The notes beneath the pieces were generated by a model. It saw only the letters and a list, made by a program, of their open reading frames with translations, made no database searches and had not been told where the DNA came from. This document shows, piece by piece, positions 1-64,000 of a stretch of DNA of 64,000 nucleotides. The stretch comes from Rubrivivax sp. (GTDB lineage Bacteria; Pseudomonadota; Gammaproteobacteria; Burkholderiales; Burkholderiaceae_C), in contig JADMJD010000128.1 of assembly GCA_018780805.1 (NCBI GenBank), positions 1-64,000 of the forward strand. The letters are read 5' to 3'. Every line of letters starts with the position of its first letter. The first letter of the stretch is position 1. The translations under genes and the position numbers were made by a program.

Positions 1-118
1 CGCTTCTTCAATTCAGACCGTGGCGGCAGGGCGGCGGCGGTGCCTGCGTTCTCCGCCCCCCGCCCAGCCACAGAACGTGGAGCGTGAACAAGCACAAGCA
101 CAAGCAAGCAAAACAGGC
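1..118. other. unassigned left edge
   Basis: No coding region is recognised here. The stretch lies downstream of the minus-strand permease gene that stops at 119. It contains a short CAAGCA-type simple repeat around 88-112. The operon could continue to lower coordinates beyond the window, because no hairpin followed by a T-tract is seen on the minus strand. Confidence 0.4.
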
Positions 119-949
119 TCATCCCTTCAACCCACCCTGCGTCAACCCCCCCACCACCCGCTCCTGGAAGATCGCGATCAACACCGCCACCGGCACGATG
201 GCGACGATCAAAGCCGCGGAGATGATGGGCCAGGGGAAGGTGAACTCGCCCTGGTACAGCGTGATGCCCACCGGCAGCGTGCGCATGCTGGCGCTGGCGT
301 TCAAGGACAGTGCCAGCAGGAACTCGTCCCACGCGTTCACGAAAGCCAGGATGCCGGCCGTGAACACACCGGGCGCCGCCAGCGGCACCACCACGCGCCA
401 CAGCGCACCCAGTCGTGTGCAGCCGTCGATCATCGCGGCGTTCTCCAGGTCCTTGGGGATGCTCTGGAAGAAGCCCACCAGCACGAGTGTGCACACCGGC
501 AGGTTGAGCACCGTGTAGGGCAGCACCAGCGCGGTGTAGGTGTTCAGCAGGTTCAGCGCGCGCATGGTCTCGAAGATCGGCACCAGCAGCGTGACCAGCG
601 GGAACATGCTGCTCGCCACGATGCAGGTCAGGATCAGCTGCCGGTGTTTGAGGTTCAGCCGTGCGATGGCGTAGGCCGCAAACGCCGACACCACCAGTGA
701 CACCGCGGTGGCCACCAGCGCCACCGTCAGGCTGTTGAGCATGTACTTCAGCAGCGGCTGGTCGGTGAACGCTTGTGCATAGTTCTGCAGCGTGCCGTTG
801 CGCGGCCAGTAGGTGATGGGTTTGCTGACGAGTTCGGTCTCGGTCTTCAGCGAGGTGAGCAGGATCCACAGCGCCGGGAAGAAGCCGTTCAGAACGACGA
901 TGCCGGCCGCCAGCCACTTCAACATGCGGGGCGTATAGGTCGGCATCAT
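119..949 (-). CDS. CUT1-family sugar ABC transporter permease (MalG/UgpE type)
   Basis: Inner-membrane permease of about 276 residues with roughly six hydrophobic segments and the EAA-loop signature (AAMIDGCTRLGALWRVVVP) that contacts the ATPase. The family partners a second permease, a periplasmic binding protein and a MalK-like ATPase, all of which lie directly upstream in the same strand and order. Two adjacent ATG codons (949 and 946) can serve as start. The gap to the upstream permease gene (950-1019) is filled by a GC-rich palindrome. The substrate cannot be read from the permease; the operon context (sugar-acid dehydratase, aldolase) suggests a sugar acid or modified sugar, possibly sulfoquinovose. 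Confidence 0.9.
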   Translation of the reverse strand: MMPTYTPRMLKWLAAGIVVLNGFFPALWILLTSLKTETELVSKPITYWPRNGTLQNYAQAFTDQPLLKYMLNSLTVALVATAVSLVVSAFAAYAIARLNLKHRQLILTCIVASSMFPLVTLLVPIFETMRALNLLNTYTALVLPYTVLNLPVCTLVLVGFFQSIPKDLENAAMIDGCTRLGALWRVVVPLAAPGVFTAGILAFVNAWDEFLLALSLNASASMRTLPVGITLYQGEFTFPWPIISAALIVAIVPVAVLIAIFQERVVGGLTQGGLKG

Positions 950-1012
950 GGTGCCCCCACGACGCTGCGCGTCGGCCCCCCGAGGGGGCGTGAACGCCTT
1001 GGGAGCGGCCTA
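950..1012. repeat. GCCCCCTCGGGGGGC-type intergenic palindrome, copy 1
   Basis: On the minus strand this reads GCCCCCTCGGGGGGCCG followed by a GACGC/GCAGCGTC arm and a closing GGGGGC. The same core recurs at 55139-55193. It lies between two permease genes of one operon. Such elements are common between genes in Burkholderiales; role in RNA stability or attenuation is inference. Confidence 0.6.
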
Positions 1013-1019
1013 GCGGCGT

Positions 1020-1913
1020 TCATGCGTTCTTCCCAATCCGCTTCAGGTAGAAGGCGGTCACGAACAGCGAGAGGACGAACATGCACACCGCCAGCGTGGA
1101 GCCGTAGCCCACGTCCAGGTAATCGATGGTGGTCTTGTGGATCAGCATGGCCAGCGTCTCGGTGGCGTTGCCCGGGCCGCCCTTGGTCATCGTGTAAGGG
1201 ATGTCGAAGGTCTGCAGCGCGGTGATGGTGCGGAAGATCAGCGCCACGATGATGCTGGGCATCAGCATCGGGATCGTGATCTGCCAGAACTGCTGCCACC
1301 TGGTGGCGCCATCGACTTCGGCCGCCTCGTACAGCGACTTCGGGATCATCTGCAGGCCGGCCAGCAGGATCAGCGCCATGAAGCTGCTGGTCTTCCAGAT
1401 GATGGTGGCGCAGATGGCCGTCATCGCCCAGTTCGGCCGCAGCAGCCACATCGTCGGCTCGTCCGTGCCCAGGCGGCGGAAGACATCGTTCACGACGCCG
1501 TACTCGGTGTGGAAGAACCACGCGAAGATCAGCCCGGCAAACGACAGCGGCAAGGCCCAGGGCAGCAGCAGCGCCAGCCGCACCGGCCACTGCCGCTTGA
1601 AGGGCAGGTTGGCCAGCATCGCCAGGCCCAGGCCCACCACCAGCGCACCGGGCACGGTGATCAGCGTGATCAGCACGGTGTTCTTGGTGGCGTTCCAGAA
1701 GTCCTTGTCCGTCAGCACCAGGGCGTAGTTTTCCCAGCCGACGAACCGGGCGCCGCCACCACCCGACAGGCGCAGGTCGAAGAAGCTGTTGAAGATCAGC
1801 TTGGCTATGGGATAGACCACGATCAGCGCCAGCAGCAGGAAAGCCGGCGCGAGCAACAACACCCCGAGGGTCTTCTCGCTCGGGTCGCGCAGGCGTTCCA
1901 GCGTGCTGGGCAT
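1020..1913 (-). CDS. CUT1-family sugar ABC transporter permease (MalF/UgpA type)
   Basis: Inner-membrane permease of 297 residues with an N-terminal membrane segment after the start (LGVLLLAPAFLLLALIVVYP) and an EAA-type loop (YEAAEVDGATRWQQFWQITIP) near residue 200. It pairs with the MalG-like permease downstream. The stop of the binding-protein gene is only 6 bp upstream of its start, so the four transporter genes form one transcription unit. Family assignment is secure; the substrate is inferred only from the neighbours. Confidence 0.9.
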   Translation of the reverse strand: MPSTLERLRDPSEKTLGVLLLAPAFLLLALIVVYPIAKLIFNSFFDLRLSGGGGARFVGWENYALVLTDKDFWNATKNTVLITLITVPGALVVGLGLAMLANLPFKRQWPVRLALLLPWALPLSFAGLIFAWFFHTEYGVVNDVFRRLGTDEPTMWLLRPNWAMTAICATIIWKTSSFMALILLAGLQMIPKSLYEAAEVDGATRWQQFWQITIPMLMPSIIVALIFRTITALQTFDIPYTMTKGGPGNATETLAMLIHKTTIDYLDVGYGSTLAVCMFVLSLFVTAFYLKRIGKNA

Positions 1914-1919
1914 CTTGGC

Positions 1920-3185
1920 TTACCTCATCACGCGGCGCAGGCGGGACTCGATCTCGTCCACGCCTTCGGCCGGGGTCTTGGTGCGCGCCAGCACCGCACT
2001 CGTCGTCGTGCGGATGGTGTCGCTGACCTGGCCGTACTCCTTGCTCATCGGCCGGCTCTTGCCGGCCACGACCACCTTGGCGGCGTCCTGGAACCAGGGC
2101 ACGGCCTTGGTGACCGCAGGGTCGGTGTAGACGCTGGCGTAGGTGGGCAGCAGCGAACCTTCAGCGGCCAGGAACTTGCTGGCCTCGGCGCTGGCCATGA
2201 ACTTCACCAGGTTGGCCGCGGCTTGTTTGTTCTTGCTGAAGGCGCTGACGGCCCACTGCCAGCCGCCCACGCAGGTGGCGCTCTGGCCGCCGGCCATCGC
2301 CGGCAGCGGCATCACACCCACCTTGCCCTGCACCGTGCTGTCCTTGTCGTCCTTGAAGCGGTCCCAGGCGAAGCCCCAGTTGATGGCAAACACCACCTGG
2401 CCGGCCTTGAACTCGTTGACGGTGTCGGGCGTCTTGACCTCGGCAATGTTCTTCTTCATCACGCCCTGGTCCACCATCGTCAGCCATTGCTGCAGGCCCT
2501 TGGTGGCGGCGGCCTTGTCCAGCGTCATGCGGCCCTGCGCGTCGTTGAACTCCTTGCCCTGGCCCCAGTAGGGCAGCAGGAAGGTGCAGACCGCCCCTTC
2601 GATGGGTGCGCCCTGGATGCTCAGGCCCTGCAGGTTGGGGTTGCCTTCGGCCTGCTGGATCTTCTTGGCGGCCGCGGCCAGTTCGTCCCAGGTCTTGGGC
2701 TCGGCCACACCGTGTTTGGCCAGCAGGTCCTTGCGGTAGTACATGAACATCGCGTCGGCGAAGGCCGGCATTGCGGCGATCTTGCCGTCCACCACGTTGC
2801 TGGCGGCGTAGACCGGCAGGAAGGGCTTCATCACGTCGGCCGGTTTGCCCAGGTAGTTGTCCAGCGGCTCCAGCCAGCCGGCGCCAAAGTACTGCGCCGG
2901 GTTCACGATGTCGATCATGTAGATGTCGATCGCCGAATCCTTGGCGTTCAGCACCGTGCTCAGGTACTGGCGCTGCAGTTCGCTGGTGGCGCCGCCGGTT
3001 TCGATGTCGATCTTCACGCCCGGGTTGGCGGCCTGGTACTGGTCGAACAGCTTGCGCATCAGGTCGGGGCGCTGGTTGGCGCCGCCGGAGAACACACGCA
3101 GCGCGGTCTGCGCCAGCGCGTCGGTGGTGGTCACGGCGGCGAGCAGCGCGAAGGCGGCGGCGGCCAGGGTGGTTCTGCGTTGCAT
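1920..3185 (-). CDS. CUT1 extracellular sugar-binding protein
   Basis: Periplasmic solute-binding protein (421 residues from the chosen start) with a Sec signal peptide MQRRTTLAAAAFALLAAVTT...ALA and cleavage near AQT. The mature part has the SBP_bac_1 layout, e.g. YYRKDLLAKHGVAEPKTWDEL in the first lobe. The ORF track starts 25 codons earlier, but ATG 3185 is preceded by AGGAGA at good spacing and begins the signal peptide. It lies between the ATPase gene and the permeases. Candidate ligands are sugar acids or sulfoquinovose (SmoF-type), which is an inference from the dehydratase/aldolase genes and not from ligand residues. Confidence 0.9.
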   Translation of the reverse strand: MQRRTTLAAAAFALLAAVTTTDALAQTALRVFSGGANQRPDLMRKLFDQYQAANPGVKIDIETGGATSELQRQYLSTVLNAKDSAIDIYMIDIVNPAQYFGAGWLEPLDNYLGKPADVMKPFLPVYAASNVVDGKIAAMPAFADAMFMYYRKDLLAKHGVAEPKTWDELAAAAKKIQQAEGNPNLQGLSIQGAPIEGAVCTFLLPYWGQGKEFNDAQGRMTLDKAAATKGLQQWLTMVDQGVMKKNIAEVKTPDTVNEFKAGQVVFAINWGFAWDRFKDDKDSTVQGKVGVMPLPAMAGGQSATCVGGWQWAVSAFSKNKQAAANLVKFMASAEASKFLAAEGSLLPTYASVYTDPAVTKAVPWFQDAAKVVVAGKSRPMSKEYGQVSDTIRTTTSAVLARTKTPAEGVDEIESRLRRVMR

Positions 3186-3234
3186 CGTTGTCTCCTGTGG
3201 GTTCTTGGATGTTGCGGGGTTCAGATCGCGGAAG

Positions 3235-4305
<1,071 letters not shown>

Positions 4306-4306
4306 G

Positions 4307-5086
4307 TCAGTAGTTGCCTTCGATCTTTGGGGCCGAGTCACGCAGCTGCTTCAGCGCGCCGGTGCAGGCGCGCATGTACAGCCCCAGGTCCGAGGCCAGG
4401 CCGACAAAGTCGTAGCCCATCTCGCGGCACTGCGCCACCTGATCGACTGCCCCCATCACGGTGCCGATGCGCACGCCTGCGGCCTTGGCGCGCCGGGCCG
4501 CGTCGGCCATGGCCTCGGCCACCCGCGGATGGCCCACCTGGCCGGGCAGGCCCATCGCGCCCGACAGGTCGCCCGGGCCCAGGAACAACGCGTCCACACC
4601 CGGCACGGCGGCGATGGCCTCCAGGTTGTCCAGCGCCGTGGTGCTTTCGATCTGCACGATCACGCTCACCTGTGTGTTGGCGTGGGCAAAGTGGTTGGGC
4701 ACGGTGCCGAACTTCGAGGCCCGGCCCATCGCCGCCATGCCGCGCACACCTTCCGGCGGATAACGCGTGGCGGCCACCGCGGCAGCGGCTTCGTCGGCGT
4801 TCTGCACAAACGGCACCAGCAGGTTCAGCGCGCCCACGTCCAGCACCCGCTTGATCGTCACCGTGTCGTTCCAGGGCACACGCACGATGGGCAGCATGGT
4901 CGAGCCCAGGTTGGCCTGCAGCAGGTGCACCAGCGTCGAGAGGTCGATGGGCGTGTGCTCCATGTCCAGCACTGCCCAGTCGAAGCCAGCGTGGCCGGTG
5001 GCCTCGGTGATCAGGTGGCTGGCCGACATGATCCAGGTGCCCAAAGGCACCGCGCCGCTGTCGAACATCTGGTGGAAGGGTTTCAT
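4307..5086 (-). CDS. HpcH/HpaI-family 2-keto-3-deoxy acid aldolase (KDSG aldolase candidate)
   Basis: Class II, metal-dependent aldolase of 259 residues, expected to cleave a 2-keto-3-deoxy acid to pyruvate and an aldehyde. Visible family residues are the catalytic histidine in DMEHTPID (about H44), the arginine in VRVPWND, the metal-binding glutamate in VQIES and aspartate in GPGDLSG. The neighbour upstream is a sugar-acid dehydratase that would supply the substrate. Family members act on KDG-type acids (GarL), KDR (RhmA) and 2-keto-3,6-dideoxy-6-sulfogluconate (sulfo-ED pathway). The sulfolactate genes 4 kb away make the last attractive, but the sequence alone does not fix the substrate. 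Confidence 0.85.
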   Translation of the reverse strand: MKPFHQMFDSGAVPLGTWIMSASHLITEATGHAGFDWAVLDMEHTPIDLSTLVHLLQANLGSTMLPIVRVPWNDTVTIKRVLDVGALNLLVPFVQNADEAAAAVAATRYPPEGVRGMAAMGRASKFGTVPNHFAHANTQVSVIVQIESTTALDNLEAIAAVPGVDALFLGPGDLSGAMGLPGQVGHPRVAEAMADAARRAKAAGVRIGTVMGAVDQVAQCREMGYDFVGLASDLGLYMRACTGALKQLRDSAPKIEGNY

Positions 5087-5093
5087 CGCGGAC

Positions 5094-6872
5094 TCAGTAG
5101 ATGGGAGGCTCGGGCGTGGGCGCTGTGCCTTGCAGGAAATCGAAGTCGCAGCCTTCGTGGGCCTGCGTCACATGCTGCTGGTACAGGCGCGTGAAACCAC
5201 GGGTGTAGGGCGTGGCCGGGGCCCGCCACGCGGCGCGGCGGCGGCTGAGTTCGGCCTCGTCCACACACAGCGTCAGGCGGCGTGCGGGCAGGTCGAGCTC
5301 GATCTCATCGCCGGTCTGCACCAGCGCCAGCGGCCCGCCGACCGCGCTCTCGGGGCTGATGTGCAGCACGCAGCTGCCGTAGTGCGTGCCGCTCATGCGC
5401 GCGTCGGACAAGCGCAGCATGTCGCGCACGCCGGCAGCCAGCAGCTTCTTCGGGATCGGCAGGTTGCCCCATTCCGGCATGCCGGGCGCGCCCACCGGGC
5501 CGCCGCCGCGCAGCACCAGCACGGTGTTCGCATCGACGTCCAGGTCCGGGTCGTGGATGCGGGCCATCATCTCGCCCGGGCCGTCGAACACCAGTGCCCG
5601 GCCGCGGTGGCGGAAGAACTGCGGGCTGGCGGCGCTGGCCTTCATCACCGCGCCGTCCGGGCAGAGGTTGCCGCGCAGCACGGCGAGTGCGCCGCTGGCG
5701 CTGACGGGCTGGTCCAGCGCGCGGATGACCTGGTCGTCCAGGCTGTCTCTGCCCTGCAGGTTGTGGCGCAGCGTCTGGCCGCTCACCGTGGTCTCGTCCA
5801 GCGACAGCCAGGGCTGCAGCCGGTTCATCAGCGCCGGCAGGCCGCCGGCGTAGTGAAAATCTTCCATCAGCCGGTCGCCGCTGGGGAAGAGGTTGGCCAG
5901 CACCGGCACCTCGCGGCCCAGGCGGTCCAGGTCGTCCAGCGTCAGCGCCACGCCGGCGCGGCCGGCCATCGCGATCAAATGGATCGCGGCGTTGGTGCTG
6001 CCGCCGAGCGCCATCTGAACCGCGGCGGCGTTCAGGAAGGCGCCGCGGGACAGGATCTTCTGCGGCGTGAGCCCCTCGCGCACCATCGCGACGATGCGCT
6101 CGCCGCAGGTGGTGGCGTGGCGCACATGGGCCGCGTCCATCGCCGGGATCGCGGTGCTGCCGGGCAGGGCCAGGCCTAGGGCCTCGACGATGGACGTCAT
6201 CGTGCTGGCCGTGCCCATGGTGTTGCAGGTGCCGGGGCTGCGTGTCATGCGCGCTTCCAGCTGCACCCATTCGGCATCGCCCAGGCGGCCGGCCTGGTGT
6301 TCGTCCCAGAACAGTTTGGTGTGCGTGCCGGCGCCGACGGTGCGGGTTTCACAGCCGGTGGGCGTGCGCTGCGTGTGGCGGTCGTTCAGCATCGGGCCGG
6401 CGGCGCAGAAGATCGTCGGCAGCCCGGCGCTCACCGCGCCCATCACGGTGCCCGGCGTGGTCTTGTCGCAGCCGGCCAGCAGCACCACGCCGTCCACCGG
6501 GTGCGAGCGCAGCAGCTCTTCCACCTCCAGCGCCAGCAGGTTGCGGTAGAGCATCGTGGTGGGCTTGACCATCACCTCGCCCAGGCTCAGCGCCGGCAGC
6601 TCGAAGGGTGTGCCCCCGGCCATCAACACGCCGCGTTTGATGCTCTCGGCCCGCTCGCGCAGGTGGGCGTGGCAAGGCGACAGGTCGCTCCAGGTGTTGA
6701 CGATGGCGATGCAGGGTTTGGCCAGCACGTCCTCGCGCCGCAGGCCCATCTGCTGCATGCGCTGGCGGTGCGCAAAACCGCGCATGCCGGTGTCGGCGAA
6801 CCAGCGGCGGCTGCGCAGCGGCGGGTCTTCGTGGCCGTCGCCTGGGGGATTGTCCTGAGGGACGCTGTTCAT
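5094..6872 (-). CDS. IlvD/Edd-family sugar-acid dehydratase (L-arabonate/6-sulfogluconate dehydratase type)
   Basis: Iron-sulfur dehydratase of about 592 residues converting an aldonic acid to its 2-keto-3-deoxy derivative. It shows the family motifs NTWSDLSPCH, GCDKTTPG, RSPGTCNTMGTAST and SDARMSGT, with cysteines for the cluster and Mg site. By overall pattern it is closer to L-arabonate-type sugar-acid dehydratases than to the branched-chain enzyme IlvD. The start is set at ATG 6872 because the conserved WFADTGMRGF segment begins about 20 residues later; no Shine-Dalgarno sequence precedes it. A LacI-type operator covers this start. First gene of the dehydratase-aldolase-ABC operon. Confidence 0.88.
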   Translation of the reverse strand: MNSVPQDNPPGDGHEDPPLRSRRWFADTGMRGFAHRQRMQQMGLRREDVLAKPCIAIVNTWSDLSPCHAHLRERAESIKRGVLMAGGTPFELPALSLGEVMVKPTTMLYRNLLALEVEELLRSHPVDGVVLLAGCDKTTPGTVMGAVSAGLPTIFCAAGPMLNDRHTQRTPTGCETRTVGAGTHTKLFWDEHQAGRLGDAEWVQLEARMTRSPGTCNTMGTASTMTSIVEALGLALPGSTAIPAMDAAHVRHATTCGERIVAMVREGLTPQKILSRGAFLNAAAVQMALGGSTNAAIHLIAMAGRAGVALTLDDLDRLGREVPVLANLFPSGDRLMEDFHYAGGLPALMNRLQPWLSLDETTVSGQTLRHNLQGRDSLDDQVIRALDQPVSASGALAVLRGNLCPDGAVMKASAASPQFFRHRGRALVFDGPGEMMARIHDPDLDVDANTVLVLRGGGPVGAPGMPEWGNLPIPKKLLAAGVRDMLRLSDARMSGTHYGSCVLHISPESAVGGPLALVQTGDEIELDLPARRLTLCVDEAELSRRRAAWRAPATPYTRGFTRLYQQHVTQAHEGCDFDFLQGTAPTPEPPIY

Positions 6873-6911
6873 GTTAGCGGTAACATTACGCCAGTCTGTT
6901 CCGACTTCCAA
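6872..6911 (-). promoter_or_regulatory. dehydratase operon promoter with LacI-type operator
   Basis: On the minus strand TTGGAA (6911-6906) and TAATGT (6888-6883) are separated by exactly 17 bp. The 14-bp near-palindrome TGTTAGCGGTAACA (6872-6885, one mismatched pair, central CG as in LacI-family operators) overlaps the -10 box, the predicted transcription start and the first base of the ATG. Predicted leader length is 0-4 nt. The divergent LacI-family gene begins 38 bp away and is the obvious binder. Confidence 0.65.
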
Positions 6912-6923
6912 CAGGAAAAACCC

Positions 6924-7973
6924 GTGCCTCAACTTGTTGCGCCGCGTCAAAGAAGAGGTCATGGCCGCGTGACCTTGCGCGACGTGGCTGCTGCGGCCGG
7001 TGTCACGGCCATCACCGTGTCACGGTATCTGCGCAGCCCCGGTCAGGTGGCGCCGGAGACGGCTGCCACGATCCGGCATGCCTTGTCAGCCACCGGTTAC
7101 GTGCCCAACAAACAGGCCGGTGTGCTGGCCAGCGGGCGCGGCAGCATCGTCGCGGCCCTGGTGCCCAACCTGGCGCACTCGATCTTTGCCGAGACGTTGG
7201 AGGGGCTGTCCGGCACGCTGGAATCCGCCGGCCTGGAGTTGTTGGTGGCCGCCTCGGGTTATTCCACCGAACGCGAAGAAGCGCAGATCCGTGCGCTGCT
7301 GGGCTGGGCGCCGCGGGCGCTGGTGATCACCGGCCGCCACCACACGCCGGGCGCGATCAAGCTGCTGCGCGAGGCCCATGCCGGCGGCTGCACCGTGATC
7401 GAGATGTGGGACCACCATGGCCGTGGCGCACAAGGTTTTTCGCAGGTCGGCTTCAACCACCGCGATGCTGGCCGGCGCATGGCCGAGCACCTGCTGCAGG
7501 CCGGCCACCGCCGGCTGGCCTACGTGGACAGTGCCGTCGTGGGCGACTACCGCGCGCGGGAGCGGGGCGATGGTTTTGTGGCTGCTGCCGAAGCCGCCGG
7601 CGCCACGGTGCAGCGGCTGGCGGCACCCGCCGGTGAGCCCATCAGCGCCGGCCGCGAGGTGGTGTCACAGCTGCAGGCCAGCGCGGCAGGTTTTGCCAAC
7701 GACCACCTGGGCTGCGGCGCGCTGCTCGGAGCGCAGGCGGCGGGCTGGCGGGTGCCGCAGGACCTGGCGCTGATCGGCTTTGGCGACTTCGAGCTCGCCG
7801 CGCACCTGGCGCCTGGCTTGACGACGCTGGCACCGCCGCGGCGCGAGATCGGCGCCCAGGCCGCGGCGATGTTGCTGGCGCAGCTGGAAGGTGCAGCCCC
7901 GGTGCAGCGCCTGAAGCTGGATTGCCCGCTCGTTGTGCGGGGCAGCACGCAGGCGCGTCAATCGAAGCCGTAA
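6924..7973 (+). CDS. LacI-family transcriptional regulator
   Basis: DNA-binding regulator of 349 residues. The N-terminal helix-turn-helix TLRDVAAAAGVTAITVSRYL (about residues 17-36) is followed by the hinge VPNKQAGVLASGRG and a periplasmic-binding-protein-like effector domain. The ORF track extends it far upstream, but a GTG at 6924 with AGGAAA seven bases before it fits the domain start. It is divergent from the dehydratase operon, whose promoter carries a LacI-type operator, so it most likely represses that operon with a sugar-acid or sugar-sulfonate inducer (inference). The 3' end overlaps the convergent LOG-family gene by 16 bp. Confidence 0.9.
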   Translation: MPQLVAPRQRRGHGRVTLRDVAAAAGVTAITVSRYLRSPGQVAPETAATIRHALSATGYVPNKQAGVLASGRGSIVAALVPNLAHSIFAETLEGLSGTLESAGLELLVAASGYSTEREEAQIRALLGWAPRALVITGRHHTPGAIKLLREAHAGGCTVIEMWDHHGRGAQGFSQVGFNHRDAGRRMAEHLLQAGHRRLAYVDSAVVGDYRARERGDGFVAAAEAAGATVQRLAAPAGEPISAGREVVSQLQASAAGFANDHLGCGALLGAQAAGWRVPQDLALIGFGDFELAAHLAPGLTTLAPPRREIGAQAAAMLLAQLEGAAPVQRLKLDCPLVVRGSTQARQSKP

Positions 7974-8824
7974 TGCTGTGCCAGCACGGCCCAGGCCTCT
8001 TCGGCGGTGTCCACCGTGTGGTACAGGTTTTCGTCGCCGGGGGAGATCATGCCGGTCTCGATCAGCCACTGCACGTCCACCAGCCGGGACCAGAACTCGC
8101 GGCCCACCAGCACGATGGGGCGGCGGCGCACCTTGCCGGTCTGCTGCAGCGTCATCACCTCGAACAACTCGTCCAAGGTGCCGAAGCCACCGGGGAAACA
8201 CACCAGCCCGATGCTGCGCATCAGGAAGTGCATCTTGCGCAGCGCGAAGTAATGGAACTGGAAACACAGCTCCGGCGTGATGTAGGGGTTGGGCGCCTGT
8301 TCGTGCGGCAGTACGATGTTCAGGCCGATGCTTTCGCCGCCCACCTCGAAGGCGCCGCGGTTGCCGGCTTCCATGATGCCGGGGCCACCGCCGGTGACCA
8401 CGTAGATGGGTTTGTCCAAGCTGCGGGAGTGCGTGGTCACCAGGGCCGCAAAACGCTGGGCTTCGGCGTAGTAGCGGCTCATCTTGACGGCCATCTCGGC
8501 GCGTTGGATGGTGGCTGCATCGCCGCCGGCCCGCGCCGTCTCCAGGGCTGTTGCGGCGTCTTCGGGCGCCGGGATGCGGGCACTGCCGAACATCACGATG
8601 GTGGACTCGATGCCCCGTTCTTCCAGCACCAGCTCGGGCTTGAGCAGCTCCAGCTGCATGCGCACCGGACGCAGCTCTTCACGCAGCAGGAATTCGGTGT
8701 CGGTGAAGGCCAGCCGGTAGGCGCTTTCAGGCCCGGCGTAGCGGTGCACGGGCTGCGCCGCCTGGGCCTCCTCCTGAGCGCTGGGGAAGTTGCGGGCGGT
8801 CAGGTCGGTGGACTGGTTTTTCAT
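7958..8824 (-). CDS. LOG/TIGR00730-family Rossmann-fold protein (nucleotide 5'-monophosphate phosphoribohydrolase)
   Basis: Cytoplasmic protein of 288 residues of the lysine-decarboxylase-like family, which hydrolyses N-glycosidic bonds of nucleoside or cytokinin monophosphates. The two diagnostic motifs GGGPGIMEAGNRGA and PGGFGTLDELFEV are intact. It is longer than the roughly 190-residue plant-type LOG proteins because of an N-terminal extension with LELLKPELVLEERGIESTIV, as in the larger bacterial subgroup. Its position between the LacI and GntR genes does not indicate a role in the neighbouring catabolism. Confidence 0.85.
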   Translation of the reverse strand: MKNQSTDLTARNFPSAQEEAQAAQPVHRYAGPESAYRLAFTDTEFLLREELRPVRMQLELLKPELVLEERGIESTIVMFGSARIPAPEDAATALETARAGGDAATIQRAEMAVKMSRYYAEAQRFAALVTTHSRSLDKPIYVVTGGGPGIMEAGNRGAFEVGGESIGLNIVLPHEQAPNPYITPELCFQFHYFALRKMHFLMRSIGLVCFPGGFGTLDELFEVMTLQQTGKVRRRPIVLVGREFWSRLVDVQWLIETGMISPGDENLYHTVDTAEEAWAVLAQHYGFD

Positions 8825-8851
8825 GGTCGGAATGTACCGCCGCCAAGCCGC

Positions 8852-9628
8852 CTATGACCGGCCGGGTGCGGTGCGCTGCAGCGTCTGCACGTATTCATGC
8901 ACCCCGGTGAGCACAGTGGACACACGGTACTCCACCGGCTTGTCGGCAAAACTCAGCGCGGTGCGCCGCACCTGCAGCATCGGCGTGCCGGTGGCCACGC
9001 CCAGTACCCGCGCTGTCTCGGCACTCGCGGCCACCGCGCGCACACGTTCCTGCGCGCGCAACACGGTGATGCCGAAGGCCTCCTGGTACAGCCGATAAAT
9101 CGTGCCGGGCCGCTCGCGGAAGCGCCTTTCGGTGAGCCCGCGCATCAGCGATTGCGGCAGCTGCAGGCTGTCGTGCACCACGGCGCGGCCTTGCAGCAGC
9201 AGCCGGTTTTCGATCAACCAGGCGGTATCACCCGGGCGGGCCTGCAGCGCCTCGGCCGCGTCTTCGTCCAGACGGCCACGGTTGAAGGCCACCAGCTCCA
9301 CCACCGGCGCTTCGTGGTGGCCGTCGGCCCGTTCGATGTGGAAAAACTGGAACAAAAAACGTTCAGGGCTGTGTGTGGCCACGAAGGTGCCGCGGCCCTG
9401 GCGCCGCAGCAGCACATGTTCGGCCACCAACTCACCCACGGCCTGGCGCAGCGTGCCGATGGCCACACCGAAGGCCGCGCTCAGCGCCGCTTCGTTCGGC
9501 AGCGTGGCGCCGGGCGGCAGCCGGCCGTCTTCGATGGCCGTCAGCAGCGCACGTTTGACGGCGCGGTACAGCGGCAGGCCGGGCTCGTGGTGCAGCGGTG
9601 GCCAGGGCAGGGCGGCGGGCGGTGGCAT
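8852..9628 (-). CDS. GntR-family regulator, HutC/UTRA subfamily
   Basis: Repressor-type regulator of 258 residues. The winged helix-turn-helix lies at about residues 17-85 (LPNEAALSAAFGVAIGTLRQAV), followed by a UTRA ligand-binding domain. It is divergent from suyA with 86 bp between the start codons. That gap contains the perfect palindrome GTCATCTAGATGAC ten bases in front of its own ATG and just ahead of the suyA -35 box. It is therefore the likely autoregulated controller of the suyAB-slcC-comC operon; the effector (sulfolactate or another acid) is inferred. Confidence 0.9.
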   Translation of the reverse strand: MPPPAALPWPPLHHEPGLPLYRAVKRALLTAIEDGRLPPGATLPNEAALSAAFGVAIGTLRQAVGELVAEHVLLRRQGRGTFVATHSPERFLFQFFHIERADGHHEAPVVELVAFNRGRLDEDAAEALQARPGDTAWLIENRLLLQGRAVVHDSLQLPQSLMRGLTERRFRERPGTIYRLYQEAFGITVLRAQERVRAVAASAETARVLGVATGTPMLQVRRTALSFADKPVEYRVSTVLTGVHEYVQTLQRTAPGRS

Positions 9629-9637
9629 GCCGGCATT

Positions 9638-9651
9638 GTCATCTAGATGAC
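9638..9651. promoter_or_regulatory. GntR/HutC-type operator
   Basis: GTCATCTAGATGAC is a perfect 14-bp palindrome centred in the divergent region. It is close to the -35 element of suyA and to the translation start of the GntR gene, a position suited to controlling both directions. Confidence 0.65.
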
Positions 9652-9655
9652 CTGT

Positions 9656-9683
9656 TTGACACCAGCGCCGCGGCGCCTAGCAT
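9656..9683 (+). promoter_or_regulatory. sigma-70 promoter of suyA
   Basis: TTGACA (9656-9661), 16-bp spacer and TAGCAT (9678-9683). The predicted start near 9690 leaves a leader of about 25 nt that contains the AGGAGA ribosome-binding site at 9700-9705. Confidence 0.6.
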
Positions 9684-9714
9684 CCACCCCACGACAACCA
9701 GGAGACCCCAGGCG

Positions 9715-9996
9715 ATGATTCACTTTGTATTGCACGACGCGCACGACAGCGTGGCCGTGGTCGTGGTGGAAGGTGTCACGGCCGGCATGGCCTTGAACGG
9801 CTGGATCATGGACGAGGACCGCATGGTCGAGGTCAAGGCCCAGCAGGACATCCCCATCGGCCACAAGGTGGCGCTGAAGGACATGGCGGTGGGCGACACC
9901 GTCATCAAGTACGGCATCGACATGGGCCGCGTCGTCGCGCCCATCTCCGCCGGCCAGCACGCGCACGTGCACAACATCAAGACCAAGCGTTGGTGA
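9715..9996 (+). CDS. suyA: sulfolactate sulfo-lyase small subunit (SAF domain)
   Basis: Protein of 93 residues consisting of a single SAF domain, the same domain that forms the N-terminus of altronate dehydratase UxaA. In two-subunit enzymes it associates with the large UxaA-like subunit; SuyAB cleaves (R)-3-sulfolactate to pyruvate and sulfite. Start ATG 9715 follows AGGAGA; the ORF-track start 39 codons earlier lies upstream of the promoter. The stop is 5 bp before suyB. The subunit itself cannot distinguish altronate from sulfolactate enzymes; the choice rests on suyB sequence feel and on the two dehydrogenase genes downstream. Confidence 0.75.
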
Positions 9997-10001
9997 GCCC
10001 T

Positions 10002-11177
10002 ATGAGCATCGTTTCCAAAGACACCAGCTTCCTGGGCTACCGCCGCGAAAACGGCCGCGTGGGTGTGCGCAACCACGTCATCATCCTGCCGCTGGACGAC
10101 CTGTCCAACGCCGCCGCCGAGGCCGTGGCCTTTGCCATCAAGGGCACGCTGGCGATCCCGCACCCCTACGGCCGGCTGCAGTTTGGCGCCGACCTGGACC
10201 TGCACTTCCGCACCCTCATCGGCACCGGCTGCAACCCCAACGTCGCGGCCGTGGTCGTGATCGGCATCGAAGACGGCTGGACCAAGAAGGTGGTCGACGG
10301 CATCGCCGCCACCGGCAAACCCGTGGTCGGCTTCGGCATCGAAGGCCATGGCGACCACAGCACCATCCTGAAGGCCAGCAAGGCGGCACGCGAGTACGTG
10401 CAATGGGCCAGCGAAAAACAGCGCGAGGTCTGCCCCATCCACGAACTGTGGGTCAGCACCAAGTGCGGCGAGAGCGACACCACCAGCGGCTGCGGCGCCA
10501 ACCCCACGGTGGGCAACGCCTTCGACAAGCTGCATGCGCTGGGCAGCACCCTGTGTTTCGGCGAGACGACGGAGCTGACCGGCGGTGAACACATCGTCGC
10601 CGCACGCTGCGCGAACGACGAGGTGCGTGCGAAATTCCAGTTCATGTTCGACCGCTACCAGGACGTGATCAACCGCCACAAGACCAGTGACCTGTCGGAC
10701 AGCCAGCCGACCAAGGGCAACATCGCCGGCGGCCTGACCACCATCGAAGAAAAGGCCCTGGGCAACATCCAGAAGATCGGCAAGACCTGCACGGTCGACG
10801 GTGTCATCGATAAAGCTGAGAGGCCCACGCACCCGGGCCTGTGGTTCATGGATTCGTCGTCGGCCGCGGCCGAGATGGTGACGCTGTGCGCCGCCTCGGG
10901 TTACGCGGTGCACTTCTTCCCCACCGGCCAGGGCAACGTGATCGGCAACCCCATCCTGCCGGTCATCAAGATCTGCGCGAACCCGCGCACGGTGCGGCTG
11001 ATGAGCGAGCACATCGACGTCGATTCGTCGGGGCTGCTGCAGCGCGAGATCACGCTCGACCAGGCCGGCGACAAGCTGCTGGAGAACATGCTGCGCACCG
11101 CCAACGGCCGGCTCACCGCGGCGGAGGCGCTGGGGCACCGCGAGTTTGTGTTGACGCGGCTGTACGAGTCGGCATGA
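10002..11177 (+). CDS. suyB: sulfolactate sulfo-lyase large subunit (UxaA family)
   Basis: Large subunit of 391 residues, the expected size for SuyB; altronate dehydratase UxaA is about 490 with both domains fused. Family features include [15 protein letters not shown] at the N-terminus and the conserved cysteine motifs [16 protein letters not shown] and GTGCNPN that probably hold iron. The expected reaction is (R)-sulfolactate to pyruvate plus sulfite. It is followed by two dehydrogenases matching the SlcC/ComC pair that interconverts sulfolactate enantiomers through sulfopyruvate. Alternative: a split altronate or galactarate-type dehydratase for an unsulfonated sugar acid. Confidence 0.75.
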
Positions 11178-11189
11178 GCCGCGCAGCGC

Positions 11190-11256
11190 AGGGCCGCCCC
11201 AAACAAGCGGCTGTCCCCCCGGGGGACCGGCAGTGGTACCCCGCTGACGAGGGGTC
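11190..11256. repeat. GC-rich hairpins between suyB and slcC
   Basis: The 82-bp gap contains GTCCCCCCGGGGGAC, a near-perfect inverted repeat, followed by a second possible pairing of TACCCCGCTGACGAGGGGTC. No T-tract follows, so it is not a simple terminator. It may set the ratio of the upstream lyase to downstream dehydrogenase mRNA. Related in style, but not clearly in sequence, to the palindromes at 950 and 55139. Confidence 0.5.
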
Positions 11257-11259
11257 CAC

Positions 11260-12186
11260 ATGAGCAGGATCGTCATCACGGAGTTCATGGACGCGCCGGC
11301 GGTGGCGCAATTGCAGGCGCGCCATGACGTGCTGTACGACCCGGCGCTGGTGGACGACGCGCCGCGCCTGTTGGTGGAGGCCGCCAAGGCCGACGCCATC
11401 ATCGTGCGCAACCGCACCCAGGTGCGTGGCGAGCTGCTGGCGGCGCTGGCGCGCTGCACCGTGGTCGGCCGCCTGGGCGTGGGCCTGGACAACATCGACG
11501 TGGCGGGCTGCGAGGCGCGTGGCATGCGCGTGATCCCGGCCACCGGCGCGAATGCGCTGTCGGTGGCCGAGTACGTGGTCGGCACCGCGCTGCTGCTGCT
11601 GCGTGGGGCCTACACGGCCACCGCCGAGGTGGCGGCCGGCGCCTGGCCGCGCACCGCCCTGTCCAACGGCCGCGAAGCTGGTGGCCGCACGCTGGGCTTG
11701 GTCGGCTTCGGCTCCATCGGCCAGACCACGGCGGCCCTGGCGCGTGGTCTGGGCATGCGCGTGATCGCCTTCGACGCGATGATGGATGCCGACCACCCGG
11801 TCTTTGCCGATGGGGCCGTGGCCTGTGCCGGGCTGGACGAGGTGCTGCAGACCGCCGACGTGGTCAGTCTGCACTTGCCGCTGCTGGATTCCACCCGCGG
11901 GCTGCTGAACGCCGAGCGTATCGCGGCGATGAAACCCGGTGCGGTGCTGATCAACACGGCGCGCGGTGGCATCGTCGACGAGGTGGCGTTGGCCGAGGCG
12001 CTCAAGCGCGGCCACCTGGGCGGCGCCGCCATCGACGTCTTCGGCACCGAGCCGCTGCCGGCCGCGCTGCATTTCCAGGGCTGCCCGAACCTGGTGCTGA
12101 CACCGCACATCGCCGGCCTCACGGCCGAGGCCAACACGCGTGTCAGCAGCCTGATCGCGCAGCGTGTGCTGGAGGCGCTGGCATGA
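11260..12186 (+). CDS. slcC: D-isomer-specific 2-hydroxyacid dehydrogenase, (S)-sulfolactate dehydrogenase candidate
   Basis: NAD-dependent dehydrogenase of 308 residues. The nucleotide-binding GLVGFGSIG lies near residue 145, the catalytic arginine region in INTARGGIVDEV and the catalytic histidine in LTPHIAGLT. In sulfolactate degraders SlcC of this family oxidises (S)-sulfolactate to 3-sulfopyruvate. The suyAB genes upstream and the ComC-like gene overlapping downstream (ATGA) support this. Without that context it would be annotated only as a phosphoglycerate-dehydrogenase-like hydroxyacid dehydrogenase. Confidence 0.72.
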   Translation: MSRIVITEFMDAPAVAQLQARHDVLYDPALVDDAPRLLVEAAKADAIIVRNRTQVRGELLAALARCTVVGRLGVGLDNIDVAGCEARGMRVIPATGANALSVAEYVVGTALLLLRGAYTATAEVAAGAWPRTALSNGREAGGRTLGLVGFGSIGQTTAALARGLGMRVIAFDAMMDADHPVFADGAVACAGLDEVLQTADVVSLHLPLLDSTRGLLNAERIAAMKPGAVLINTARGGIVDEVALAEALKRGHLGGAAIDVFGTEPLPAALHFQGCPNLVLTPHIAGLTAEANTRVSSLIAQRVLEALA

Positions 12187-13178
12187 GGCTGACGCTGGAC
12201 GAAGCCACCCAGCGCGTGGCCGCTGCGCTGAAGAGCGCCGGTGCCACCGAGGCGATGGCGCAGAGTACCGCGTCGGCGCTTGTGCTGGCCGAGGCCCAGG
12301 GCCTGGGCTCACACGGTTTGTCGCGTGTGGTGCAGTACGCCACGCACCTGCGCAACGGGCGCGTGAACCGCGATGCGGTGCCGCGTGTCGCGCGGCACAA
12401 GGGCGGCGCACTGCTGATCGATGCCGACGAAGGCCTGGCCTTCCCGGCCTGCACGCTGGCCATTGAACAGGCCATCACCGCAGCGCGCAGCCATGGCGTC
12501 GCGTTTGCAGGTGTGGCCAACAGCCACCATTGCGGCGTGGTGGTGGACCACCTGCGCGCCGTGGCCGCGGCCGGCATGGTCGGGCTGGGTTTTGCCAACT
12601 CGCCGGCCGCGATGCCGGCGGCCGGTGGCAAACACCCGGTGTTCGGCACCAACCCGGTGGCAGCGGTCTTCCCGCGCCGGGCGGGCGACCCGCTGATGGT
12701 GGACCTGAGCCTGTCGGAAGTGGCGCGTGGCAAGGTGATGGTCGCGGCCAAACAAGGCCAACCCATCCCGGCAGGATGGGCGCTGGACGCCGACGGCCAG
12801 CCGACCACGGACGCACAAGCGGCCTTGTCGGGTTCGATGTTGCCCATCGGCGCTGCCAGCAGCCCCAAGGGCGCGATGCTGGCGCTGGTGGTCGAACTGC
12901 TGGTCACGGCGCTGATCGGCAGCCAGTTCGGCTTCGAGGCCAGCAGCTTCTTCGTCGACGAAGGCAACCGGCCGCACCTCGGCCAGGCCTTCATCGTTGT
13001 GGACCCGGGCGCCTTGGCCGGCAGCGACGCCTACCTGGACCGTGTCGAGGTGCTGGTCGCCGAGATGCTGACCGACGAGGGCGTGCGTCTGCCCGGTGCG
13101 CGACGGCAGGCCTTGCTGCGCCGGGCCGAGGCAGAAGGCATCGAGGTGGCCGACAGCCTGTTGGTGTCCTGGGGCTGA
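12183..13178 (+). CDS. comC: Ldh-family oxidoreductase, (R)-sulfolactate dehydrogenase candidate
   Basis: NAD(P)-dependent enzyme of 331 residues of the type-2 malate/L-lactate dehydrogenase family (ComC, YiaK, AllD). The substrate-binding/catalytic histidine motif NSHHCGVVVDHL is near residue 117 and the family segment GTNPVAAVFPR follows. ComC reduces sulfopyruvate to (R)-sulfolactate, the isomer that SuyAB cleaves, so slcC plus comC convert (S)- to (R)-sulfolactate. It overlaps slcC by 4 bp and ends the operon. Other members use malate, ureidoglycolate or diketogulonate; context drives the assignment. Confidence 0.72.
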   Translation: MRLTLDEATQRVAAALKSAGATEAMAQSTASALVLAEAQGLGSHGLSRVVQYATHLRNGRVNRDAVPRVARHKGGALLIDADEGLAFPACTLAIEQAITAARSHGVAFAGVANSHHCGVVVDHLRAVAAAGMVGLGFANSPAAMPAAGGKHPVFGTNPVAAVFPRRAGDPLMVDLSLSEVARGKVMVAAKQGQPIPAGWALDADGQPTTDAQAALSGSMLPIGAASSPKGAMLALVVELLVTALIGSQFGFEASSFFVDEGNRPHLGQAFIVVDPGALAGSDAYLDRVEVLVAEMLTDEGVRLPGARRQALLRRAEAEGIEVADSLLVSWG

Positions 13179-13250
13179 ACTGCATCCACCTGCCGGCGGC
13201 TTGCGTATAGGCTCCGGTCTGCGGCCGACGCCGCATTTCGGAGCCTTTCA

Positions 13251-14147
13251 ATGACCGTTCGCCTGACCCTGTCCCTGCTGGCCGCCGCCATGCTGCTGAG
13301 CGCCTGCGCCGGCCGCGGGCCGCTCACCGCCGCCACCCCCGAGGTGAAAGACCGCCGCGAGGTGGCGGTGGCCGTCACCCAGTCCCACCAACTGATCAGC
13401 TTCAACGCGGCCACGCCCGGCAAGCTGCTGTGGAAGCGCCCAATCACCGGGCTGCAGGCCGGCGAGGTGGTCCTGGGCATCGACTACCGCCAGAAAAACG
13501 ACACGCTGTACGCCCTGGGCAGCAGCGGCCGGCTCTACACCGTGGACACCGACAGCGGCGCGCTCACCCAGGTTGGGGCGCCATTTGCGGTGCCGCTGCA
13601 GGGCACCGAGTTCGGCTTCGACTTCAACCCGACGGTGGACCGCATCCGCGTGGCCAGCTCCACCGGCCAGAACCTGCGCCTGCACCCCGACACCGGCGCC
13701 GTGGTCGACAGCAACGCCGACATGGCGGGGGTGCAGACCGATGGTGCACTGGCCTTCGTGCCCGGTGACCCCAATGCAGCCCGCGGCGCACGGGTCGTTG
13801 CCGCGGCCTACAGCTACAACAAGGTGGACACCAAGATCACCACCAATTACGCCATCGACCAGATGAGTGCGTCGCTGGTGACCCAGGGCACACGCGAAGG
13901 CGTCGCCCCGGTGGTGTCGCCCAACACCGGCCGGCTGATGACGGTGGGCGCGCTGAACGTCGGCCCCTTCGAGACCGCAGCCTTCGACATCCACGTGCTC
14001 ACCGACCTGGGTTTTGCTGCACTGAGCGGGCGGGACGGCACGGTCAGCCGCTGGATCGAAATCGACTTGAAGACCGGCGCCGGCCGCGTCATCGGCACCA
14101 TCGCCGGTGGCGAAGGCGTGCGCGCCATCGCGTTCGAGAGCTTCTGA
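13251..14147 (+). CDS. DUF4394-domain lipoprotein
   Basis: Exported protein of 298 residues. The N-terminus MTVRLTLSLLAAAMLLSAC is a lipoprotein signal with lipobox LSAC (C19). The rest is a DUF4394 beta-propeller-like domain with repeats such as LGIDYRQKNDTLYALGSSGRLYTVD and FDFNPTVDRIRVAS. Its molecular function is unknown. It stands alone between comC (72 bp upstream) and the convergent moeB gene; GGAGCC precedes the ATG. Nothing ties it to sulfolactate metabolism. Confidence 0.85.
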   Translation: MTVRLTLSLLAAAMLLSACAGRGPLTAATPEVKDRREVAVAVTQSHQLISFNAATPGKLLWKRPITGLQAGEVVLGIDYRQKNDTLYALGSSGRLYTVDTDSGALTQVGAPFAVPLQGTEFGFDFNPTVDRIRVASSTGQNLRLHPDTGAVVDSNADMAGVQTDGALAFVPGDPNAARGARVVAAAYSYNKVDTKITTNYAIDQMSASLVTQGTREGVAPVVSPNTGRLMTVGALNVGPFETAAFDIHVLTDLGFAALSGRDGTVSRWIEIDLKTGAGRVIGTIAGGEGVRAIAFESF

Positions 14148-14162
14148 CCGGCCGCAGCTGAT

Positions 14163-14912
14163 TCAACGCGCCGCGCAGACGCTGCACGCAGCGTTGCGCG
14201 GCGTTTTCACCTCGGTCCACTCCATCGCCCGTGCGTCCAGCATCATCAGCCGCCCGGCCAGTGGCTGGCCGATGCCTGCCACCAGCTTCAGCGCCTCGGC
14301 CGCCTGCACGCTGCCGATGATGCCCACCAGCGGCGCAAACACACCCATCGTCGCGCAGGCCACTTCTTCATAGTCGGCCTCGGGTGGGAACAGGCAGGCG
14401 TAACACGGTGCCGCGGCCACCCGGCTGTCGTACACCGACACCTGGCCGTCGAAGCCGATGGCCGCACCGCTGACCAGCGGCTTGTGGTGTTTCACGCAGG
14501 CGGCGTTGACGGCGTGCCGGGTGCGGAAGTTGTCGCTGCAGTCCAGCACCACATCGGCCTGCGGCACCAACTCGTCCAGCAGGGTGGCGTCCACACGCTG
14601 CTGCAGCGCGGTGATCTGCAGGCCGGGATCGATGGCCTGCAAGGTCTGGCGCGCGGAATCGGCTTTTGGATGGCCGATGCGGTCGTGCCGGTGCACGATC
14701 TGGCGCTGCAGGTTGGTCAGGTCCACGGTGTCGTGGTCGCAGATCGTCATCCTGCCGATGCCGGCCGTGCCCAGGTACAGCGCCACCGGCGAGCCCAGGC
14801 CACCGGCGCCGATGATCAGCGCGTGCGCGTCGTTCAACCGCTGCTGGCCTTCGATGCCGATGTCGTCCAGCAGGATGTGGCGCGAGTAGCGCAGCAGTTG
14901 TTCGTCGTTCAT
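14163..14912 (-). CDS. moeB: ThiF/MoeB-family adenylyltransferase (molybdopterin-synthase activation)
   Basis: E1-like enzyme of 249 residues that adenylates the C-terminal glycine of MoaD or ThiS. It has the ATP-binding GAGGLGSPVALYLG, a catalytic-cysteine region (CATMGVFAPLVG) and two zinc-binding pairs, CYAC and CSVC. The start is set at ATG 14912 (MNDEQLLRYSRHILL); the ORF track begins five codons earlier at a GTG, which cannot be excluded. It lies behind the terminator of ctpA on the same strand, so it probably has its own promoter or depends on read-through. Confidence 0.88.
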   Translation of the reverse strand: MNDEQLLRYSRHILLDDIGIEGQQRLNDAHALIIGAGGLGSPVALYLGTAGIGRMTICDHDTVDLTNLQRQIVHRHDRIGHPKADSARQTLQAIDPGLQITALQQRVDATLLDELVPQADVVLDCSDNFRTRHAVNAACVKHHKPLVSGAAIGFDGQVSVYDSRVAAAPCYACLFPPEADYEEVACATMGVFAPLVGIIGSVQAAEALKLVAGIGQPLAGRLMMLDARAMEWTEVKTPRNAACSVCAAR

Positions 14913-14943
14913 GCCGCCATGCTTCACAAGCTCTCAGACCATG

Positions 14944-14971
14944 AAAAAGGGCCCGCACTGGGCGGGCCCTT
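14944..14971 (-). terminator. rho-independent terminator of ctpA
   Basis: On the minus strand AAGGGCCCGC, a 5-nt loop and GCGGGCCCTT form a 10-bp stem that runs into TTTTT, 19 bp past the ctpA stop codon. Confidence 0.85.
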
Positions 14972-14989
14972 GGATGCGGAGCGCTGAGC

Positions 14990-16432
14990 TTAGCGCTTGG
15001 CCGGCTCGGCCGCTTCGGCCTGGCGTTCGGTGACGGTCTTGCTGGCCACCACCGGCAGGCCGCGCAGCTGGTTCAGCGCCTGCTGCAGAGGGAAGTCTTC
15101 GGTGCTGCCGAACTCGGGCAGCGGCTTGGGCGGCTCCTTGCTCTTGGCCAACTGCTCTTCCACCTTGCGGCGCGCTTCTTCACGCGCCTTGCTGGCGGCG
15201 TCGTCCTTCTTCTCGTCGGCACCTTGCAGGTGTTTTTCGAGGTCGGCCTCGCGCATGCGCAGCGCGGCGTAGACGTTGCCGTCGGCGGTTTCGTCCAGCC
15301 AGATGTCGGGCACGATGCCCTTGGCCTGGATGGAGCGGCCGGACGGCGTGAAATAACGCGCGGTGGTGATCTTCAGCGCGGTGTCGGCCGTCAGCGGGCG
15401 CACGGTCTGCACCGAGCCCTTGCCGAAGGTTTGCGCACCCATGATGGTGGCGCGTTTGTGGTCTTGCAGCGCACCGGCGACGATCTCGCTGGCGCTGGCC
15501 GAACCTTCGTTCACCAGCACCACCAGCGGCACGGTCTTCAGCGCGGCCGGCAGGCGGCGCAGCGGGTCACCGGCACCGCGGCGGGCGTAGTGTTCCGGCG
15601 TGGCGCGGAAGGTGGCGCGCGACTCGTCAATCTGGCCGTTGGTGGTGACGACCACCGTGCCCTCGGGCAGGAAAGCCGCCGACAGCGCCACGGCGCCGTC
15701 CAGCAGGCCACCTGGGTCGTTGCGCAGATCGAGCACCAGGCCCTTGAGGTTGGGGTCCTGCTTGTAGAGCTCTTCCACCTTGCGGGCGAAATCGTCCACC
15801 GTGCGGTCCTGGAACTGGCTCACGCGCACCCAGCCGTAACCCGGGTCGACCAGCTTGGCCCGCACACTCTGCATGCGGATCTCTTCGCGCACGATGGTGA
15901 CCGGGAAGCTGCGGTTCTCCAGCTTGCGGAAAACCGTGAGCTGCACCTTGGTGTTGGGGTCGCCGCGCATGCGCTTGACGGCCTGGTCGACCGTGAGGCC
16001 CTTGACCGCGGTGTCGTCGATGCGGGTGATCAGGTCGCCGGACTTCAGGCCGGCGCGGAAGGCGGGTGAACCTTCGATGGGCGACACGACCTTGACCAGG
16101 CCGTCTTCCATGCCCATCTCGATGCCGATGCCGACAAACTTCCCGCCGGTGCCTTCGCGGAATTCCTTGTAGCTCTTCTTGTCGAAGTACTGCGAGTGCG
16201 GGTCCAGCCCGGACACCATGCCGCTGATGGCGTCGGAGATCAGCTTCTTCTCGTCCACCGCCTCGACGTAATCGTTCTTGACGATGCCGAAGACGGCCGC
16301 GAGTTGCTGCATCTCTTCCAGCGGCAGCGGCCCGAGCGTGCTGCGGGCCGTGGCCTGCAGTTGCATCGTGGTCAACGCGCCAGCGACGGCACCCACGGCC
16401 AGAAGGCCCACGACCTTGAAATTGCCACTCAT
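14990..16432 (-). CDS. ctpA: S41-family C-terminal processing protease
   Basis: Periplasmic, membrane-anchored serine protease of 480 residues. An N-terminal hydrophobic segment VVGLLAVGAVAGALTTM precedes a PDZ domain (GIGIEMGMEDGLVKVVSPIEGSPAFRAGL). The catalytic part carries the serine in NEGSASASEIVAGAL and the lysine in GAQTFGKGSVQT. The C-terminal tail is a charged region rich in Lys, Glu and Arg. ATG 16432 follows AAAGGTG; the ORF-track start seven codons earlier is less likely. Such proteases trim or degrade outer-membrane and periplasmic proteins. A clear terminator follows. Confidence 0.92.
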   Translation of the reverse strand: MSGNFKVVGLLAVGAVAGALTTMQLQATARSTLGPLPLEEMQQLAAVFGIVKNDYVEAVDEKKLISDAISGMVSGLDPHSQYFDKKSYKEFREGTGGKFVGIGIEMGMEDGLVKVVSPIEGSPAFRAGLKSGDLITRIDDTAVKGLTVDQAVKRMRGDPNTKVQLTVFRKLENRSFPVTIVREEIRMQSVRAKLVDPGYGWVRVSQFQDRTVDDFARKVEELYKQDPNLKGLVLDLRNDPGGLLDGAVALSAAFLPEGTVVVTTNGQIDESRATFRATPEHYARRGAGDPLRRLPAALKTVPLVVLVNEGSASASEIVAGALQDHKRATIMGAQTFGKGSVQTVRPLTADTALKITTARYFTPSGRSIQAKGIVPDIWLDETADGNVYAALRMREADLEKHLQGADEKKDDAASKAREEARRKVEEQLAKSKEPPKPLPEFGSTEDFPLQQALNQLRGLPVVASKTVTERQAEAAEPAKR

Positions 16433-16514
16433 GCGTTCACACCTTTCGGCCACGACGTCCGATGTTCCAGTATAGAACCGGTCCCTCCTTCCGAGGATGT
16501 CCGGGGTGCAAAGT

Positions 16515-17615
16515 TCACCCCCGGGCTGCGTGGGTTTCCGGTGTTTCGCGGGGGAAGGTCACGACATGGTCGACCGCGGGGCGGATGCCGATCCACTCGC
16601 CCAGCGCGTGGTCGTGGTGTGAGGGCACGTGGGCCAGCACCTGCTCGCCCGTGGCCAGGCGCAGCGTGTACAGGAACTCCGAGCCGCGGAAGGCCTTGCG
16701 TTCGATCCGGGCTTTCACCGGGCTCGCGTCGTCGTGCACCACGTCGTCGGCGCGCAGCAGCAGGTCGCACTGGCCGCTGGGGTAGGCACTGGGCAGCGGG
16801 CATTCGGCCGGGTCGTCCAGCTCGCCAAAGGGTGTGTGCACACACGGGCCATGCGCGCAGGCCACGATCTCCGCCGGCGTGAACACCCCGTGGCCGATGA
16901 AACGGGCCACGAAGCGGCTGGCCGGGCGGTGGTACAGCGTGTAGGCGTCGCCCCACTGCTCCAGCCGGCCGGCGTTCATCACGCCGATCACGTCGCCCAG
17001 CGCAAAGGCCTCCATCTGGTCGTGCGTGACAAACAGGGCCGTCGTGCCGCTGGCCTTCAGGATCGCGCGCAACTCCTGCGCCAGGTGCTCACGCAGGTCC
17101 ACGTCCAGGCTGGAAAAGGGTTCGTCCAGCAGCAGCAGCCGCGGCTGCGGCGCCAGCGCACGCGCCAGCGCGATGCGCTGCTGCTGGCCGCCGGAGAGCT
17201 GGTGCGGCGCGCGTTTGGCGGCGTGCGCCAGGCCCACCAGGTCCAGCATGGCCTGCACGCGGGCCAGCCGCTCGGCGCGCGGCAGGTGGGCCAGGCCGAA
17301 GCCGATGTTGTGTGCCACGCTGAGGTGCGGGAACAGCGCGTAGTCCTGGAACACCATGCCGATGCGGCGTTCTTCCGGCGGCAGGTGCAGGCCGGTGGCG
17401 GCGTCGTCCAGCAGGTGGCCACCCACGCTGATGCGGCCGGCGCTGCAGCGTTCCAGCCCGGCCACGGCGCGCAGCAGCGAGGTCTTGCCGCAGCCCGAGG
17501 GGCCGATCAACACGCCGATCTCGCCGGCCGCCAGGCCGAAGCTGGCGGCTTCGACTGCGGCGCGGCTGTCGCGCTTGCCGTAGCGCACGGTGACGGCATC
17601 GACCTGCAGGAACAT
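16515..17615 (-). CDS. fbpC: iron(III)-type ABC transporter ATPase (FbpC-like)
   Basis: ATPase of 366 residues with Walker A GPSGCGKTSLL, signature LSGGQQQRIALARAL and Walker B LLLLDEPFSSLD, followed by a TOBE-type C-terminal domain. It would drive the FbpB-like permease encoded divergently 91 bp away. ATG 17615 begins the conserved part (MFLQVDAVTVRYGK); the ORF track adds 70 upstream codons that overlap the permease start. No Shine-Dalgarno is obvious. No iron-binding protein gene is adjacent, so ferric iron is the family default and not proven. Confidence 0.85.
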   Translation of the reverse strand: MFLQVDAVTVRYGKRDSRAAVEAASFGLAAGEIGVLIGPSGCGKTSLLRAVAGLERCSAGRISVGGHLLDDAATGLHLPPEERRIGMVFQDYALFPHLSVAHNIGFGLAHLPRAERLARVQAMLDLVGLAHAAKRAPHQLSGGQQQRIALARALAPQPRLLLLDEPFSSLDVDLREHLAQELRAILKASGTTALFVTHDQMEAFALGDVIGVMNAGRLEQWGDAYTLYHRPASRFVARFIGHGVFTPAEIVACAHGPCVHTPFGELDDPAECPLPSAYPSGQCDLLLRADDVVHDDASPVKARIERKAFRGSEFLYTLRLATGEQVLAHVPSHHDHALGEWIGIRPAVDHVVTFPRETPETHAARG

Positions 17616-17706
17616 GGGCCTATCATAGCGACCGCGGCGGAATGAAACCCGTTCGCATCCATCGCCTTCGCGTCGTCGTCGTTTTCCCAAGCCGTTCCAC
17701 CCCGTC

Positions 17707-19326
17707 TTGCGCCGTCTGCTGACCTTGTTGTGCCTGCTGCTGGCGCTGCCCGTCCTGGGCGTCCTGGCGGCCTGGTTGGCGCTGGATGCTGCGGCGCTGG
17801 CCACCTTGTCGCACCAGTTCGGCACCGTGCTTCCGGGCTATGCGCTGCAGTCGGCGGTGCTCACCGGGGGTGTGGCGCTGGGTGTGATGGTGCTGGGCAC
17901 GCTGACGGCGGCGGCCGTCACCCTCTTCGATTTCCCGGGCCGGCGTGTCTTCGAATGGGCGCTGCTGCTGCCGCTGGCGATGCCGGCCTACGTGCTGGCC
18001 TACGCCTGGACCGACGCGCTGCAGTTCAGCGGCCCGCTGCAGACCGTGCTGCGGGCGGCCACCGGCGCCCAGGGCGCGCTGTGGCCTGACGTGCGCAGCC
18101 TGGGCGGCGCCATCGTGCTGTTTGTGCTGGTGCTGTACCCGTACGTCTACCTGCTCACGCGCACGGCGTTGGGTGAACGGGCGGCGCAGTTGCTGGAGGC
18201 GGCGCGCCTGCTGGGCGCCGGGCTGCGCCGCCGCACGCTGGGCATCGCACTGCCGCTGGCGCGGCCCGCCATCACGGCGGGCGTGGCGCTCGCGGTGATG
18301 GAGACGCTGGCCGATTACGGCGTCGGCGCCTATTTCGGCCTCACCACGTTTTCCACCGGCATCTTCAAGGCCTGGCTGGTGATGGACGACCGCGTGGCCG
18401 CGGCGCAGCTGGCCTCGGTTCTGCTGGTGGTGGTGGGCATGCTGCTGTGGGTGGAGCGGCGCGCGCAGCATCGCATGCGTTACACCACCACGCGCCGCAG
18501 CGGCGGCGCGGCCGAAGCCGAGCCGCTGCGCCTGCGCGGGGGGGCCGCGGCGCTGGCCGTCGTGGTCTGCGCGCTGCCGGTGCTGCTGGGTTTTGTGCTG
18601 CCGGTGGGCTGGCTGGGCTGGATGCTGGTGCAGGAAGTGCGCTACAGCGAGTTTGGCCTGCCGCTGGCGCGTTTTGCCGGCTGGGCCTGGGCCAGCTTCC
18701 GGCTGGCGGGCATGGCTGCGCTGCTGGCCACCGCGCTGGCGCTGGCGCTGGGTTTTGCGCTGCGGCCAGTGGGCGGCAGCGCCGGGCGCGGCACGCTGGC
18801 GCCGGCGGCCGGGTTGCTGTCGCTGGGTTATGCGGTGCCGGGCGCGGTGATGGCGGTGGGCGTGCTGGCGCCCGTGGGCCTGCTGCAGGCGGCCTGGCCT
18901 GGCCTGCCGGTGACGGCGGTGGTCACCGGCACCGTCTTCGGCCTGGTGTTTGCGTACCTGGCGCGGTTCTCGGCCGTGGCGCTGCAGTCGGTGCAGGCCG
19001 GTTATGCCCGCATCAGCCCCAATGTCGATGAAACCGCGCGGCTGCTGGGCACCGGCCGGTGGCGGCTGTTCGGCCGCCTGCACCTGCCGCTGCTGCAGCG
19101 CTCGGCGGCCGCAGCGGCCCTGCTGGTGTTCGTGGACGTGATGAAGGAGCTGCCCGCCACCTTGATGTTGCGCCCCTTCGGCAGCGACACGCTGGCCGTG
19201 GTGGCCTACAACTTTGCGCGCGACGAACGCCTGGGCGAAGCCGCCCTGCCGTCGCTGGCCATCGTGGTGGTGGGGCTGATCCCGGTGCTGCTGCTGTCGC
19301 GGGCGATGCGCGCCGAGCGGCGCTGA
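17707..19326 (+). CDS. fbpB: iron(III)-type ABC transporter permease (FbpB-like, two-domain)
   Basis: Inner-membrane permease of 539 residues, the size of the fused FbpB/SfuB family with two sets of about six transmembrane segments and two EAA loops (EAARLLGAGLRRRTLGIALP and DETARLLGTGRWRLFGRLHLP). The start is a TTG at 17707 because no ATG or GTG lies before the first membrane segment. The partner ATPase is encoded divergently. A 114-bp gap with a perfect palindrome separates it from wecB. Confidence 0.85.
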   Translation: MRRLLTLLCLLLALPVLGVLAAWLALDAAALATLSHQFGTVLPGYALQSAVLTGGVALGVMVLGTLTAAAVTLFDFPGRRVFEWALLLPLAMPAYVLAYAWTDALQFSGPLQTVLRAATGAQGALWPDVRSLGGAIVLFVLVLYPYVYLLTRTALGERAAQLLEAARLLGAGLRRRTLGIALPLARPAITAGVALAVMETLADYGVGAYFGLTTFSTGIFKAWLVMDDRVAAAQLASVLLVVVGMLLWVERRAQHRMRYTTTRRSGGAAEAEPLRLRGGAAALAVVVCALPVLLGFVLPVGWLGWMLVQEVRYSEFGLPLARFAGWAWASFRLAGMAALLATALALALGFALRPVGGSAGRGTLAPAAGLLSLGYAVPGAVMAVGVLAPVGLLQAAWPGLPVTAVVTGTVFGLVFAYLARFSAVALQSVQAGYARISPNVDETARLLGTGRWRLFGRLHLPLLQRSAAAAALLVFVDVMKELPATLMLRPFGSDTLAVVAYNFARDERLGEAALPSLAIVVVGLIPVLLLSRAMRAERR

Positions 19327-19330
19327 CCAC

Positions 19331-19348
19331 GCGCCCCGGCCGGGGCGC
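19331..19348. repeat. 18-bp perfect palindrome after fbpB
   Basis: GCGCCCCGGCCGGGGCGC lies 5 bp after the fbpB stop and is followed by TTGT only. It could fold into a strong hairpin acting as a 3'-end stabiliser or weak terminator between fbpB and the polysaccharide locus. Confidence 0.45.
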
Positions 19349-19440
19349 TTGTAACCTGCCCCGCCGGGGCGCAGGCGCCGGCCGCCGGAAATTCTGCCGG
19401 GGCCCATGTATCGGCCGGCGAGGCAGGTGCTCTGTGCGGC

Positions 19441-20559
19441 ATGACGCTGCAACCGCCTGCCCCCACCGTGCACCTCGTGGCCGGTGCACGGCCGAACTTC
19501 ATGAAGGTGGCGCCCATCATCCGGGCGCTTCAGGCCGATGGCCAGCTGGGCTGGCGCCTGGTGCACACCGGTCAGCACTTCGACCACAACATGAGTGGTG
19601 TGTTCTTCCGCGAACTGGGCATCCCGGAGCCGGACACCCGGTTTGACTGCGGCGGCGGCACCCATGCGGCGCAGACCGCACGGGTGATGGAGGCCTTCGA
19701 AGCCCACTGCCGCGACACCCGGCCCGACGCCGTGCTGGTGGTGGGCGATGTCAATTCCACACTGGCCTGTGCGCTGGTGGCGCGCAAGGCCGGCATCCCG
19801 GTGGCGCATGTCGAAGCCGGTTTGCGCAGCGGCGACATGGCGATGCCGGAAGAGATCAACCGCCGCGCCACCGACGCCATCTGCAACTGGTTCTTCGCGA
19901 CCGAGCCGGCCGGTGTGCAGCACCTGCTGCGCGAGGGGCATGCAGCGGCCGATATCTTCCACGTCGGCCACGTCATGGCCGACAACCTCATCCACCAGGT
20001 GCAGCAGCTGCAGCAGACGCCGACCTCGGCGCTGGAGTCGCATGACCTGAAGACCCGCCTGGGCCCGCACTACGGGGTGGTCACGCTGCACCGGCCCGCC
20101 AACGTGGACGACCCGCAGGCGCTGGCCGGCATGGTGGCGGCCCTGAACCGCATCGCGCAAGAGCTGCCGCTGGCCTTTCCGGTGCATCCGCGCACGCGGC
20201 TGATGCTGGAGCGCTCGGGCCTCGTGCTGGCGGCCGGTGTGCACCTGCTGCCACCCCAGGCCTACATGAGCTTCCTGCACCTGTGGAAGGACGCCGCCGT
20301 CGTCATCACCGACAGCGGTGGCCTGCAGGAGGAAACCACCGTGCTGGGCGTGCCCTGCATCACGGCACGCGACAACACCGAGCGCCCCGTGACGGTGGAC
20401 GAAGGCAGCAACACCCTGGCGGGCACCGACCCGGCGCAGATCGTGGCGCTGGTCATGGACACCTTGCGCACCGGTGGCAAACGCGGCCAGCGCCCGGCGC
20501 TGTGGGACGGGCAAGCCGCCGTGCGCATCGTGCAACACCTGAAGGAGCGCATGGCATGA
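19441..20559 (+). CDS. wecB: UDP-N-acetylglucosamine 2-epimerase (non-hydrolysing)
   Basis: Cytoplasmic enzyme of 372 residues interconverting UDP-GlcNAc and UDP-ManNAc. Family motifs are GARPNFMKVAPIIRAL at the N-terminus, HPRTR in the middle and TDSGGLQEE with GVPCITARDNTERPVT near residues 290-315. It is the first gene of the polysaccharide locus. Together with the dehydrogenase at 28538 it can provide an N-acetylhexosaminuronic acid donor for the WecG-type transferase. Its TGA overlaps an ATG that opens the 60-bp tandem repeat. Confidence 0.93.
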   Translation: MTLQPPAPTVHLVAGARPNFMKVAPIIRALQADGQLGWRLVHTGQHFDHNMSGVFFRELGIPEPDTRFDCGGGTHAAQTARVMEAFEAHCRDTRPDAVLVVGDVNSTLACALVARKAGIPVAHVEAGLRSGDMAMPEEINRRATDAICNWFFATEPAGVQHLLREGHAAADIFHVGHVMADNLIHQVQQLQQTPTSALESHDLKTRLGPHYGVVTLHRPANVDDPQALAGMVAALNRIAQELPLAFPVHPRTRLMLERSGLVLAAGVHLLPPQAYMSFLHLWKDAAVVITDSGGLQEETTVLGVPCITARDNTERPVTVDEGSNTLAGTDPAQIVALVMDTLRTGGKRGQRPALWDGQAAVRIVQHLKERMA

Positions 20560-20676
20560 GCACGCCGGGCCGTCCCAAGGGCGAATTCCGGAGTGCGCAG
20601 CACGAAGGTACTCCATTGAGCACGCCGGGCCGTCCCAAGGGCGAATTCCGGAGTGCGCAGCGCGAAGGTACTCCAA
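20557..20676 (+). repeat. 60-bp tandem duplication at the wecB/wecG junction
   Basis: Two head-to-tail 60-bp units (20557-20616 and 20617-20676) differ at only two or three positions. Each starts at a TGAGCACGCCGGGCCGTCCC segment and ends in CGAAGGTACTCC followed by A(A/T)TGA, so each unit carries a GAAGG ribosome-binding site seven bases before a potential start (TTG in unit 1, ATG in unit 2). GGAGT and ACTCC flank the GAAGG and could pair. The unit is 20 codons without a stop in the wecG frame. Confidence 0.85.
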
Positions 20677-21500
20677 TGAATGAACCACGCATCAGCCTGA
20701 TGGGCTGTCTGATCGACAACCTGACGATGGCGGAGACGGTCGACAAGGTGGCGGGCTTCATCGCCTCCGGCCAGCCGCACCAGCATGTGGTGGTCAACGT
20801 CGACAAACTCGTCAAGGCGCAGAAGGACCCGGCGCTGCGCGACATCATCAACCGCTGCGACCTGGTCAACGCCGACGGCATGCCTGTGGTCTGGGCGTCC
20901 CGCTGGCTGGGGCGGCCGTTGAAGGCCCGTGTCACCGGTGTCGACCTCTTCGATGCCTTGATGGTGCAAGCCGCCGCGCGTGGCTGGCGTGTCTTTCTGC
21001 TCGGTGCGCGCGAAGAGGTGGTGATGGCGGTGCGCGACAAGTACGCCGAGCGCTTTCCGACCCTGCAGTTTGCCGGCGCGCGCAACGGCTACTGGTCGGC
21101 CGACCAAGAGCCGCAAGTGGTTGAGGAGGTGCGTGCCGCGCGTGCCGACCTGCTGTTCGTGGCCATCAGCTCGCCGTACAAGGAGCGTTTTCTGGGCACC
21201 TGGCAGGCCCACATGCGGGTGCCCTTTGCGATGGGTGTCGGCGGCACCTTCGATGTGGCGGCGGGCAAGGTCAAACGCGCGCCGGTCTGGATGCAGCAGT
21301 CCGGGCTGGAGTGGTTCTACCGCTTCCTGCAGGAGCCGCGTCGCATGTTCCGCCGCTACTTCATCGAAGACATGGGCTTCATGCGCCTGCTGGCGCGTGA
21401 GTGGTGGCAGGCCCGTCGGCAGACCCGTCGGCAAGTCCGCCAGCAGGGTGGTGATGCAGCCGCCGCCGGGCCAGTGCCGCTGGAGCACAAAGGGCGATGA
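20676..21500 (+). CDS. WecG/TagA/CpsF-family glycosyltransferase
   Basis: GT26 transferase of 274 residues that adds an N-acetylhexosamine(uronic acid) unit from a UDP donor to a polyprenyl-linked acceptor. Recognisable segments are VVVNVDKLVKAQKDPALRD, the conserved NADGMPVVW and VAISSPYKERF, then PFAMGVGGTFDVAAGKVKRAP. ATG 20676 starts the conserved domain and is preceded by GAAGG from the tandem repeat. An in-frame ATG at 20556 would add 40 repeat-encoded residues with the motif STPGRPKGEFRSAQ twice. Enzymes of this family use ManNAc or ManNAcA donors, in line with wecB. It overlaps the next gene by ATGA. Confidence 0.9.
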   Translation: MNEPRISLMGCLIDNLTMAETVDKVAGFIASGQPHQHVVVNVDKLVKAQKDPALRDIINRCDLVNADGMPVVWASRWLGRPLKARVTGVDLFDALMVQAAARGWRVFLLGAREEVVMAVRDKYAERFPTLQFAGARNGYWSADQEPQVVEEVRAARADLLFVAISSPYKERFLGTWQAHMRVPFAMGVGGTFDVAAGKVKRAPVWMQQSGLEWFYRFLQEPRRMFRRYFIEDMGFMRLLAREWWQARRQTRRQVRQQGGDAAAAGPVPLEHKGR

Positions 21501-22543
21501 ACATCGTCCTGTCGCTGGACTACGAGGTCTATTTCGGCCGCCGCACCGGCTCGGTCGAACGCTCGCTGATCGCGCCGACGCAGGCGCTGCTGGCACTGGC
21601 GGCGCGCTACCGCGTGCCGCTGGTGTTTTTTGTCGATGTGCTCTACCTGCAGGCCCTGCAGGACGCGGCCCGCGCACACGCCGGGCCGCGCAAGGACCTG
21701 GCGCGCATCCAGCGCCAGCTGGCCGCCTGCGTGCACGGCGGCCACGAGTTGCAGCTGCACCTGCACCCACATTGGGTGGATGCCCGGTGGTCTGACGACG
21801 GCTGGCAGATGGACATGCGGCGCTACCGCCTGCACGACTTCGCGCGCGACCAGATCCATGGCTTGGTGCAAACGGGGGTCGACACCCTGCGCTGTTTCAC
21901 CGGCCGCGTCAGCGCATTCCGCGCCGGTGGCTGGTGTCTGCAGCCCTTTGAAGCTTTGCACGATGCGCTGTTGGCGGCCGGCATCGCCATCGACAGCACG
22001 GTGTTTGCAGGCGGCTACCAACACGGGGCCGGGCATGACTTTGACTTCCGACGCGCGCCACCGCTGAGCCGCTGGCGCTTCGACCGCGACCCGCTGGTGC
22101 CGGCAGCGCAGGGCCGGTTCCTGGAGGTGCCGATCGCCAGCCACCTGGTGGGCCCAGGCTTCTATTGGCGGCTGGCCCTGGCCCGTCGGCTGAAGCAGGC
22201 CCACCACCGGCCGCTGGGCGACGGGTCGGCCATGGCGCTGGGGCGTCAGGACCTGGCGCGCAAGCTGCTCTGGCCCAGCACCAGCGTGGTGTCCATCGAC
22301 GGCTTGAAGGCTGACTTCCTGGAGGCCGCGTACCGCCGCTACCGCGCCCTGGGCCACGCGGACTTCGTGGTCATTGGCCACCCCAAGGCGGTGACGCCGC
22401 ACTCGCTGCAAAGGCTGGACGACTTTCTGGCCCGGCACGTGGACGAAAATTTCTGCGGCCTCAACGCCTGCGTTGACGGCCACTCCGCGGTGCAGGTCGA
22501 CCGCTGCCGGCCCGCGGCCGGTCCGCTGCGTTGGGTGGCATGA
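21497..22543 (+). CDS. NodB-like polysaccharide deacetylase-related protein
   Basis: Protein of 348 residues with features of the NodB/CE4 fold: the first motif SLDYE near the N-terminus, a metal-site-like ELQLHLHPHW near residue 90 and an arginine motif SAFRAGGW near residue 145. There is no signal peptide, so it is predicted to be cytoplasmic, unusual for a polymer deacetylase. It could deacetylate a nucleotide-sugar or lipid-linked intermediate. It overlaps wecG and the ligase gene through ATGA junctions. The family call is by motif only. Confidence 0.7.
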   Translation: MNIVLSLDYEVYFGRRTGSVERSLIAPTQALLALAARYRVPLVFFVDVLYLQALQDAARAHAGPRKDLARIQRQLAACVHGGHELQLHLHPHWVDARWSDDGWQMDMRRYRLHDFARDQIHGLVQTGVDTLRCFTGRVSAFRAGGWCLQPFEALHDALLAAGIAIDSTVFAGGYQHGAGHDFDFRRAPPLSRWRFDRDPLVPAAQGRFLEVPIASHLVGPGFYWRLALARRLKQAHHRPLGDGSAMALGRQDLARKLLWPSTSVVSIDGLKADFLEAAYRRYRALGHADFVVIGHPKAVTPHSLQRLDDFLARHVDENFCGLNACVDGHSAVQVDRCRPAAGPLRWVA

Positions 22544-23937
22544 CAGCGCTGCGCGTGCGCCGTGTGGCCGGCATCGGCGGCCCGCCGCTGGCGCTGGCCT
22601 TGGCCTGGTGCATTCCCGGCGCGGCGCTGCTGTGGGCGATCAGCCTGTGGCGGCCGCCCACCAGCCTGGCCGAGGCCGCACTCACCTTGGCCGCTGTGGT
22701 GCTGCCTGCCTGCGCCCTGTGGTGGGTGGCGCGGGCGGGCCAGCAGGCCGGTCTGGCGCTGGCCAGCCTGGCGGGCGTGGTGGTGCTGTTGTCCGACGCC
22801 ACGCTGCGGCCCGGAACGGGTGGCACCAGTGCCGGGCTGGATGCCCAGAGTGTCCTGAAGTTCGGCCTCTGGTCCCTGGGCCTGTTGCTTTTGTTCTGGC
22901 GCCGCCAGGTCGTGCTGGCGGCCCTGCGCCACCCACCCTGTGCGGCCTTGGCGGCGTTGGTGGTCTGGAGCCTGTGCAGCGCGCTGTGGTCGATCACACC
23001 GGCCTACTCGGCCGCCGCGGCCCTGGCCCTGGCCGGTGTTTGGGTGCTGGCCACGGTGTTTGCAGCCGGGTTCACCCGGCGCCAGGGTACAGCGGTCATT
23101 GCGCTGGCGCTGGTGGGCACGCTGGTCGCGTCGTTGGTCTTGTACCTGCTGGTGCCTGCCCGTGCGCTGACGGTCACCGAGGGTGGCTTGAACCTGCGCC
23201 TGAGCGGCGTCTACGGCAGCCCCAACAACCTGGGCCGTGCCGCGGCCCTGGCCGCCCTGCTGGTGTTGATGTCCGTCGGTGCACTCAGGCGCTGGCAAGG
23301 GGCTGCGGTGCTGCTGCTGGCCCTGCCGCTGTGCGCCACCTGCCTGCTGATGTCGGGCAACCGCGGTGCCGCGCTGGCGCTGGTTGGGGCCTGGGGTGTC
23401 TACCTGCTGGCCGGCCGGCCCTGGCAGCTGGCGCTGGCCGCCTTGACGCTGCTGTTCAGCGTGGCCGTGTTGGCGCTGGCGCCGGAGCTGCGTGCCGATC
23501 TGGCCGGTTTGTTGTCACGCTCGGGCCGGCGCAACGAGATCACCACCCTCACGGGCCGCACCGACATCTGGGCCGCCGTGATCGGCCTGATCCGTGAGGC
23601 GCCGCTGCTGGGCCATGGTTTTGCATCCACCCGCGAGCTCTTGCCCGCCGCCTGGTGGACGGCCTACGGCTGGACCACGACCTCGGCGCATAACCTGTGG
23701 CTGCAGGTGGCCGTGACCACCGGCTTCGTCGGCCTGGCCTTGCTGCTGCTGGGCCAGCTGGCCTGGGCCTGGCAGGCCCTGCATCGGCCCCAGCCCGCAC
23801 GGGACGCCGTCTTCGTGTTCGTGCTGGTCATCGGCCTGCTGGAGTCGAGTGCCGGTGGGCCGTCGGTGAACCTGCTGAGCTTTGTGCTGGCCTGGGCGGC
23901 CGCGCCTGGCCTGCAGGAGGCACGGCGCCATGCTTGA
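22540..23937 (+). CDS. O-antigen ligase/polymerase-like membrane protein (Wzy_C family)
   Basis: Polytopic membrane protein of 465 residues with about eleven hydrophobic segments. The O-antigen ligase family signature GRTDIWAAVIGLIREAPLLG and the following GHGFAS lie in the large periplasmic loop after about residue 335. It may polymerise repeat units (Wzy) or ligate the polymer (WaaL); in the absence of another polymerase gene the first is plausible. ATG 22540 overlaps the TGA of the upstream gene; its own end overlaps the next start by 8 bp. Confidence 0.8.
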   Translation: MTALRVRRVAGIGGPPLALALAWCIPGAALLWAISLWRPPTSLAEAALTLAAVVLPACALWWVARAGQQAGLALASLAGVVVLLSDATLRPGTGGTSAGLDAQSVLKFGLWSLGLLLLFWRRQVVLAALRHPPCAALAALVVWSLCSALWSITPAYSAAAALALAGVWVLATVFAAGFTRRQGTAVIALALVGTLVASLVLYLLVPARALTVTEGGLNLRLSGVYGSPNNLGRAAALAALLVLMSVGALRRWQGAAVLLLALPLCATCLLMSGNRGAALALVGAWGVYLLAGRPWQLALAALTLLFSVAVLALAPELRADLAGLLSRSGRRNEITTLTGRTDIWAAVIGLIREAPLLGHGFASTRELLPAAWWTAYGWTTTSAHNLWLQVAVTTGFVGLALLLLGQLAWAWQALHRPQPARDAVFVFVLVIGLLESSAGGPSVNLLSFVLAWAAAPGLQEARRHA

Positions 23938-24763
23938 CGCTACCGGGTGCCGGCGCCGGGCCCTGGCCTGGATGCTGTGGGGGGGCACGACGGCCGGCAC
24001 CGCCCAAGGTGCACTGAACGCACCGCGTCCACCGCGCCAGTGGCACAGCGCGTTCCAGCAGCGCCTGGCCGACTGGGGCCCCGCCGTGTCGGGCTGGGGC
24101 TTCGACAACCACCGCTGGTTGGCCGAACCCGGTGTGCCGGGGCAACTGCTGCGGGTGTTGTTGCGGCAGGGCAGCATCGACCCCGGCTCCATGCTGCGCC
24201 GCGGGCTGCCGCGCTCCGGCACCGGTTTCAAGGCGCCGGTGCTGCAGCCTGGTGCCGATGCCGCCACGCTGCGCTACCGCGTGCGCTTCCCGGCTGACTT
24301 CGATTTTGTGCGTGGTGGCAAGCTGCCGGGCCTGTACGGCGGGCGCGGCAACTCCGGCGGCGCCATCCCGTCGGGCCGCGACGGGTTTTCGCTGCGGCTG
24401 ATGTGGCGCAGCCAAGGCGATGCCGAGGTCTACGCCTACCTGCCCACCAGCCAGGGGCATGGCAGCTCGCTGCTGCGCGGCCAGGCGCGCTTCACACCCG
24501 GCCGCTGGCACGAGGTGCAACAGACCGTCGTGCTTAACCGCCCGGGTGAGAACAACGGCCGCGTCGAACTGCGGCTGGACGGGCAACTGGCGGGCGTGGC
24601 CACGGGCCTGCGCTTGCGCGACGTGCCGGAACTGCACATCGACGGCGTGTTCTTCGAGGTCTTCTTCGGCGGCAACGACGACACCTGGGCCGCACGCGCC
24701 GACACCCATGTGGACTTTGCGTCCTTCATGCTGGTGGCGCACACGCTGGAGCAGCGGCCGTGA
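23930..24763 (+). CDS. secreted PL14-like polysaccharide lyase-domain protein
   Basis: Exported protein of 277 residues. The N-terminus MLDATGCRRRALAWMLWGG...AQGA resembles a signal peptide, with a possible twin-arginine-like RRRALAW. The body carries the jelly-roll segment YRVRFPADFDFVRGGKLPGLYGG, characteristic of the polysaccharide lyase 14-like fold, plus WHEVQQTVVLNRPG and NNGRVELRLDGQL. It could trim the polymer made by this locus, as many export clusters carry a matching lyase. ATG 23930 overlaps the upstream stop; GTGA links it to the flippase. Confidence 0.65.
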   Translation: MLDATGCRRRALAWMLWGGTTAGTAQGALNAPRPPRQWHSAFQQRLADWGPAVSGWGFDNHRWLAEPGVPGQLLRVLLRQGSIDPGSMLRRGLPRSGTGFKAPVLQPGADAATLRYRVRFPADFDFVRGGKLPGLYGGRGNSGGAIPSGRDGFSLRLMWRSQGDAEVYAYLPTSQGHGSSLLRGQARFTPGRWHEVQQTVVLNRPGENNGRVELRLDGQLAGVATGLRLRDVPELHIDGVFFEVFFGGNDDTWAARADTHVDFASFMLVAHTLEQRP

Positions 24764-25995
24764 CGTCGCCCGGCTGTTCCAACGCCTTGCCTCAACGCGC
24801 GGCTGCGCTGGTCGAGCAACTGGCGCTGTCCGGCGCCAACTTCATCGCCTTCCTGGTGCTCGCGCGGCAGCTGGCGCCGGCCGACTGGGGTGCCTTCGGT
24901 TTTGCCTACGCCTTGCTGCTCTTCATGCAGGGTTTCCAGCGTGCCAGCGTCACGATCCCGATGATCCCGTATTCGGCCCACGGGGCGGGCTGGTCCGCCA
25001 CACGCCAGGCCTGGGCCGGCATGAACCTGGGCCTGAGCCTGCTGTGTGCCGCCGGTCTGGCCTTGGTGGCAGCGGTGCTGCAGCTCGTTTCGGGCGGCTG
25101 GCTGGTGCAGGCGTTTGCGATGGCCAGCCTGCTGGCGGTGCCGATGTTCCTGCACGAATTTGCGCGCCGTGCCGCCATCCAGGAGGGCCGCACGGACCTG
25201 CTCGCCGCCATGGGCCTGGCCTATGCCGTGGTGCTGACCGTGGCCGTGCTCTGGCCCGGCGCTGCGGGGCGGGGCGCCTGGTCGGCCAGCATCGCCTGGG
25301 CGGCTGCGGCGGCGGTGGCCGCCGCGGTCTATGCGATGAAGGGCGGCACGCCGCTGCGGCTGCGCCGCGCCGCCTGGCCCGACGGCGCCGGCTACCGGCA
25401 TTACGTCGGCTGGGCCGCGCTGGGCCACCTGGGCCACAGCGGCTACAACTTTGGCGTGCAGGCCATCCTGGCCGCGTTGGCCGGCCCTGCGGCCGTGGGC
25501 GCCTTCCACGCCTGCAGGACCTTGGTGCAGCCCGTCAGCGTGCTGCTCAATGCCATGGACGGTGTCGACAAACCGCGGGCCGCGGCGGCCCTGGCCAGGG
25601 GCGGGCCCGCTGCCATGCGCCGTGTGTTGTGGCACTCGCTGGCGACGATGGCCATCCTGGCGCTGCCGGTGCTGACGGTGGCGGCCCTGTGGGCCACGCC
25701 ACTGCTGACGCTGGCTTACGGCGAGCGCTACGCCACGCAGGGCACGCTGGTCGCCGCCTGGTGCGTGGCGTCGGTGTGCATGCTGCTGGCGCAGCCGGTC
25801 GAGTCGGGCCTCTACATGTCGGACCGCACACGCGCCTTGTTCGTCGGGCGGGCTGCGGCTGCGGCTGCGGGCACCGGGGTGGCGCTCTGGCTGGTGCCGG
25901 TGCATGGCGCCACGGGCGCCGTGGCCGCGCTGGCCGCGGGCTTTTTTGTGGCGGCGGTTTCCGGTGCCCTTCAACTCAGACACAAGGGCTCCTGA
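24760..25995 (+). CDS. Wzx-type oligosaccharide flippase
   Basis: Polytopic inner-membrane protein of 411 residues with about twelve hydrophobic segments, in the polysaccharide-biosynthesis/MATE-like superfamily. The N-terminus has the typical pattern ALVEQLALSGANFIAFLVLARQL, a first helix followed by FGFAYALLLFMQGFQRA. It would move lipid-linked units across the membrane. The start is GTG 24760, overlapping the previous TGA. It is followed after 2 bp by the glycosyltransferase gene. Confidence 0.8.
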   Translation: MTSPGCSNALPQRAAALVEQLALSGANFIAFLVLARQLAPADWGAFGFAYALLLFMQGFQRASVTIPMIPYSAHGAGWSATRQAWAGMNLGLSLLCAAGLALVAAVLQLVSGGWLVQAFAMASLLAVPMFLHEFARRAAIQEGRTDLLAAMGLAYAVVLTVAVLWPGAAGRGAWSASIAWAAAAAVAAAVYAMKGGTPLRLRRAAWPDGAGYRHYVGWAALGHLGHSGYNFGVQAILAALAGPAAVGAFHACRTLVQPVSVLLNAMDGVDKPRAAAALARGGPAAMRRVLWHSLATMAILALPVLTVAALWATPLLTLAYGERYATQGTLVAAWCVASVCMLLAQPVESGLYMSDRTRALFVGRAAAAAAGTGVALWLVPVHGATGAVAALAAGFFVAAVSGALQLRHKGS

Positions 25996-25997
25996 CC

Positions 25998-27107
25998 ATG
26001 GGCAACCCCTCAACGACCACCACCACGACAGCCTCGACGGTGGCTGCCGCCGCAACCGCAGCCGCAACCGCAGCCGCACCCGCCGCAAGCCGCAGCCTGT
26101 ACCTGGCGTGGACGCACTTCCAGCGCCGCCAGGTGTCGATGGCCGACCTGGCGGGCTTCGAGTGTGTCTTCCTGCCGCTGGCCTACAAGGGCCGCAGCCA
26201 CCTGCTGCGCGGCCTGCACTACCTGCGGCTGATGCTGCGCACCGTCCAGGTGTTGCGCCAGCACCGGCCAGCGGTGTTGTGGCTGCAGCTGCCGCAGTTT
26301 CCGCTGCTGTGGGCGGCCATGCTCTACAGACTGTTGTTCGACCCGGCGCTGCAGCTGGTGGCCGACTGCCACAACGCCGCTTTCCAGGCGCCGTGGTCCC
26401 GGCTGCCGTTGGGGCTGTCGCTGTTGCGGCGCTGCACCTGCATCCTGGTGCACAACGACGACATGCGGGCCCGGGCGCAGCAGCTGGGTCTGCCCATGAC
26501 CCGTGTGCAGGTGCTGGAGGATGTGCCGCCGCTGCACCGCGGTGGCACGCGCGGTGTGCCGGTGCCCCCGGCGTTTGCGGGCCGCCCGCGGCCCTGGGTG
26601 TTGTTCCCCGGCAGTTACGGCCAGGACGAACCCATCGGCGAGTTGCTGGCGGCGGCCGCGATGATGCCGGCCGGCACCTTGGCCGTCACCGGCCGGCGCA
26701 GCAATGCCACCCGCAACGGCCACGACATCAGCCAGGTGCCCGCCAACACCGTGCTGACCGACTACGTGCCGGTGGCCGAGCTGGACGCCCTGCTGGCCCA
26801 TGCCGACGTGGTGCTGGCCTTGACACGCAACGACGGCATCCAGCTCAGCGTCTGCAACGAGGCGCTGGGCTTCGGCAAGCCCATGGTCATGTCCGGCACC
26901 CCGCTGCTGAGGGCGCTGTTCGGCAGTGCCGCCGTGGTGGTGGACTCGTCGGACCCGGCGGACATCCTGCGTGGCATCGGGCAGGCCTGGCAGGCGCGTG
27001 ACCACTGGGGTGATGCGGCCGAATCACTGGCGCATCAGCGGCGCAGCCGGTGGGTGGCCGAGCCTCTGCAACGATGCTTGCGGGTGCTGGATGCGCGTGT
27101 GCCATGA
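25998..27107 (+). CDS. GT-B-fold glycosyltransferase
   Basis: Cytoplasmic glycosyltransferase of 369 residues. After an unusual Thr/Ala-rich leader of about 30 residues it has a Rossmann-type N-domain (LQLPQFPLLWAAMLYRLL, DCHNAAFQAPWSRL) and a C-domain with FPGSYGQDEPIGELLAA and the donor-site region CNEALGFGKPMVMSGTPLL. The leader is encoded by a CCGCAACCGCAG microsatellite-like stretch (26048-26085). Sugar specificity is not recognisable. The end overlaps the ATP-grasp gene (ATGA). Confidence 0.8.
   Translation: MGNPSTTTTTTASTVAAAATAAATAAAPAASRSLYLAWTHFQRRQVSMADLAGFECVFLPLAYKGRSHLLRGLHYLRLMLRTVQVLRQHRPAVLWLQLPQFPLLWAAMLYRLLFDPALQLVADCHNAAFQAPWSRLPLGLSLLRRCTCILVHNDDMRARAQQLGLPMTRVQVLEDVPPLHRGGTRGVPVPPAFAGRPRPWVLFPGSYGQDEPIGELLAAAAMMPAGTLAVTGRRSNATRNGHDISQVPANTVLTDYVPVAELDALLAHADVVLALTRNDGIQLSVCNEALGFGKPMVMSGTPLLRALFGSAAVVVDSSDPADILRGIGQAWQARDHWGDAAESLAHQRRSRWVAEPLQRCLRVLDARVP
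26037..26090 (+). repeat. Ala-coding microsatellite in the glycosyltransferase gene
   Basis: Imperfect GCAACCGCAGCC repeats (12-bp unit, two good copies plus flanking degenerate ones) encode an Ala/Thr tract. Unit length is a multiple of three, so slippage would change tract length but not the frame. Confidence 0.55.
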
Positions 27108-28303
27108 GGGCCGGCCTGCCCCGTTGCATCGCCCTGGTCGGGCGCCTGGGCACACCGCAGCTGGCCTGCCTGCGCAGCTGGCGCCGCCGGGGCGTGCCGG
27201 TGCTGTTCGTGCACGACGGGCCGCAGCCCTTGTCGCGCCTGGTCGTGCGTTTGTTGGGGGTGCCCTGTGTGAACCTGGGGCCGCTGCGGCCTGGCGACGC
27301 GGCCTTCGTCGCTCAATTTGCTGGTCACCTGCGGGCGCATGGCGTGGACGCCGTGACCTGCGTCTCGGAGCCCATCAGCGAGGCCCTCTGGGCCATGGCG
27401 GCACGGTTGCCGCCGGGTCTGCGCCTGCTGTGTGTGCAGCCTGCGCAGGTGCGCGTGCTGGAATCCAAGTTTGCGCAGGACGCCACCGCGCGGGCAGCCG
27501 GCCTGCCCACGCTGCAGAGCTGGCGCTGGTGGCCTGGTGACGCGGCCCAGACGGTGGACGTGCCGCCGCAGGCCTTCCCGCTGGTGGTGCGGCCCGATGT
27601 GCAGCGCGCCGCCAACCCCGGCTTCAAACTGGCTGTGGTGAAGGACCCGGCCGCGTTGCGCGCGCTGGTGGCCGCGCTGGTGCCGGGCTCGTCGGGTGTC
27701 ATCGCCCAAACGCTGGTGCGGGGCCCCAACCTGCTGGTGCATGGCTACCGCAGCGCCGACGGCCGCTGGGGCGGGCATGTGGCCTTCCGGGTCGACGTCA
27801 AACACCGGGGTTTCACGGTTCGGCTCAGCCCCGTGCCGCTGCCGGCCGACCTTGCACAGGGCTGCCGCCGCATGGAGCAGGCGCTGGGCCTGTGCGGCGT
27901 GTACCACTGGGAGTTCGTGCAGGACGAGTCCTCGGGTGCGGCCTGGTTCCTGGACCTGAACCCCCGCTTCGGCGGCACCACGGGCAAGGTGCTGGCCGCG
28001 GGTTATGACGAACCGCTGGCACTGCTGGGCACGGCGCAGCCGGGGGCGTTGACGCACTCGCAGGTGCTGCACGCCCGGCTGCGCCCCAGCGGCGGCAAAC
28101 ACCAGGCGCTGGCGGCGCTGGTGGGGGCCTTGCGCCGCCGCAGCACCGAGGCCGACTACCCCTACCCCAACCTGCGGCGGCTGCTGCCGGCCCTGCTGCA
28201 CCAGCTGTTCCTGGGCCGCGACGAGATCCTGCGCCTGGCCGATGCACGCACCGGGCTGGCCTTTGCCGCGCACCAGATCGTGCGCCGGTGGATGCCGCGT
28301 TGA
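27104..28303 (+). CDS. ATP-grasp enzyme in polysaccharide locus
   Basis: Cytoplasmic protein of 399 residues with an ATP-grasp fold: an N-terminal pre-ATP domain (ALVGRLGTPQLACLRSWRRRG), a central part with LESKFAQDATARAAGLPTLQSW and FPLVVRPDV, and the metal-binding end FLDLNPRFGGTTGKVLAAGYD. Such enzymes form amide or ester bonds from a carboxylate, ATP and an amine. In this locus a plausible job is amidating a uronic acid with an amino acid or amine, or making a small precursor. No precise homolog is recognised. Start ATG 27104 overlaps the previous TGA. Confidence 0.75.
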   Translation: MRAGLPRCIALVGRLGTPQLACLRSWRRRGVPVLFVHDGPQPLSRLVVRLLGVPCVNLGPLRPGDAAFVAQFAGHLRAHGVDAVTCVSEPISEALWAMAARLPPGLRLLCVQPAQVRVLESKFAQDATARAAGLPTLQSWRWWPGDAAQTVDVPPQAFPLVVRPDVQRAANPGFKLAVVKDPAALRALVAALVPGSSGVIAQTLVRGPNLLVHGYRSADGRWGGHVAFRVDVKHRGFTVRLSPVPLPADLAQGCRRMEQALGLCGVYHWEFVQDESSGAAWFLDLNPRFGGTTGKVLAAGYDEPLALLGTAQPGALTHSQVLHARLRPSGGKHQALAALVGALRRRSTEADYPYPNLRRLLPALLHQLFLGRDEILRLADARTGLAFAAHQIVRRWMPR

Positions 28304-28412
28304 TGCCACGTTGAAGCCGCGTTGAATCACGGCCAGCGGGTCGCAGCGATGTATCAGCGGCCGGCTTCGCGGCTCTGTCCCACAGGAGCTGTTCAGCGCC
28401 AGGAGCAACCAG

Positions 28413-28523
28413 TTGAATGCCGAAGATTTCAAGCCACGCCAAGGCGTCCGCATTGCCGTGTTTGCCGTTTTCGTCCTGTTGCTCGCGCTGGCAGACCAGG
28501 TCTGGTTTTCCACCCCACTGTGA
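28413..28523 (+). CDS. 36-residue single-pass membrane peptide
   Basis: Short ORF below the track threshold: TTG 28413 to TGA 28523, encoding (M)NAEDFKPRQGVRIAVFAVF and ending in DQVWFSTPL. A charged N-terminus is followed by one hydrophobic helix (IAVFAVFVLLLALA), then a short polar tail, predicted N-in. AGGAG lies 7 bases before the TTG. It is read in a different frame from the ORF-track extension of the downstream dehydrogenase, whose ATG is 14 bp further on, and belongs to the same transcript. Function unknown; it could be a small accessory of the export machinery. Confidence 0.55.
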   Translation: MNAEDFKPRQGVRIAVFAVFVLLLALADQVWFSTPL

Positions 28524-28537
28524 ACGGAGACGCGCGA

Positions 28538-29893
28538 ATGTCCACCTTGCTTGAAGAACCTGCTGTGCGCACGGCGCGGGCCACTGAACGCGACGCAGCC
28601 GAGGGCCTGGCACTGGAGCGCATTGCCGTCATCGGCCTGGGTTATGTGGGTCTGCCGTTGGTGGTGGAGTTCGGCAAGCAGGGCCGCACCATCGGCCTGG
28701 ACATCGCGCGGCACAAGGTCGAGCTCTGCCAGCGCGGGCAGGACCCCTCACGCGAACTGAGCGACGAGGCGATGAAAGCCAGCAGCCATGCCGTCTACAC
28801 CGACGACCCCCAGTTGCTGGCCGAGGCGGACGTGATCATCGTGGCCGTGCCCACGCCGGTGGACGTCGCCCACATCCCGGACTTCGGGCCGCTGATCGGT
28901 GCCAGCACCAGCGTGGGCCGGCACATGAAAAAGGGCGCGCTGGTCATCTACGAAAGCACGGTCTACCCCGGTGCCACCGAGGAGGTCTGCATTCCGGTGC
29001 TGGAGCGCGAAAGTGGCCTGCGCTGGAAGCAGGATTTCTCCGTCGGTTACAGCCCCGAGCGCATCAACCCGGGCGACCGCGAACACACGCTGACCCGGGT
29101 GCTGAAGATCGTGAGCGGCGATTCACCCGAGACGCTAGAGCGTGTGGCCCGGGTCTACGAGCGCATCGTCGAGCCCGGTGTGCACCGCGCCAGCAGCATC
29201 AAGGCGGCGGAAGCGGCCAAGGTGATCGAAAACACCCAGCGCGACCTGAACATCGCGTTGATGAACGAGCTGTCCATCATCTTCGACCGCATGGGCATCG
29301 ACACCCACGAGGTGCTGGAGGCGGCCGGCACCAAGTGGAACTTCCTGAAGTTCAAGCCCGGTCTGGTGGGCGGCCACTGCATCGGCGTGGACCCGTATTA
29401 CCTCACCCACAAGGCCGACATGCTGGGTTATCACCCGCAGGTCATCCTGGCCGGGCGCCGCATCAACGACGGCATGGGCAAGTTCATCGCCGAGCAGACC
29501 ATCAAGCAGATGATCGCCGCCGGCAGCTACATCAAGGGCGCGCGCGTCAACGTGCTGGGCATGACCTTCAAGGAAAACTGCGCCGATCTGCGCAACAGCA
29601 AAGTCATCGACATCGTGCGCGAGCTGCAGTTTTTTGGCGTCGAGGTGCACGTGACCGACCCGCATGCCGATGCGCACGAAGCGCTGGCGGAATACGGTGT
29701 GCAGCTGCAGACCTGGGACGACCTGCCGCGCGCCGACGCCGTGGTGGCCGCCGTGGCGCATCAGGACTACGCCGCGCTGAGCCCGGAAGACCTGGGGCGC
29801 AAGCTCATCAAGGGCGGTGTGGTCATCGACGTCAAGTCGATGTATTCGCCGGTGCCGCTGCGGCTGGCGGGGTTCAGGGTGTGGCGGTTGTGA
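28538..29893 (+). CDS. UDP-N-acetylhexosamine 6-dehydrogenase (WbpA/WbpO/VipA/WecC type)
   Basis: NAD-dependent, two-step dehydrogenase of 451 residues producing a UDP-HexNAc uronic acid. NAD site IAVIGLGYVGLPLVVEFGKQG lies at about residues 30-50, the catalytic lysine region GTKWNFLKFKPG and the catalytic cysteine in GGHCIGVDPYYL follow. ATG 28538 follows ACGGAGA; the ORF-track start lies in the region of the small membrane peptide. Similarity pattern is nearer to VipA/WbpO/TviB than to E. coli WecC, so the substrate may be UDP-GlcNAc, UDP-GalNAc or UDP-ManNAc. It closes the polysaccharide locus. Confidence 0.9.
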   Translation: MSTLLEEPAVRTARATERDAAEGLALERIAVIGLGYVGLPLVVEFGKQGRTIGLDIARHKVELCQRGQDPSRELSDEAMKASSHAVYTDDPQLLAEADVIIVAVPTPVDVAHIPDFGPLIGASTSVGRHMKKGALVIYESTVYPGATEEVCIPVLERESGLRWKQDFSVGYSPERINPGDREHTLTRVLKIVSGDSPETLERVARVYERIVEPGVHRASSIKAAEAAKVIENTQRDLNIALMNELSIIFDRMGIDTHEVLEAAGTKWNFLKFKPGLVGGHCIGVDPYYLTHKADMLGYHPQVILAGRRINDGMGKFIAEQTIKQMIAAGSYIKGARVNVLGMTFKENCADLRNSKVIDIVRELQFFGVEVHVTDPHADAHEALAEYGVQLQTWDDLPRADAVVAAVAHQDYAALSPEDLGRKLIKGGVVIDVKSMYSPVPLRLAGFRVWRL

Positions 29894-29921
29894 GGCCAGC
29901 GAATGCGAGCGAGTGATCATG

Positions 29922-29996
29922 TGGCGCCCCCGGCGGGAATCGAACCCACATCTGAGACTTAGGAGGTCCCCGTTCTATCCATTGAACTACGGCGGC
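29922..29996 (-). tRNA. tRNA-Arg(CCT)
   Basis: The minus strand folds into a full cloverleaf: D-stem GTTC/GAAC, anticodon loop with CCT, T-arm GGTTCGATTCC and encoded CCA end. The acceptor 5' strand GCCGCCG pairs with CGGGGGC except for a G-G opposition at position 4:69. It lies between the polysaccharide locus and tamB. Confidence 0.92.
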
Positions 29997-30015
29997 GCGG
30001 CAGCGCGGGATTCTG

Positions 30016-33000
30016 TCACGGCACGCGCCAGATCCAGATCAGGTCCAGCGAGTTCTCGGCCCCGCTCTGGGCCCGCAGCGTGAAACGCTGGGCCGCGCGG
30101 TAGATCAGCTGCCAGGTGCCCACGGTGGCGTTCACGCCGCGTTCATAGCCCACGTACCAGCGTTGGCTGAGCTGTTTGCCCAGCGTGACGATGGTTTCGC
30201 TGGTGCTGTCGTCGGATTGCCGCACCGACAGCTCGTCCAGCCCCAGGCTGCGGATCAGCGTGTCGGTAGGGGCCTCGCCTTCGCCGGCCAGCAGGGCGAT
30301 GGCGGCACGCTGCAGCAGCGCGGTGTCGGCCCGGCCCAGGCCGCCGGGGTCGCGGCCCAGCACCAGCCAGGCGAGTTTGTCGGTGTCGCTCAGTTCGGGG
30401 TCGGAATGCAGCCGGATGCGCGGCGACTGCGCGGTGCCGGTGATGGCCACGCCGACCTCGATGTCCAGGTTGGGCCGCAGGGCCAGCACGTCCAGCCGCG
30501 GGTTGTCGGCCGGCCCGTAGAAGGCCACGATGCCACGTTGGATGGCCAGCTTCTGGCCGTAGGCGGCGTAGGTGCCACGCTCGGCGTTCACCGTGCCGTT
30601 CACCGCCAGCCGGCCCGTGGGCGCGCTGATGCGCAGGTCGCCGCGCAGCAAGGTGTCCAGCCCGCGGCCACGCACCTTGAGCTGCTGGCCCAGCGAGATG
30701 TCCAGCGCCACGTCGGTGCTGCGCGGTTTGCGGGTGGTGGTGGGGTCGGCTGCGGCCACCTCGGGTGCGCCGGGGCGGCGCACGTTCACGTCGTCGGCCA
30801 GGCTGGGCGCGTCGCTGCGGCTGGCGTCGAACAGCGCTTCGTCCACGTTCAGCTTGCCCTTGAGCGCCAATGACTGCGGCTTGAGCGTCAGCTCGGCGTT
30901 GCCGCTGGCCACCAGCCGGCGGTCCACCCGGCCCAGCACCTGGAACTGTTCGGCGCGCAGCTGCAGCCGGGCTTCGGGTGGGTTGACGAGGTCGGCGCCG
31001 CCGGTGACGGTGAGTGTGCCGGTGCCGGCGCGGAAGCTGAAACGTTCGATGTTGGCGCGGTTGCCTTCCAGCCGCAGCAAAACATCACCGCCGGTGACGT
31101 TGACACCTTGCAGCAGGTTGCGCACCCCCAGGCCGCTGCCCGACAAGGTGCCGTTGACGGCAGGGTTGGCAAACCGGCCGCTGAACACACCGTCGGTTTC
31201 CAGCGCACCTTCCAGCCGCCAGCCGGGCGGCACCCAGGCGCCCCAGATGCCCAGGTTGGCCACGCGCGCCTGCACGCCGCCGTCCACCACGGCGTCGGGC
31301 CCGGGCCAGCGGCGGTCGGGCGTGGTCTGCACACGCAGCAGGCCACCGGCGGCGCCCAGCGTGCGGCCGGCCAGGGCCTGCGTGAAGGTCCAGGTGCCGT
31401 CGTGGGCGTTCAGCGCGAGGCGCAGGTCGGTCAGGCCCAGGGCCAGCGGCGCCTCGGCGGTGTCGCGCACCTGCAGGTCGCCACCCTGGCGTTCGAAGAC
31501 CAGGTCGGCGTCGAAGCGTTCACCGGCTTTCAGGTCCAGCGTGGCGCCCACGCGCAGGTCGCCGTCCCAGCCCAGATCAGGCTGCCAGCGCGCCAGCAGC
31601 GGCGCCACACGCAGGCTCTCCAGCCGTGCGCGCAGGGTCAGCGCACCGGTGTCGTAGCGCACCTCGTCCCAGGCCAGGGCTATGTCGCCGGCCAGCTTCA
31701 GCCGGCCGGCGTCGGCACGCAGGCGTTGCAGGCCACCGTCGGGGCCTAGCGCCAGTTCGGCGCGCAGCGGGCCAGCGTCCAGCCAGTCGCGTGGGGGTGT
31801 GCCGGCCAAGGGCACGCGGCCGTCCCAGCCGCCAGCCGTCAGGCTCTCCAGCTGGCCGGTCCAGCGCCAGCCTTCGGGGCCGTGTTGGGCCTGACCATCA
31901 CCGCGCAGCGCCAGCCGTGTGCCACGTTGTGATTTCAGCGCAAAGGTCTGTTCCAGCACCGCCGGTGGTACCAAGGGCAGCGCGGCGTCGATGCGAAGCC
32001 GGTGGCTGGCCAGCGTGCCGGCCAGCTCGGCGCTGGCCACGGGCACCTTCTGGCCGCGCCAGGCCAGGTCCGTCATGGCCACTGTGGCATTCAGGGGTTG
32101 TTCGGTGCCACCGGTGGCATCGGCCGACAGGCGCCATTGCAGCGTGCCCTGGCCCAGCGCCAGCGGCCCGGCGCCCAGGGCCTGCAGCCGCGCGTGGCCG
32201 CTGCCGGCCATCACGGGCCAGCGGCCTTGCAGGGTGGCGTCGGCTTCGGCCTGGCCCCCGCGCGGCGCCCAGGGGGCCAGCGCCGGGTGCAGGGCGGCCA
32301 GCGGCGCCAGCGCGGCCAGGGCCGGTGCACGCAGCGTGAGCTGCCAGCGGTCGGCACGGCCATCGGCCAAGGGGTCGGCCTGGCCGCTGATGGTGAGCTG
32401 GTTGCCGGCCAGGTCCAGCGCGGCCTGCACCTGGGCGCCGGGGCTCAGGCTGAGCTGGCCCTGCACCGGCACACCGGCCAGCTGGGACGGCGCCAGCCGC
32501 AGCTGCGCCTGGCCGGCCAGGGCACGCCAGGCCTCGGGCTGCGTGTGTGTGCGCGCCAGAGCGCGGTCCGGCAGCGTGAGCGCCAGTGTCCAGTCGCCGT
32601 TCAGCTTGTGCGGGCCGCGGCGCCACGGGCTGTCTTCCGGCCCGGGCCACCAGGGCAGCGGGTCGAAGTCGGCCAGCCGGCCTTCACTGGCCAGCGACCA
32701 GCCGGCCCCCGCGCGCCGCAGCGTGGCGCTGGCCTCGGCGCTGGCCGTGCCGGTGCGCGCCTGCAGGCTGCGCAGCTGGAATTGTTCTGCGCTGGCGCTG
32801 GCGTCCAGCACCACTTGAACCGGTGTGGGCGCGGTGCTCAGCCGGCCTTCCAGCCGGCCTTGCAGTGTGGCCCGCCAGGGCGTGGGGGGTGTTGCGGATG
32901 TCGCGGATGGGCCGGCCTGCGGGTCGGGTGACGGCAGGCCGGTGAGCACCCCTTGCAGCGCGCCACCCAGTTGCATGGCCGCGGCGCGGCCGTCCACGCG

Positions 33001-34155
33001 CTGCGGCTGCAGGCCTTCGACGCGGGTGTCCAGCGTCAGCGTGTGGCCCAACCATTCGCCGCTGCCCGCCCAGCGGCCGGCGCTTGCGCTGGCGTCGGCC
33101 AGCTGCAGCGTGAAGGCTTCGATGGCCACGCGGTCGGGCTGGGCCAGCAGCGCACGCAGCCGCAGCTCGGCCTGGCGCAGCGGCAGCCGGCCCTCGTTCC
33201 AGCGGCCGGGCTGTTGGTTCTGCAGCGTCAGCTCGGCCAGGAAGGGTGCGTCGCGGGCACTGCTGCGCAGCGTGGCCTCGCCGTTCAGACGGGTCTGCGG
33301 CCAGCCGCTGGCCAGGGCCGCGAGGTCCAGGTCCCGGGTGCGGGCCGACAGGGCCGCCAGCGGCCAGGGCGCAAATGGCGTCAGCGTGCTCTGCAGGTCC
33401 AGCGCTGCGTTGTCGGCCTGGCCGCGCAGCGTGCCCTGCAGCGCCAGCCGGTCCAGCGGCCCCTGGGCCTGCAGCGTCGCGCGCCAGGGCAGGGTGGCGC
33501 TGGGCAGGGCATGCGCCTGGGCCGTCAGGCTGAGCGGGAAAGGCGCATCGCTGCCGATCTGCGCCTGGCCTTCAGCCTGCAGCTGGTCGCGCCGGAAGCG
33601 CAGCGTCTCGATGCGGTGTTCAGCGCCGGCGGCGGCGCCGAGGTCGAGCTTGGCGCTCAGGTCCAGCACCGGCGCCTGGCCGTCGATCTGCACCCGGCCC
33701 ACCTGCAGCGGCGTCTGCACCGACACCGGCAGCCGCAGCGTGGCCGGCGCGGTCAGCGGTGTGCTGCTGGCCGGCGCGCTTTGCCACAGCAGCGCACGCA
33801 GTGTCACGTGTTCGGCCTGCAGCCCCAGCCACTGGCCCGGTGCCGGGCGCCACTGCCAGCGCAGCTTCTTGATGGCCAGGCCTTGCAGTTCCAGCCGGCC
33901 CGCCGTGCCCTGCCAGACCAGGCGCTCGGCCCCGAGGTCATCGCCCAGCAGCGCGCCGCGTTGTGCTTCCACCTGCAGGCCGGGCACGCGTTTCAGCAGC
34001 CAGGCGGTGGCCCCTTCGCTGCGCAGCAGCAGCGGTGGCAGCGTGACCGCGGCCAGCCCCAGTGCCGCCACCGTGGCCACTGTGATCCACAGGCCCACGC
34101 GGCGTCGTGCCATGGGTGGCGCGGCCGGGTTGTCTGGCGTGTCGGGGCCGTCCAT
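30016..34155 (-). CDS. tamB: translocation and assembly module subunit TamB
   Basis: Very large protein of 1379 residues, inner-membrane anchored and spanning the periplasm. One N-terminal transmembrane helix (VGLWITVATVAALGLAAVTL, about residues 20-40) is followed by long beta-rich AsmA/TamB-like repeats. The C-terminus is a DUF490/TamB domain ending in IDLIWIWRVP after LGKQLSQRWYVGYERG. It works with TamA in outer-membrane protein insertion and envelope lipid transport. ATG and the tamA TGA share one base (TGATG), so expression is coupled. Confidence 0.93.
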   Translation of the reverse strand: MDGPDTPDNPAAPPMARRRVGLWITVATVAALGLAAVTLPPLLLRSEGATAWLLKRVPGLQVEAQRGALLGDDLGAERLVWQGTAGRLELQGLAIKKLRWQWRPAPGQWLGLQAEHVTLRALLWQSAPASSTPLTAPATLRLPVSVQTPLQVGRVQIDGQAPVLDLSAKLDLGAAAGAEHRIETLRFRRDQLQAEGQAQIGSDAPFPLSLTAQAHALPSATLPWRATLQAQGPLDRLALQGTLRGQADNAALDLQSTLTPFAPWPLAALSARTRDLDLAALASGWPQTRLNGEATLRSSARDAPFLAELTLQNQQPGRWNEGRLPLRQAELRLRALLAQPDRVAIEAFTLQLADASASAGRWAGSGEWLGHTLTLDTRVEGLQPQRVDGRAAAMQLGGALQGVLTGLPSPDPQAGPSATSATPPTPWRATLQGRLEGRLSTAPTPVQVVLDASASAEQFQLRSLQARTGTASAEASATLRRAGAGWSLASEGRLADFDPLPWWPGPEDSPWRRGPHKLNGDWTLALTLPDRALARTHTQPEAWRALAGQAQLRLAPSQLAGVPVQGQLSLSPGAQVQAALDLAGNQLTISGQADPLADGRADRWQLTLRAPALAALAPLAALHPALAPWAPRGGQAEADATLQGRWPVMAGSGHARLQALGAGPLALGQGTLQWRLSADATGGTEQPLNATVAMTDLAWRGQKVPVASAELAGTLASHRLRIDAALPLVPPAVLEQTFALKSQRGTRLALRGDGQAQHGPEGWRWTGQLESLTAGGWDGRVPLAGTPPRDWLDAGPLRAELALGPDGGLQRLRADAGRLKLAGDIALAWDEVRYDTGALTLRARLESLRVAPLLARWQPDLGWDGDLRVGATLDLKAGERFDADLVFERQGGDLQVRDTAEAPLALGLTDLRLALNAHDGTWTFTQALAGRTLGAAGGLLRVQTTPDRRWPGPDAVVDGGVQARVANLGIWGAWVPPGWRLEGALETDGVFSGRFANPAVNGTLSGSGLGVRNLLQGVNVTGGDVLLRLEGNRANIERFSFRAGTGTLTVTGGADLVNPPEARLQLRAEQFQVLGRVDRRLVASGNAELTLKPQSLALKGKLNVDEALFDASRSDAPSLADDVNVRRPGAPEVAAADPTTTRKPRSTDVALDISLGQQLKVRGRGLDTLLRGDLRISAPTGRLAVNGTVNAERGTYAAYGQKLAIQRGIVAFYGPADNPRLDVLALRPNLDIEVGVAITGTAQSPRIRLHSDPELSDTDKLAWLVLGRDPGGLGRADTALLQRAAIALLAGEGEAPTDTLIRSLGLDELSVRQSDDSTSETIVTLGKQLSQRWYVGYERGVNATVGTWQLIYRAAQRFTLRAQSGAENSLDLIWIWRVP

Positions 34156-35981
34156 CAGAACGCGATGCCCACGCTGAAGTGGATGCGCGCCTTGCGCACT
34201 TCCTCGCCATAGGCCCAGTCGATCTTCAGCGGGCCCACCGGGCTGCGCCAGCGCAGGCCGATGCCGGCGCCGATGGCCGGGTCAAAGCCCTGGAAGCTGC
34301 TGGCTGCGCGCCCGGCGTCGATGAACACCGCGCCCCAGACCGACGGCAGCCGGCGCAGCAGCGGCCTGGCCAGCTCGATGCTGGCAGTGGCCAGTGCGTC
34401 GCCACTGTCCACCGCGCCGTCGACGATGGGGCCCAGGCTGCGGTAGCCGTAACCGCGCACCGAATCGTCACCCCCGGCGCGGAACTGCTGCGAATCGGGC
34501 ACCGCCACGCCGTCGGGGCGGAAGACCTGGCCCACTTCCAGCCGCGCCTGCCCGTACCAGCCGCCCGGCAGCGGTGTGTAGCCGGTGATGCGGCCGTACA
34601 GGCGCGAGAAGTAGCCACTGGCGCCGTTGGTGCTGTGGGCACGGCCCAGGCCGGTCTGCAGCGACAGCGTCCAGCCCTGGGTGGGCAGGATGGGGTTGTC
34701 CAGCCGGCGCCAGACGCCGTGGAAGTTGCCCGAGATGGCCAGTTCCGTGGCGTCCGGCAGGGTGCGGGCGGCGCCCAGGTATTCGGTGCTGGCGCGTTCG
34801 GCCTCCAGGTACACCAGGCGGTCGATGCGCGGCGTGCTTTGCGTGCGGCCAAAACGCAGGCGCTGCGAGAGCACGATGTCGTCGTCGCTCTGCAGGCGCT
34901 CGATGGCGCCGCCCAGCAGCCAGCGGTACTGGCGTTCCAGCGGGTGCGTGCTGATCTCGCCGTCCCAGGCCTGGCGCAGCTGGGCCCACTCGAGCTTGTT
35001 GCGCGCCACCAGTGGCCGGCCGAAGAGCCGCCGGTGCAGGTGTTCCACCGACGCACGCGGGCCGACGTTGGCGCTGTAACCCACGCCCAGCGTCCAGACC
35101 TGGCGCGGCGATTCGCGCAGGCGCACCAGCACCGGCGTGGCGCCGGCCAGCGCCGGGTCGGGTTCGAAGGTGACGGCCACGGCGTCGAACAGGCCGGCCA
35201 GGCGCAGCCGGTCCTGAAAATCCAGCAGCAGGGTCTCGCTCAGCGGTGTGCCTGGCGCAAAGCCGGCCAGGTGCTGCACGGTGCTTTGGTCGTGGTGCTG
35301 CAGCCCTCCCACCACCAGCGGGCCGCTGCGGTACAGCGGGCCACTGTCGGCCACCAGGAAGATGCGCACCTGGCGCGTGGTGGTGTCGACATCGGCCGCA
35401 GTGCCGATCCAGCTGGCCGACGCATATCCGGCGGCGCGCAGCTGGGTCAGCAGCTCGGCCTTGGTGTCGTTCCAGGGGCCGTTGCGGAAGGCCGCGCCCA
35501 CCGGCAGGTCCCAGCCTGCGCGCAGGCGGCCGGCCAGCGCCAGGGCCTGGGTCTCGCCCTTGTCGATGCGGTCCTGCAGCTCACCTTGCAGCTCCAGGTC
35601 GAAGCGGCCGATGCGCGCCCGGGCGCCCGGCTTGACGTTGACACGCACCCGGTCACCGTCGCGCTGCAGCGTGACCTCGGGGTCGAAAAAACCTTCGGTC
35701 TGCAGCAGCTGGGCGGCCTGTGCCGGGGCCGCGGCCAGCAGCCGCGCCAACTCGGATTCGGCGATGCGGTCGTCGCCCACCAGGGTGGCCAGGCGCGCGA
35801 TGTCCAGGTGGCGTTGCAGCAGCTCGGCGAGGTCGCCGGGCGCGTCGACCGTCACCTTCACCGGCGACACCGGCAGCGGCGCAGGCGGGGCCGTGCCGTC
35901 GGCAGCGGGTGCGCCCAACCCGGGCAACATGGCGCAGCCGCTGGCCAGCGCGGCCAGCAGCAGGATCAGCCAACGGATCAT
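34155..35981 (-). CDS. tamA: outer-membrane Omp85-family protein TamA
   Basis: Outer-membrane protein of 608 residues with POTRA domains in the first half and a C-terminal 16-strand barrel (surface antigen/Bac_surface_Ag) ending in the aromatic-terminated IHFSVGIAF. Conserved QQFRAGGDDSVRGYGYRSLGP is the VRGY/F signature. Start ATG 35981 overlaps the VWA gene stop by ATGA; the longer ORF in the track is read-through of that gene. The N-terminus MIRWLILLLAALASGC looks like a lipoprotein signal (ASGC, C16), which is noteworthy for an Omp85 protein. Confidence 0.92.
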   Translation of the reverse strand: MIRWLILLLAALASGCAMLPGLGAPAADGTAPPAPLPVSPVKVTVDAPGDLAELLQRHLDIARLATLVGDDRIAESELARLLAAAPAQAAQLLQTEGFFDPEVTLQRDGDRVRVNVKPGARARIGRFDLELQGELQDRIDKGETQALALAGRLRAGWDLPVGAAFRNGPWNDTKAELLTQLRAAGYASASWIGTAADVDTTTRQVRIFLVADSGPLYRSGPLVVGGLQHHDQSTVQHLAGFAPGTPLSETLLLDFQDRLRLAGLFDAVAVTFEPDPALAGATPVLVRLRESPRQVWTLGVGYSANVGPRASVEHLHRRLFGRPLVARNKLEWAQLRQAWDGEISTHPLERQYRWLLGGAIERLQSDDDIVLSQRLRFGRTQSTPRIDRLVYLEAERASTEYLGAARTLPDATELAISGNFHGVWRRLDNPILPTQGWTLSLQTGLGRAHSTNGASGYFSRLYGRITGYTPLPGGWYGQARLEVGQVFRPDGVAVPDSQQFRAGGDDSVRGYGYRSLGPIVDGAVDSGDALATASIELARPLLRRLPSVWGAVFIDAGRAASSFQGFDPAIGAGIGLRWRSPVGPLKIDWAYGEEVRKARIHFSVGIAF

Positions 35982-37150
35982 TTGCTGAGCAGCCGCATCG
36001 CCCCTTCGAGGCCCGCCAGCGACAGCGGAAACATGCGCTGGTTCATCAGCTGCTGCACCACGGCGATGCTCTGGCGGTACTGCCACACACCTTGCGGCTC
36101 GGGGTTGATCCAGGCAAAGCGCGGGAAGGCGCTGGTCAGCCGCTGCAGCCACTCGGCGCCCGGCTCTTCGTTGTTGTATTCCACGCTGCCACCCGGCTGC
36201 AGGATCTCGTAGGGGCTCATGGTCGCGTCCCCCACGAAGATCAGCTTGTAGTCCTTGTTGTACTTGCGGATGATGTCCCAGGTGGGGGTTTTTTCGCTGA
36301 AACGGCGGCGGTTGTTCTTCCACATGAAGTCATAAACACAGTTGTGGAAGTAATAGAACTCCAGGTGCTTGAACTCGGTCTTGGTCGCGCTGAACAGCTC
36401 TTCCACGCGGTGGATGTGTTCGTCCATCGTGCCGCCCACGTCCATCAGCAGCAAGACTTTCACCTTGTTGTGGCGCTCCGGCACCATCGCGATGTCCAGC
36501 AGGCCGGCGTTGGCCGCGGTGCGGTGGATGGTGTCGTCCAGGTCCAGTTCCAGCTCGTTGCCTTCGCGTGCAAAACGCCGCAGCCGGCGCAGCGCCACCT
36601 TGATGTTGCGCGTGCCCAGTTCCTTGGTGTCGTCGTAGTCCTTGTAGGCCCGCTGGTCCCAGACCTTGACGGCACTTTTGTTGCGGCCCTTGTCCTGCCC
36701 GATGCGGATGCCCTGCGGGTTGTAGCCGTAGGCGCCGAAGGGGCTGGTGCCGCCGGTGCCGATCATGCGGCTGCCCCCTTCGTGGCGCTCCTTCTGCTCC
36801 TCGAAACGCTTCTTCAGCGTTTCCATCAGCTCGTCCCAGCCCATTTTTTCGATGGCCGCCTTCTGCTCGGCCGTCAGCTCCAGTTCCAGCGTCTTGCGCA
36901 GCCATTCCAGCGGCAGGTCGCGGCTGAAATCGGTGAGCATCTCCACACCCTTGAAGTAGGCCGAAAACGCACGGTCGAACTTGTCGAAGTGGGCCTCGTC
37001 CTTGACCAGCGTGGTGCGGGCCAGGTAATAAAAGTCATCGACCGAGCTGTCGATGACGCCGGCCTGCAGCGCCTCCAGCAGGGTCAGGAATTCCTTGACC
37101 GACACCGGCAGCTTGGCGGCACGCAGCGTGTAGAAGAAGTTGATCAGCAT
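35978..37150 (-). CDS. CoxE-like VWA-domain protein
   Basis: Cytoplasmic protein of 390 residues. The C-terminal half is a von Willebrand A-like domain with the MIDAS-region LLLMDVGGTMDEHI, where the usual DxSxS is DxGxT, so metal binding may be altered. The N-terminal half is alpha-helical and charged. VWA proteins of this type cooperate with MoxR ATPases to activate or assemble metalloenzymes; a MoxR gene lies at 41046-41897, separated by three genes. ATG 37150 is chosen over the ORF-track start because it begins the conserved MLINFFYTLRAAKLPVS. ATGA coupling to tamA. Confidence 0.85.
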   Translation of the reverse strand: MLINFFYTLRAAKLPVSVKEFLTLLEALQAGVIDSSVDDFYYLARTTLVKDEAHFDKFDRAFSAYFKGVEMLTDFSRDLPLEWLRKTLELELTAEQKAAIEKMGWDELMETLKKRFEEQKERHEGGSRMIGTGGTSPFGAYGYNPQGIRIGQDKGRNKSAVKVWDQRAYKDYDDTKELGTRNIKVALRRLRRFAREGNELELDLDDTIHRTAANAGLLDIAMVPERHNKVKVLLLMDVGGTMDEHIHRVEELFSATKTEFKHLEFYYFHNCVYDFMWKNNRRRFSEKTPTWDIIRKYNKDYKLIFVGDATMSPYEILQPGGSVEYNNEEPGAEWLQRLTSAFPRFAWINPEPQGVWQYRQSIAVVQQLMNQRMFPLSLAGLEGAMRLLSK

Positions 37151-37248
37151 CACGGGCCCTCGACAGCCGCCCATTCTGAGGCCTGGGCCACGGTCTTGCC
37201 CGGGATCGGGTTCAAGGTCCGGCTGTAACGGCCGATACAGGCGGCGAC

Positions 37249-38472
37249 ATGGGGCATGCCGACATCCTGATGGCCGTGGTCGTGGTGCTGCAGGCCTTTT
37301 TTGGCCTGGGCTGGGCCGCGAGCGCCTCGCTGCTGCGCCTGGCACCGCGGCCGGCGCTGAACTGGGGCGTCTCGGCGGCCTTGATCGCGGTGGCATTGAT
37401 CCTGTTCCTGCTGCGTGGCCGTGCCCCCGACCTGCTGGCGCACCCGGTGGCCAACGTGCTGGCCCTCGCGGCGCTGATGACGATCCGGCGCGGCCTGCAG
37501 GCCTTCCTGCGCCTGCCTCTGCGCGACCGCGAGAGTGCAGCCGTCCTGCTGCTGTGCGCGGGTTTCAACCTGGTCTGGGCCGGACCGCAGGGCAGCTGGC
37601 CGGCCGGCGCCGTGATCGCCACGTCGGGCTGCGTGGCCTGGACCCTGGGCCGCACGACGTTGGAAATCCTGGCGCCGCTGCGGCGCGAGTTCGGTGCGGC
37701 AGGCGCGTGGCTGGTGGCCTGGCCCTACGCCCTGGGCACCTTGCTGTTCAGCCTGCGTTTTGGCCTGGGTCTGCTGCTGCCGGCGCAGGTGGCCCGGCCG
37801 GTGAACGTGGACAACGCCTTCAACATCGGCGTGGTGTTGACCATCCTGGTGCTGAACCTGGCCATCAACGCCAGTCTGGCGGTGCTGGTGCTGCTGCGCC
37901 TGGTGCGCAAGCTGCAGCGTTTGTCCAACCACGACCCGCTGACCGGATTGTTGAACCGGCGCCGGCTGATGCAGGTGCTGCGCGAGCAGAAGCAGGCCCT
38001 GCTGCGCCACGGCGAGCCCTGGTCGCTGCTGCTGCTGGACCTGGACCACTTCAAGCGTGTCAACGACGAACACGGCCATGCCGCGGGCGACCATGTGCTG
38101 GTGACGGTGGCGACGCTGCTGAAGGCGCAGGCGCGTGAGCTCGACCAGGTGGCCCGCATGGGTGGCGAGGAGTTCTGCATCGTCCTGCCACGCACCGGGG
38201 CCGAGGGTGCGCAGCTGCTGGCGGAGCGCCTGCGCCAGGCCCTGGCGCAGGCGCCGCTGGCCACCGGTGATGACGGCCAGGCCACGGCGCTGCACATGAC
38301 GGTGAGCATCGGCGTGGCCAGCTGCACGTCCGCCGACGAATCGGCCGACCAGGTGCTGGGCCGGGCTGACCGCGCGCTCTACGCGGCCAAACACGCCGGC
38401 CGCAACCGCGTCAGCGTGGCCGCTTCGGTGCTGCCGGCGGGGCCCCCGGGTCGTGCCGCTGCAGCCAGCTGA
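37249..38472 (+). CDS. membrane-bound diguanylate cyclase (GGDEF)
   Basis: Protein of 407 residues with six to seven predicted membrane helices in the first 220 residues, no recognised sensor name, and a C-terminal GGDEF domain. The active-site motif is RMGGEEFCIVL and the inhibitory I-site RxxD is present as RELD five residues before it, so both synthesis of c-di-GMP and product inhibition are expected. The substrate motif LDHFKRVNDEHGHAAGD is intact. It lies alone on the plus strand between minus-strand operons and its 3' end overlaps the S9 peptidase gene by 62 bp. Confidence 0.9.
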   Translation: MGHADILMAVVVVLQAFFGLGWAASASLLRLAPRPALNWGVSAALIAVALILFLLRGRAPDLLAHPVANVLALAALMTIRRGLQAFLRLPLRDRESAAVLLLCAGFNLVWAGPQGSWPAGAVIATSGCVAWTLGRTTLEILAPLRREFGAAGAWLVAWPYALGTLLFSLRFGLGLLLPAQVARPVNVDNAFNIGVVLTILVLNLAINASLAVLVLLRLVRKLQRLSNHDPLTGLLNRRRLMQVLREQKQALLRHGEPWSLLLLDLDHFKRVNDEHGHAAGDHVLVTVATLLKAQARELDQVARMGGEEFCIVLPRTGAEGAQLLAERLRQALAQAPLATGDDGQATALHMTVSIGVASCTSADESADQVLGRADRALYAAKHAGRNRVSVAASVLPAGPPGRAAAAS

Positions 38473-40438
38473 AGAACTCGCCGTACCAGAGCCGGCTGTT
38501 GCGCGGTTTGAGCACCCAGTGGTTTTCATCGGGGAACCACAGCAGCCGGGCGTCCACACCACGGGCCTTCAGCGTGTTGTAGTAGGCCAGGCCCTGCTGG
38601 TCGGGCACACGGTAGTCCAGCGCGCCGTGCACCACCAGCGTGGGTGTCTTCATGTGGGCGGCAAAGGCGTGTGGGCTCTGTGCGTGCACCCGGGCCATGT
38701 CGTCCCAGTACCAGGCGCCCAGTTCCTTGGCGTGCCAGGTGTAGGCGTCGTCGGCGAACATCGCCGTCCAGTCGAAACAACCGGCGTGGCACACGTAGGC
38801 GGCGTAACGGCCGGTTTTCACATGGCCGTTCATCCAGGCCACCATGTAGCCGCCGTAGCTGCCGCCGGTGGCAAACACCCGCTTCTTGTCGGCCCAGGGT
38901 TTTTTCAGCAGCGCATCGGTGGCGGCTTCCACGTCCTGCAGTTCCAGCTCGCCCCAGCGGTGCGTGATGCTGTCCTTGAAGGCATAACCAAAGCTCGACG
39001 AGCCGTGGTAATTGACCGCCGCGACCACGTAACCCTGCGCCGCAAAGGCCTGCACGTTCCAGCGGAAGTGCCAGGCGTCGCCAAAGGCGGTGTGCGGGCC
39101 ACCGTGGATCACCTGCATCAGCGGCCACTTCTTCTTTGCCTTGGCGTCGAAGCCGGGTGGGTAGGTCAGCCAGACCTGCACGTCGTCGCCCAGCGCGCCG
39201 CGCACGCTGATCTCTTCGGTGCGGCCGGTGGCCAGCGTGGCCATCAGCGCGTCGTTGAAGTGTTCGATGCGCTGCGCGGGCTCGCCCGGCAGGTGCACGT
39301 GCAGCTCGGGCGGGTGGTCCACCGCATCGGCCAGTGTCACCAGCGTGCCGGCGGCCTTGTCGAAGGCCTGCACCCAGCCGCCCGGCACCAGCACCTCGGC
39401 GCGGCGGTCGGGCAGGTCGAAGCGCCACAGGTGCTGGCGGCCACGCTGCTCGGCGGTGAACAGCAGCGCCTGGCCGTCGTCTTCCCACAGCAGCGGGGCG
39501 TGCACTTCGTGGTCCCACTCGGCGCTGACGACCTCCCAGCCGCCGGTGTCGCGTGCCCAGACGGCCAGTTGCTCGGGCATCGTGTGTTTCAGGCCGCGGT
39601 GCTGCGCCACGCAGGCGATGCGCTGGCCGTCCGGGCTGTAACGCGGGGCGCTCAAGTCCCAGGCCGCGTCCTGCGCGATCACGCTGATGCGCCCGCTCTT
39701 GAGCTCCATCTCGGCCAGCGCAAAACAGTTCTCCAGCCGTTTTTCCGGTGCCGGGTCGAAGGCAAACACCAGGCGCTTGCCGTCGGGTGAGAGGTCGAAG
39801 CAGCCGGCGTCCGGCTCGGCGCGCGAGAGTTCGTAGGGGGTGCCCTCGAACAGGTCGCGCCAGGTGCCGCTGGCCAGGTCCAGCAGGTGCAGGTGGGCGG
39901 TGCGGTCCATCGGGATCTGGTGGTCCCAGTAACGGTACTGCGCCTCGCTGGTCACGTAGCCGGTTTCCTTGCGTTCCTGGAAGGCCTTGTGCGCCTCGGC
40001 CTGGGCCTTGTGGCCCTTGAGCTCCGGCCGCACCCAGGACACAAACACCAGGCGTTTGCCGTCGGGGCACCAGCGGAAGGCCTCGACACCCGTGGCCACG
40101 CTGGCCGCACGCCGGGCCTCGCCGCCGTCGGGTGCGATCAGGTAGAGCTGGGGCGTGGCGTCCTTTTCGCCCTGCTGCTCGCGTTTGGCGGTGAAGGCGA
40201 TGCGGTCGCCACGCGGGCTCCAGCGGGGCTGGCCGTCCTTGTCGCCGCAGTGCGTGAGGGCCCGCGGCGCGCCGCCCAGTGTGGAAAGCAGCCAGAGGGC
40301 ACTCTCGCTGCTGTTCTTCTCCATGGAGTAGCGCGTGACGGCGGCCACGGCCTGCGCGCCGTCGGGCGCCAGGCTGGGGCTGCCGATGCGGGCGATCTGC
40401 CACAGGTGCTCGACGGTGATGTTCTGTTTCTTGGACAT
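38411..40438 (-). CDS. S9-family prolyl oligopeptidase/acylaminoacyl peptidase
   Basis: Serine peptidase of 675 residues. An N-terminal seven-bladed beta-propeller (repeats such as PRWSPRGDRIAFTAKREQQG and SPDGKRLVFAFD) covers an alpha/beta-hydrolase domain with nucleophile GGSYGGYMVAW, aspartate in HGALDYRVP and histidine in PDENHWVL. There is no signal peptide, so it is probably cytoplasmic. ATG 40438 follows GGAGAC, replacing the 22-codon-longer ORF-track start. It is the third gene of the MoxR-GNAT-S9 operon. Confidence 0.92.
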   Translation of the reverse strand: MSKKQNITVEHLWQIARIGSPSLAPDGAQAVAAVTRYSMEKNSSESALWLLSTLGGAPRALTHCGDKDGQPRWSPRGDRIAFTAKREQQGEKDATPQLYLIAPDGGEARRAASVATGVEAFRWCPDGKRLVFVSWVRPELKGHKAQAEAHKAFQERKETGYVTSEAQYRYWDHQIPMDRTAHLHLLDLASGTWRDLFEGTPYELSRAEPDAGCFDLSPDGKRLVFAFDPAPEKRLENCFALAEMELKSGRISVIAQDAAWDLSAPRYSPDGQRIACVAQHRGLKHTMPEQLAVWARDTGGWEVVSAEWDHEVHAPLLWEDDGQALLFTAEQRGRQHLWRFDLPDRRAEVLVPGGWVQAFDKAAGTLVTLADAVDHPPELHVHLPGEPAQRIEHFNDALMATLATGRTEEISVRGALGDDVQVWLTYPPGFDAKAKKKWPLMQVIHGGPHTAFGDAWHFRWNVQAFAAQGYVVAAVNYHGSSSFGYAFKDSITHRWGELELQDVEAATDALLKKPWADKKRVFATGGSYGGYMVAWMNGHVKTGRYAAYVCHAGCFDWTAMFADDAYTWHAKELGAWYWDDMARVHAQSPHAFAAHMKTPTLVVHGALDYRVPDQQGLAYYNTLKARGVDARLLWFPDENHWVLKPRNSRLWYGEFFSWLQRHDPGAPPAAPKRPR

Positions 40439-40452
40439 GCTGTCTCCAGGGT

Positions 40453-41049
40453 TCAGCGCGGCGTGGTCAGCGCGCGTTCGAGCCGGGTGCGGGCTTCTGG
40501 CCACTCACCCGGGGTCATGCTGTACATCACGGTGTCGCGCACCGTGCCGTCGCGGCGCAGCGCGTGGTGGCGCAGCACACCGTCCTTGCGCGCGCCCAGG
40601 CGCTCGATGGCGGCCTGGCTCGCGAAGTTCTGGCCATCGGTGCGCCAGCCCACCAGCTGGGCGCCCAGGGTCTCGAAGGCGTGCTGCATCAGCAGCCACT
40701 TGCAGGTGCTGTTGACGGCGGTGCGCTGGCAACGTTTGGCGTACCAGGTGTAGCCGATCTCCAGGCGCCGGATGGCGGGCACGATGTCGTGGTAGCTGGT
40801 GCTGCCGATCACCTGGCCGCTGCCGTTGTCGATCACCGCAAAGGCCAGCCGGTGGCCCTCGGTGCGCATGCGCAAGGCGGTCTCGATGTAGGCCCGTTCA
40901 TCGCCCGGGTCGGGCACCGAGGTGACCCAGAGCTTCCAGAGTTCACCGTCGGCTGCCGCGGCCGCCAGGCCTTCGGCATGGTCCAGGCTCAGCGGCTCCA
41001 GCCGCACCGGGCCACGCACCAGCGTGACCGGCTCCACCCAGGCCGTCAT
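40453..41049 (-). CDS. GNAT N-acetyltransferase (RimJ/RimL type)
   Basis: Acetyltransferase of 198 residues. It follows the RimJ/RimL pattern VTLVRGPVRLEPLSLDHAEGL with the CoA-binding central region GSTSYHDIVPAIRRLEIGYTWY and AFETLGAQLVGWRTDGQN. The substrate (protein N-terminus or small molecule) is unknown. Start ATG 41049 overlaps the MoxR stop (ATGA), making the ORF-track extension an artefact. Confidence 0.87.
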   Translation of the reverse strand: MTAWVEPVTLVRGPVRLEPLSLDHAEGLAAAAADGELWKLWVTSVPDPGDERAYIETALRMRTEGHRLAFAVIDNGSGQVIGSTSYHDIVPAIRRLEIGYTWYAKRCQRTAVNSTCKWLLMQHAFETLGAQLVGWRTDGQNFASQAAIERLGARKDGVLRHHALRRDGTVRDTVMYSMTPGEWPEARTRLERALTTPR

Positions 41050-41897
41050 CGGTTGTGTCGCTGCATGAAGACCAGTTTTTCGAACAGCGTCACGTCCTGT
41101 TCGTTTTTCAGCAGCGCGCCCACCAGTGGCGGCACGGCCACCTTGTCGTCCTGGCTTTGCAGCGCTTCGAGCGGGATGTCCTCGGCCACCAGCAGCTTCA
41201 GCCAATCGAGCAGCTCGCTGGTGCTGGGCTTCTTCTTGATGCCGGGCAGGTTGCGCACGTCGTAGAAGGTTTTCATCGCCGCGCCGAGCAGGTCCTTCTT
41301 CAGCGTCGGGAAGTGCACGTCGACGATGCGCTGCATGGTCTGTGCATCAGGGAACTTGATGTAGTGGAAAAAACACCGGCGCAAGAAGGCGTCCGGCAGT
41401 TCCTTCTCGTTGTTGCTGGTGATGAAGACGATGGGGCGGTGCCTGGCCTTCACGAGCTCGCGTGTTTCGTACACGTAGAACTCCATGCGGTCGATCTCGC
41501 GCAGCAGGTCGTTCGGGAATTCGATGTCGGCCTTGTCGATCTCGTCGATCAGCAGCGCCACCGGCTGCTCGGCCGTGAAGGCCTGCCACAGCACACCCTT
41601 GACGATGTAGTTGCGGATGTCCTTGACCCGCTCGTCGCCCTGGCCGGCCAACTGGCTGTCGCGCAGCCGGCTCACGGCGTCGTATTCGTACAGGCCCTGC
41701 TGGGCCTTGGTCGTGCTCTTGATGTGCCACTGCAGCAGCGGCATGCCCAGGGCCTGGGCCACCTGCTCGGCCAGCATGGTCTTGCCGGTGCCGGGCTCGC
41801 CTTTGACCAGCAGCGGGCGCTGCAGCGTGACGGCGGCGTTGACCGCCAGCATCAGGTCGGGTGTGGCGACGTATTGATCCGAGCCATGGAATTTCAT
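41046..41897 (-). CDS. MoxR-family AAA+ ATPase
   Basis: AAA+ chaperone-like ATPase of 283 residues. Walker A GEPGTGKTMLAE is near residue 37 and Walker B ALLIDEIDKAD near 107, with sensor-1 VFITSNNEKELPDAFLRRC following. MoxR proteins usually act with a VWA protein; here the candidate partner is encoded at 35978-37150. It starts the MoxR-GNAT-S9 operon, divergent from the cytochrome c gene 84 bp away. Confidence 0.92.
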   Translation of the reverse strand: MKFHGSDQYVATPDLMLAVNAAVTLQRPLLVKGEPGTGKTMLAEQVAQALGMPLLQWHIKSTTKAQQGLYEYDAVSRLRDSQLAGQGDERVKDIRNYIVKGVLWQAFTAEQPVALLIDEIDKADIEFPNDLLREIDRMEFYVYETRELVKARHRPIVFITSNNEKELPDAFLRRCFFHYIKFPDAQTMQRIVDVHFPTLKKDLLGAAMKTFYDVRNLPGIKKKPSTSELLDWLKLLVAEDIPLEALQSQDDKVAVPPLVGALLKNEQDVTLFEKLVFMQRHNR

Positions 41898-41943
41898 CGT
41901 GATCTGTGCTGCAGAGTGGTCGGGATCAGTATAAGTCGGTGCC

Positions 41944-41949
41944 TATAAT
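41944..41949 (+). promoter_or_regulatory. -10 element of the cytochrome c gene
   Basis: A consensus TATAAT lies 38 bp before the cytochrome c start codon. The -35 region (CGGGAT at about 41921) is poor, so an activator or extended contacts may be needed. Confidence 0.45.
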
Positions 41950-41981
41950 CGCCGGTTGACCCTGACCACTGCCGACGCACG

Positions 41982-42641
41982 ATGACCTCCATGCTCAAGC
42001 TCGCCGCCCGCTTTGCCTTGGCCTTCGGCCTGGTTTCGGCCCTCGTCTCTGCCCACGCGCAGAACGCCGATGCCGGCGCCAAGAAGGTGTCGCAGTGCAT
42101 TGGCTGCCACGGCATCCCGGGTTACCAGGCCAGCTTCCCCGAGGTGCACAAGGTGCCCATGATCACGGGCCAGAACGCCAAGTACATCGTCGCGTCGCTC
42201 ACCGCCTACAAGAAGGGCGACCGCAAGCACCCCACCATGCGCGGCATCGCCACCAGCATGAGCGAGCAGGACATGGCCGACGTGGCCGCCTACTACGAAC
42301 GCCAGGGCGCATCGGCATCGGTCAAGACCGTGGCCGCGCGCGAGCCCTCGGCCGACGTGGCTGCGCTGCTGACCAAAGGCGCCTGCGCGTCCTGCCACGG
42401 CGCCGACCTGAACAAACCCATCGACCCCAGCTACCCCAAGATCGCCGGTCAGCACGCCGACTTCCTGTACGTGGCGCTGAAGGCCTACCAGACCGAAGGC
42501 AACCCGCAGGTGGGCCGCAACAACGCGGTGATGAGCGGCATTGCCAAGCAGTTCAAGCCCGCCGAGCTGAAGGCCCTGGCCAACCACATCGGCAGCATGC
42601 CGGGCTCGCTGGCCACCGTGCCACAAAACAAGTTCCGCTGA
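41982..42641 (+). CDS. diheme cytochrome c4-type protein
   Basis: Periplasmic protein of 219 residues with a signal peptide (LKLAARFALAFGLVSALVSAHA) and two CXXCH heme sites, CIGCHG near residue 38 and CASCHG near 135, each followed by a distal methionine candidate. The tandem two-domain layout is that of cytochrome c4, an electron carrier to terminal oxidases. Two ATG codons (41982, 41991) are possible starts. A T-tract terminator lies 22 bp after the stop. Confidence 0.9.
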   Translation: MTSMLKLAARFALAFGLVSALVSAHAQNADAGAKKVSQCIGCHGIPGYQASFPEVHKVPMITGQNAKYIVASLTAYKKGDRKHPTMRGIATSMSEQDMADVAAYYERQGASASVKTVAAREPSADVAALLTKGACASCHGADLNKPIDPSYPKIAGQHADFLYVALKAYQTEGNPQVGRNNAVMSGIAKQFKPAELKALANHIGSMPGSLATVPQNKFR

Positions 42642-42663
42642 CCAGCGCTGCCGTGCGCATTAG

Positions 42664-42685
42664 GCCGCCTTCGGGCGGCTTTTTT
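42664..42685 (+). terminator. rho-independent terminator of cytochrome c gene
   Basis: GCCGCC, TTCG tetraloop, GGCGGC and six T residues. Confidence 0.9.
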
Positions 42686-42742
42686 GTGGCCGGCCGCTTC
42701 AGCCGCATCGGGCCCGGCCGATAGCACAGCACAAGTGATCCC

Positions 42743-43993
42743 ATGCTGAAGAAGATCCCCGTCTCGCAGGCACGCGTCGGCATGCACCTCCACAAGCTGG
42801 AAGGGGCGTGGCTGAACCATCCCTTCTGGAAGACGAAGTTCACGATCACCGACCCGGAGGACCTGCGCAAGCTGCAAAGCAGCGGCGTGCCCTTCCTGTG
42901 GATCGACGATGCCCTGGGGCTGGACGTGTTGCCACCAGAGGCCGACCTGCCGGCACCCGTGCGCCTGGTGCCGGTGGCACCGCCGCCGGTGCCGCGCCCC
43001 GCAGCCGCACCCACGCCGCCACCACCGCCCACCCGCAGCATGGGCGAAGAGCTGAACCAGGCCGCGGCCATCTGCAAACGCGGCCGCGGCGCGGTGCTGA
43101 AGATGTTTTCCGAGGCCCGGCTGGGCCAGGCCGTGGACACCGAACATTGCCTGCCGCTGGTGGAGGAGATCTCCGACTCGGTTTTCCGCAACCCGGGCGC
43201 ACTGGTCAGCCTGGCGCGGCTGAAGACGCAGGACGACTACAGCTACATGCACTCGGTGGCCGTCTGCGCGCTGATGGTGTCGCTGGCGCGCACGCTGGGC
43301 CAAAACGAAGCCGCGTGCCGCGAGGCCGGTCTGGCCGGCCTGCTGCACGACCTGGGCAAGGCCGCGATGCCGCTGGCCGTGTTGAACAAACCCGGCAAGC
43401 TGACCGCCGACGAATATGCGGTCATCAAGACACACCCCGATCGTGGCCACGAGATGCTGGTCGAAGGCCGCGGCGCCCCGGCGGCGGCCATGGACGTGTG
43501 CCTGCACCACCACGAGCGGCCGGACGGCCGCGGTTACCCGCATGGTCTGGCGGGTGAACAACTCAGCCTGCTGGCCCGCATGGGCGCGGTGTGCGACGTC
43601 TACGACGCCATCACCTCCAACCGGCCGTACAAGGCCGGTTGGGACCCGGCCGAGTCCATCGCAACCATGGCCTCGTGGAAGGGCCAGTTCGACGAGGCCG
43701 TGTTCCAGGCCTTCGTGCGCAGCCTGGGCATCTACCCGGTGGGCTCGCTGGTGCGCCTGGCCTCGGACAAGCTGGCGGTGGTCGTGGAGCAGAACGCCGG
43801 CAAGCTGGTGGCGCCCATCGTCAAGGTCTTCTTTTCGATCAAGTCCAACCTGCCGATGACACCGGTGCTGCTGGACCTGGCCCGTCCGGGCTGCAGCGAC
43901 CGCATCGTCAGCCGCGAAAGCGCCACCAAATGGGGCTTCACGCAGATCGACGAACTCTGGGTGGAAGGCGACGTGATGCGCCGCTCACGCTGA
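42743..43993 (+). CDS. HD-GYP cyclic-di-GMP phosphodiesterase with DUF3391
   Basis: Protein of 416 residues. An N-terminal DUF3391 region ([23 protein letters not shown]) is linked by a proline-rich spacer (about residues 75-97) to an HD-GYP domain with [11 protein letters not shown] and [14 protein letters not shown]. These metal-binding and GYP residues are intact, so hydrolysis of c-di-GMP is expected. With the GGDEF protein at 37249 and the degenerate one at 61849, this is one of three c-di-GMP-related genes in the window. Its end overlaps convergent cueR by 9 bp. Confidence 0.92.
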
Positions 43994-44388
43994 GCCCGGG
44001 TGCGTTGCAGCCAGGTCGTCCAGGATCGGGCAGTCCGGCCGGCCGTCACCATGGCAGGCATGCACCAGGTGCTGCAGGCTGCGCTGCATGGCCTGCATGC
44101 GCTGGATGCGGCCGGCCAGATCGTCCACATGGCGCTGCGCCAGGGCCTTGACCTCGGCGCTCGCCCGGCCACCATCGGCCCACAGCGCCAGCAGCTGTTC
44201 AATCTCGTCCAGGCCGAAGCCCAGGTCGCGCGCGCGGCGGATGAAGCGCAGCGTGTGCAGCGTGCGTGGGTCCACCTGCCGGTAGCCGGCGTCGGTGCGG
44301 GCCACCTGGGGCAGCAGGCCCAGGGCTTCGTAGTGCCGGATCATCTTGGCGCTGACGCCGGTGGCGCGCGCGGCTTCGCCGATGTTCA

Positions 44389-44389
<1 letters not shown>
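43985..44389 (-). CDS. cueR: Cu(I)-responsive MerR-family regulator
   Basis: Regulator of 134 residues. [21 protein letters not shown] is the MerR helix-turn-helix. The C-terminal metal loop CHGDGRPDC has the two cysteines spaced by seven residues as in CueR, with PILDDL following. It would activate copA and copZ by distorting a 19-bp-spaced promoter. ATG 44389 overlaps the copA TGA, so the regulator is co-transcribed behind its target. Confidence 0.92.
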
Positions 44390-46593
<2,204 letters not shown>

Positions 46594-46624
46594 GGCGCCA
46601 GCTTCAAGCTTGACATGATGTCAG

Positions 46625-46665
46625 AGTCAAGCCCTTGACCTTGCCCCTGTGGGAAGCGGCAGACT
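46625..46665. promoter_or_regulatory. divergent copA/copZ promoters with CueR box
   Basis: Plus strand: TTGACC (46635-46640), then a 19-bp spacer TTGCCCCTGTGGGAAGCGG and CAGACT, with the dyad CTTGCCCCTGTGGGAAG resembling the CueR consensus ACCTTCC-N7-GGAAGGT. Minus strand: TTGACT (46630-46625) points toward copA. The two -35 boxes form the inverted repeat GTCAAGCCCTTGAC back to back. A second dyad, TGACATGATGTCA (46612-46624), lies in the copA direction. Confidence 0.65.
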
Positions 46666-46694
46666 GTGTGCATCCCCACCCTCCGGAGAACACG

Positions 46695-46886
46695 ATGATC
46701 GAACTGACCCTGCCCGACATGACCTGCGGCCATTGCGTGAAAACCGTCACCCAGGCGGTGCAACAGGTGGATGCCGCCGCCCAGCTGACGATCGACCTGC
46801 CCTCGCACCGCGTCAGCATCCAGTCGGCCCGGCCGGCCGAAGACTTCAAGGCCGCGCTGGCCGAAGAGGGTTATCCCCCGGCTTGA
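46695..46886 (+). CDS. copZ: CopZ-like copper chaperone
   Basis: Heavy-metal-associated domain protein of 63 residues with the metal site DMTCGHC near the N-terminus. It should bind Cu(I) and hand it to CopA or CueR. ATG 46695 follows CCGGAGAA; the longer ORF in the track starts inside the promoter. The placement opposite copA behind a CueR-type box supports the role. Confidence 0.88.
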   Translation: MIELTLPDMTCGHCVKTVTQAVQQVDAAAQLTIDLPSHRVSIQSARPAEDFKAALAEEGYPPA

Positions 46887-46900
46887 CCCGGTGTGATCCG

Positions 46901-46914
46901 GCACGACACTTGCC
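46901..46914 (+). promoter_or_regulatory. sigma-54 (RpoN) promoter of the oligopeptide-binding protein
   Basis: GGCACGACACTTGC matches the -24/-12 consensus (T)GGCACG-N4-TTGC with GG and GC exactly ten bases apart. The predicted start is near 46926, about 37 nt before the ATG of the binding protein. Confidence 0.7.
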
Positions 46915-46962
46915 TACACTTCCGCGCACCATCTGAGCGCCATCCGGCGCGGGAGTCCACCG

Positions 46963-48528
46963 ATGAAACGTCTTCTTGCCGCGGCCTGCCTGGCCGCGCT
47001 GTCCGGCACCTTGTGCGCCCAGACCCTGCGCTGGGCCAGCCAGGGCGACCCGCAGACCATGGACCCGCACTCGCAGAACGAGTCCATGACCAACATGATG
47101 AACGGCCAGGTCTACGAGCGCCTCACACGCCGCGACCGGCAACTCAACATCGTGCCCGGCCTGGCCACCGAGTGGCAGCAGACCGGCCCGCTGACCTGGC
47201 GCTTCAAGCTGCGCCCGGGCGTGAAGTTCCACGACGGGGCGGACTTCACGGCCGAGGACGTGGTCTTTTCGATCAACCGCGGCAAGGAGCCCACGTCGCA
47301 GGTGAACGTCTACGCCAATGCGGTGGGCACGCCGGTGGCCATCGACCCGCTGACGGTGGAGTTCCGCCTCGACAAGGTGAACCCCATCTTCCTTCAGCAC
47401 CTGGACGCGTTGTGGATCCTGGACAAGGGTTGGGCTGAGAAGAACAAGGTCACCAAGCCGCTGGACTTCAAGAACAAGGAAGAGTCCTACGCCAGCTTCA
47501 ACACCAACGGCACCGGCCCCTACATGCTGGTGAGCCGCGCGCCGGGCGTGAAGACGGTCTACAAGCGTTACCCCGCGTGGTGGGACAAGGCATCGGGCAA
47601 CGTGCAGGAGATCGTCTACACGCAGATCGCCAACGACGCCACGCGCCTGGCGGCCTTGATCTCCGGCGAGATCGACTTCGTGCTCGACCCCGCGCCGCGC
47701 GACATCGCCCGCCTGCGCAGCATTTCGGGTGTGAAGATCGTCGACGGGCCGGAGAACCGCATCGTCTTCATCGGCATGGACCAGCACCGTGACGAGCTGC
47801 TGTACGGCAGCGAAAAGACCAAGAACCCGTTCAAGGATGTGCGGGTGCGCCGGGCGCTGTACCACGCGATCGACATCCAGACCATGAAGACCAAGCTGAT
47901 GAACGGGCAGAGCTTCCCGACCGGTGGCATCACGCCGTCGTCGCTGGCCAGCTACAACGACGCTGGCATCGAAGGGCGTCTGCCGTACGACGTGGACAAG
48001 GCCAAGGCGCTGATGGTGGAAGCCGGTTATCCCAACGGCTTCGAGGTGACGCTGGACTGCCCGAACAACCGCTACATCAACGACGAGGAGATCTGCATCA
48101 CGCTGGCCTCGATGTGGGCGCGGCTGAACGTGAAGGTCAAGGTCAACGGCATGCCGCGCGCCACCTACTTCCCCAAGCTCGAAAAACACGACACCAGCAT
48201 GTACATGCTGGGCTGGGGTGGTGCCGTCACCGATGCCGAGACCACGATCACGCCGGTGCTGCGCAACCTGGGTGAAAAAGGCGTGGGCCTGTACAACTAC
48301 GGCCGCGTGAAAAACGACAAGTTCGACGCCATCGCGGCGCAGTCCAGTGTCGAGCCCGATGCCAAGAAGCGCGAAGAGCTGGTCAAGGCCGCGCTGCGCG
48401 AGTACACGCAGCAGGCGCACCTGCTGCCGCTGCACCGCCAGGTGATCCCGTGGGCCGCGCGCACCAACGTCGAGGCCGTGCACCGTGCCGACAACTGGCT
48501 GGAAGTGGCCTGGGTCGTTGTGAAGTGA
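46963..48528 (+). CDS. ABC transporter oligopeptide/dipeptide-binding protein (SBP_bac_5)
   Basis: Periplasmic solute-binding protein of 521 residues with a signal peptide MKRLLAAACLAALSGTLCAQ. The family 5 signature is visible as RPGVKFHDGADFTAEDVVFS and YNTNGTGPY-like NTNGTGPYMLVSRAPG. It is an orphan: no permease or ATPase gene is near. ATG 46963 follows GGGAG. A sigma-54 promoter suggests control by nitrogen status or another enhancer-binding protein. Ligand class is peptides or similar. Confidence 0.9.
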   Translation: MKRLLAAACLAALSGTLCAQTLRWASQGDPQTMDPHSQNESMTNMMNGQVYERLTRRDRQLNIVPGLATEWQQTGPLTWRFKLRPGVKFHDGADFTAEDVVFSINRGKEPTSQVNVYANAVGTPVAIDPLTVEFRLDKVNPIFLQHLDALWILDKGWAEKNKVTKPLDFKNKEESYASFNTNGTGPYMLVSRAPGVKTVYKRYPAWWDKASGNVQEIVYTQIANDATRLAALISGEIDFVLDPAPRDIARLRSISGVKIVDGPENRIVFIGMDQHRDELLYGSEKTKNPFKDVRVRRALYHAIDIQTMKTKLMNGQSFPTGGITPSSLASYNDAGIEGRLPYDVDKAKALMVEAGYPNGFEVTLDCPNNRYINDEEICITLASMWARLNVKVKVNGMPRATYFPKLEKHDTSMYMLGWGGAVTDAETTITPVLRNLGEKGVGLYNYGRVKNDKFDAIAAQSSVEPDAKKREELVKAALREYTQQAHLLPLHRQVIPWAARTNVEAVHRADNWLEVAWVVVK

Positions 48529-48531
48529 CAT

Positions 48532-48549
48532 CCGCCGCGCGCGCGGCGG
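48532..48549. repeat. 18-bp perfect palindrome between convergent genes
   Basis: CCGCCGCGCGCGCGGCGG lies between the stops of the binding-protein gene and the convergent FGE-like gene. It can form a hairpin without a T-tract, so a bidirectional weak terminator or mRNA end stabiliser is possible. Confidence 0.4.
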
Positions 48550-48570
48550 TGCCGGTTCATCGCACGTGAT

Positions 48571-49296
48571 TCAACGCACGTAGTCCCGCGCGCAACGGAA
48601 GCCGATGTAGACCACCGCAGTGGCCGCCGGCTTGCCCTGCAGGTGGTCGGCGCGCATCTGCGGCGCGCCGTACCACCACGAGCCGCCGCGTGTGCGGCGG
48701 TCATCGTCGGTGCCCTGGTCCACCCATTCCCAGGCGTTGCCGCCCATGTCGTGCAGGCCGTTGACGCCTGGCGCGCCCTGGCTCACCGGCCGGTGGCGCT
48801 GCACGTCGGCGCCACAGTCGCTGCGGCATTGCGCGCCCTGCGGGCCGAGGCCGGTCGGGTAGGGGTAGGTCTGGCCGAGCTGGAAGGGCGGTGCCGGTGT
48901 GTCGCGCTGTTCGGTGTAAGCGGCGCTCAGCCACTCGGCATCGGTGGGCAGCCGCGCGCGTGCCCAGCGGCAGAAGTCGCGGGCTTCAAACCAGGTGAGG
49001 TGCACGGCGGGTTCGTCGTCGGTGGCGGGCTGCCCGAAGGGGGCCTGCCAGGTCCAGTCGAGGCGCTGCACCCAGCCGCCGGCGTACCCCTGCCCACCGC
49101 CGCGCCGCTCGGCCTCGGTGACACGGCCGGTGGCCAACACAAAACGCCGGAACTGCGCGACCGTGGTCTCGGTGCGGGCGATCTGCACCTGGGCCAGCGG
49201 CTGCCACTGCAGGCCGGCGGCAGTCGGCTGGGCGTGCACAGGCGCGCAGTACAAGGCGGTCAGCAGCGCCATGGCGCCCGCCTTCCGCATGTGCAT
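48571..49296 (-). CDS. secreted FGE/SUMF1-fold protein without catalytic cysteines
   Basis: Exported protein of 241 residues with signal MHMRKAGAMALLTALYCAPVHAQ. The formylglycine-generating-enzyme fold is shown by VHLTWFEARDFCRWARARLPTDAEW, NGLHDMGGNAWEWVDQG, RTRGGSWWYG and the end VYIGFRCARDY. In true FGE two cysteines follow the GGS motif; here the segment is WWYGAPQMRADH, without cysteine, so it should not make formylglycine. ATG 49296 shares its A with the TGA of a small lipoprotein gene. Function unknown; perhaps a binding or structural module. Confidence 0.82.
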   Translation of the reverse strand: MHMRKAGAMALLTALYCAPVHAQPTAAGLQWQPLAQVQIARTETTVAQFRRFVLATGRVTEAERRGGGQGYAGGWVQRLDWTWQAPFGQPATDDEPAVHLTWFEARDFCRWARARLPTDAEWLSAAYTEQRDTPAPPFQLGQTYPYPTGLGPQGAQCRSDCGADVQRHRPVSQGAPGVNGLHDMGGNAWEWVDQGTDDDRRTRGGSWWYGAPQMRADHLQGKPAATAVVYIGFRCARDYVR

Positions 49297-49451
49297 CACA
49301 CCTGGGTGAAGCCGGGCACCGGGGCCGGGCTGTTTTGCAGCACCAGGTCGCGCCGGTCCTCGCGCCGTTCCTGGCGTCGGACGATGCCGCAAGCACTCAG
49401 GCCCACGGCGATTGCGAGCAGGAGCAGGATGGTCAGGGTGCGCTGGGACAT
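49296..49451 (-). CDS. 51-residue lipoprotein coupled to the FGE-fold gene
   Basis: Small gene missed by the ORF track. ATG 49451 is preceded by a strong GGAGG six bases away. The product starts MSQRTLTILLLLAIAVGLSAC, a lipoprotein signal with lipobox LSAC (C21), followed by a basic/acidic stretch (RRQERREDRRD) and a Pro-containing tail. Its stop and the FGE-fold gene start overlap (TGATG), so the two are translationally coupled and probably act together at the envelope. No family recognised. Confidence 0.75.
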   Translation of the reverse strand: MSQRTLTILLLLAIAVGLSACGIVRRQERREDRRDLVLQNSPAPVPGFTQV

Positions 49452-49546
49452 GGGGATCCTCCGGTTTTAGCGTGAGCCCCGAGCGTGCGTCAAGGCGCCG
49501 GGCCAGTCGGTGCGCAAGCGTACACAGCCGCCGCAGCGGCAGCGTC

Positions 49547-51181
49547 TCAGCGCACCAGGACGCGGTACACCCGCACCGATTGCGGCGCCAGGTGCAGCCT
49601 GGCCTGCCCTTGCGCATCGGCCCTTGCCGGTGCCGCCCAGCGTGGCCAGCTCGCCTGCAGCCGTGAACCGGGCGGCAAGGCGTCGGCCAGCACAGTGGCG
49701 CCGGCGGTGCCGTGGTTGATCAGCACCAGCGTGTGGTCGCCGTCGGCCTCACCCTCGACCACACGTTGCCACTGCGCCACCCCGCCGTCGCTGCGGCCAT
49801 GGCGCCAGGTGCCGCGGCGGATTGACGCGTGTGTGTTGCGCAGGCTGATCATCGCGCGGTAGAAGTGCCACAGCGAATCGGGGTCACGCTGCTGCGCAGC
49901 GGCGTTGTGCGTGCCGCGGTTGGGGGCGGGTGGGCGGAAGGGCGTGCCGCTGCTGAAACCACCGTCGGCCGTCCAGCTCATCGGCCCGCGGATCGGCAGA
50001 TCGCCGTCCAGGCCCGGCAGGCCTGCCAGGCCGATCTCTTCCCCGTAGTACACAAACGGCGTGCCGGGCTGCAGCAGGTACGCGGCAGCGGCGAGTTTGT
50101 AGCGGGCTTCGTCGCCCTGCACCTGGTCCCACAGCCGCTGGCCGGCAAAGATGTCGTGGTTGGACAGCATCGTGGCCAGGCGCTCGCTGCGGCGCGGGTG
50201 CGGTGCGGTCAGGGCCTGCACCGACGCCACGTCCCCCTGCGCGGCCTGGATGTAGTGCTGCACGTAGCCAAAGGCAAACGCAGCGCCGCAGACGCTGTCG
50301 TCGGCGTAGGCCTGCGGCTCGGCTGTGGCCTCGCACACGGCCCATCGGTGGCGGTAGCTGCGGATCAGGTCCTGCAGGCGCTTGGTCAGCTGCCGGCTCT
50401 GTGGCTGGTCGTTCCAGCGCACGGCGTCGGTCTCGACCATGTGCGGCACGGCATCGAGGCGGAAGCCGTCCAGGCCGCGGTTGAGCCAGAAGCGCAGGCT
50501 GTCTTCGTGGTACTGCCAGACCTGGGGGTTCTGCAGGTTGAAGTCCGGCATATGCGGCCCGAAGGTGCCGAAGTAGTGCTGCTGTGCGCCGGGTGCAGGC
50601 GGCGGGATGGTCTTCGGGTCGCCCACGAATTCCCAGGGTCTTGTCGCCGCGTGGTACCAGGGGTTCTTGCCCCAGATGTCCCAGCCGGTGGGTGCGTCCT
50701 TCGCCCAGACGTACCAGTCGCGTTTCGGGTGCGCCGGGTCCGTGCGCGAGGCCACGAACCAGGGGTGCTGGGCCGCGCTGTGGTTGATCACGTAGTCCAT
50801 GATCACGCCGATGCCCAGTGCATGTGCGCGGGCGATGAAGGTGTCGAAGTCGGCCAGCGTGCCGTACTCGGGCGCGATGGTGCGGAAGTCGGTGGTGGCG
50901 TAGCCGTGGTCGCCGTCGGCGTTGGCGGTGATGGGCATCAACCACAGGCCGCGAATGCCCAGGGACTGCAGGTAGGGCAGTGTCTGCGTGAGCCCGCGCA
51001 GGTCGCCGATGCCGTCGCCGTCGCTGTCCTTCCAGGCGCGCACGAAGATCTCCATGAAGGCGCCGCGGTGCCAGTCGGGTGCCAGCGTGCTGCCGGGGTC
51101 ACGCATCGCCACCGGGCTGCGGTCGGGTTCCTGGGCGGCCACGGGCATGGCCAGAACGAGGGCGATCAGCAGCGGCTTCAT
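49547..51181 (-). CDS. secreted GH13 alpha-amylase-family glucosidase
   Basis: Exported enzyme of 544 residues with signal MKPLLIALVLAMPVAAQ. The GH13 regions are present: DYVINH (region I), DGFRLDAVPH with nucleophile Asp (region II), CEATAEP with the acid/base Glu (region III) and LSNHD (region IV). The N-terminal EIFVRAWKDSDGDGIGDLRGL resembles oligo-1,6-glucosidase and trehalose-synthase-like amylases acting on malto-oligosaccharides. It is divergent from the pullulanase gene with a shared control region of 102 bp. Confidence 0.9.
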   Translation of the reverse strand: MKPLLIALVLAMPVAAQEPDRSPVAMRDPGSTLAPDWHRGAFMEIFVRAWKDSDGDGIGDLRGLTQTLPYLQSLGIRGLWLMPITANADGDHGYATTDFRTIAPEYGTLADFDTFIARAHALGIGVIMDYVINHSAAQHPWFVASRTDPAHPKRDWYVWAKDAPTGWDIWGKNPWYHAATRPWEFVGDPKTIPPPAPGAQQHYFGTFGPHMPDFNLQNPQVWQYHEDSLRFWLNRGLDGFRLDAVPHMVETDAVRWNDQPQSRQLTKRLQDLIRSYRHRWAVCEATAEPQAYADDSVCGAAFAFGYVQHYIQAAQGDVASVQALTAPHPRRSERLATMLSNHDIFAGQRLWDQVQGDEARYKLAAAAYLLQPGTPFVYYGEEIGLAGLPGLDGDLPIRGPMSWTADGGFSSGTPFRPPAPNRGTHNAAAQQRDPDSLWHFYRAMISLRNTHASIRRGTWRHGRSDGGVAQWQRVVEGEADGDHTLVLINHGTAGATVLADALPPGSRLQASWPRWAAPARADAQGQARLHLAPQSVRVYRVLVR

Positions 51182-51283
51182 GCTGCCAATGTAGTGAAAC
51201 TACGGCGCAAAGAGCAAGTCGGGTGAACCTGGATCAGGGAACATGCCGATCATTATGTAGTTTTGCTCCAATACCATCGGCCC
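51182..51283. promoter_or_regulatory. divergent amylase/pullulanase control region with GTAGT dyads
   Basis: GTAGTGAAACTAC (51191-51203) is a perfect 5-bp inverted repeat with a 3-bp centre, just 10 bp before the amylase ATG. A related half-site GTAGTTTTGCTC (51256-51267) is 17-28 bp before the pullulanase ATG. The paired sites suggest one regulator controlling both genes; the regulator is not in the window. Confidence 0.5.
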
Positions 51284-53959
51284 ATGCGATCACCCCCGCT
51301 CTGGGCCTGGCTGCTGGCGTTCAGCGCGCTGCCGGCCGCCGCCAATTCACCCGCCACCCTGGCCGACTGCACGGCACCGGCGGTGCAGACGCTCGTGGCC
51401 CAGCCGGCCGCCGCGCCCGGTGCAGAGGCCCGCGCCGCCTGGCTCGACAGCCGCCGCCTGCGCTGGCCCGGCCAGCCCGAGGCCGGCCGCCTGCGCCTGC
51501 ACCATGCCGCCCACGGCGGTCTGGCGCTGACGGCTGACGGTGCCGTGGGGGGTGCCGATGGTGCCTGGACGCTGCGTGCCGCGCCGCAGCCGGTGGCCCC
51601 CGCCGTGGCCCGGCGTTTCCGCTGGCTGGGCGAGGGCCGCGAAGCCACGCTGCCCCCCGGCACCGATCTGCGCCCTTTGCTGCGTGGTGAGCTGCTGCTG
51701 ACCCGCGAAGACGCCCAAGGCCGCGTGCTGGCCCACACCCGCGTGCAACACGCAGCGGCGCTGGACGCGCTGTACCCGGCCGCCGAGACCGCGCCCGGCC
51801 TGGGCGTCACGCTCGACAGCACCGGCGCGCGCCTGCGCGTCTGGGCACCGACGGCGCGCACGGTGGCGCTGTGCCTGCACGGCCCCGCGCCACGCCTGCT
51901 GCCGATGCAGCGCGAGACCAGCACCGGCCTCTGGCAGGCCCGCGCGCGCGGCGTGCGCGACGGTTTTTACAGCTACGTGGTCGACGTGCACGTGCCGGGC
52001 CACGGCTGGGTGCGCAACCGCGTGACCGACCCCTACAGCATCGGGCTGGACAGCAACTCGCAGCACAGCTGGATCGGCACGCTGGACGACCCGCGCACGC
52101 AGCCGCCGGGCTGGCGCACGGCCCGGGCCCCCGCGCCGCCGCGCCACATGACGGACATGGTGGTCTACGAGCTGCACGTGCGTGATTTTTCGCGTGACGA
52201 CGCCACCGTGCGCCCCGCCTGGCGCGGCAAGTACCTGGGCTTCACCGAGCCCGCCAGCGACGGCATGCGCCACCTGCGAGCGCTGGCCGCCGCCGGCCTG
52301 AGCGACGTGCACCTGCTGCCGGTGTTCGACCTGGCCACCGTGCCCGAGCTGGGCTGCGTGTCACCTGCCATCAGCGGTGCGCCCGACGGCACCGACCAGC
52401 AAGCCGCCGTGGCCGCCGTGAAGGACCGCGATTGCTACAACTGGGGCTACGACCCCTGGCACTACACCGCGCCCGAAGGCAGTTTTGCCACCGATCCCGA
52501 TGACGCGCCCGGGCGCATCCGCGAGTTCCGCGCGATGGTGCTGGCGCTGCACGCCGCGGGCCTGCGCGTGGGCATGGACGTGGTCTACAACCACACCAGC
52601 GCCGCCGGGCAGGACCCGCGCAGTGTGCTGGACCGCCTGGTGCCGGGTTATTACCACCGGCTGAACCGCCAGGGCCAGGTGGAGCGCAGCACCTGCTGCG
52701 ACAACACCGCGACCGAGCACCGCATGATGGCGCGGCTGATGGCCGATTCGGTGCTGACCTGGGCCCGCGACCACCGCATCGACGGCTTCCGCTTCGACCT
52801 GATGGGCCACCAGCCGCGCGACGCGATGCTGGCGATCCAGCAGCGGCTGCGGCGCGAGACCGGCCGCGCCGTGCCGCTGATCGGCGAAGGCTGGAACTTC
52901 GGCGAAGTGGCCGATGGTGCGCGCTTCGTGCAGGCCTCGCAGCTGGAACTCAACGGCAGTGGCATTGGCACCTTCAGCGACCGGGCGCGGGATGCCGTGC
53001 GCGGCGGCAGCGCGGGCGACAGCGGCGAGGCCCAGGTCACGCGCAAGGGCTACGTGAACGGCGGGGCCGATGCCACCACCGCAGATTTGGTGCGGGTCGG
53101 TCTGGCCGGCAGCCTGCGCGGCTTCCGCATGCGCACGGCCACGGGCGAAGAGAAGGCGCTGCAGGACATGCGTTATGGCGGCCAGCAGCCCGCGGGTTAT
53201 GTGCGCGAGCCCTCGGAGGTGGTGAACTACGTCGAGAACCACGACAACCAGACGCTGTTCGACGTCAACGTCTTCAAGCTGCCGCGCGACGCGAGCACCG
53301 AAGACCGCGCGCGCGTGCAGATGCTGGCCGTGGCCGTCAACATGTTCAGCCAGGGCGTGGCCTACTTCCACGCCGGTGTCGAACTGCTGCGCAGCAAGTC
53401 CATGGACCGCAACAGCTACGACAGCGGCGACTGGTTCAACCGCATCGACTGGACCGGCCAGGACAACTTCTTCGGCACCGGCCTGCCGCCCGCCTGGGAC
53501 AACCGCGAGAGCTGGCCGCTGATGGCGCCGCTGCTGGCCGACCCGGCGATCAAGCCCCGCCCGGCGGACATCGCCTGGGCCCGCGGGCAGTTCGAAGATT
53601 TGCTGAAGATCCGCGCCAGCACCCCGCTGCTGCGCCTGCCCACGGCCGCGTTGATCCAGCAACGGCTGCAGTTCCCCAACACCGGCCCGGCGCAGGTGCC
53701 ACAGGTGCTGGTGGGCCAGTTGAACGGCGAAGGCCTGCCGGGCGCGGCCTTCCGCGATCTGGTCTACCTGGTCAACGTGGACACGGTGGTGCAGCGCATC
53801 GAGGTGCCGGCGCTGCGTGGCCGGCCGCTGGTCTTGCACCCGGTGCATCGCGCCGCCGCCACGGCGACCGATGCACGGGCACGCGAAGCCCGCTTCGACG
53901 CCGCCGCGGGTCTCTTCAGCGTGCCACCACGCACGGCCGTGGTCTTCGTGCGCGAGTGA
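51284..53959 (+). CDS. secreted pullulanase-type alpha-1,6-glucosidase (GH13)
   Basis: Exported debranching enzyme of 891 residues with signal [23 protein letters not shown] domain around residues 165-260 ([17 protein letters not shown]) is CBM48-like. The GH13 catalytic part has [17 protein letters not shown] (nucleophile), [10 protein letters not shown] (acid/base) and [11 protein letters not shown]. Length and the [18 protein letters not shown] segment fit pullulanases that cut alpha-1,6 branches of pullulan, starch or glycogen. ATG 51284 is preferred to the ORF-track TTG seven codons upstream. It complements the amylase encoded divergently. Confidence 0.9.
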
Positions 53960-54550
53960 TCAGGCCCGCGGCGGGCGCTGCGCGTTCTTGGGCCGCCACG
54001 CGGTGCAGAACGTGTCGTTCGTCTCGAGGTAAGGCCCGCCGATGAGGTCGATGCAATAAGGCACCGCGGCGAAGATCCCAGGCACCGGCGGTGTGCCCTG
54101 AGGCAGGCCCTGCAGCGTCTCGGCGATGGACTTGGGCTGGCCCGGCAGGTTGATGACCAGCGTGCGGCCGCGGATCACGGCCACCTGGCGCGACAGGATG
54201 GCCGTCGGCACGAAGGCCAGGCTGATCTGCCGCATCTGCTCGCCAAATCCCGGCATCACCTTGTGCGCCACGGCCAGCGTGGCTTCGGGCGTCACGTCGC
54301 GCGGGGCCGGGCCGGTGCCGCCGGTGGTCAGCACCAGGTCGCAGCCGGCCACGTCCACCAACTCGCACAGCGTGGCGCTGATGCCGGCCTGCTCGTCGGG
54401 GATCAGCCGGGTCTGCCAATCGATGGGGTTCTTCAGCGCCTGGCCCAGCCAGGCCTGCAGTGCCGGGATGCCCTTGTCCTCGTAGACGCCGCTGGAGGCG
54501 CGGTCGCTGATGGACACCACGCCGATGCGCACAGGGTCGAAGTCACTCAT
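53960..54550 (-). CDS. mogA: molybdopterin adenylyltransferase
   Basis: Enzyme of 196 residues in molybdenum cofactor synthesis that adenylates molybdopterin before molybdate insertion. The MoaB/Mog fold is shown by IGVVSISDRASSGVYEDKG, the substrate loop LTTGGTGPAPRDVTPEAT and VINLPGQPKSIAE. ATG 54550 is used; the ORF track reads back into yjgA. It is two bases downstream of the yjgA stop, a normal Burkholderiales pairing. Complements moeB at 14163 although the genes are not linked. Confidence 0.93.
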   Translation of the reverse strand: MSDFDPVRIGVVSISDRASSGVYEDKGIPALQAWLGQALKNPIDWQTRLIPDEQAGISATLCELVDVAGCDLVLTTGGTGPAPRDVTPEATLAVAHKVMPGFGEQMRQISLAFVPTAILSRQVAVIRGRTLVINLPGQPKSIAETLQGLPQGTPPVPGIFAAVPYCIDLIGGPYLETNDTFCTAWRPKNAQRPPRA

Positions 54551-54552
54551 GG

Positions 54553-55104
54553 TCAGGGGGCGGGCGGGGGGTTGATCAGCGGCCGCAGGAACTGGAACAG
54601 CTCGCGGTAACTCTTGGGCTGGCGCATCTCGGGCGTCAGCGCGGTGCTGTCGCGGCGCGCGGCGCGCACCAGGCTGCGCAGGTGTTGTGTGTCGGTGTCG
54701 GGGTGTTCGGCCAGCCAGCGGGTGAGCGCTTCGTCGTCGGTGATCAGCGCCTCGCGCCAGCGTTCGGCTTCGTGCAGGCGCCAGGTGTCGTGTGCCGAGC
54801 CCAGCTTGGCGGCTGCCACGGCCTCGCGCAGCGGGCCTTCGTCGACATTGCGCATCAGCTTGCCGATGTACTGCAACTGCCGGCGTTTGCCTTCGTGGGC
54901 CGTGGTGCGGCGCCACAGCGCGATGGCGTCGCGCAGGATCTCGGGCATCTCGGTGGCCGCCAGGCGGGCGGCCGAGAGTTCACCGAGGTCGCGGCCCAGG
55001 TCCTGCAGCGCCTGTGATTCGGCCTTGAGCTTGGTCTTGCTGGGGCCTTCGGGGTCGGCCTGCGGCGTGTCGATGCCGCGGTGGGGTGCTGCGCGTTTGG
55101 CCAT
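54553..55104 (-). CDS. yjgA: ribosome-associated protein DarP/YjgA (DUF615)
   Basis: Protein of 183 residues of the DUF615 family, which binds the 50S subunit precursor and helps late ribosome assembly. The conserved part SKTKLKAESQALQDLGRDLGELS and PKSYRELFQFLRPLI are visible. It heads the yjgA-mogA unit, divergent from pmbA. Confidence 0.92.
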   Translation of the reverse strand: MAKRAAPHRGIDTPQADPEGPSKTKLKAESQALQDLGRDLGELSAARLAATEMPEILRDAIALWRRTTAHEGKRRQLQYIGKLMRNVDEGPLREAVAAAKLGSAHDTWRLHEAERWREALITDDEALTRWLAEHPDTDTQHLRSLVRAARRDSTALTPEMRQPKSYRELFQFLRPLINPPPAP

Positions 55105-55138
55105 GGGTTCTCAAGCGAATGTGGCTTTGCCACTTTGT

Positions 55139-55193
55139 TTGAGCCCCCTCGGGGGGCCGGACGCAGCGCAGCTGCGGCCCTGGGGGCTCAAGG
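55139..55193. repeat. GCCCCCTCGGGGGGC-type intergenic palindrome, copy 2
   Basis: AGCCCCCTCGGGGGGCCGG, an inner GCAGCGCAGCTGC arm and closing GGCCCTGGGGGCT form a long inverted repeat between the divergent yjgA and pmbA genes. The core is the same as the copy at 950 (opposite orientation). Confidence 0.65.
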
Positions 55194-55240
55194 ACGTGGG
55201 GCCGATATCATAGGTGGCTGTGCTTCCGACCGGATTACCG

Positions 55241-56614
55241 ATGCCCGCTGACCGCCCCGACCATGGTTTTGCGTACCCGCGCGAACAGTTCCAGCAGATG
55301 GTCGATGACGTGCTCAAACGCGCCAAGGCACTGGGCGCCACCGACGCCGGTGCCGAGGTCTCCGAAGGTGTGGGCCTGTCGGTGTCTGTGCGGCTGGGTG
55401 AGCTGGAAAACGTCGAGCGCAACCGCGACAAGTCGCTCGGGGTCAGCGTCTACCTGGGCCAGCGCCGCGGCAACGCCAGCACCTCTGATTTTTCGTCGGC
55501 GGCCATCGCGCAGACCGTGCAGGCGGCCTACGACATCGCCCGTTTCACCGCCGAAGACCCGGCCGCCGGCCTGCCTGAGCCTGACGATCTGGCCAGCGCT
55601 GCCGAGGTGGCGCGCGACCTGGACCTGTTCCACCCCTGGGACCTGACGGCCGAGCAGGCCGCGGCGCTGGCGATGCGCTGCGAAGACGCGGCCATGGGCG
55701 TCAGCAAGAAGATCAGCAACTCCGAAGGCGCCGGTGTCTCGGCCCAGCAGTCGCACTTCTGGGCCGGCAACAGCCGGGGTTTCCGCGGCGGCTACGCCAG
55801 CTCGCGCCACTATCTGTCCGTCTCGCCCATCGCCGGCAAGGGCGCCGGCATGCAGCGCGATGCCTGGTACACGTCCATGCGTGATGCCACCGAGCTGGCC
55901 GCGCCCGAGGCCGTGGGCCGCTACGCCGCGCAGCGCGCATTGGCCCGGCTGAAATCACGCCGCGTGCCGACCTGCGAAGTGCCGGTGCTGTACGAGTGCA
56001 CGCTGGCCGCCGGCCTGCTGGGGGCCTATGTGCAGGCCACGTCGGGTGGCGCACTGTACCGAAAGGCCACCTTCCTGCACAACAGCCTGGGCCAGGCCGT
56101 GCTGGCGCCGCACCTGGACATCAGCGAAGACCCGTTCGAGGCCAAGGGCAAGGCCAGCGCGCCCTTCGACGACGAAGGCGTGCGCACACGCGCGCGCCGC
56201 GTGCTGGACGCCGGTGTGGTGCAGAGCTACTTTCTGTCCAGCTACTCGGCGCGCAAGCTGGGCCTGCGCACCACGGGCCACGCCGGTGGTGCGCAGAACC
56301 TGCGCCTGACGAGCCGGCTCACGCAGCCGGGTGACGACCTGGACGCCATGCTGCGCAAGCTGGGCCGTGGCCTGTTTGTCACCGAGCTGATGGGCCAGGG
56401 TGTCAACTACGTCACCGGCGACTATTCGCGCGGTGCCGCGGGCTTCTGGGTCGAGGATGGTCGCATCGCTTTCCCGGTCGAAGAGCTCACCATCGCCGGC
56501 CACATGGGCACGATGTTCAAGGGCATCGTGGCGGTGGGCGCCGATGCCTACACCCAAGGGGGCAAGACCGTGGGCTCGGTGCTGGTGGACCGCATGAAGG
56601 TGGCTGGCAGCTGA
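55241..56614 (+). CDS. pmbA: TldD/PmbA-family metalloprotease subunit PmbA
   Basis: Cytoplasmic protein of 457 residues (466 from the upstream GTG 55214). PmbA pairs with TldD to degrade unfolded peptides and process microcin/CcdA-like substrates; PmbA lacks the HExxxH of TldD, as here. Family segments include LGVSVYLGQRRGNASTSD, ISNSEGAGVSAQQSHFWAGNS and FVTELMGQGVNYVTGDYSRGAAGFWVEDG. ATG 55241 is preferred because a -10-like TATCAT (55205-55210) would put the transcription start between the two candidate starts. Confidence 0.9.
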   Translation: MPADRPDHGFAYPREQFQQMVDDVLKRAKALGATDAGAEVSEGVGLSVSVRLGELENVERNRDKSLGVSVYLGQRRGNASTSDFSSAAIAQTVQAAYDIARFTAEDPAAGLPEPDDLASAAEVARDLDLFHPWDLTAEQAAALAMRCEDAAMGVSKKISNSEGAGVSAQQSHFWAGNSRGFRGGYASSRHYLSVSPIAGKGAGMQRDAWYTSMRDATELAAPEAVGRYAAQRALARLKSRRVPTCEVPVLYECTLAAGLLGAYVQATSGGALYRKATFLHNSLGQAVLAPHLDISEDPFEAKGKASAPFDDEGVRTRARRVLDAGVVQSYFLSSYSARKLGLRTTGHAGGAQNLRLTSRLTQPGDDLDAMLRKLGRGLFVTELMGQGVNYVTGDYSRGAAGFWVEDGRIAFPVEELTIAGHMGTMFKGIVAVGADAYTQGGKTVGSVLVDRMKVAGS

Positions 56615-56742
56615 GCCTGTGCAGGTGCCGCTGCCAGGGCGGCTTACGTGGTTTTGCGAAGGGGTAAACCCCGCCGCGTTGCCCGGGGCCCGTTCCTAGA
56701 ATTTGCCGTCCGACACTCATCACCCATCGCAGGAGTTCGTCC

Positions 56743-57822
56743 ATGGAACGTCGCAAATTCATCCACGGTGCCGGCATTGCCGGTGTGCTCGCCGCGGGCG
56801 CAGCACCGGCTGTGCACGCACAGGCCAACATCCGCTGGCGCCTCACCTCCGCCTTCCCGAAAGCCCTGGACACCATCTACGGTGCTGCCGAGGTGTTTTC
56901 CAAGTCCATCGCCGCGATGAGCGGCGGCAAATTCCAGATCTCGGTGCATCCTTCCGGTGAACTGGTCGGTGGTTTCGGCCAGGTGGATGCGGTGCAGGCC
57001 GGTACGGTGGAGATGGCACACACCGCACCGTATTACTACTTCGGCAAGGACCCCACGTTTGCGCTGGGCTGCGCCATCCCCTTCGGCCTGAACAGCCGCC
57101 AGATGACGGCCTGGATGGTGGAGGGCAACGGCCTGAAGCTGATGCGCGAGTTCTACGCCAACTACAACATCATCAACTTTGTCGGCGGCAACACCGGGGC
57201 GCAGATGGGCGGCTGGTGGCGCAAGGAGATCAAGTCCCTGGCCGACCTGAAGGGCCAGAAGTTCCGCACCGGTGGTTTCAGCGGTCGGGTGTTTGAACGC
57301 CTGGGTGGTGTGCCGCAGAACATCCCCGGTGGCGAGATCTACCAGGCGCTGGAAAAGGGCACGATCGACGCCGCCGAATGGGTGGGCCCGTACGACGACG
57401 AGAAGCTGGGCTTCAACAAGGTGGCGCCTTTCTACGGCTACCCCGGTTACTGGGAAGGTGGCCCCCAGTTGGACTTTTACGCCAACACCAAGGCCTTTGC
57501 TGCGCTGCCGGCCGAATACAAGGCCATGATCGAGGCCGCGTCTCTGGAAGCCGCCACGGTGATGCAGGCGCGTTACGACGCGCGTAACCCGGCGGCCCTG
57601 AAACGCCTGGTGGCTGGTGGCACCAAGCTGTTCCGCTTCCCGAAGGACGTGATGGACACGGCCTTCAAGGAGTCGATGGCGCTGTACGCCGACCTGAGCA
57701 ACACCAACCCGGCCTGGAAGAAGATCTACGGCGATTTCAGCGATTTCCGCCGCGACCAGAACCTGTGGTTCCGCTTCACCGAAGCCGGCTTCGACGACTT
57801 CATGCAGACGCAGCGCCTGTAA
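56743..57822 (+). CDS. TRAP transporter substrate-binding protein (DctP/TakP type)
   Basis: Periplasmic binding protein of 359 residues with a twin-arginine signal (ERRKFIHGAGIAGVLAAGAAPAVHAQ). The mature start IRWRLTSAFPKALDTIYGAAEVFS and the segments GGWWRKEI, KFRTGGFSGRVF (family arginine) and AAEWVGPYDDEKLGF resemble TakP-like proteins that bind 2-oxo monocarboxylates. The matching permease genes lie downstream but convergent. ATG follows AGGAG. Confidence 0.9.
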   Translation: MERRKFIHGAGIAGVLAAGAAPAVHAQANIRWRLTSAFPKALDTIYGAAEVFSKSIAAMSGGKFQISVHPSGELVGGFGQVDAVQAGTVEMAHTAPYYYFGKDPTFALGCAIPFGLNSRQMTAWMVEGNGLKLMREFYANYNIINFVGGNTGAQMGGWWRKEIKSLADLKGQKFRTGGFSGRVFERLGGVPQNIPGGEIYQALEKGTIDAAEWVGPYDDEKLGFNKVAPFYGYPGYWEGGPQLDFYANTKAFAALPAEYKAMIEAASLEAATVMQARYDARNPAALKRLVAGGTKLFRFPKDVMDTAFKESMALYADLSNTNPAWKKIYGDFSDFRRDQNLWFRFTEAGFDDFMQTQRL

Positions 57823-57841
57823 TCCAGCGCTGCTCAGCAAC

Positions 57842-57872
57842 AAAAAGGCCCCGCACTGCGGGGCCTTTTTTT
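57842..57872. terminator. bidirectional terminator between dctP and dctM
   Basis: AAAAA, GGCCCCGC, ACT loop, GCGGGGCC, TTTTTTT: an 8-bp GC stem with T-tracts in both directions, serving the convergent dctP and dctM genes. Confidence 0.9.
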
Positions 57873-57912
57873 GTGCGCTGTGGCAGGCCCCGTGCGGGGG
57901 CCTGCGGGCAGC

Positions 57913-59694
57913 TTACTTCTTGGGCTGGTCGAAGCCCCGCATCGGGTCGTCTTCGCTGGCGGCCGGCGCGGGCGCGGGTGCGACGTCGCCCAAGGTCGGT
58001 GCCGGGGCTTCGTTGCCGGCGCCCATGTTCTGCAATTGCTCCATCACCGCCGCGTCGTCGATCTTGACGGTCTTGGCGATGTTGCCAATCACCAGTTCGG
58101 GTTTGGCGATGACCACCGCCACCATGATGAGCTGCAGCACGATGAAGGCGATCGAGCCCTTGTAGATCTGTGCCGTGGTGACGGCCGGGATGGTCTCGCC
58201 GGTGATGCGGTCCTTGTAGTCGCTCTTCGCAGCCACGCTGCGCAGGTAGAACAGCGCAAAACCAAAGGGCGGGGTCAGGAACGAGGTCTGCAGGTTCATC
58301 GCGATGATCACACCGAACCAGATCATCACCGCATCCGGCGGCGCGCCAGGGATCAGCTCGGGCAGGATCTTCTCGGCCACCGGCGCCAGCATCGGGATCA
58401 CGATGAAGGCGATCTCGAAGAAGTCGATGAACATGCCCAGGATGAACACCAGGATGTTCACGATGATCAGGAAACCCATCGCGCCGCCGGGCAGGCTGTC
58501 GAACAGGTGCTCGACCCAGATGTGGCCGTCGGCGGCGTTGAAGGTGAAGCTGAAGACCGTCGAGCCGATCAGGATGAACAGCACAAAACACGACAGCCGG
58601 GCCGTGCTGTCCAGCGCCTGCTGCATGGTCTTGAGCACCAGGCGGCGGCGCGCAAACGCCATCACCAGGGCACCGAGCGCGCCCAGCGCACCGCCTTCGG
58701 TGGGTGTGGCCACGCCCAGGAAGATGGTCCCCAGCACCAGGAAGATCAGCACCAGCGGCGGGATCAGCACGAAGGTGACCCGCTCGGCCAGCTTGGACAG
58801 CAAGCCGAAGCGCAGCAGCTTGTTCAGCAGCGCCAGGCCCAGGGCCAGGAACGAAGCGACCGTCATCGACAGGATCAGGATCTCGTCGTTGGGCGCGGCG
58901 TTCGGGCGCTCGACGATCTGCTTGAGCATGCTGTCGTGCACCTGCGACCAAGCGTAGCCGGCCACCGCGCAGATCGTCAGCAGCACCAGCAGCGAGACAT
59001 GGCCGCTGGCGCCATTGCTCTCGCGGTAGATGCGCGCCTCCGGCGGCAGCGCCGGCACCCACTTGGGCTTGACGATGGCCACCGCGGCCACAAACAGCAG
59101 GTACAGGCCCACCAGCAGCAGGCCGGGGATCAGTGCTCCGGCGTACATGTCGCCCACCGAGCGGCCGAGCTGGTCGGCCAGCACGATCAACACCAGCGAC
59201 GGCGGGATCGCCTGCGCCAGCGTGCCGCTGGCGGTGATGGTGCCGGTGGCGATGGTGCGGTTGTAGCCGTAGCGCAGCATGATGGGCAGCGAGATCAGGC
59301 CCATCGATATCACGGCCGCTGCCACCACGCCGGTGGTGGCCGCCAGCAGCGCACCGACCAGGATCACCGCGATGGCCAGGCCACCACGCAGCGGGCCGAA
59401 GACCTGGCCCACGGTTTCGAGCAGGTCTTCCGCCATGCCCGACCGCTCCAGGATGATCCCCATGAAGGTGAAAAACGGGATCGCCAGCAACGTGTCGTTC
59501 GACATGATGTTGAACACACGCAGCGGCAGCGCGCCGAACATGTTGGACGGGAACAGGCCCGCCTCGATGCCGATGAAACCGAACAGCAGGCCGGTGGCCG
59601 CCAGGCCAAAGGCCACCGGGATGCCGGTCAGCAAAAACACCAGCAGGCCCGCAAACAGCAGGGGCACGAAGTACTGGGCGATGAAGGCGCTCAT
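57913..59694 (-). CDS. TRAP transporter large permease (DctM)
   Basis: Polytopic membrane protein of 593 residues, well above the roughly 430 of the basic DctM. The extra length comes from an insertion of about 130 residues in the middle (KPKWVPALPPEARIYRE to LLSKLAERV), typical of the larger TakM/FcbT3-like subgroup, and a Pro/Ala-rich C-terminal tail of about 40 residues (APAPTLGDVAPAPAPAASEDD). It uses a sodium gradient to import the ligand from the binding protein. Overlaps dctQ by 4 bp. Confidence 0.9.
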   Translation of the reverse strand: MSAFIAQYFVPLLFAGLLVFLLTGIPVAFGLAATGLLFGFIGIEAGLFPSNMFGALPLRVFNIMSNDTLLAIPFFTFMGIILERSGMAEDLLETVGQVFGPLRGGLAIAVILVGALLAATTGVVAAAVISMGLISLPIMLRYGYNRTIATGTITASGTLAQAIPPSLVLIVLADQLGRSVGDMYAGALIPGLLLVGLYLLFVAAVAIVKPKWVPALPPEARIYRESNGASGHVSLLVLLTICAVAGYAWSQVHDSMLKQIVERPNAAPNDEILILSMTVASFLALGLALLNKLLRFGLLSKLAERVTFVLIPPLVLIFLVLGTIFLGVATPTEGGALGALGALVMAFARRRLVLKTMQQALDSTARLSCFVLFILIGSTVFSFTFNAADGHIWVEHLFDSLPGGAMGFLIIVNILVFILGMFIDFFEIAFIVIPMLAPVAEKILPELIPGAPPDAVMIWFGVIIAMNLQTSFLTPPFGFALFYLRSVAAKSDYKDRITGETIPAVTTAQIYKGSIAFIVLQLIMVAVVIAKPELVIGNIAKTVKIDDAAVMEQLQNMGAGNEAPAPTLGDVAPAPAPAASEDDPMRGFDQPKK

Positions 59695-60302
59695 GAACGG
59701 ATTCCTGCAGCGCGCTCGCGCTCGATCTGGGCCGCCAGCTCTTCGACGAACATCACGTCGTCGCTCTTGGCTTCGGGGTCGACGCTGAACGGCTCGGCGC
59801 GCAGGCCCATCAGAAAGGCGATGCGCTTGATCAGCTCCGACACGCTCTGCAGCAGCAGCAGGCCAAAGCCGGCCGGGATCAGCAGCATCACCGGCCAGCG
59901 GATCAGGCCGCCGGCGTTGGAGCTGACCTCACCGGAGACGTAGGCGTTCATGAACAGCGGCCACGACAGCGCGATCAGGATCACGCAGAGCGGGATCACG
60001 AAGACCACGATGCCCAGCGAATCGATGATGGCGTTGGTGCGTTTGCTCAGGCGCGAGGAGATGAAGTCGATGCGCACGTGGGCGTTGCGCAGGAACACAT
60101 AACCGACGCCCAGCATGAAGACCGCGGCGAACAGGTACCACTGGATCTCGAGGTAGGCGTTCGAGCCGATGTCGAAGGCCTTGCGCATGATGGCGTTGCC
60201 GGAGCTGATCAGCACGGCGGCCAGCACCAGCCAGATCACGAGCTTGCCGATCCACTCGTTGAGTGTGTCGATCAGGCCGGAGAGTTTGAGGAGGGGGAAC
60301 AC
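59691..60302 (-). CDS. TRAP transporter small permease (DctQ)
   Basis: Membrane protein of 203 residues with four predicted helices (e.g. LVIWLVLAAVLISSGNAIMRKAF and YLEIQWYLFAAVFMLGVGYVFLRNAHVRIDF, the latter holding the DctQ signature). The start is GTG 60302 preceded by GGAGA nine bases away. First gene of the QM operon. Confidence 0.88.
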   Translation of the reverse strand: MFPLLKLSGLIDTLNEWIGKLVIWLVLAAVLISSGNAIMRKAFDIGSNAYLEIQWYLFAAVFMLGVGYVFLRNAHVRIDFISSRLSKRTNAIIDSLGIVVFVIPLCVILIALSWPLFMNAYVSGEVSSNAGGLIRWPVMLLIPAGFGLLLLQSVSELIKRIAFLMGLRAEPFSVDPEAKSDDVMFVEELAAQIERERAAGIRS

Positions 60303-60370
60303 GGGGGACGGTCTCCGGAAACAGGGACCGTGAATTCTAGGCAGTGGCGCGGGCCCGTCCCGAAGTTCTT

Positions 60371-60388
60371 ACCCGCATGGATGCGGGT
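60371..60388. repeat. 8-bp-stem hairpin before dctQ
   Basis: ACCCGCATGGATGCGGGT is an inverted repeat with a 2-base centre downstream of the TIGR01244 gene on the minus strand. Without a T-tract; weak terminator or binding site. Confidence 0.35.
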
Positions 60389-60408
60389 CAATCGGCCCTC
60401 GCAGGTGC

Positions 60409-60762
60409 TCAGCTGCCGGTGGCGGCCAGGTACAGCCGCGTGCTGCGCGCGCCCGAGCGGCAAAACGCCAGCACCGGCGGGGGCAGTTCGTCCAGCAAGG
60501 CAGCAAAGGCCGCGATTTCCTGCGGCGACTGGTAACCCCCGGCCACCGGCAGGAACCGGTATTGCAGGCCGGCAGCCGCGGCAGCGGCGGCCATCGCAGC
60601 ATCGGTCGGCTGGTCGGGCCCGCCCTCGAAGTCGGGCCGGTTGTTGATGACGCTGCGAAAGCCCGCGCGCGCCGCCTCGACCATGTCGGCCGGTGCCAGC
60701 TGGGGGGCCACGAAGACGGTCTCGGCGACCGGCCGGATCGGCAGGGCAGTGGGCTCAAGCAT
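60409..60762 (-). CDS. TIGR01244-family phosphatase/sulfurtransferase-like protein
   Basis: Protein of 117 residues with a dual-specificity-phosphatase-like fold. The P-loop AFCRSGARS keeps the CX5R motif. The family occurs alone or fused to beta-lactamase-like domains (Blh/BigR systems) and has been linked to sulfide or persulfide chemistry. It is 9 bp downstream of yqeY on the same strand. Substrate unknown. Confidence 0.82.
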   Translation of the reverse strand: MLEPTALPIRPVAETVFVAPQLAPADMVEAARAGFRSVINNRPDFEGGPDQPTDAAMAAAAAAAGLQYRFLPVAGGYQSPQEIAAFAALLDELPPPVLAFCRSGARSTRLYLAATGS

Positions 60763-60771
60763 GCGCAGATC

Positions 60772-61218
60772 CTACTTCGAGAGCGCCTGTTTCACCGCCG
60801 CCGACACCAGCGCCATCTCCGCCTGGCCACCCAGGCGGGCCTTGGCGGCGGCCATCACACGGCCCATGTCGCCGGGGCCTGCCGCACCGAGCTCGGTGAC
60901 GAGCGTGGCGACCTGCGCTGCGATCTGCTCGGCCGTCAGGCGCTGCGGCAGGTAGGCCTCGAGCACCACGATCTCGGCTTCTTCCTTGACGGCGAGGTCT
61001 TCACGTGCGCCTTGGCGGAAGGCGGTGACGGAGTCCTTGCGCTGCTTGACCAGCTTGTCGACGATGGCGACCACAGCGGCGTCGTCGAGCACGATGCGCT
61101 CGTCCACCTCACGTTGTTTCATCGCGGCCAACAGCATGCGGATCGTGCCCAGGCGCTCGCTCTCGCGGGCGCGCATGGCGGCCTTCATGTCGTCGGTGAT
61201 GCGGTCTTTCAGGCTCAT
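60772..61218 (-). CDS. YqeY/GatB-domain protein
   Basis: Protein of 148 residues of the YqeY family, related to the tRNA-binding tail of amidotransferase GatB. The start MSLKDRITDDMKAAMRAR and the end MGRVMAAAKARLGGQAEMALVSAAVKQAL are typical. It commonly follows rpsU; here the rpsU terminator lies between the two. Confidence 0.9.
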   Translation of the reverse strand: MSLKDRITDDMKAAMRARESERLGTIRMLLAAMKQREVDERIVLDDAAVVAIVDKLVKQRKDSVTAFRQGAREDLAVKEEAEIVVLEAYLPQRLTAEQIAAQVATLVTELGAAGPGDMGRVMAAAKARLGGQAEMALVSAAVKQALSK

Positions 61219-61272
61219 GGCCGTTCTCCTTCCGGGGATGCTGGGGTCGGGATACTGGGGTCGATGAAAGAC

Positions 61273-61304
61273 AAAAAGCCCGCCACGGCAGACCGTGCGG
61301 GCTT
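61273..61304 (-). terminator. rho-independent terminator of rpsU
   Basis: On the minus strand AAGCCCG and CCGTG pair with CACGG and CGGGCTT (one bulged C), followed by TTTTTGTC. It separates rpsU from yqeY; partial read-through is possible. Confidence 0.8.
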
Positions 61305-61338
61305 CAAGCTCCGCGGCAGACCTGCTGCCGCGAAAAGA

Positions 61339-61551
61339 TCAGTACATCTTCTTGGGCAGCTGCATGCTGCGCACACGCTTGAAGTGGCGCTTCACGGCAG
61401 CCGCCTTCTTGCGCTTGCGCTCGGCGGTGGGCTTCTCGTAGAACTCGCGCGCACGCAGCTCGGTGAGCAGACCCATTTTTTCGATGGTGCGCTTGAAGCG
61501 CCGCAGGGCAACGTCGAACGGCTCGTTCTCTTTGACGCGAATGGTGGTCAT
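61339..61551 (-). CDS. rpsU: 30S ribosomal protein S21
   Basis: Basic protein of 70 residues, the standard length. [21 protein letters not shown] at the start and [22 protein letters not shown] are family-defining. S21 contacts the 16S rRNA 3' end near the anti-Shine-Dalgarno. It is preceded by a good sigma-70 promoter and followed by a terminator. Confidence 0.97.
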
Positions 61552-61589
61552 GAAAAGCTTGGACTCTTAAAGGCGCAGGAAAGACAATG

Positions 61590-61619
61590 ATTCTAGCCCG
61601 GATTCCGCAAGCTTGGCAA
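61590..61619 (-). promoter_or_regulatory. rpsU promoter
   Basis: Minus strand TTGCCA (61619-61614), 18-bp spacer and TAGAAT (61595-61590). The rest of the 297-bp gap 61552-61848 shows no further clear gene; GGGCCCGCAAGGCGGG-type GC repeats and a GGGGGAATTC stretch are present. Confidence 0.6.
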
Positions 61620-61848
61620 CTGCTGCTTCAACGGGCCCGCAAGGCGGGGATAAGTCACTGTGGCTGGGGGGCGGGCCACACACACCGGCAACACGGGCCC
61701 GGTAACATCCGGGCGCTCACCCAGAATTCAACAAACTAGGGGGAATTCGGAGCGACGATCCACAGGTGCTTGATCTGGCCCCCATCGCAGAACAAGATGG
61801 GGTCAGGCCCGTCTGTCGGGTCGCCACGGCCGAGTTCCCGTTGTGCTG

Positions 61849-62862
61849 ATGTCGACTGACTCCATCACCGAATTGCCAACGGCCGGACCCGACCGCCACG
61901 CGCCCCTGTTCGCGCAACTGTTGCACCAGGCGGGTGCGGCGCTGGGCGCCATGGCCGCCGTCAAGGACGCGGCCTCCGGCCGCTACGAATGGGTTGCGCC
62001 GACCTGGGCCCACTGGCTGGGCCGCGATGTGGCCGAGCTCGTGGGCCACACCGACGCCGATTGGTCCGACCCCGCCACGTCCACCGCCTTGCGCGCCGCC
62101 GACCAGGCTGCCATGGCCCGTGGGGGCGTGTTGACCAGCGAACACCGTGTCGAGGCCCAGGGCCAGCGCCACGACGTGTTGGTGCTGCGGCTGCTGGGCC
62201 CGGCCGATGCCGAAGGCCGGCAGGCCATCGCCAGCCTCTGGCTGGACCAGCAACCCGCGCGCCAGAAGGCTGCGCAGCTGCGCCAGGCGCTGGAGCAGAT
62301 CGAACAGCTGCAGCGGGCCAACGAAACCCTGCGCCGCGAACTGAAGGACCAGGGCCTGCGCGACCACGACTCCGGCCTCTACACGCGCGGCCACTTTGAA
62401 GAACAGTTGCGGCGCGAGGTGGACCTGTCCACACGCGAGCACCGCGAGTTTGCGCTGGTGTTCATCGCCGTGGATCCATCGGTGGGCAAGGCGGCCGCGC
62501 TGGGTGACGCCGCGCAGGTGCACATCCTCGAAGCCATGGGCCGGTTGCTGCGCGGCAACACGCGGGCGATGGACGCCTCCTGCCGCTTTGACGAGCGGCG
62601 TTTTGCCGTGCTGCTGTCGGGCGTGGGCCTGGCCACGGCACATTCGCGCATGGAGGGCCTGCGCCGCCAATGCGCCACGCAGGTGGTGGTGCACGAGGGC
62701 CAGGAGCTGGGTTTCAGCACATCGATGGGCGTGGCCAGCTTCCCGCACACCGCGCACAACCAGGACGAGTTGATGGCTGCCAGCGAAGCCGCCTTGGCCG
62801 AGGCCCAGCGGCGCGGTGGCAACCACGTCACGCTGGCCGCGATCCGCTTCGACCTCAGCTGA
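61849..62862 (+). CDS. PAS/degenerate-GGDEF domain protein
   Basis: Cytoplasmic protein of 337 residues. A PAS-like domain (about residues 25-135, WVAPTWAHWLGRDVAELVGHTDADW) is joined by a coiled coil (QALEQIEQLQRANETLRREL) to a GGDEF-fold domain. The active-site motif is SCRFDERRFAVLL in place of GGDEF, and the substrate region lacks the usual NDxxGH, so cyclase activity is unlikely; it may bind nucleotide or act as a signalling scaffold. ATG 61849 is two codons after the track GTG. The end overlaps the convergent TSUP gene by 8 bp. Confidence 0.8.
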   Translation: MSTDSITELPTAGPDRHAPLFAQLLHQAGAALGAMAAVKDAASGRYEWVAPTWAHWLGRDVAELVGHTDADWSDPATSTALRAADQAAMARGGVLTSEHRVEAQGQRHDVLVLRLLGPADAEGRQAIASLWLDQQPARQKAAQLRQALEQIEQLQRANETLRRELKDQGLRDHDSGLYTRGHFEEQLRREVDLSTREHREFALVFIAVDPSVGKAAALGDAAQVHILEAMGRLLRGNTRAMDASCRFDERRFAVLLSGVGLATAHSRMEGLRRQCATQVVVHEGQELGFSTSMGVASFPHTAHNQDELMAASEAALAEAQRRGGNHVTLAAIRFDLS

Positions 62863-63670
62863 AGACGCGGTAGAGCATGGTGGCCGCCAGGGCCATCAAC
62901 ATCAGCGCAAACACACGGCGCAGTGATGTCACGTCGATGCGGTGCGCCGTGCGCGCGCCCAGCGGCGCCAGCAGCACGCTGGCCGCCGAGATGATCACCA
63001 GCGCCGGCAGGTACAGGTAACCGACCGCACCCGGCACCGAGCCCGGCAGCTGCCAGCCGGCGATCACATAACCGGCCGTGGCCGCCAGCGCGATCGGGAA
63101 GCCCAGCGCGGCGCTGGTGCCCACGGCGTTGCGCATCGGCACGTTGCACCAGACCATGAAGGGCACCGAGACAAAGGCACCGCCGGCGCCGACCAGGCCG
63201 GACATCAGCCCGATCAGGCCGCCCGCGCCCACCTGGCCCCAGCGGCCGGGCATCTGGCGCTGTGGCGCGGGCTTGCGGTTGCGAAACATCTGCACGGCCG
63301 AGAAGCCGACAAAGCCTGCAAACAGCAGCGCCAGGCCCTGGCCCTTGATGAGCGCAAAGATGCCGCCGCCGGCCAGCAGGCCGCCGGCCACGATGCCGGG
63401 CGCCAGACCGCGCACCAGCGGCCAGCGCACCGCGCCCAGGCGGTGGTGCGCGCGCAGGCTGGACAAGGAGGTGAACATGATCGTGGCCATCGAGGTGGCC
63501 ACCGCCATCTTCACGGCCAGCGCCGGCTCCACGCCGCGGGCGGAGACGATCAGCGTCAGAAAGGGCACCATCAACATGCCCCCGCCAATGCCCAGCAGAC
63601 CGGCCAGGAAACCGGCGCCGATGCCCAGCGCCAGCAGTTCGGCGATGAGCGACCAAGGCAGCGCCGTCAT
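62855..63670 (-). CDS. TSUP (TauE/SafE-like) membrane permease
   Basis: Polytopic inner-membrane protein of 271 residues with two homologous halves, each opening with a glycine-rich motif: AGFLAGLLGIGGGMLMVPF and GLMSGLVGAGGAFVSVPF. The family exports sulfite, sulfoacetate and related organosulfur anions. A role in exporting the sulfite from SuyAB is conceivable but the gene is 50 kb from suyAB, and many TSUP proteins have other substrates. ATG 63670 overlaps the upstream EVE-domain gene stop. Confidence 0.88.
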   Translation of the reverse strand: MTALPWSLIAELLALGIGAGFLAGLLGIGGGMLMVPFLTLIVSARGVEPALAVKMAVATSMATIMFTSLSSLRAHHRLGAVRWPLVRGLAPGIVAGGLLAGGGIFALIKGQGLALLFAGFVGFSAVQMFRNRKPAPQRQMPGRWGQVGAGGLIGLMSGLVGAGGAFVSVPFMVWCNVPMRNAVGTSAALGFPIALAATAGYVIAGWQLPGSVPGAVGYLYLPALVIISAASVLLAPLGARTAHRIDVTSLRRVFALMLMALAATMLYRVFS

Positions 63671-64000
63671 GCGGCCGGTGCCGCGGGCGGGTGGGCCAGC
63701 CGGGCCAGCACCGCCTGCCACTCCGCCGGCGTCACGGGCGTGATGGACAACCGGTTGCCGCGTTGCAGCACCTGCATCGTCGCCAACTCGGGTGCTTGGC
63801 GCATCTCGGCCAGCGGCAGCAGACGGGTCTGGCGCAGCAGCTTCACATCGCGCAGCAGCCAGCGCGGGGACTCGGGCGACGACTTGGGATCGGAGTAGGG
63901 GCTGCGGGGGTCGAACTGCGTCGGGTCGGGCATGGGATCGGAGGCGATGGTGGCCAGGCCGGCAACGCCGGGCTGCGGGCAGGACGAGTGGTAGAACAAC
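63667..64000 (-). CDS. EVE-domain protein, truncated by window edge
   Basis: The C-terminal 110 residues of an EVE (PUA-like) domain protein are present; the N-terminus lies beyond base 64000. LFYHSSCPQPGVAGLATIAS, FDPRSPYSDPKSS and WLLRDVKLLR are characteristic. EVE domains recognise modified bases. The stop overlaps the TSUP gene start (ATGA), indicating one transcript. Confidence 0.88.
   Translation of the reverse strand, partial: LFYHSSCPQPGVAGLATIASDPMPDPTQFDPRSPYSDPKSSPESPRWLLRDVKLLRQTRLLPLAEMRQAPELATMQVLQRGNRLSITPVTPAEWQAVLARLAHPPAAPAA

Follow-up and report, generated by a model that had tools for sequence, protein, structure and literature searches.

Tandem 60-bp units between wecB and wecG of a Rubrivivax strain belong to an apparently undescribed Burkholderiales family of short hairpin repeats associated with start codons

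Rickettsia palindromic elements are small dispersed palindromic repeats of approximately 150 bp, which are joined in frame to host genes and translated (PMC10969869). The enterobacterial repeats RU-1 (ERIC), RU-2 and RU-3 are likewise small and mobile-looking, contain open frames and are fused to genes (PMC2759123). As far as the accessible portions of these sources extend, both are the nearest kinds to the repeat described here: in each, a small repeat supplies an open frame that becomes fused to genes. REPINs are extragenic and depend on a RAYT (Y1) transposase; PMC3116915 and PMC3733652 provide background. For Rickettsia palindromic elements and RU repeats, the available portions of those papers describe neither a preference for start codons nor a start-coupled mini-ORF nor a hairpin with a fixed loop and a variable stem, all of which we report below. 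We found no publication on the present family when the literature was searched by DNA sequence, by peptide and by concept, which is weak evidence given the thin coverage of subscription journals.

In the window, the 64,000-nucleotide stretch of Rubrivivax sp. DNA that was analysed, two repeat units separate wecB, encoding a UDP-GlcNAc 2-epimerase (19441–20559, plus strand; PF02350, E 1.2e-101), from a wecG/tagA/cpsF-type glycosyltransferase gene, the shortest form of which spans 20676–21500 (plus strand; PF03808, E 1.6e-61); the order is wecB, unit 1, unit 2, wecG. TRF reported a period of 60 with 2.1 copies, 95% matches and a score of 234 at 20556–20679, far above the scores of the other tandem repeats in the window. 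Unit 1 (20557–20616, plus strand), delimited by TRF, repeat search and family members elsewhere, and unit 2 (20617–20676, plus strand), delimited by TRF and repeat search, are the near-identical 60-bp pair that the original prediction had placed between these genes. They agree at 58 of 60 positions, the mismatches being A at 20602 versus G at 20662 and T at 20616 versus A at 20676. Both are assigned to class A of the family and contain the core GCCGGGCCGTCCCAAG, located by core search at 20564–20579 and 20624–20639 (plus strand). The TGA of unit 1 (20557–20559) is the wecB stop codon.

The left wecG start codon, ATG at 20556–20558 (plus strand), overlaps this stop as ATGA and has an AAGGAG-type Shine-Dalgarno (SD) sequence approximately 8 nt upstream. 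It occupies the ancestral position, as indicated by six relatives, two of them from the same genus, in which wecB and wecG meet in a plain ATGA or GTGA overlap lacking any unit; no other genome searched carries the unit at wecG. Sequence inspection gave two further in-frame starts, an internal TTG (20616–20618, plus strand) with GAAGG-N7 and the right ATG (20676–20678, plus strand) with an element-borne GAAGG-N7, and the predicted GAAGG-N7-(T/A)TGA unit end was found in both units. The frame predicted to be shared with wecG is indeed open from the ATG at 20556 through both units into WecG, with the translation MSTPGRPKGEFRSAQHEGTPLSTPGRPKGEFRSAQREGTP-MNEPRISL. Elsewhere in the window, a GCCGCA-type hexamer array (26049–26097) close to the N-terminal end of an ORF resembling glycosyltransferases yields an Ala-rich stretch.

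The 60-bp unit is a member of a large, apparently undescribed Burkholderiales family of short hairpin repeats. When its own genome was searched with the 60-mer by BLAST, copies of up to 98% identity were returned at unrelated loci, and the core GCCGGGCCGYNCCMAG has 64 matches in the 5.18 Mb of that genome, compared with 1 for a reversed-pattern control. Of 60 genomes from the genus, 51 contain a nearly identical core, as do 45 of 300 from the order, the highest count in one genome being 147. The class A pattern, with the layout NTGAGCNCG-core-GGCGAATACCGGAGTGCGCAGCACGAAGGTACNCCA and a length of 60 bp, was found in 62 stretches of public genomes, the hosts including Rubrivivax, Rhizobacter, Ramlibacter, Ideonella, Piscinibacter, Hylemonella, Bordetella genomosp. 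13 and Zoogloea. Class B has the core in common with class A, but is approximately 70–110 bp long and consists of a variable stem followed by a CCCCC/GGGGG part. The family shows what generally characterizes short interspersed palindromic repeats, namely many dispersed hairpin copies of non-coding size. In support of the original prediction, the unit is dispersed in this genome and its relatives, with copies at many unrelated junctions. The unit is not confined to wecG, as copies occur at other loci and in other genomes, nor is the copy number fixed across loci, which carry one to four units; tandem arrays with a 60-bp period and two to four units are found, for example, at L098, L143, L154, L181, L203 and L207.

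Genome G486, which has 45 core copies, contains a four-unit class A array and, in the same set of loci (L205, L207, L208 and L216), a class B subfamily with near-constant arms GAGGAAAC / GTTTCCTC, which suggests recent amplification of one stem version. In IMG/VR contigs, the length of the stem beside the core is bimodal (0–4 or 6–11), which indicates that true members sit among chance core matches. One class B locus, TGTCGCCATGATCG-core-ATCATGGCG, is repeated in several of these contigs (L337, L364, L379, L386); phages may carry elements, and host sequence in the contigs is not excluded. Spread by plasmids was also considered, and was dropped after a protein search with the 44-residue peptide gave no credible match.

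Sixteen junctions of the own genome were compared with relatives, and 14 were readable. The element is missing at the orthologous site in all 14, and in 13 of them it is inserted on the start codon of the downstream gene, which is thereby duplicated; the exception, L076, is a readable insert in the leader upstream of a TerC-like gene. For the close relative G481, 14 copies of the own genome (rodA included) had an orthologue, and the 12 readable junctions were all without the element, while recO and L006 were left out because they gave no clean alignment. At recR, G481 has TTCTGACCCG-ATGTCC where the own genome has GACG-ATGT[GGACCCCC...GGCCC]ATGTCTGAA, and at trpG, TTCTGACC-ATG corresponds to TTCTGATGCGG...GGCATGAC-ATG. 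The DctM gene reads ATGAATGA in G481 and ATGAGTGA[...]ATGAGTGA in the own genome. For rodA, the two sequences are GTGAACGCC and ATGAGCGCT[...]ATGAGCGCT; the mrdA–rodA overlap in G481 is GTGA, without an insert, and the insert is also missing in the other relatives whose locus was viewed in gene orientation. GTGA without the element was found at alaS–GNAT in G481 as well. The agreement of several relatives points to insertion rather than loss at these junctions, although loss in the relatives could in principle explain the missing element.

A stop/start overlap (ATGA) was rejected as the required target, as in G481 neither the MarR-type gene (L004, class A) nor lpxC (L020, class B) is overlapped from upstream; the common feature is therefore the start codon. 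The original prediction had described a mobile intergenic module that preserves translation. Its dispersal, its absence from readable orthologous junctions, the variation of copy number by locus and the passing on of the frame all agree with that description, whereas the typical site is not intergenic space but the start codon itself, even where no upstream gene overlaps. Other copies lie between convergent genes or, rarely, inside genes, apparently in frame. Three class B copies apparently inside genes (L028, L030 and L062, in genes that are hydantoinase B-like, UxaA-like and RecJ-like by eye) have an open frame on both sides.

The two classes differ in how their frames meet the downstream gene. 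Among 55 two-ended class A copies, 45 have exactly 60 bp between the NTGA sites and 48 have an open frame and a length that is a multiple of three; the in-frame property is partly automatic, given the constant unit length, and the counts are not independent, since copies are related by descent. By rough codon-score gene finding, 33 of 48 single class A copies are in frame with the downstream gene, and because this method is rough, the comparison with G481 weighs more. L059 no longer has a right start, and only the left start precedes a Tat-like signal, so that the product, if expressed, must contain element-encoded residues; G481 lacks these residues.

In 23 of 33 class B copies, the frame opened by the left start terminates no more than 12 nt from the right start, and in 4 of 33 it is fused to the gene. 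The +2 frame is coupled in only 6 of 33 (Fisher p 5e-5), and the +1 frame offers no comparison, since a stop is built into ATGA. The resulting mini-ORF encodes approximately 26 residues, with its stop on or beside the retained start. Translational coupling at overlapping stop and start codons is a mechanism rather than a family of sequences, and its hallmark, a stop overlapping or adjoining the next start, is present in the 23 coupled copies, in which the insert recreates ATGA, TGATG or TGANATG. In ordinary coupling junctions the overlap is ancestral, whereas here it appears to be rebuilt by an inserted repeat with its mini-ORF.

Stem covariation is seen in both classes. Class A copies share a conserved pairing, G-N-GC-GCA-GC-N'-C, directly 5' of the SD, in which the variable pair is T-A in 34, G-C in 30, C-G in 5 and T-G in 2 copies (n=72). 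The small hairpin in unit 1 is GTGC-GCA-GCAC (20593–20603, plus strand; family covariation), and that in unit 2 is GTGC-GCA-GCGC with one G-T pair (20653–20663, plus strand; repeat search and family alignment). The GGAGT/ACTCC hairpin originally predicted fared less well. The complementarity is present in the units, but the minimum-energy fold does not include it as a simple hairpin, and it is not conserved in the class A family, in which the five positions are complementary in 93, 68, 38, 76 and 67% of copies. The two-unit array folds only slightly better than its shuffles (z −1.56, with 12 of 200 shuffles reaching the same level). Class B stems are 8–9 bp long with arms that vary by locus (54 distinct arms in 78), and their variable positions are paired in 62–96% of copies, compared with 38–66% with shuffled partners, covarying through all four Watson-Crick combinations. 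Rfam gave no match at the element at the gathering score or at E<=5, apart from an unrelated 11-bit chance hit. At L018, a response regulator/sensor kinase junction, the 3' arm TGCTCAT fits the downstream gene start ATGAGCA better than it fits the 5' arm TGAACAC, and this alternative pairing could conceal the start codon. A manganese riboswitch (RF00080; L012, 13–118, minus strand) lies near another family member.

We consider it likely that the wecB–wecG units are a tandem class A pair of dispersed, apparently mobile Burkholderiales hairpin repeats, inserted at the wecG start and tolerated via translation. One class A copy would have entered the wecG start codon in this lineage. The left side would have kept the old ATGA, with the wecB stop and the original start under its native SD, and the right side would have gained a second start with the element-borne GAAGG. 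A second unit would later have been added in tandem. Ribosomes starting at 20556 would read in frame through the units and give WecG an N-terminal extension of 40 residues, or they might start again at the right start, 20676. Such insertions probably survive because, seated on a duplicated start codon, they leave the following gene accessible to translation; class B relatives would achieve the same outcome by a mini-ORF that ends on or beside the retained start.

Selection for a regulatory cassette, in which the extra SD and start together with the hairpins tune or conditionally couple downstream translation and the repeat number sets WecG output or yields two forms, would account for the element-borne SD and start, the covarying hairpins, the coupled mini-ORFs and the arrays of one to four units. 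We nevertheless regard this explanation as unlikely, as the downstream genes share no function (recR, trpG, lpxC, rodA, DctM, MarR, GNAT and others) and no compared orthologous junction retains the element, which disfavours long-term selection at given genes. Still less probable is that a Y1 (RAYT) transposase mobilizes the family as REP/REPIN-like elements: the repeats are short, GC-rich, hairpin-forming, dispersed and sometimes tandem, but PF01797 was not found in the own genome (G000), G481 or G486, an absence that is not absolute because the own genome is 92% complete. A chance local duplication of 60 bp without wider meaning would explain why the units are adjacent and 97% identical, and can be practically dismissed, as this genome and others carry the unit at many unrelated loci, although the second unit may have come from ordinary local duplication.

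Beyond insertion at wecG, a bolder proposal, which we put forward tentatively and regard as rather doubtful, is that the start codon itself is the insertion target of a new kind of bacterial mobile element, which duplicates the start, has a fixed loop and locus-matched stem arms, some of which match the target, and is translated as an N-terminal extension or a stop-start-coupled leader peptide. Targeting might run via an RNA or initiation-complex intermediate, or via an ATG(A)-specific enzyme. There was no support for a long target-site duplication of fixed length, either in class A (5.05 versus 4.90 at random) or in class B (4.47 versus 3.95, a small excess). Direct repeats next to the duplicated start are only slightly in excess. 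Longer ones of 7–9 bp are confined to a few class B loci, and class A shows no excess over shuffled pairing. No terminal inverted repeats, which together with a fixed-length target-site duplication mark transposase-mobilized MITEs, were reported in the searched region. At L079 and L081, the 3' arm of the stem pairs with the duplicated target. That stem arms are always target-derived would fit these two loci, and was rejected on account of trpG, where the arms are unlike the native flank in the relative.

Set against the described systems, the family may resemble Rickettsia palindromic elements, as class A copies appear to be in frame at most start sites and the in-gene copies look open. It differs from them, described as in-frame insertions within ORFs (PMC10969869), in that most examined copies lie on a start codon, in its length of 60–110 bp, in its apparently different sequence and in the separate start-coupled mini-ORF of class B. 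The RU repeats are longer (103–168 bp), unrelated in sequence and found in other hosts, and the portions available do not connect them with start codons. With REP/REPIN sequences, as partially documented, the family shares short, GC-rich palindromic repeats in many copies per genome, sometimes clustered; unlike these, the present copies are translatable judging by their frames, and no RAYT was detected with them.

If the proposed explanation is true, such repeats would be a route to new N-terminal extensions and leader ORFs, core genes such as recR, trpG, lpxC, tatB and rodA included, and the annotation of start sites across Burkholderiales would be affected. The hairpin with a fixed loop and a variable stem raises the question of how the element moves, and junctions with zero, one and two copies would provide a natural series for studies of re-initiation and translational coupling.
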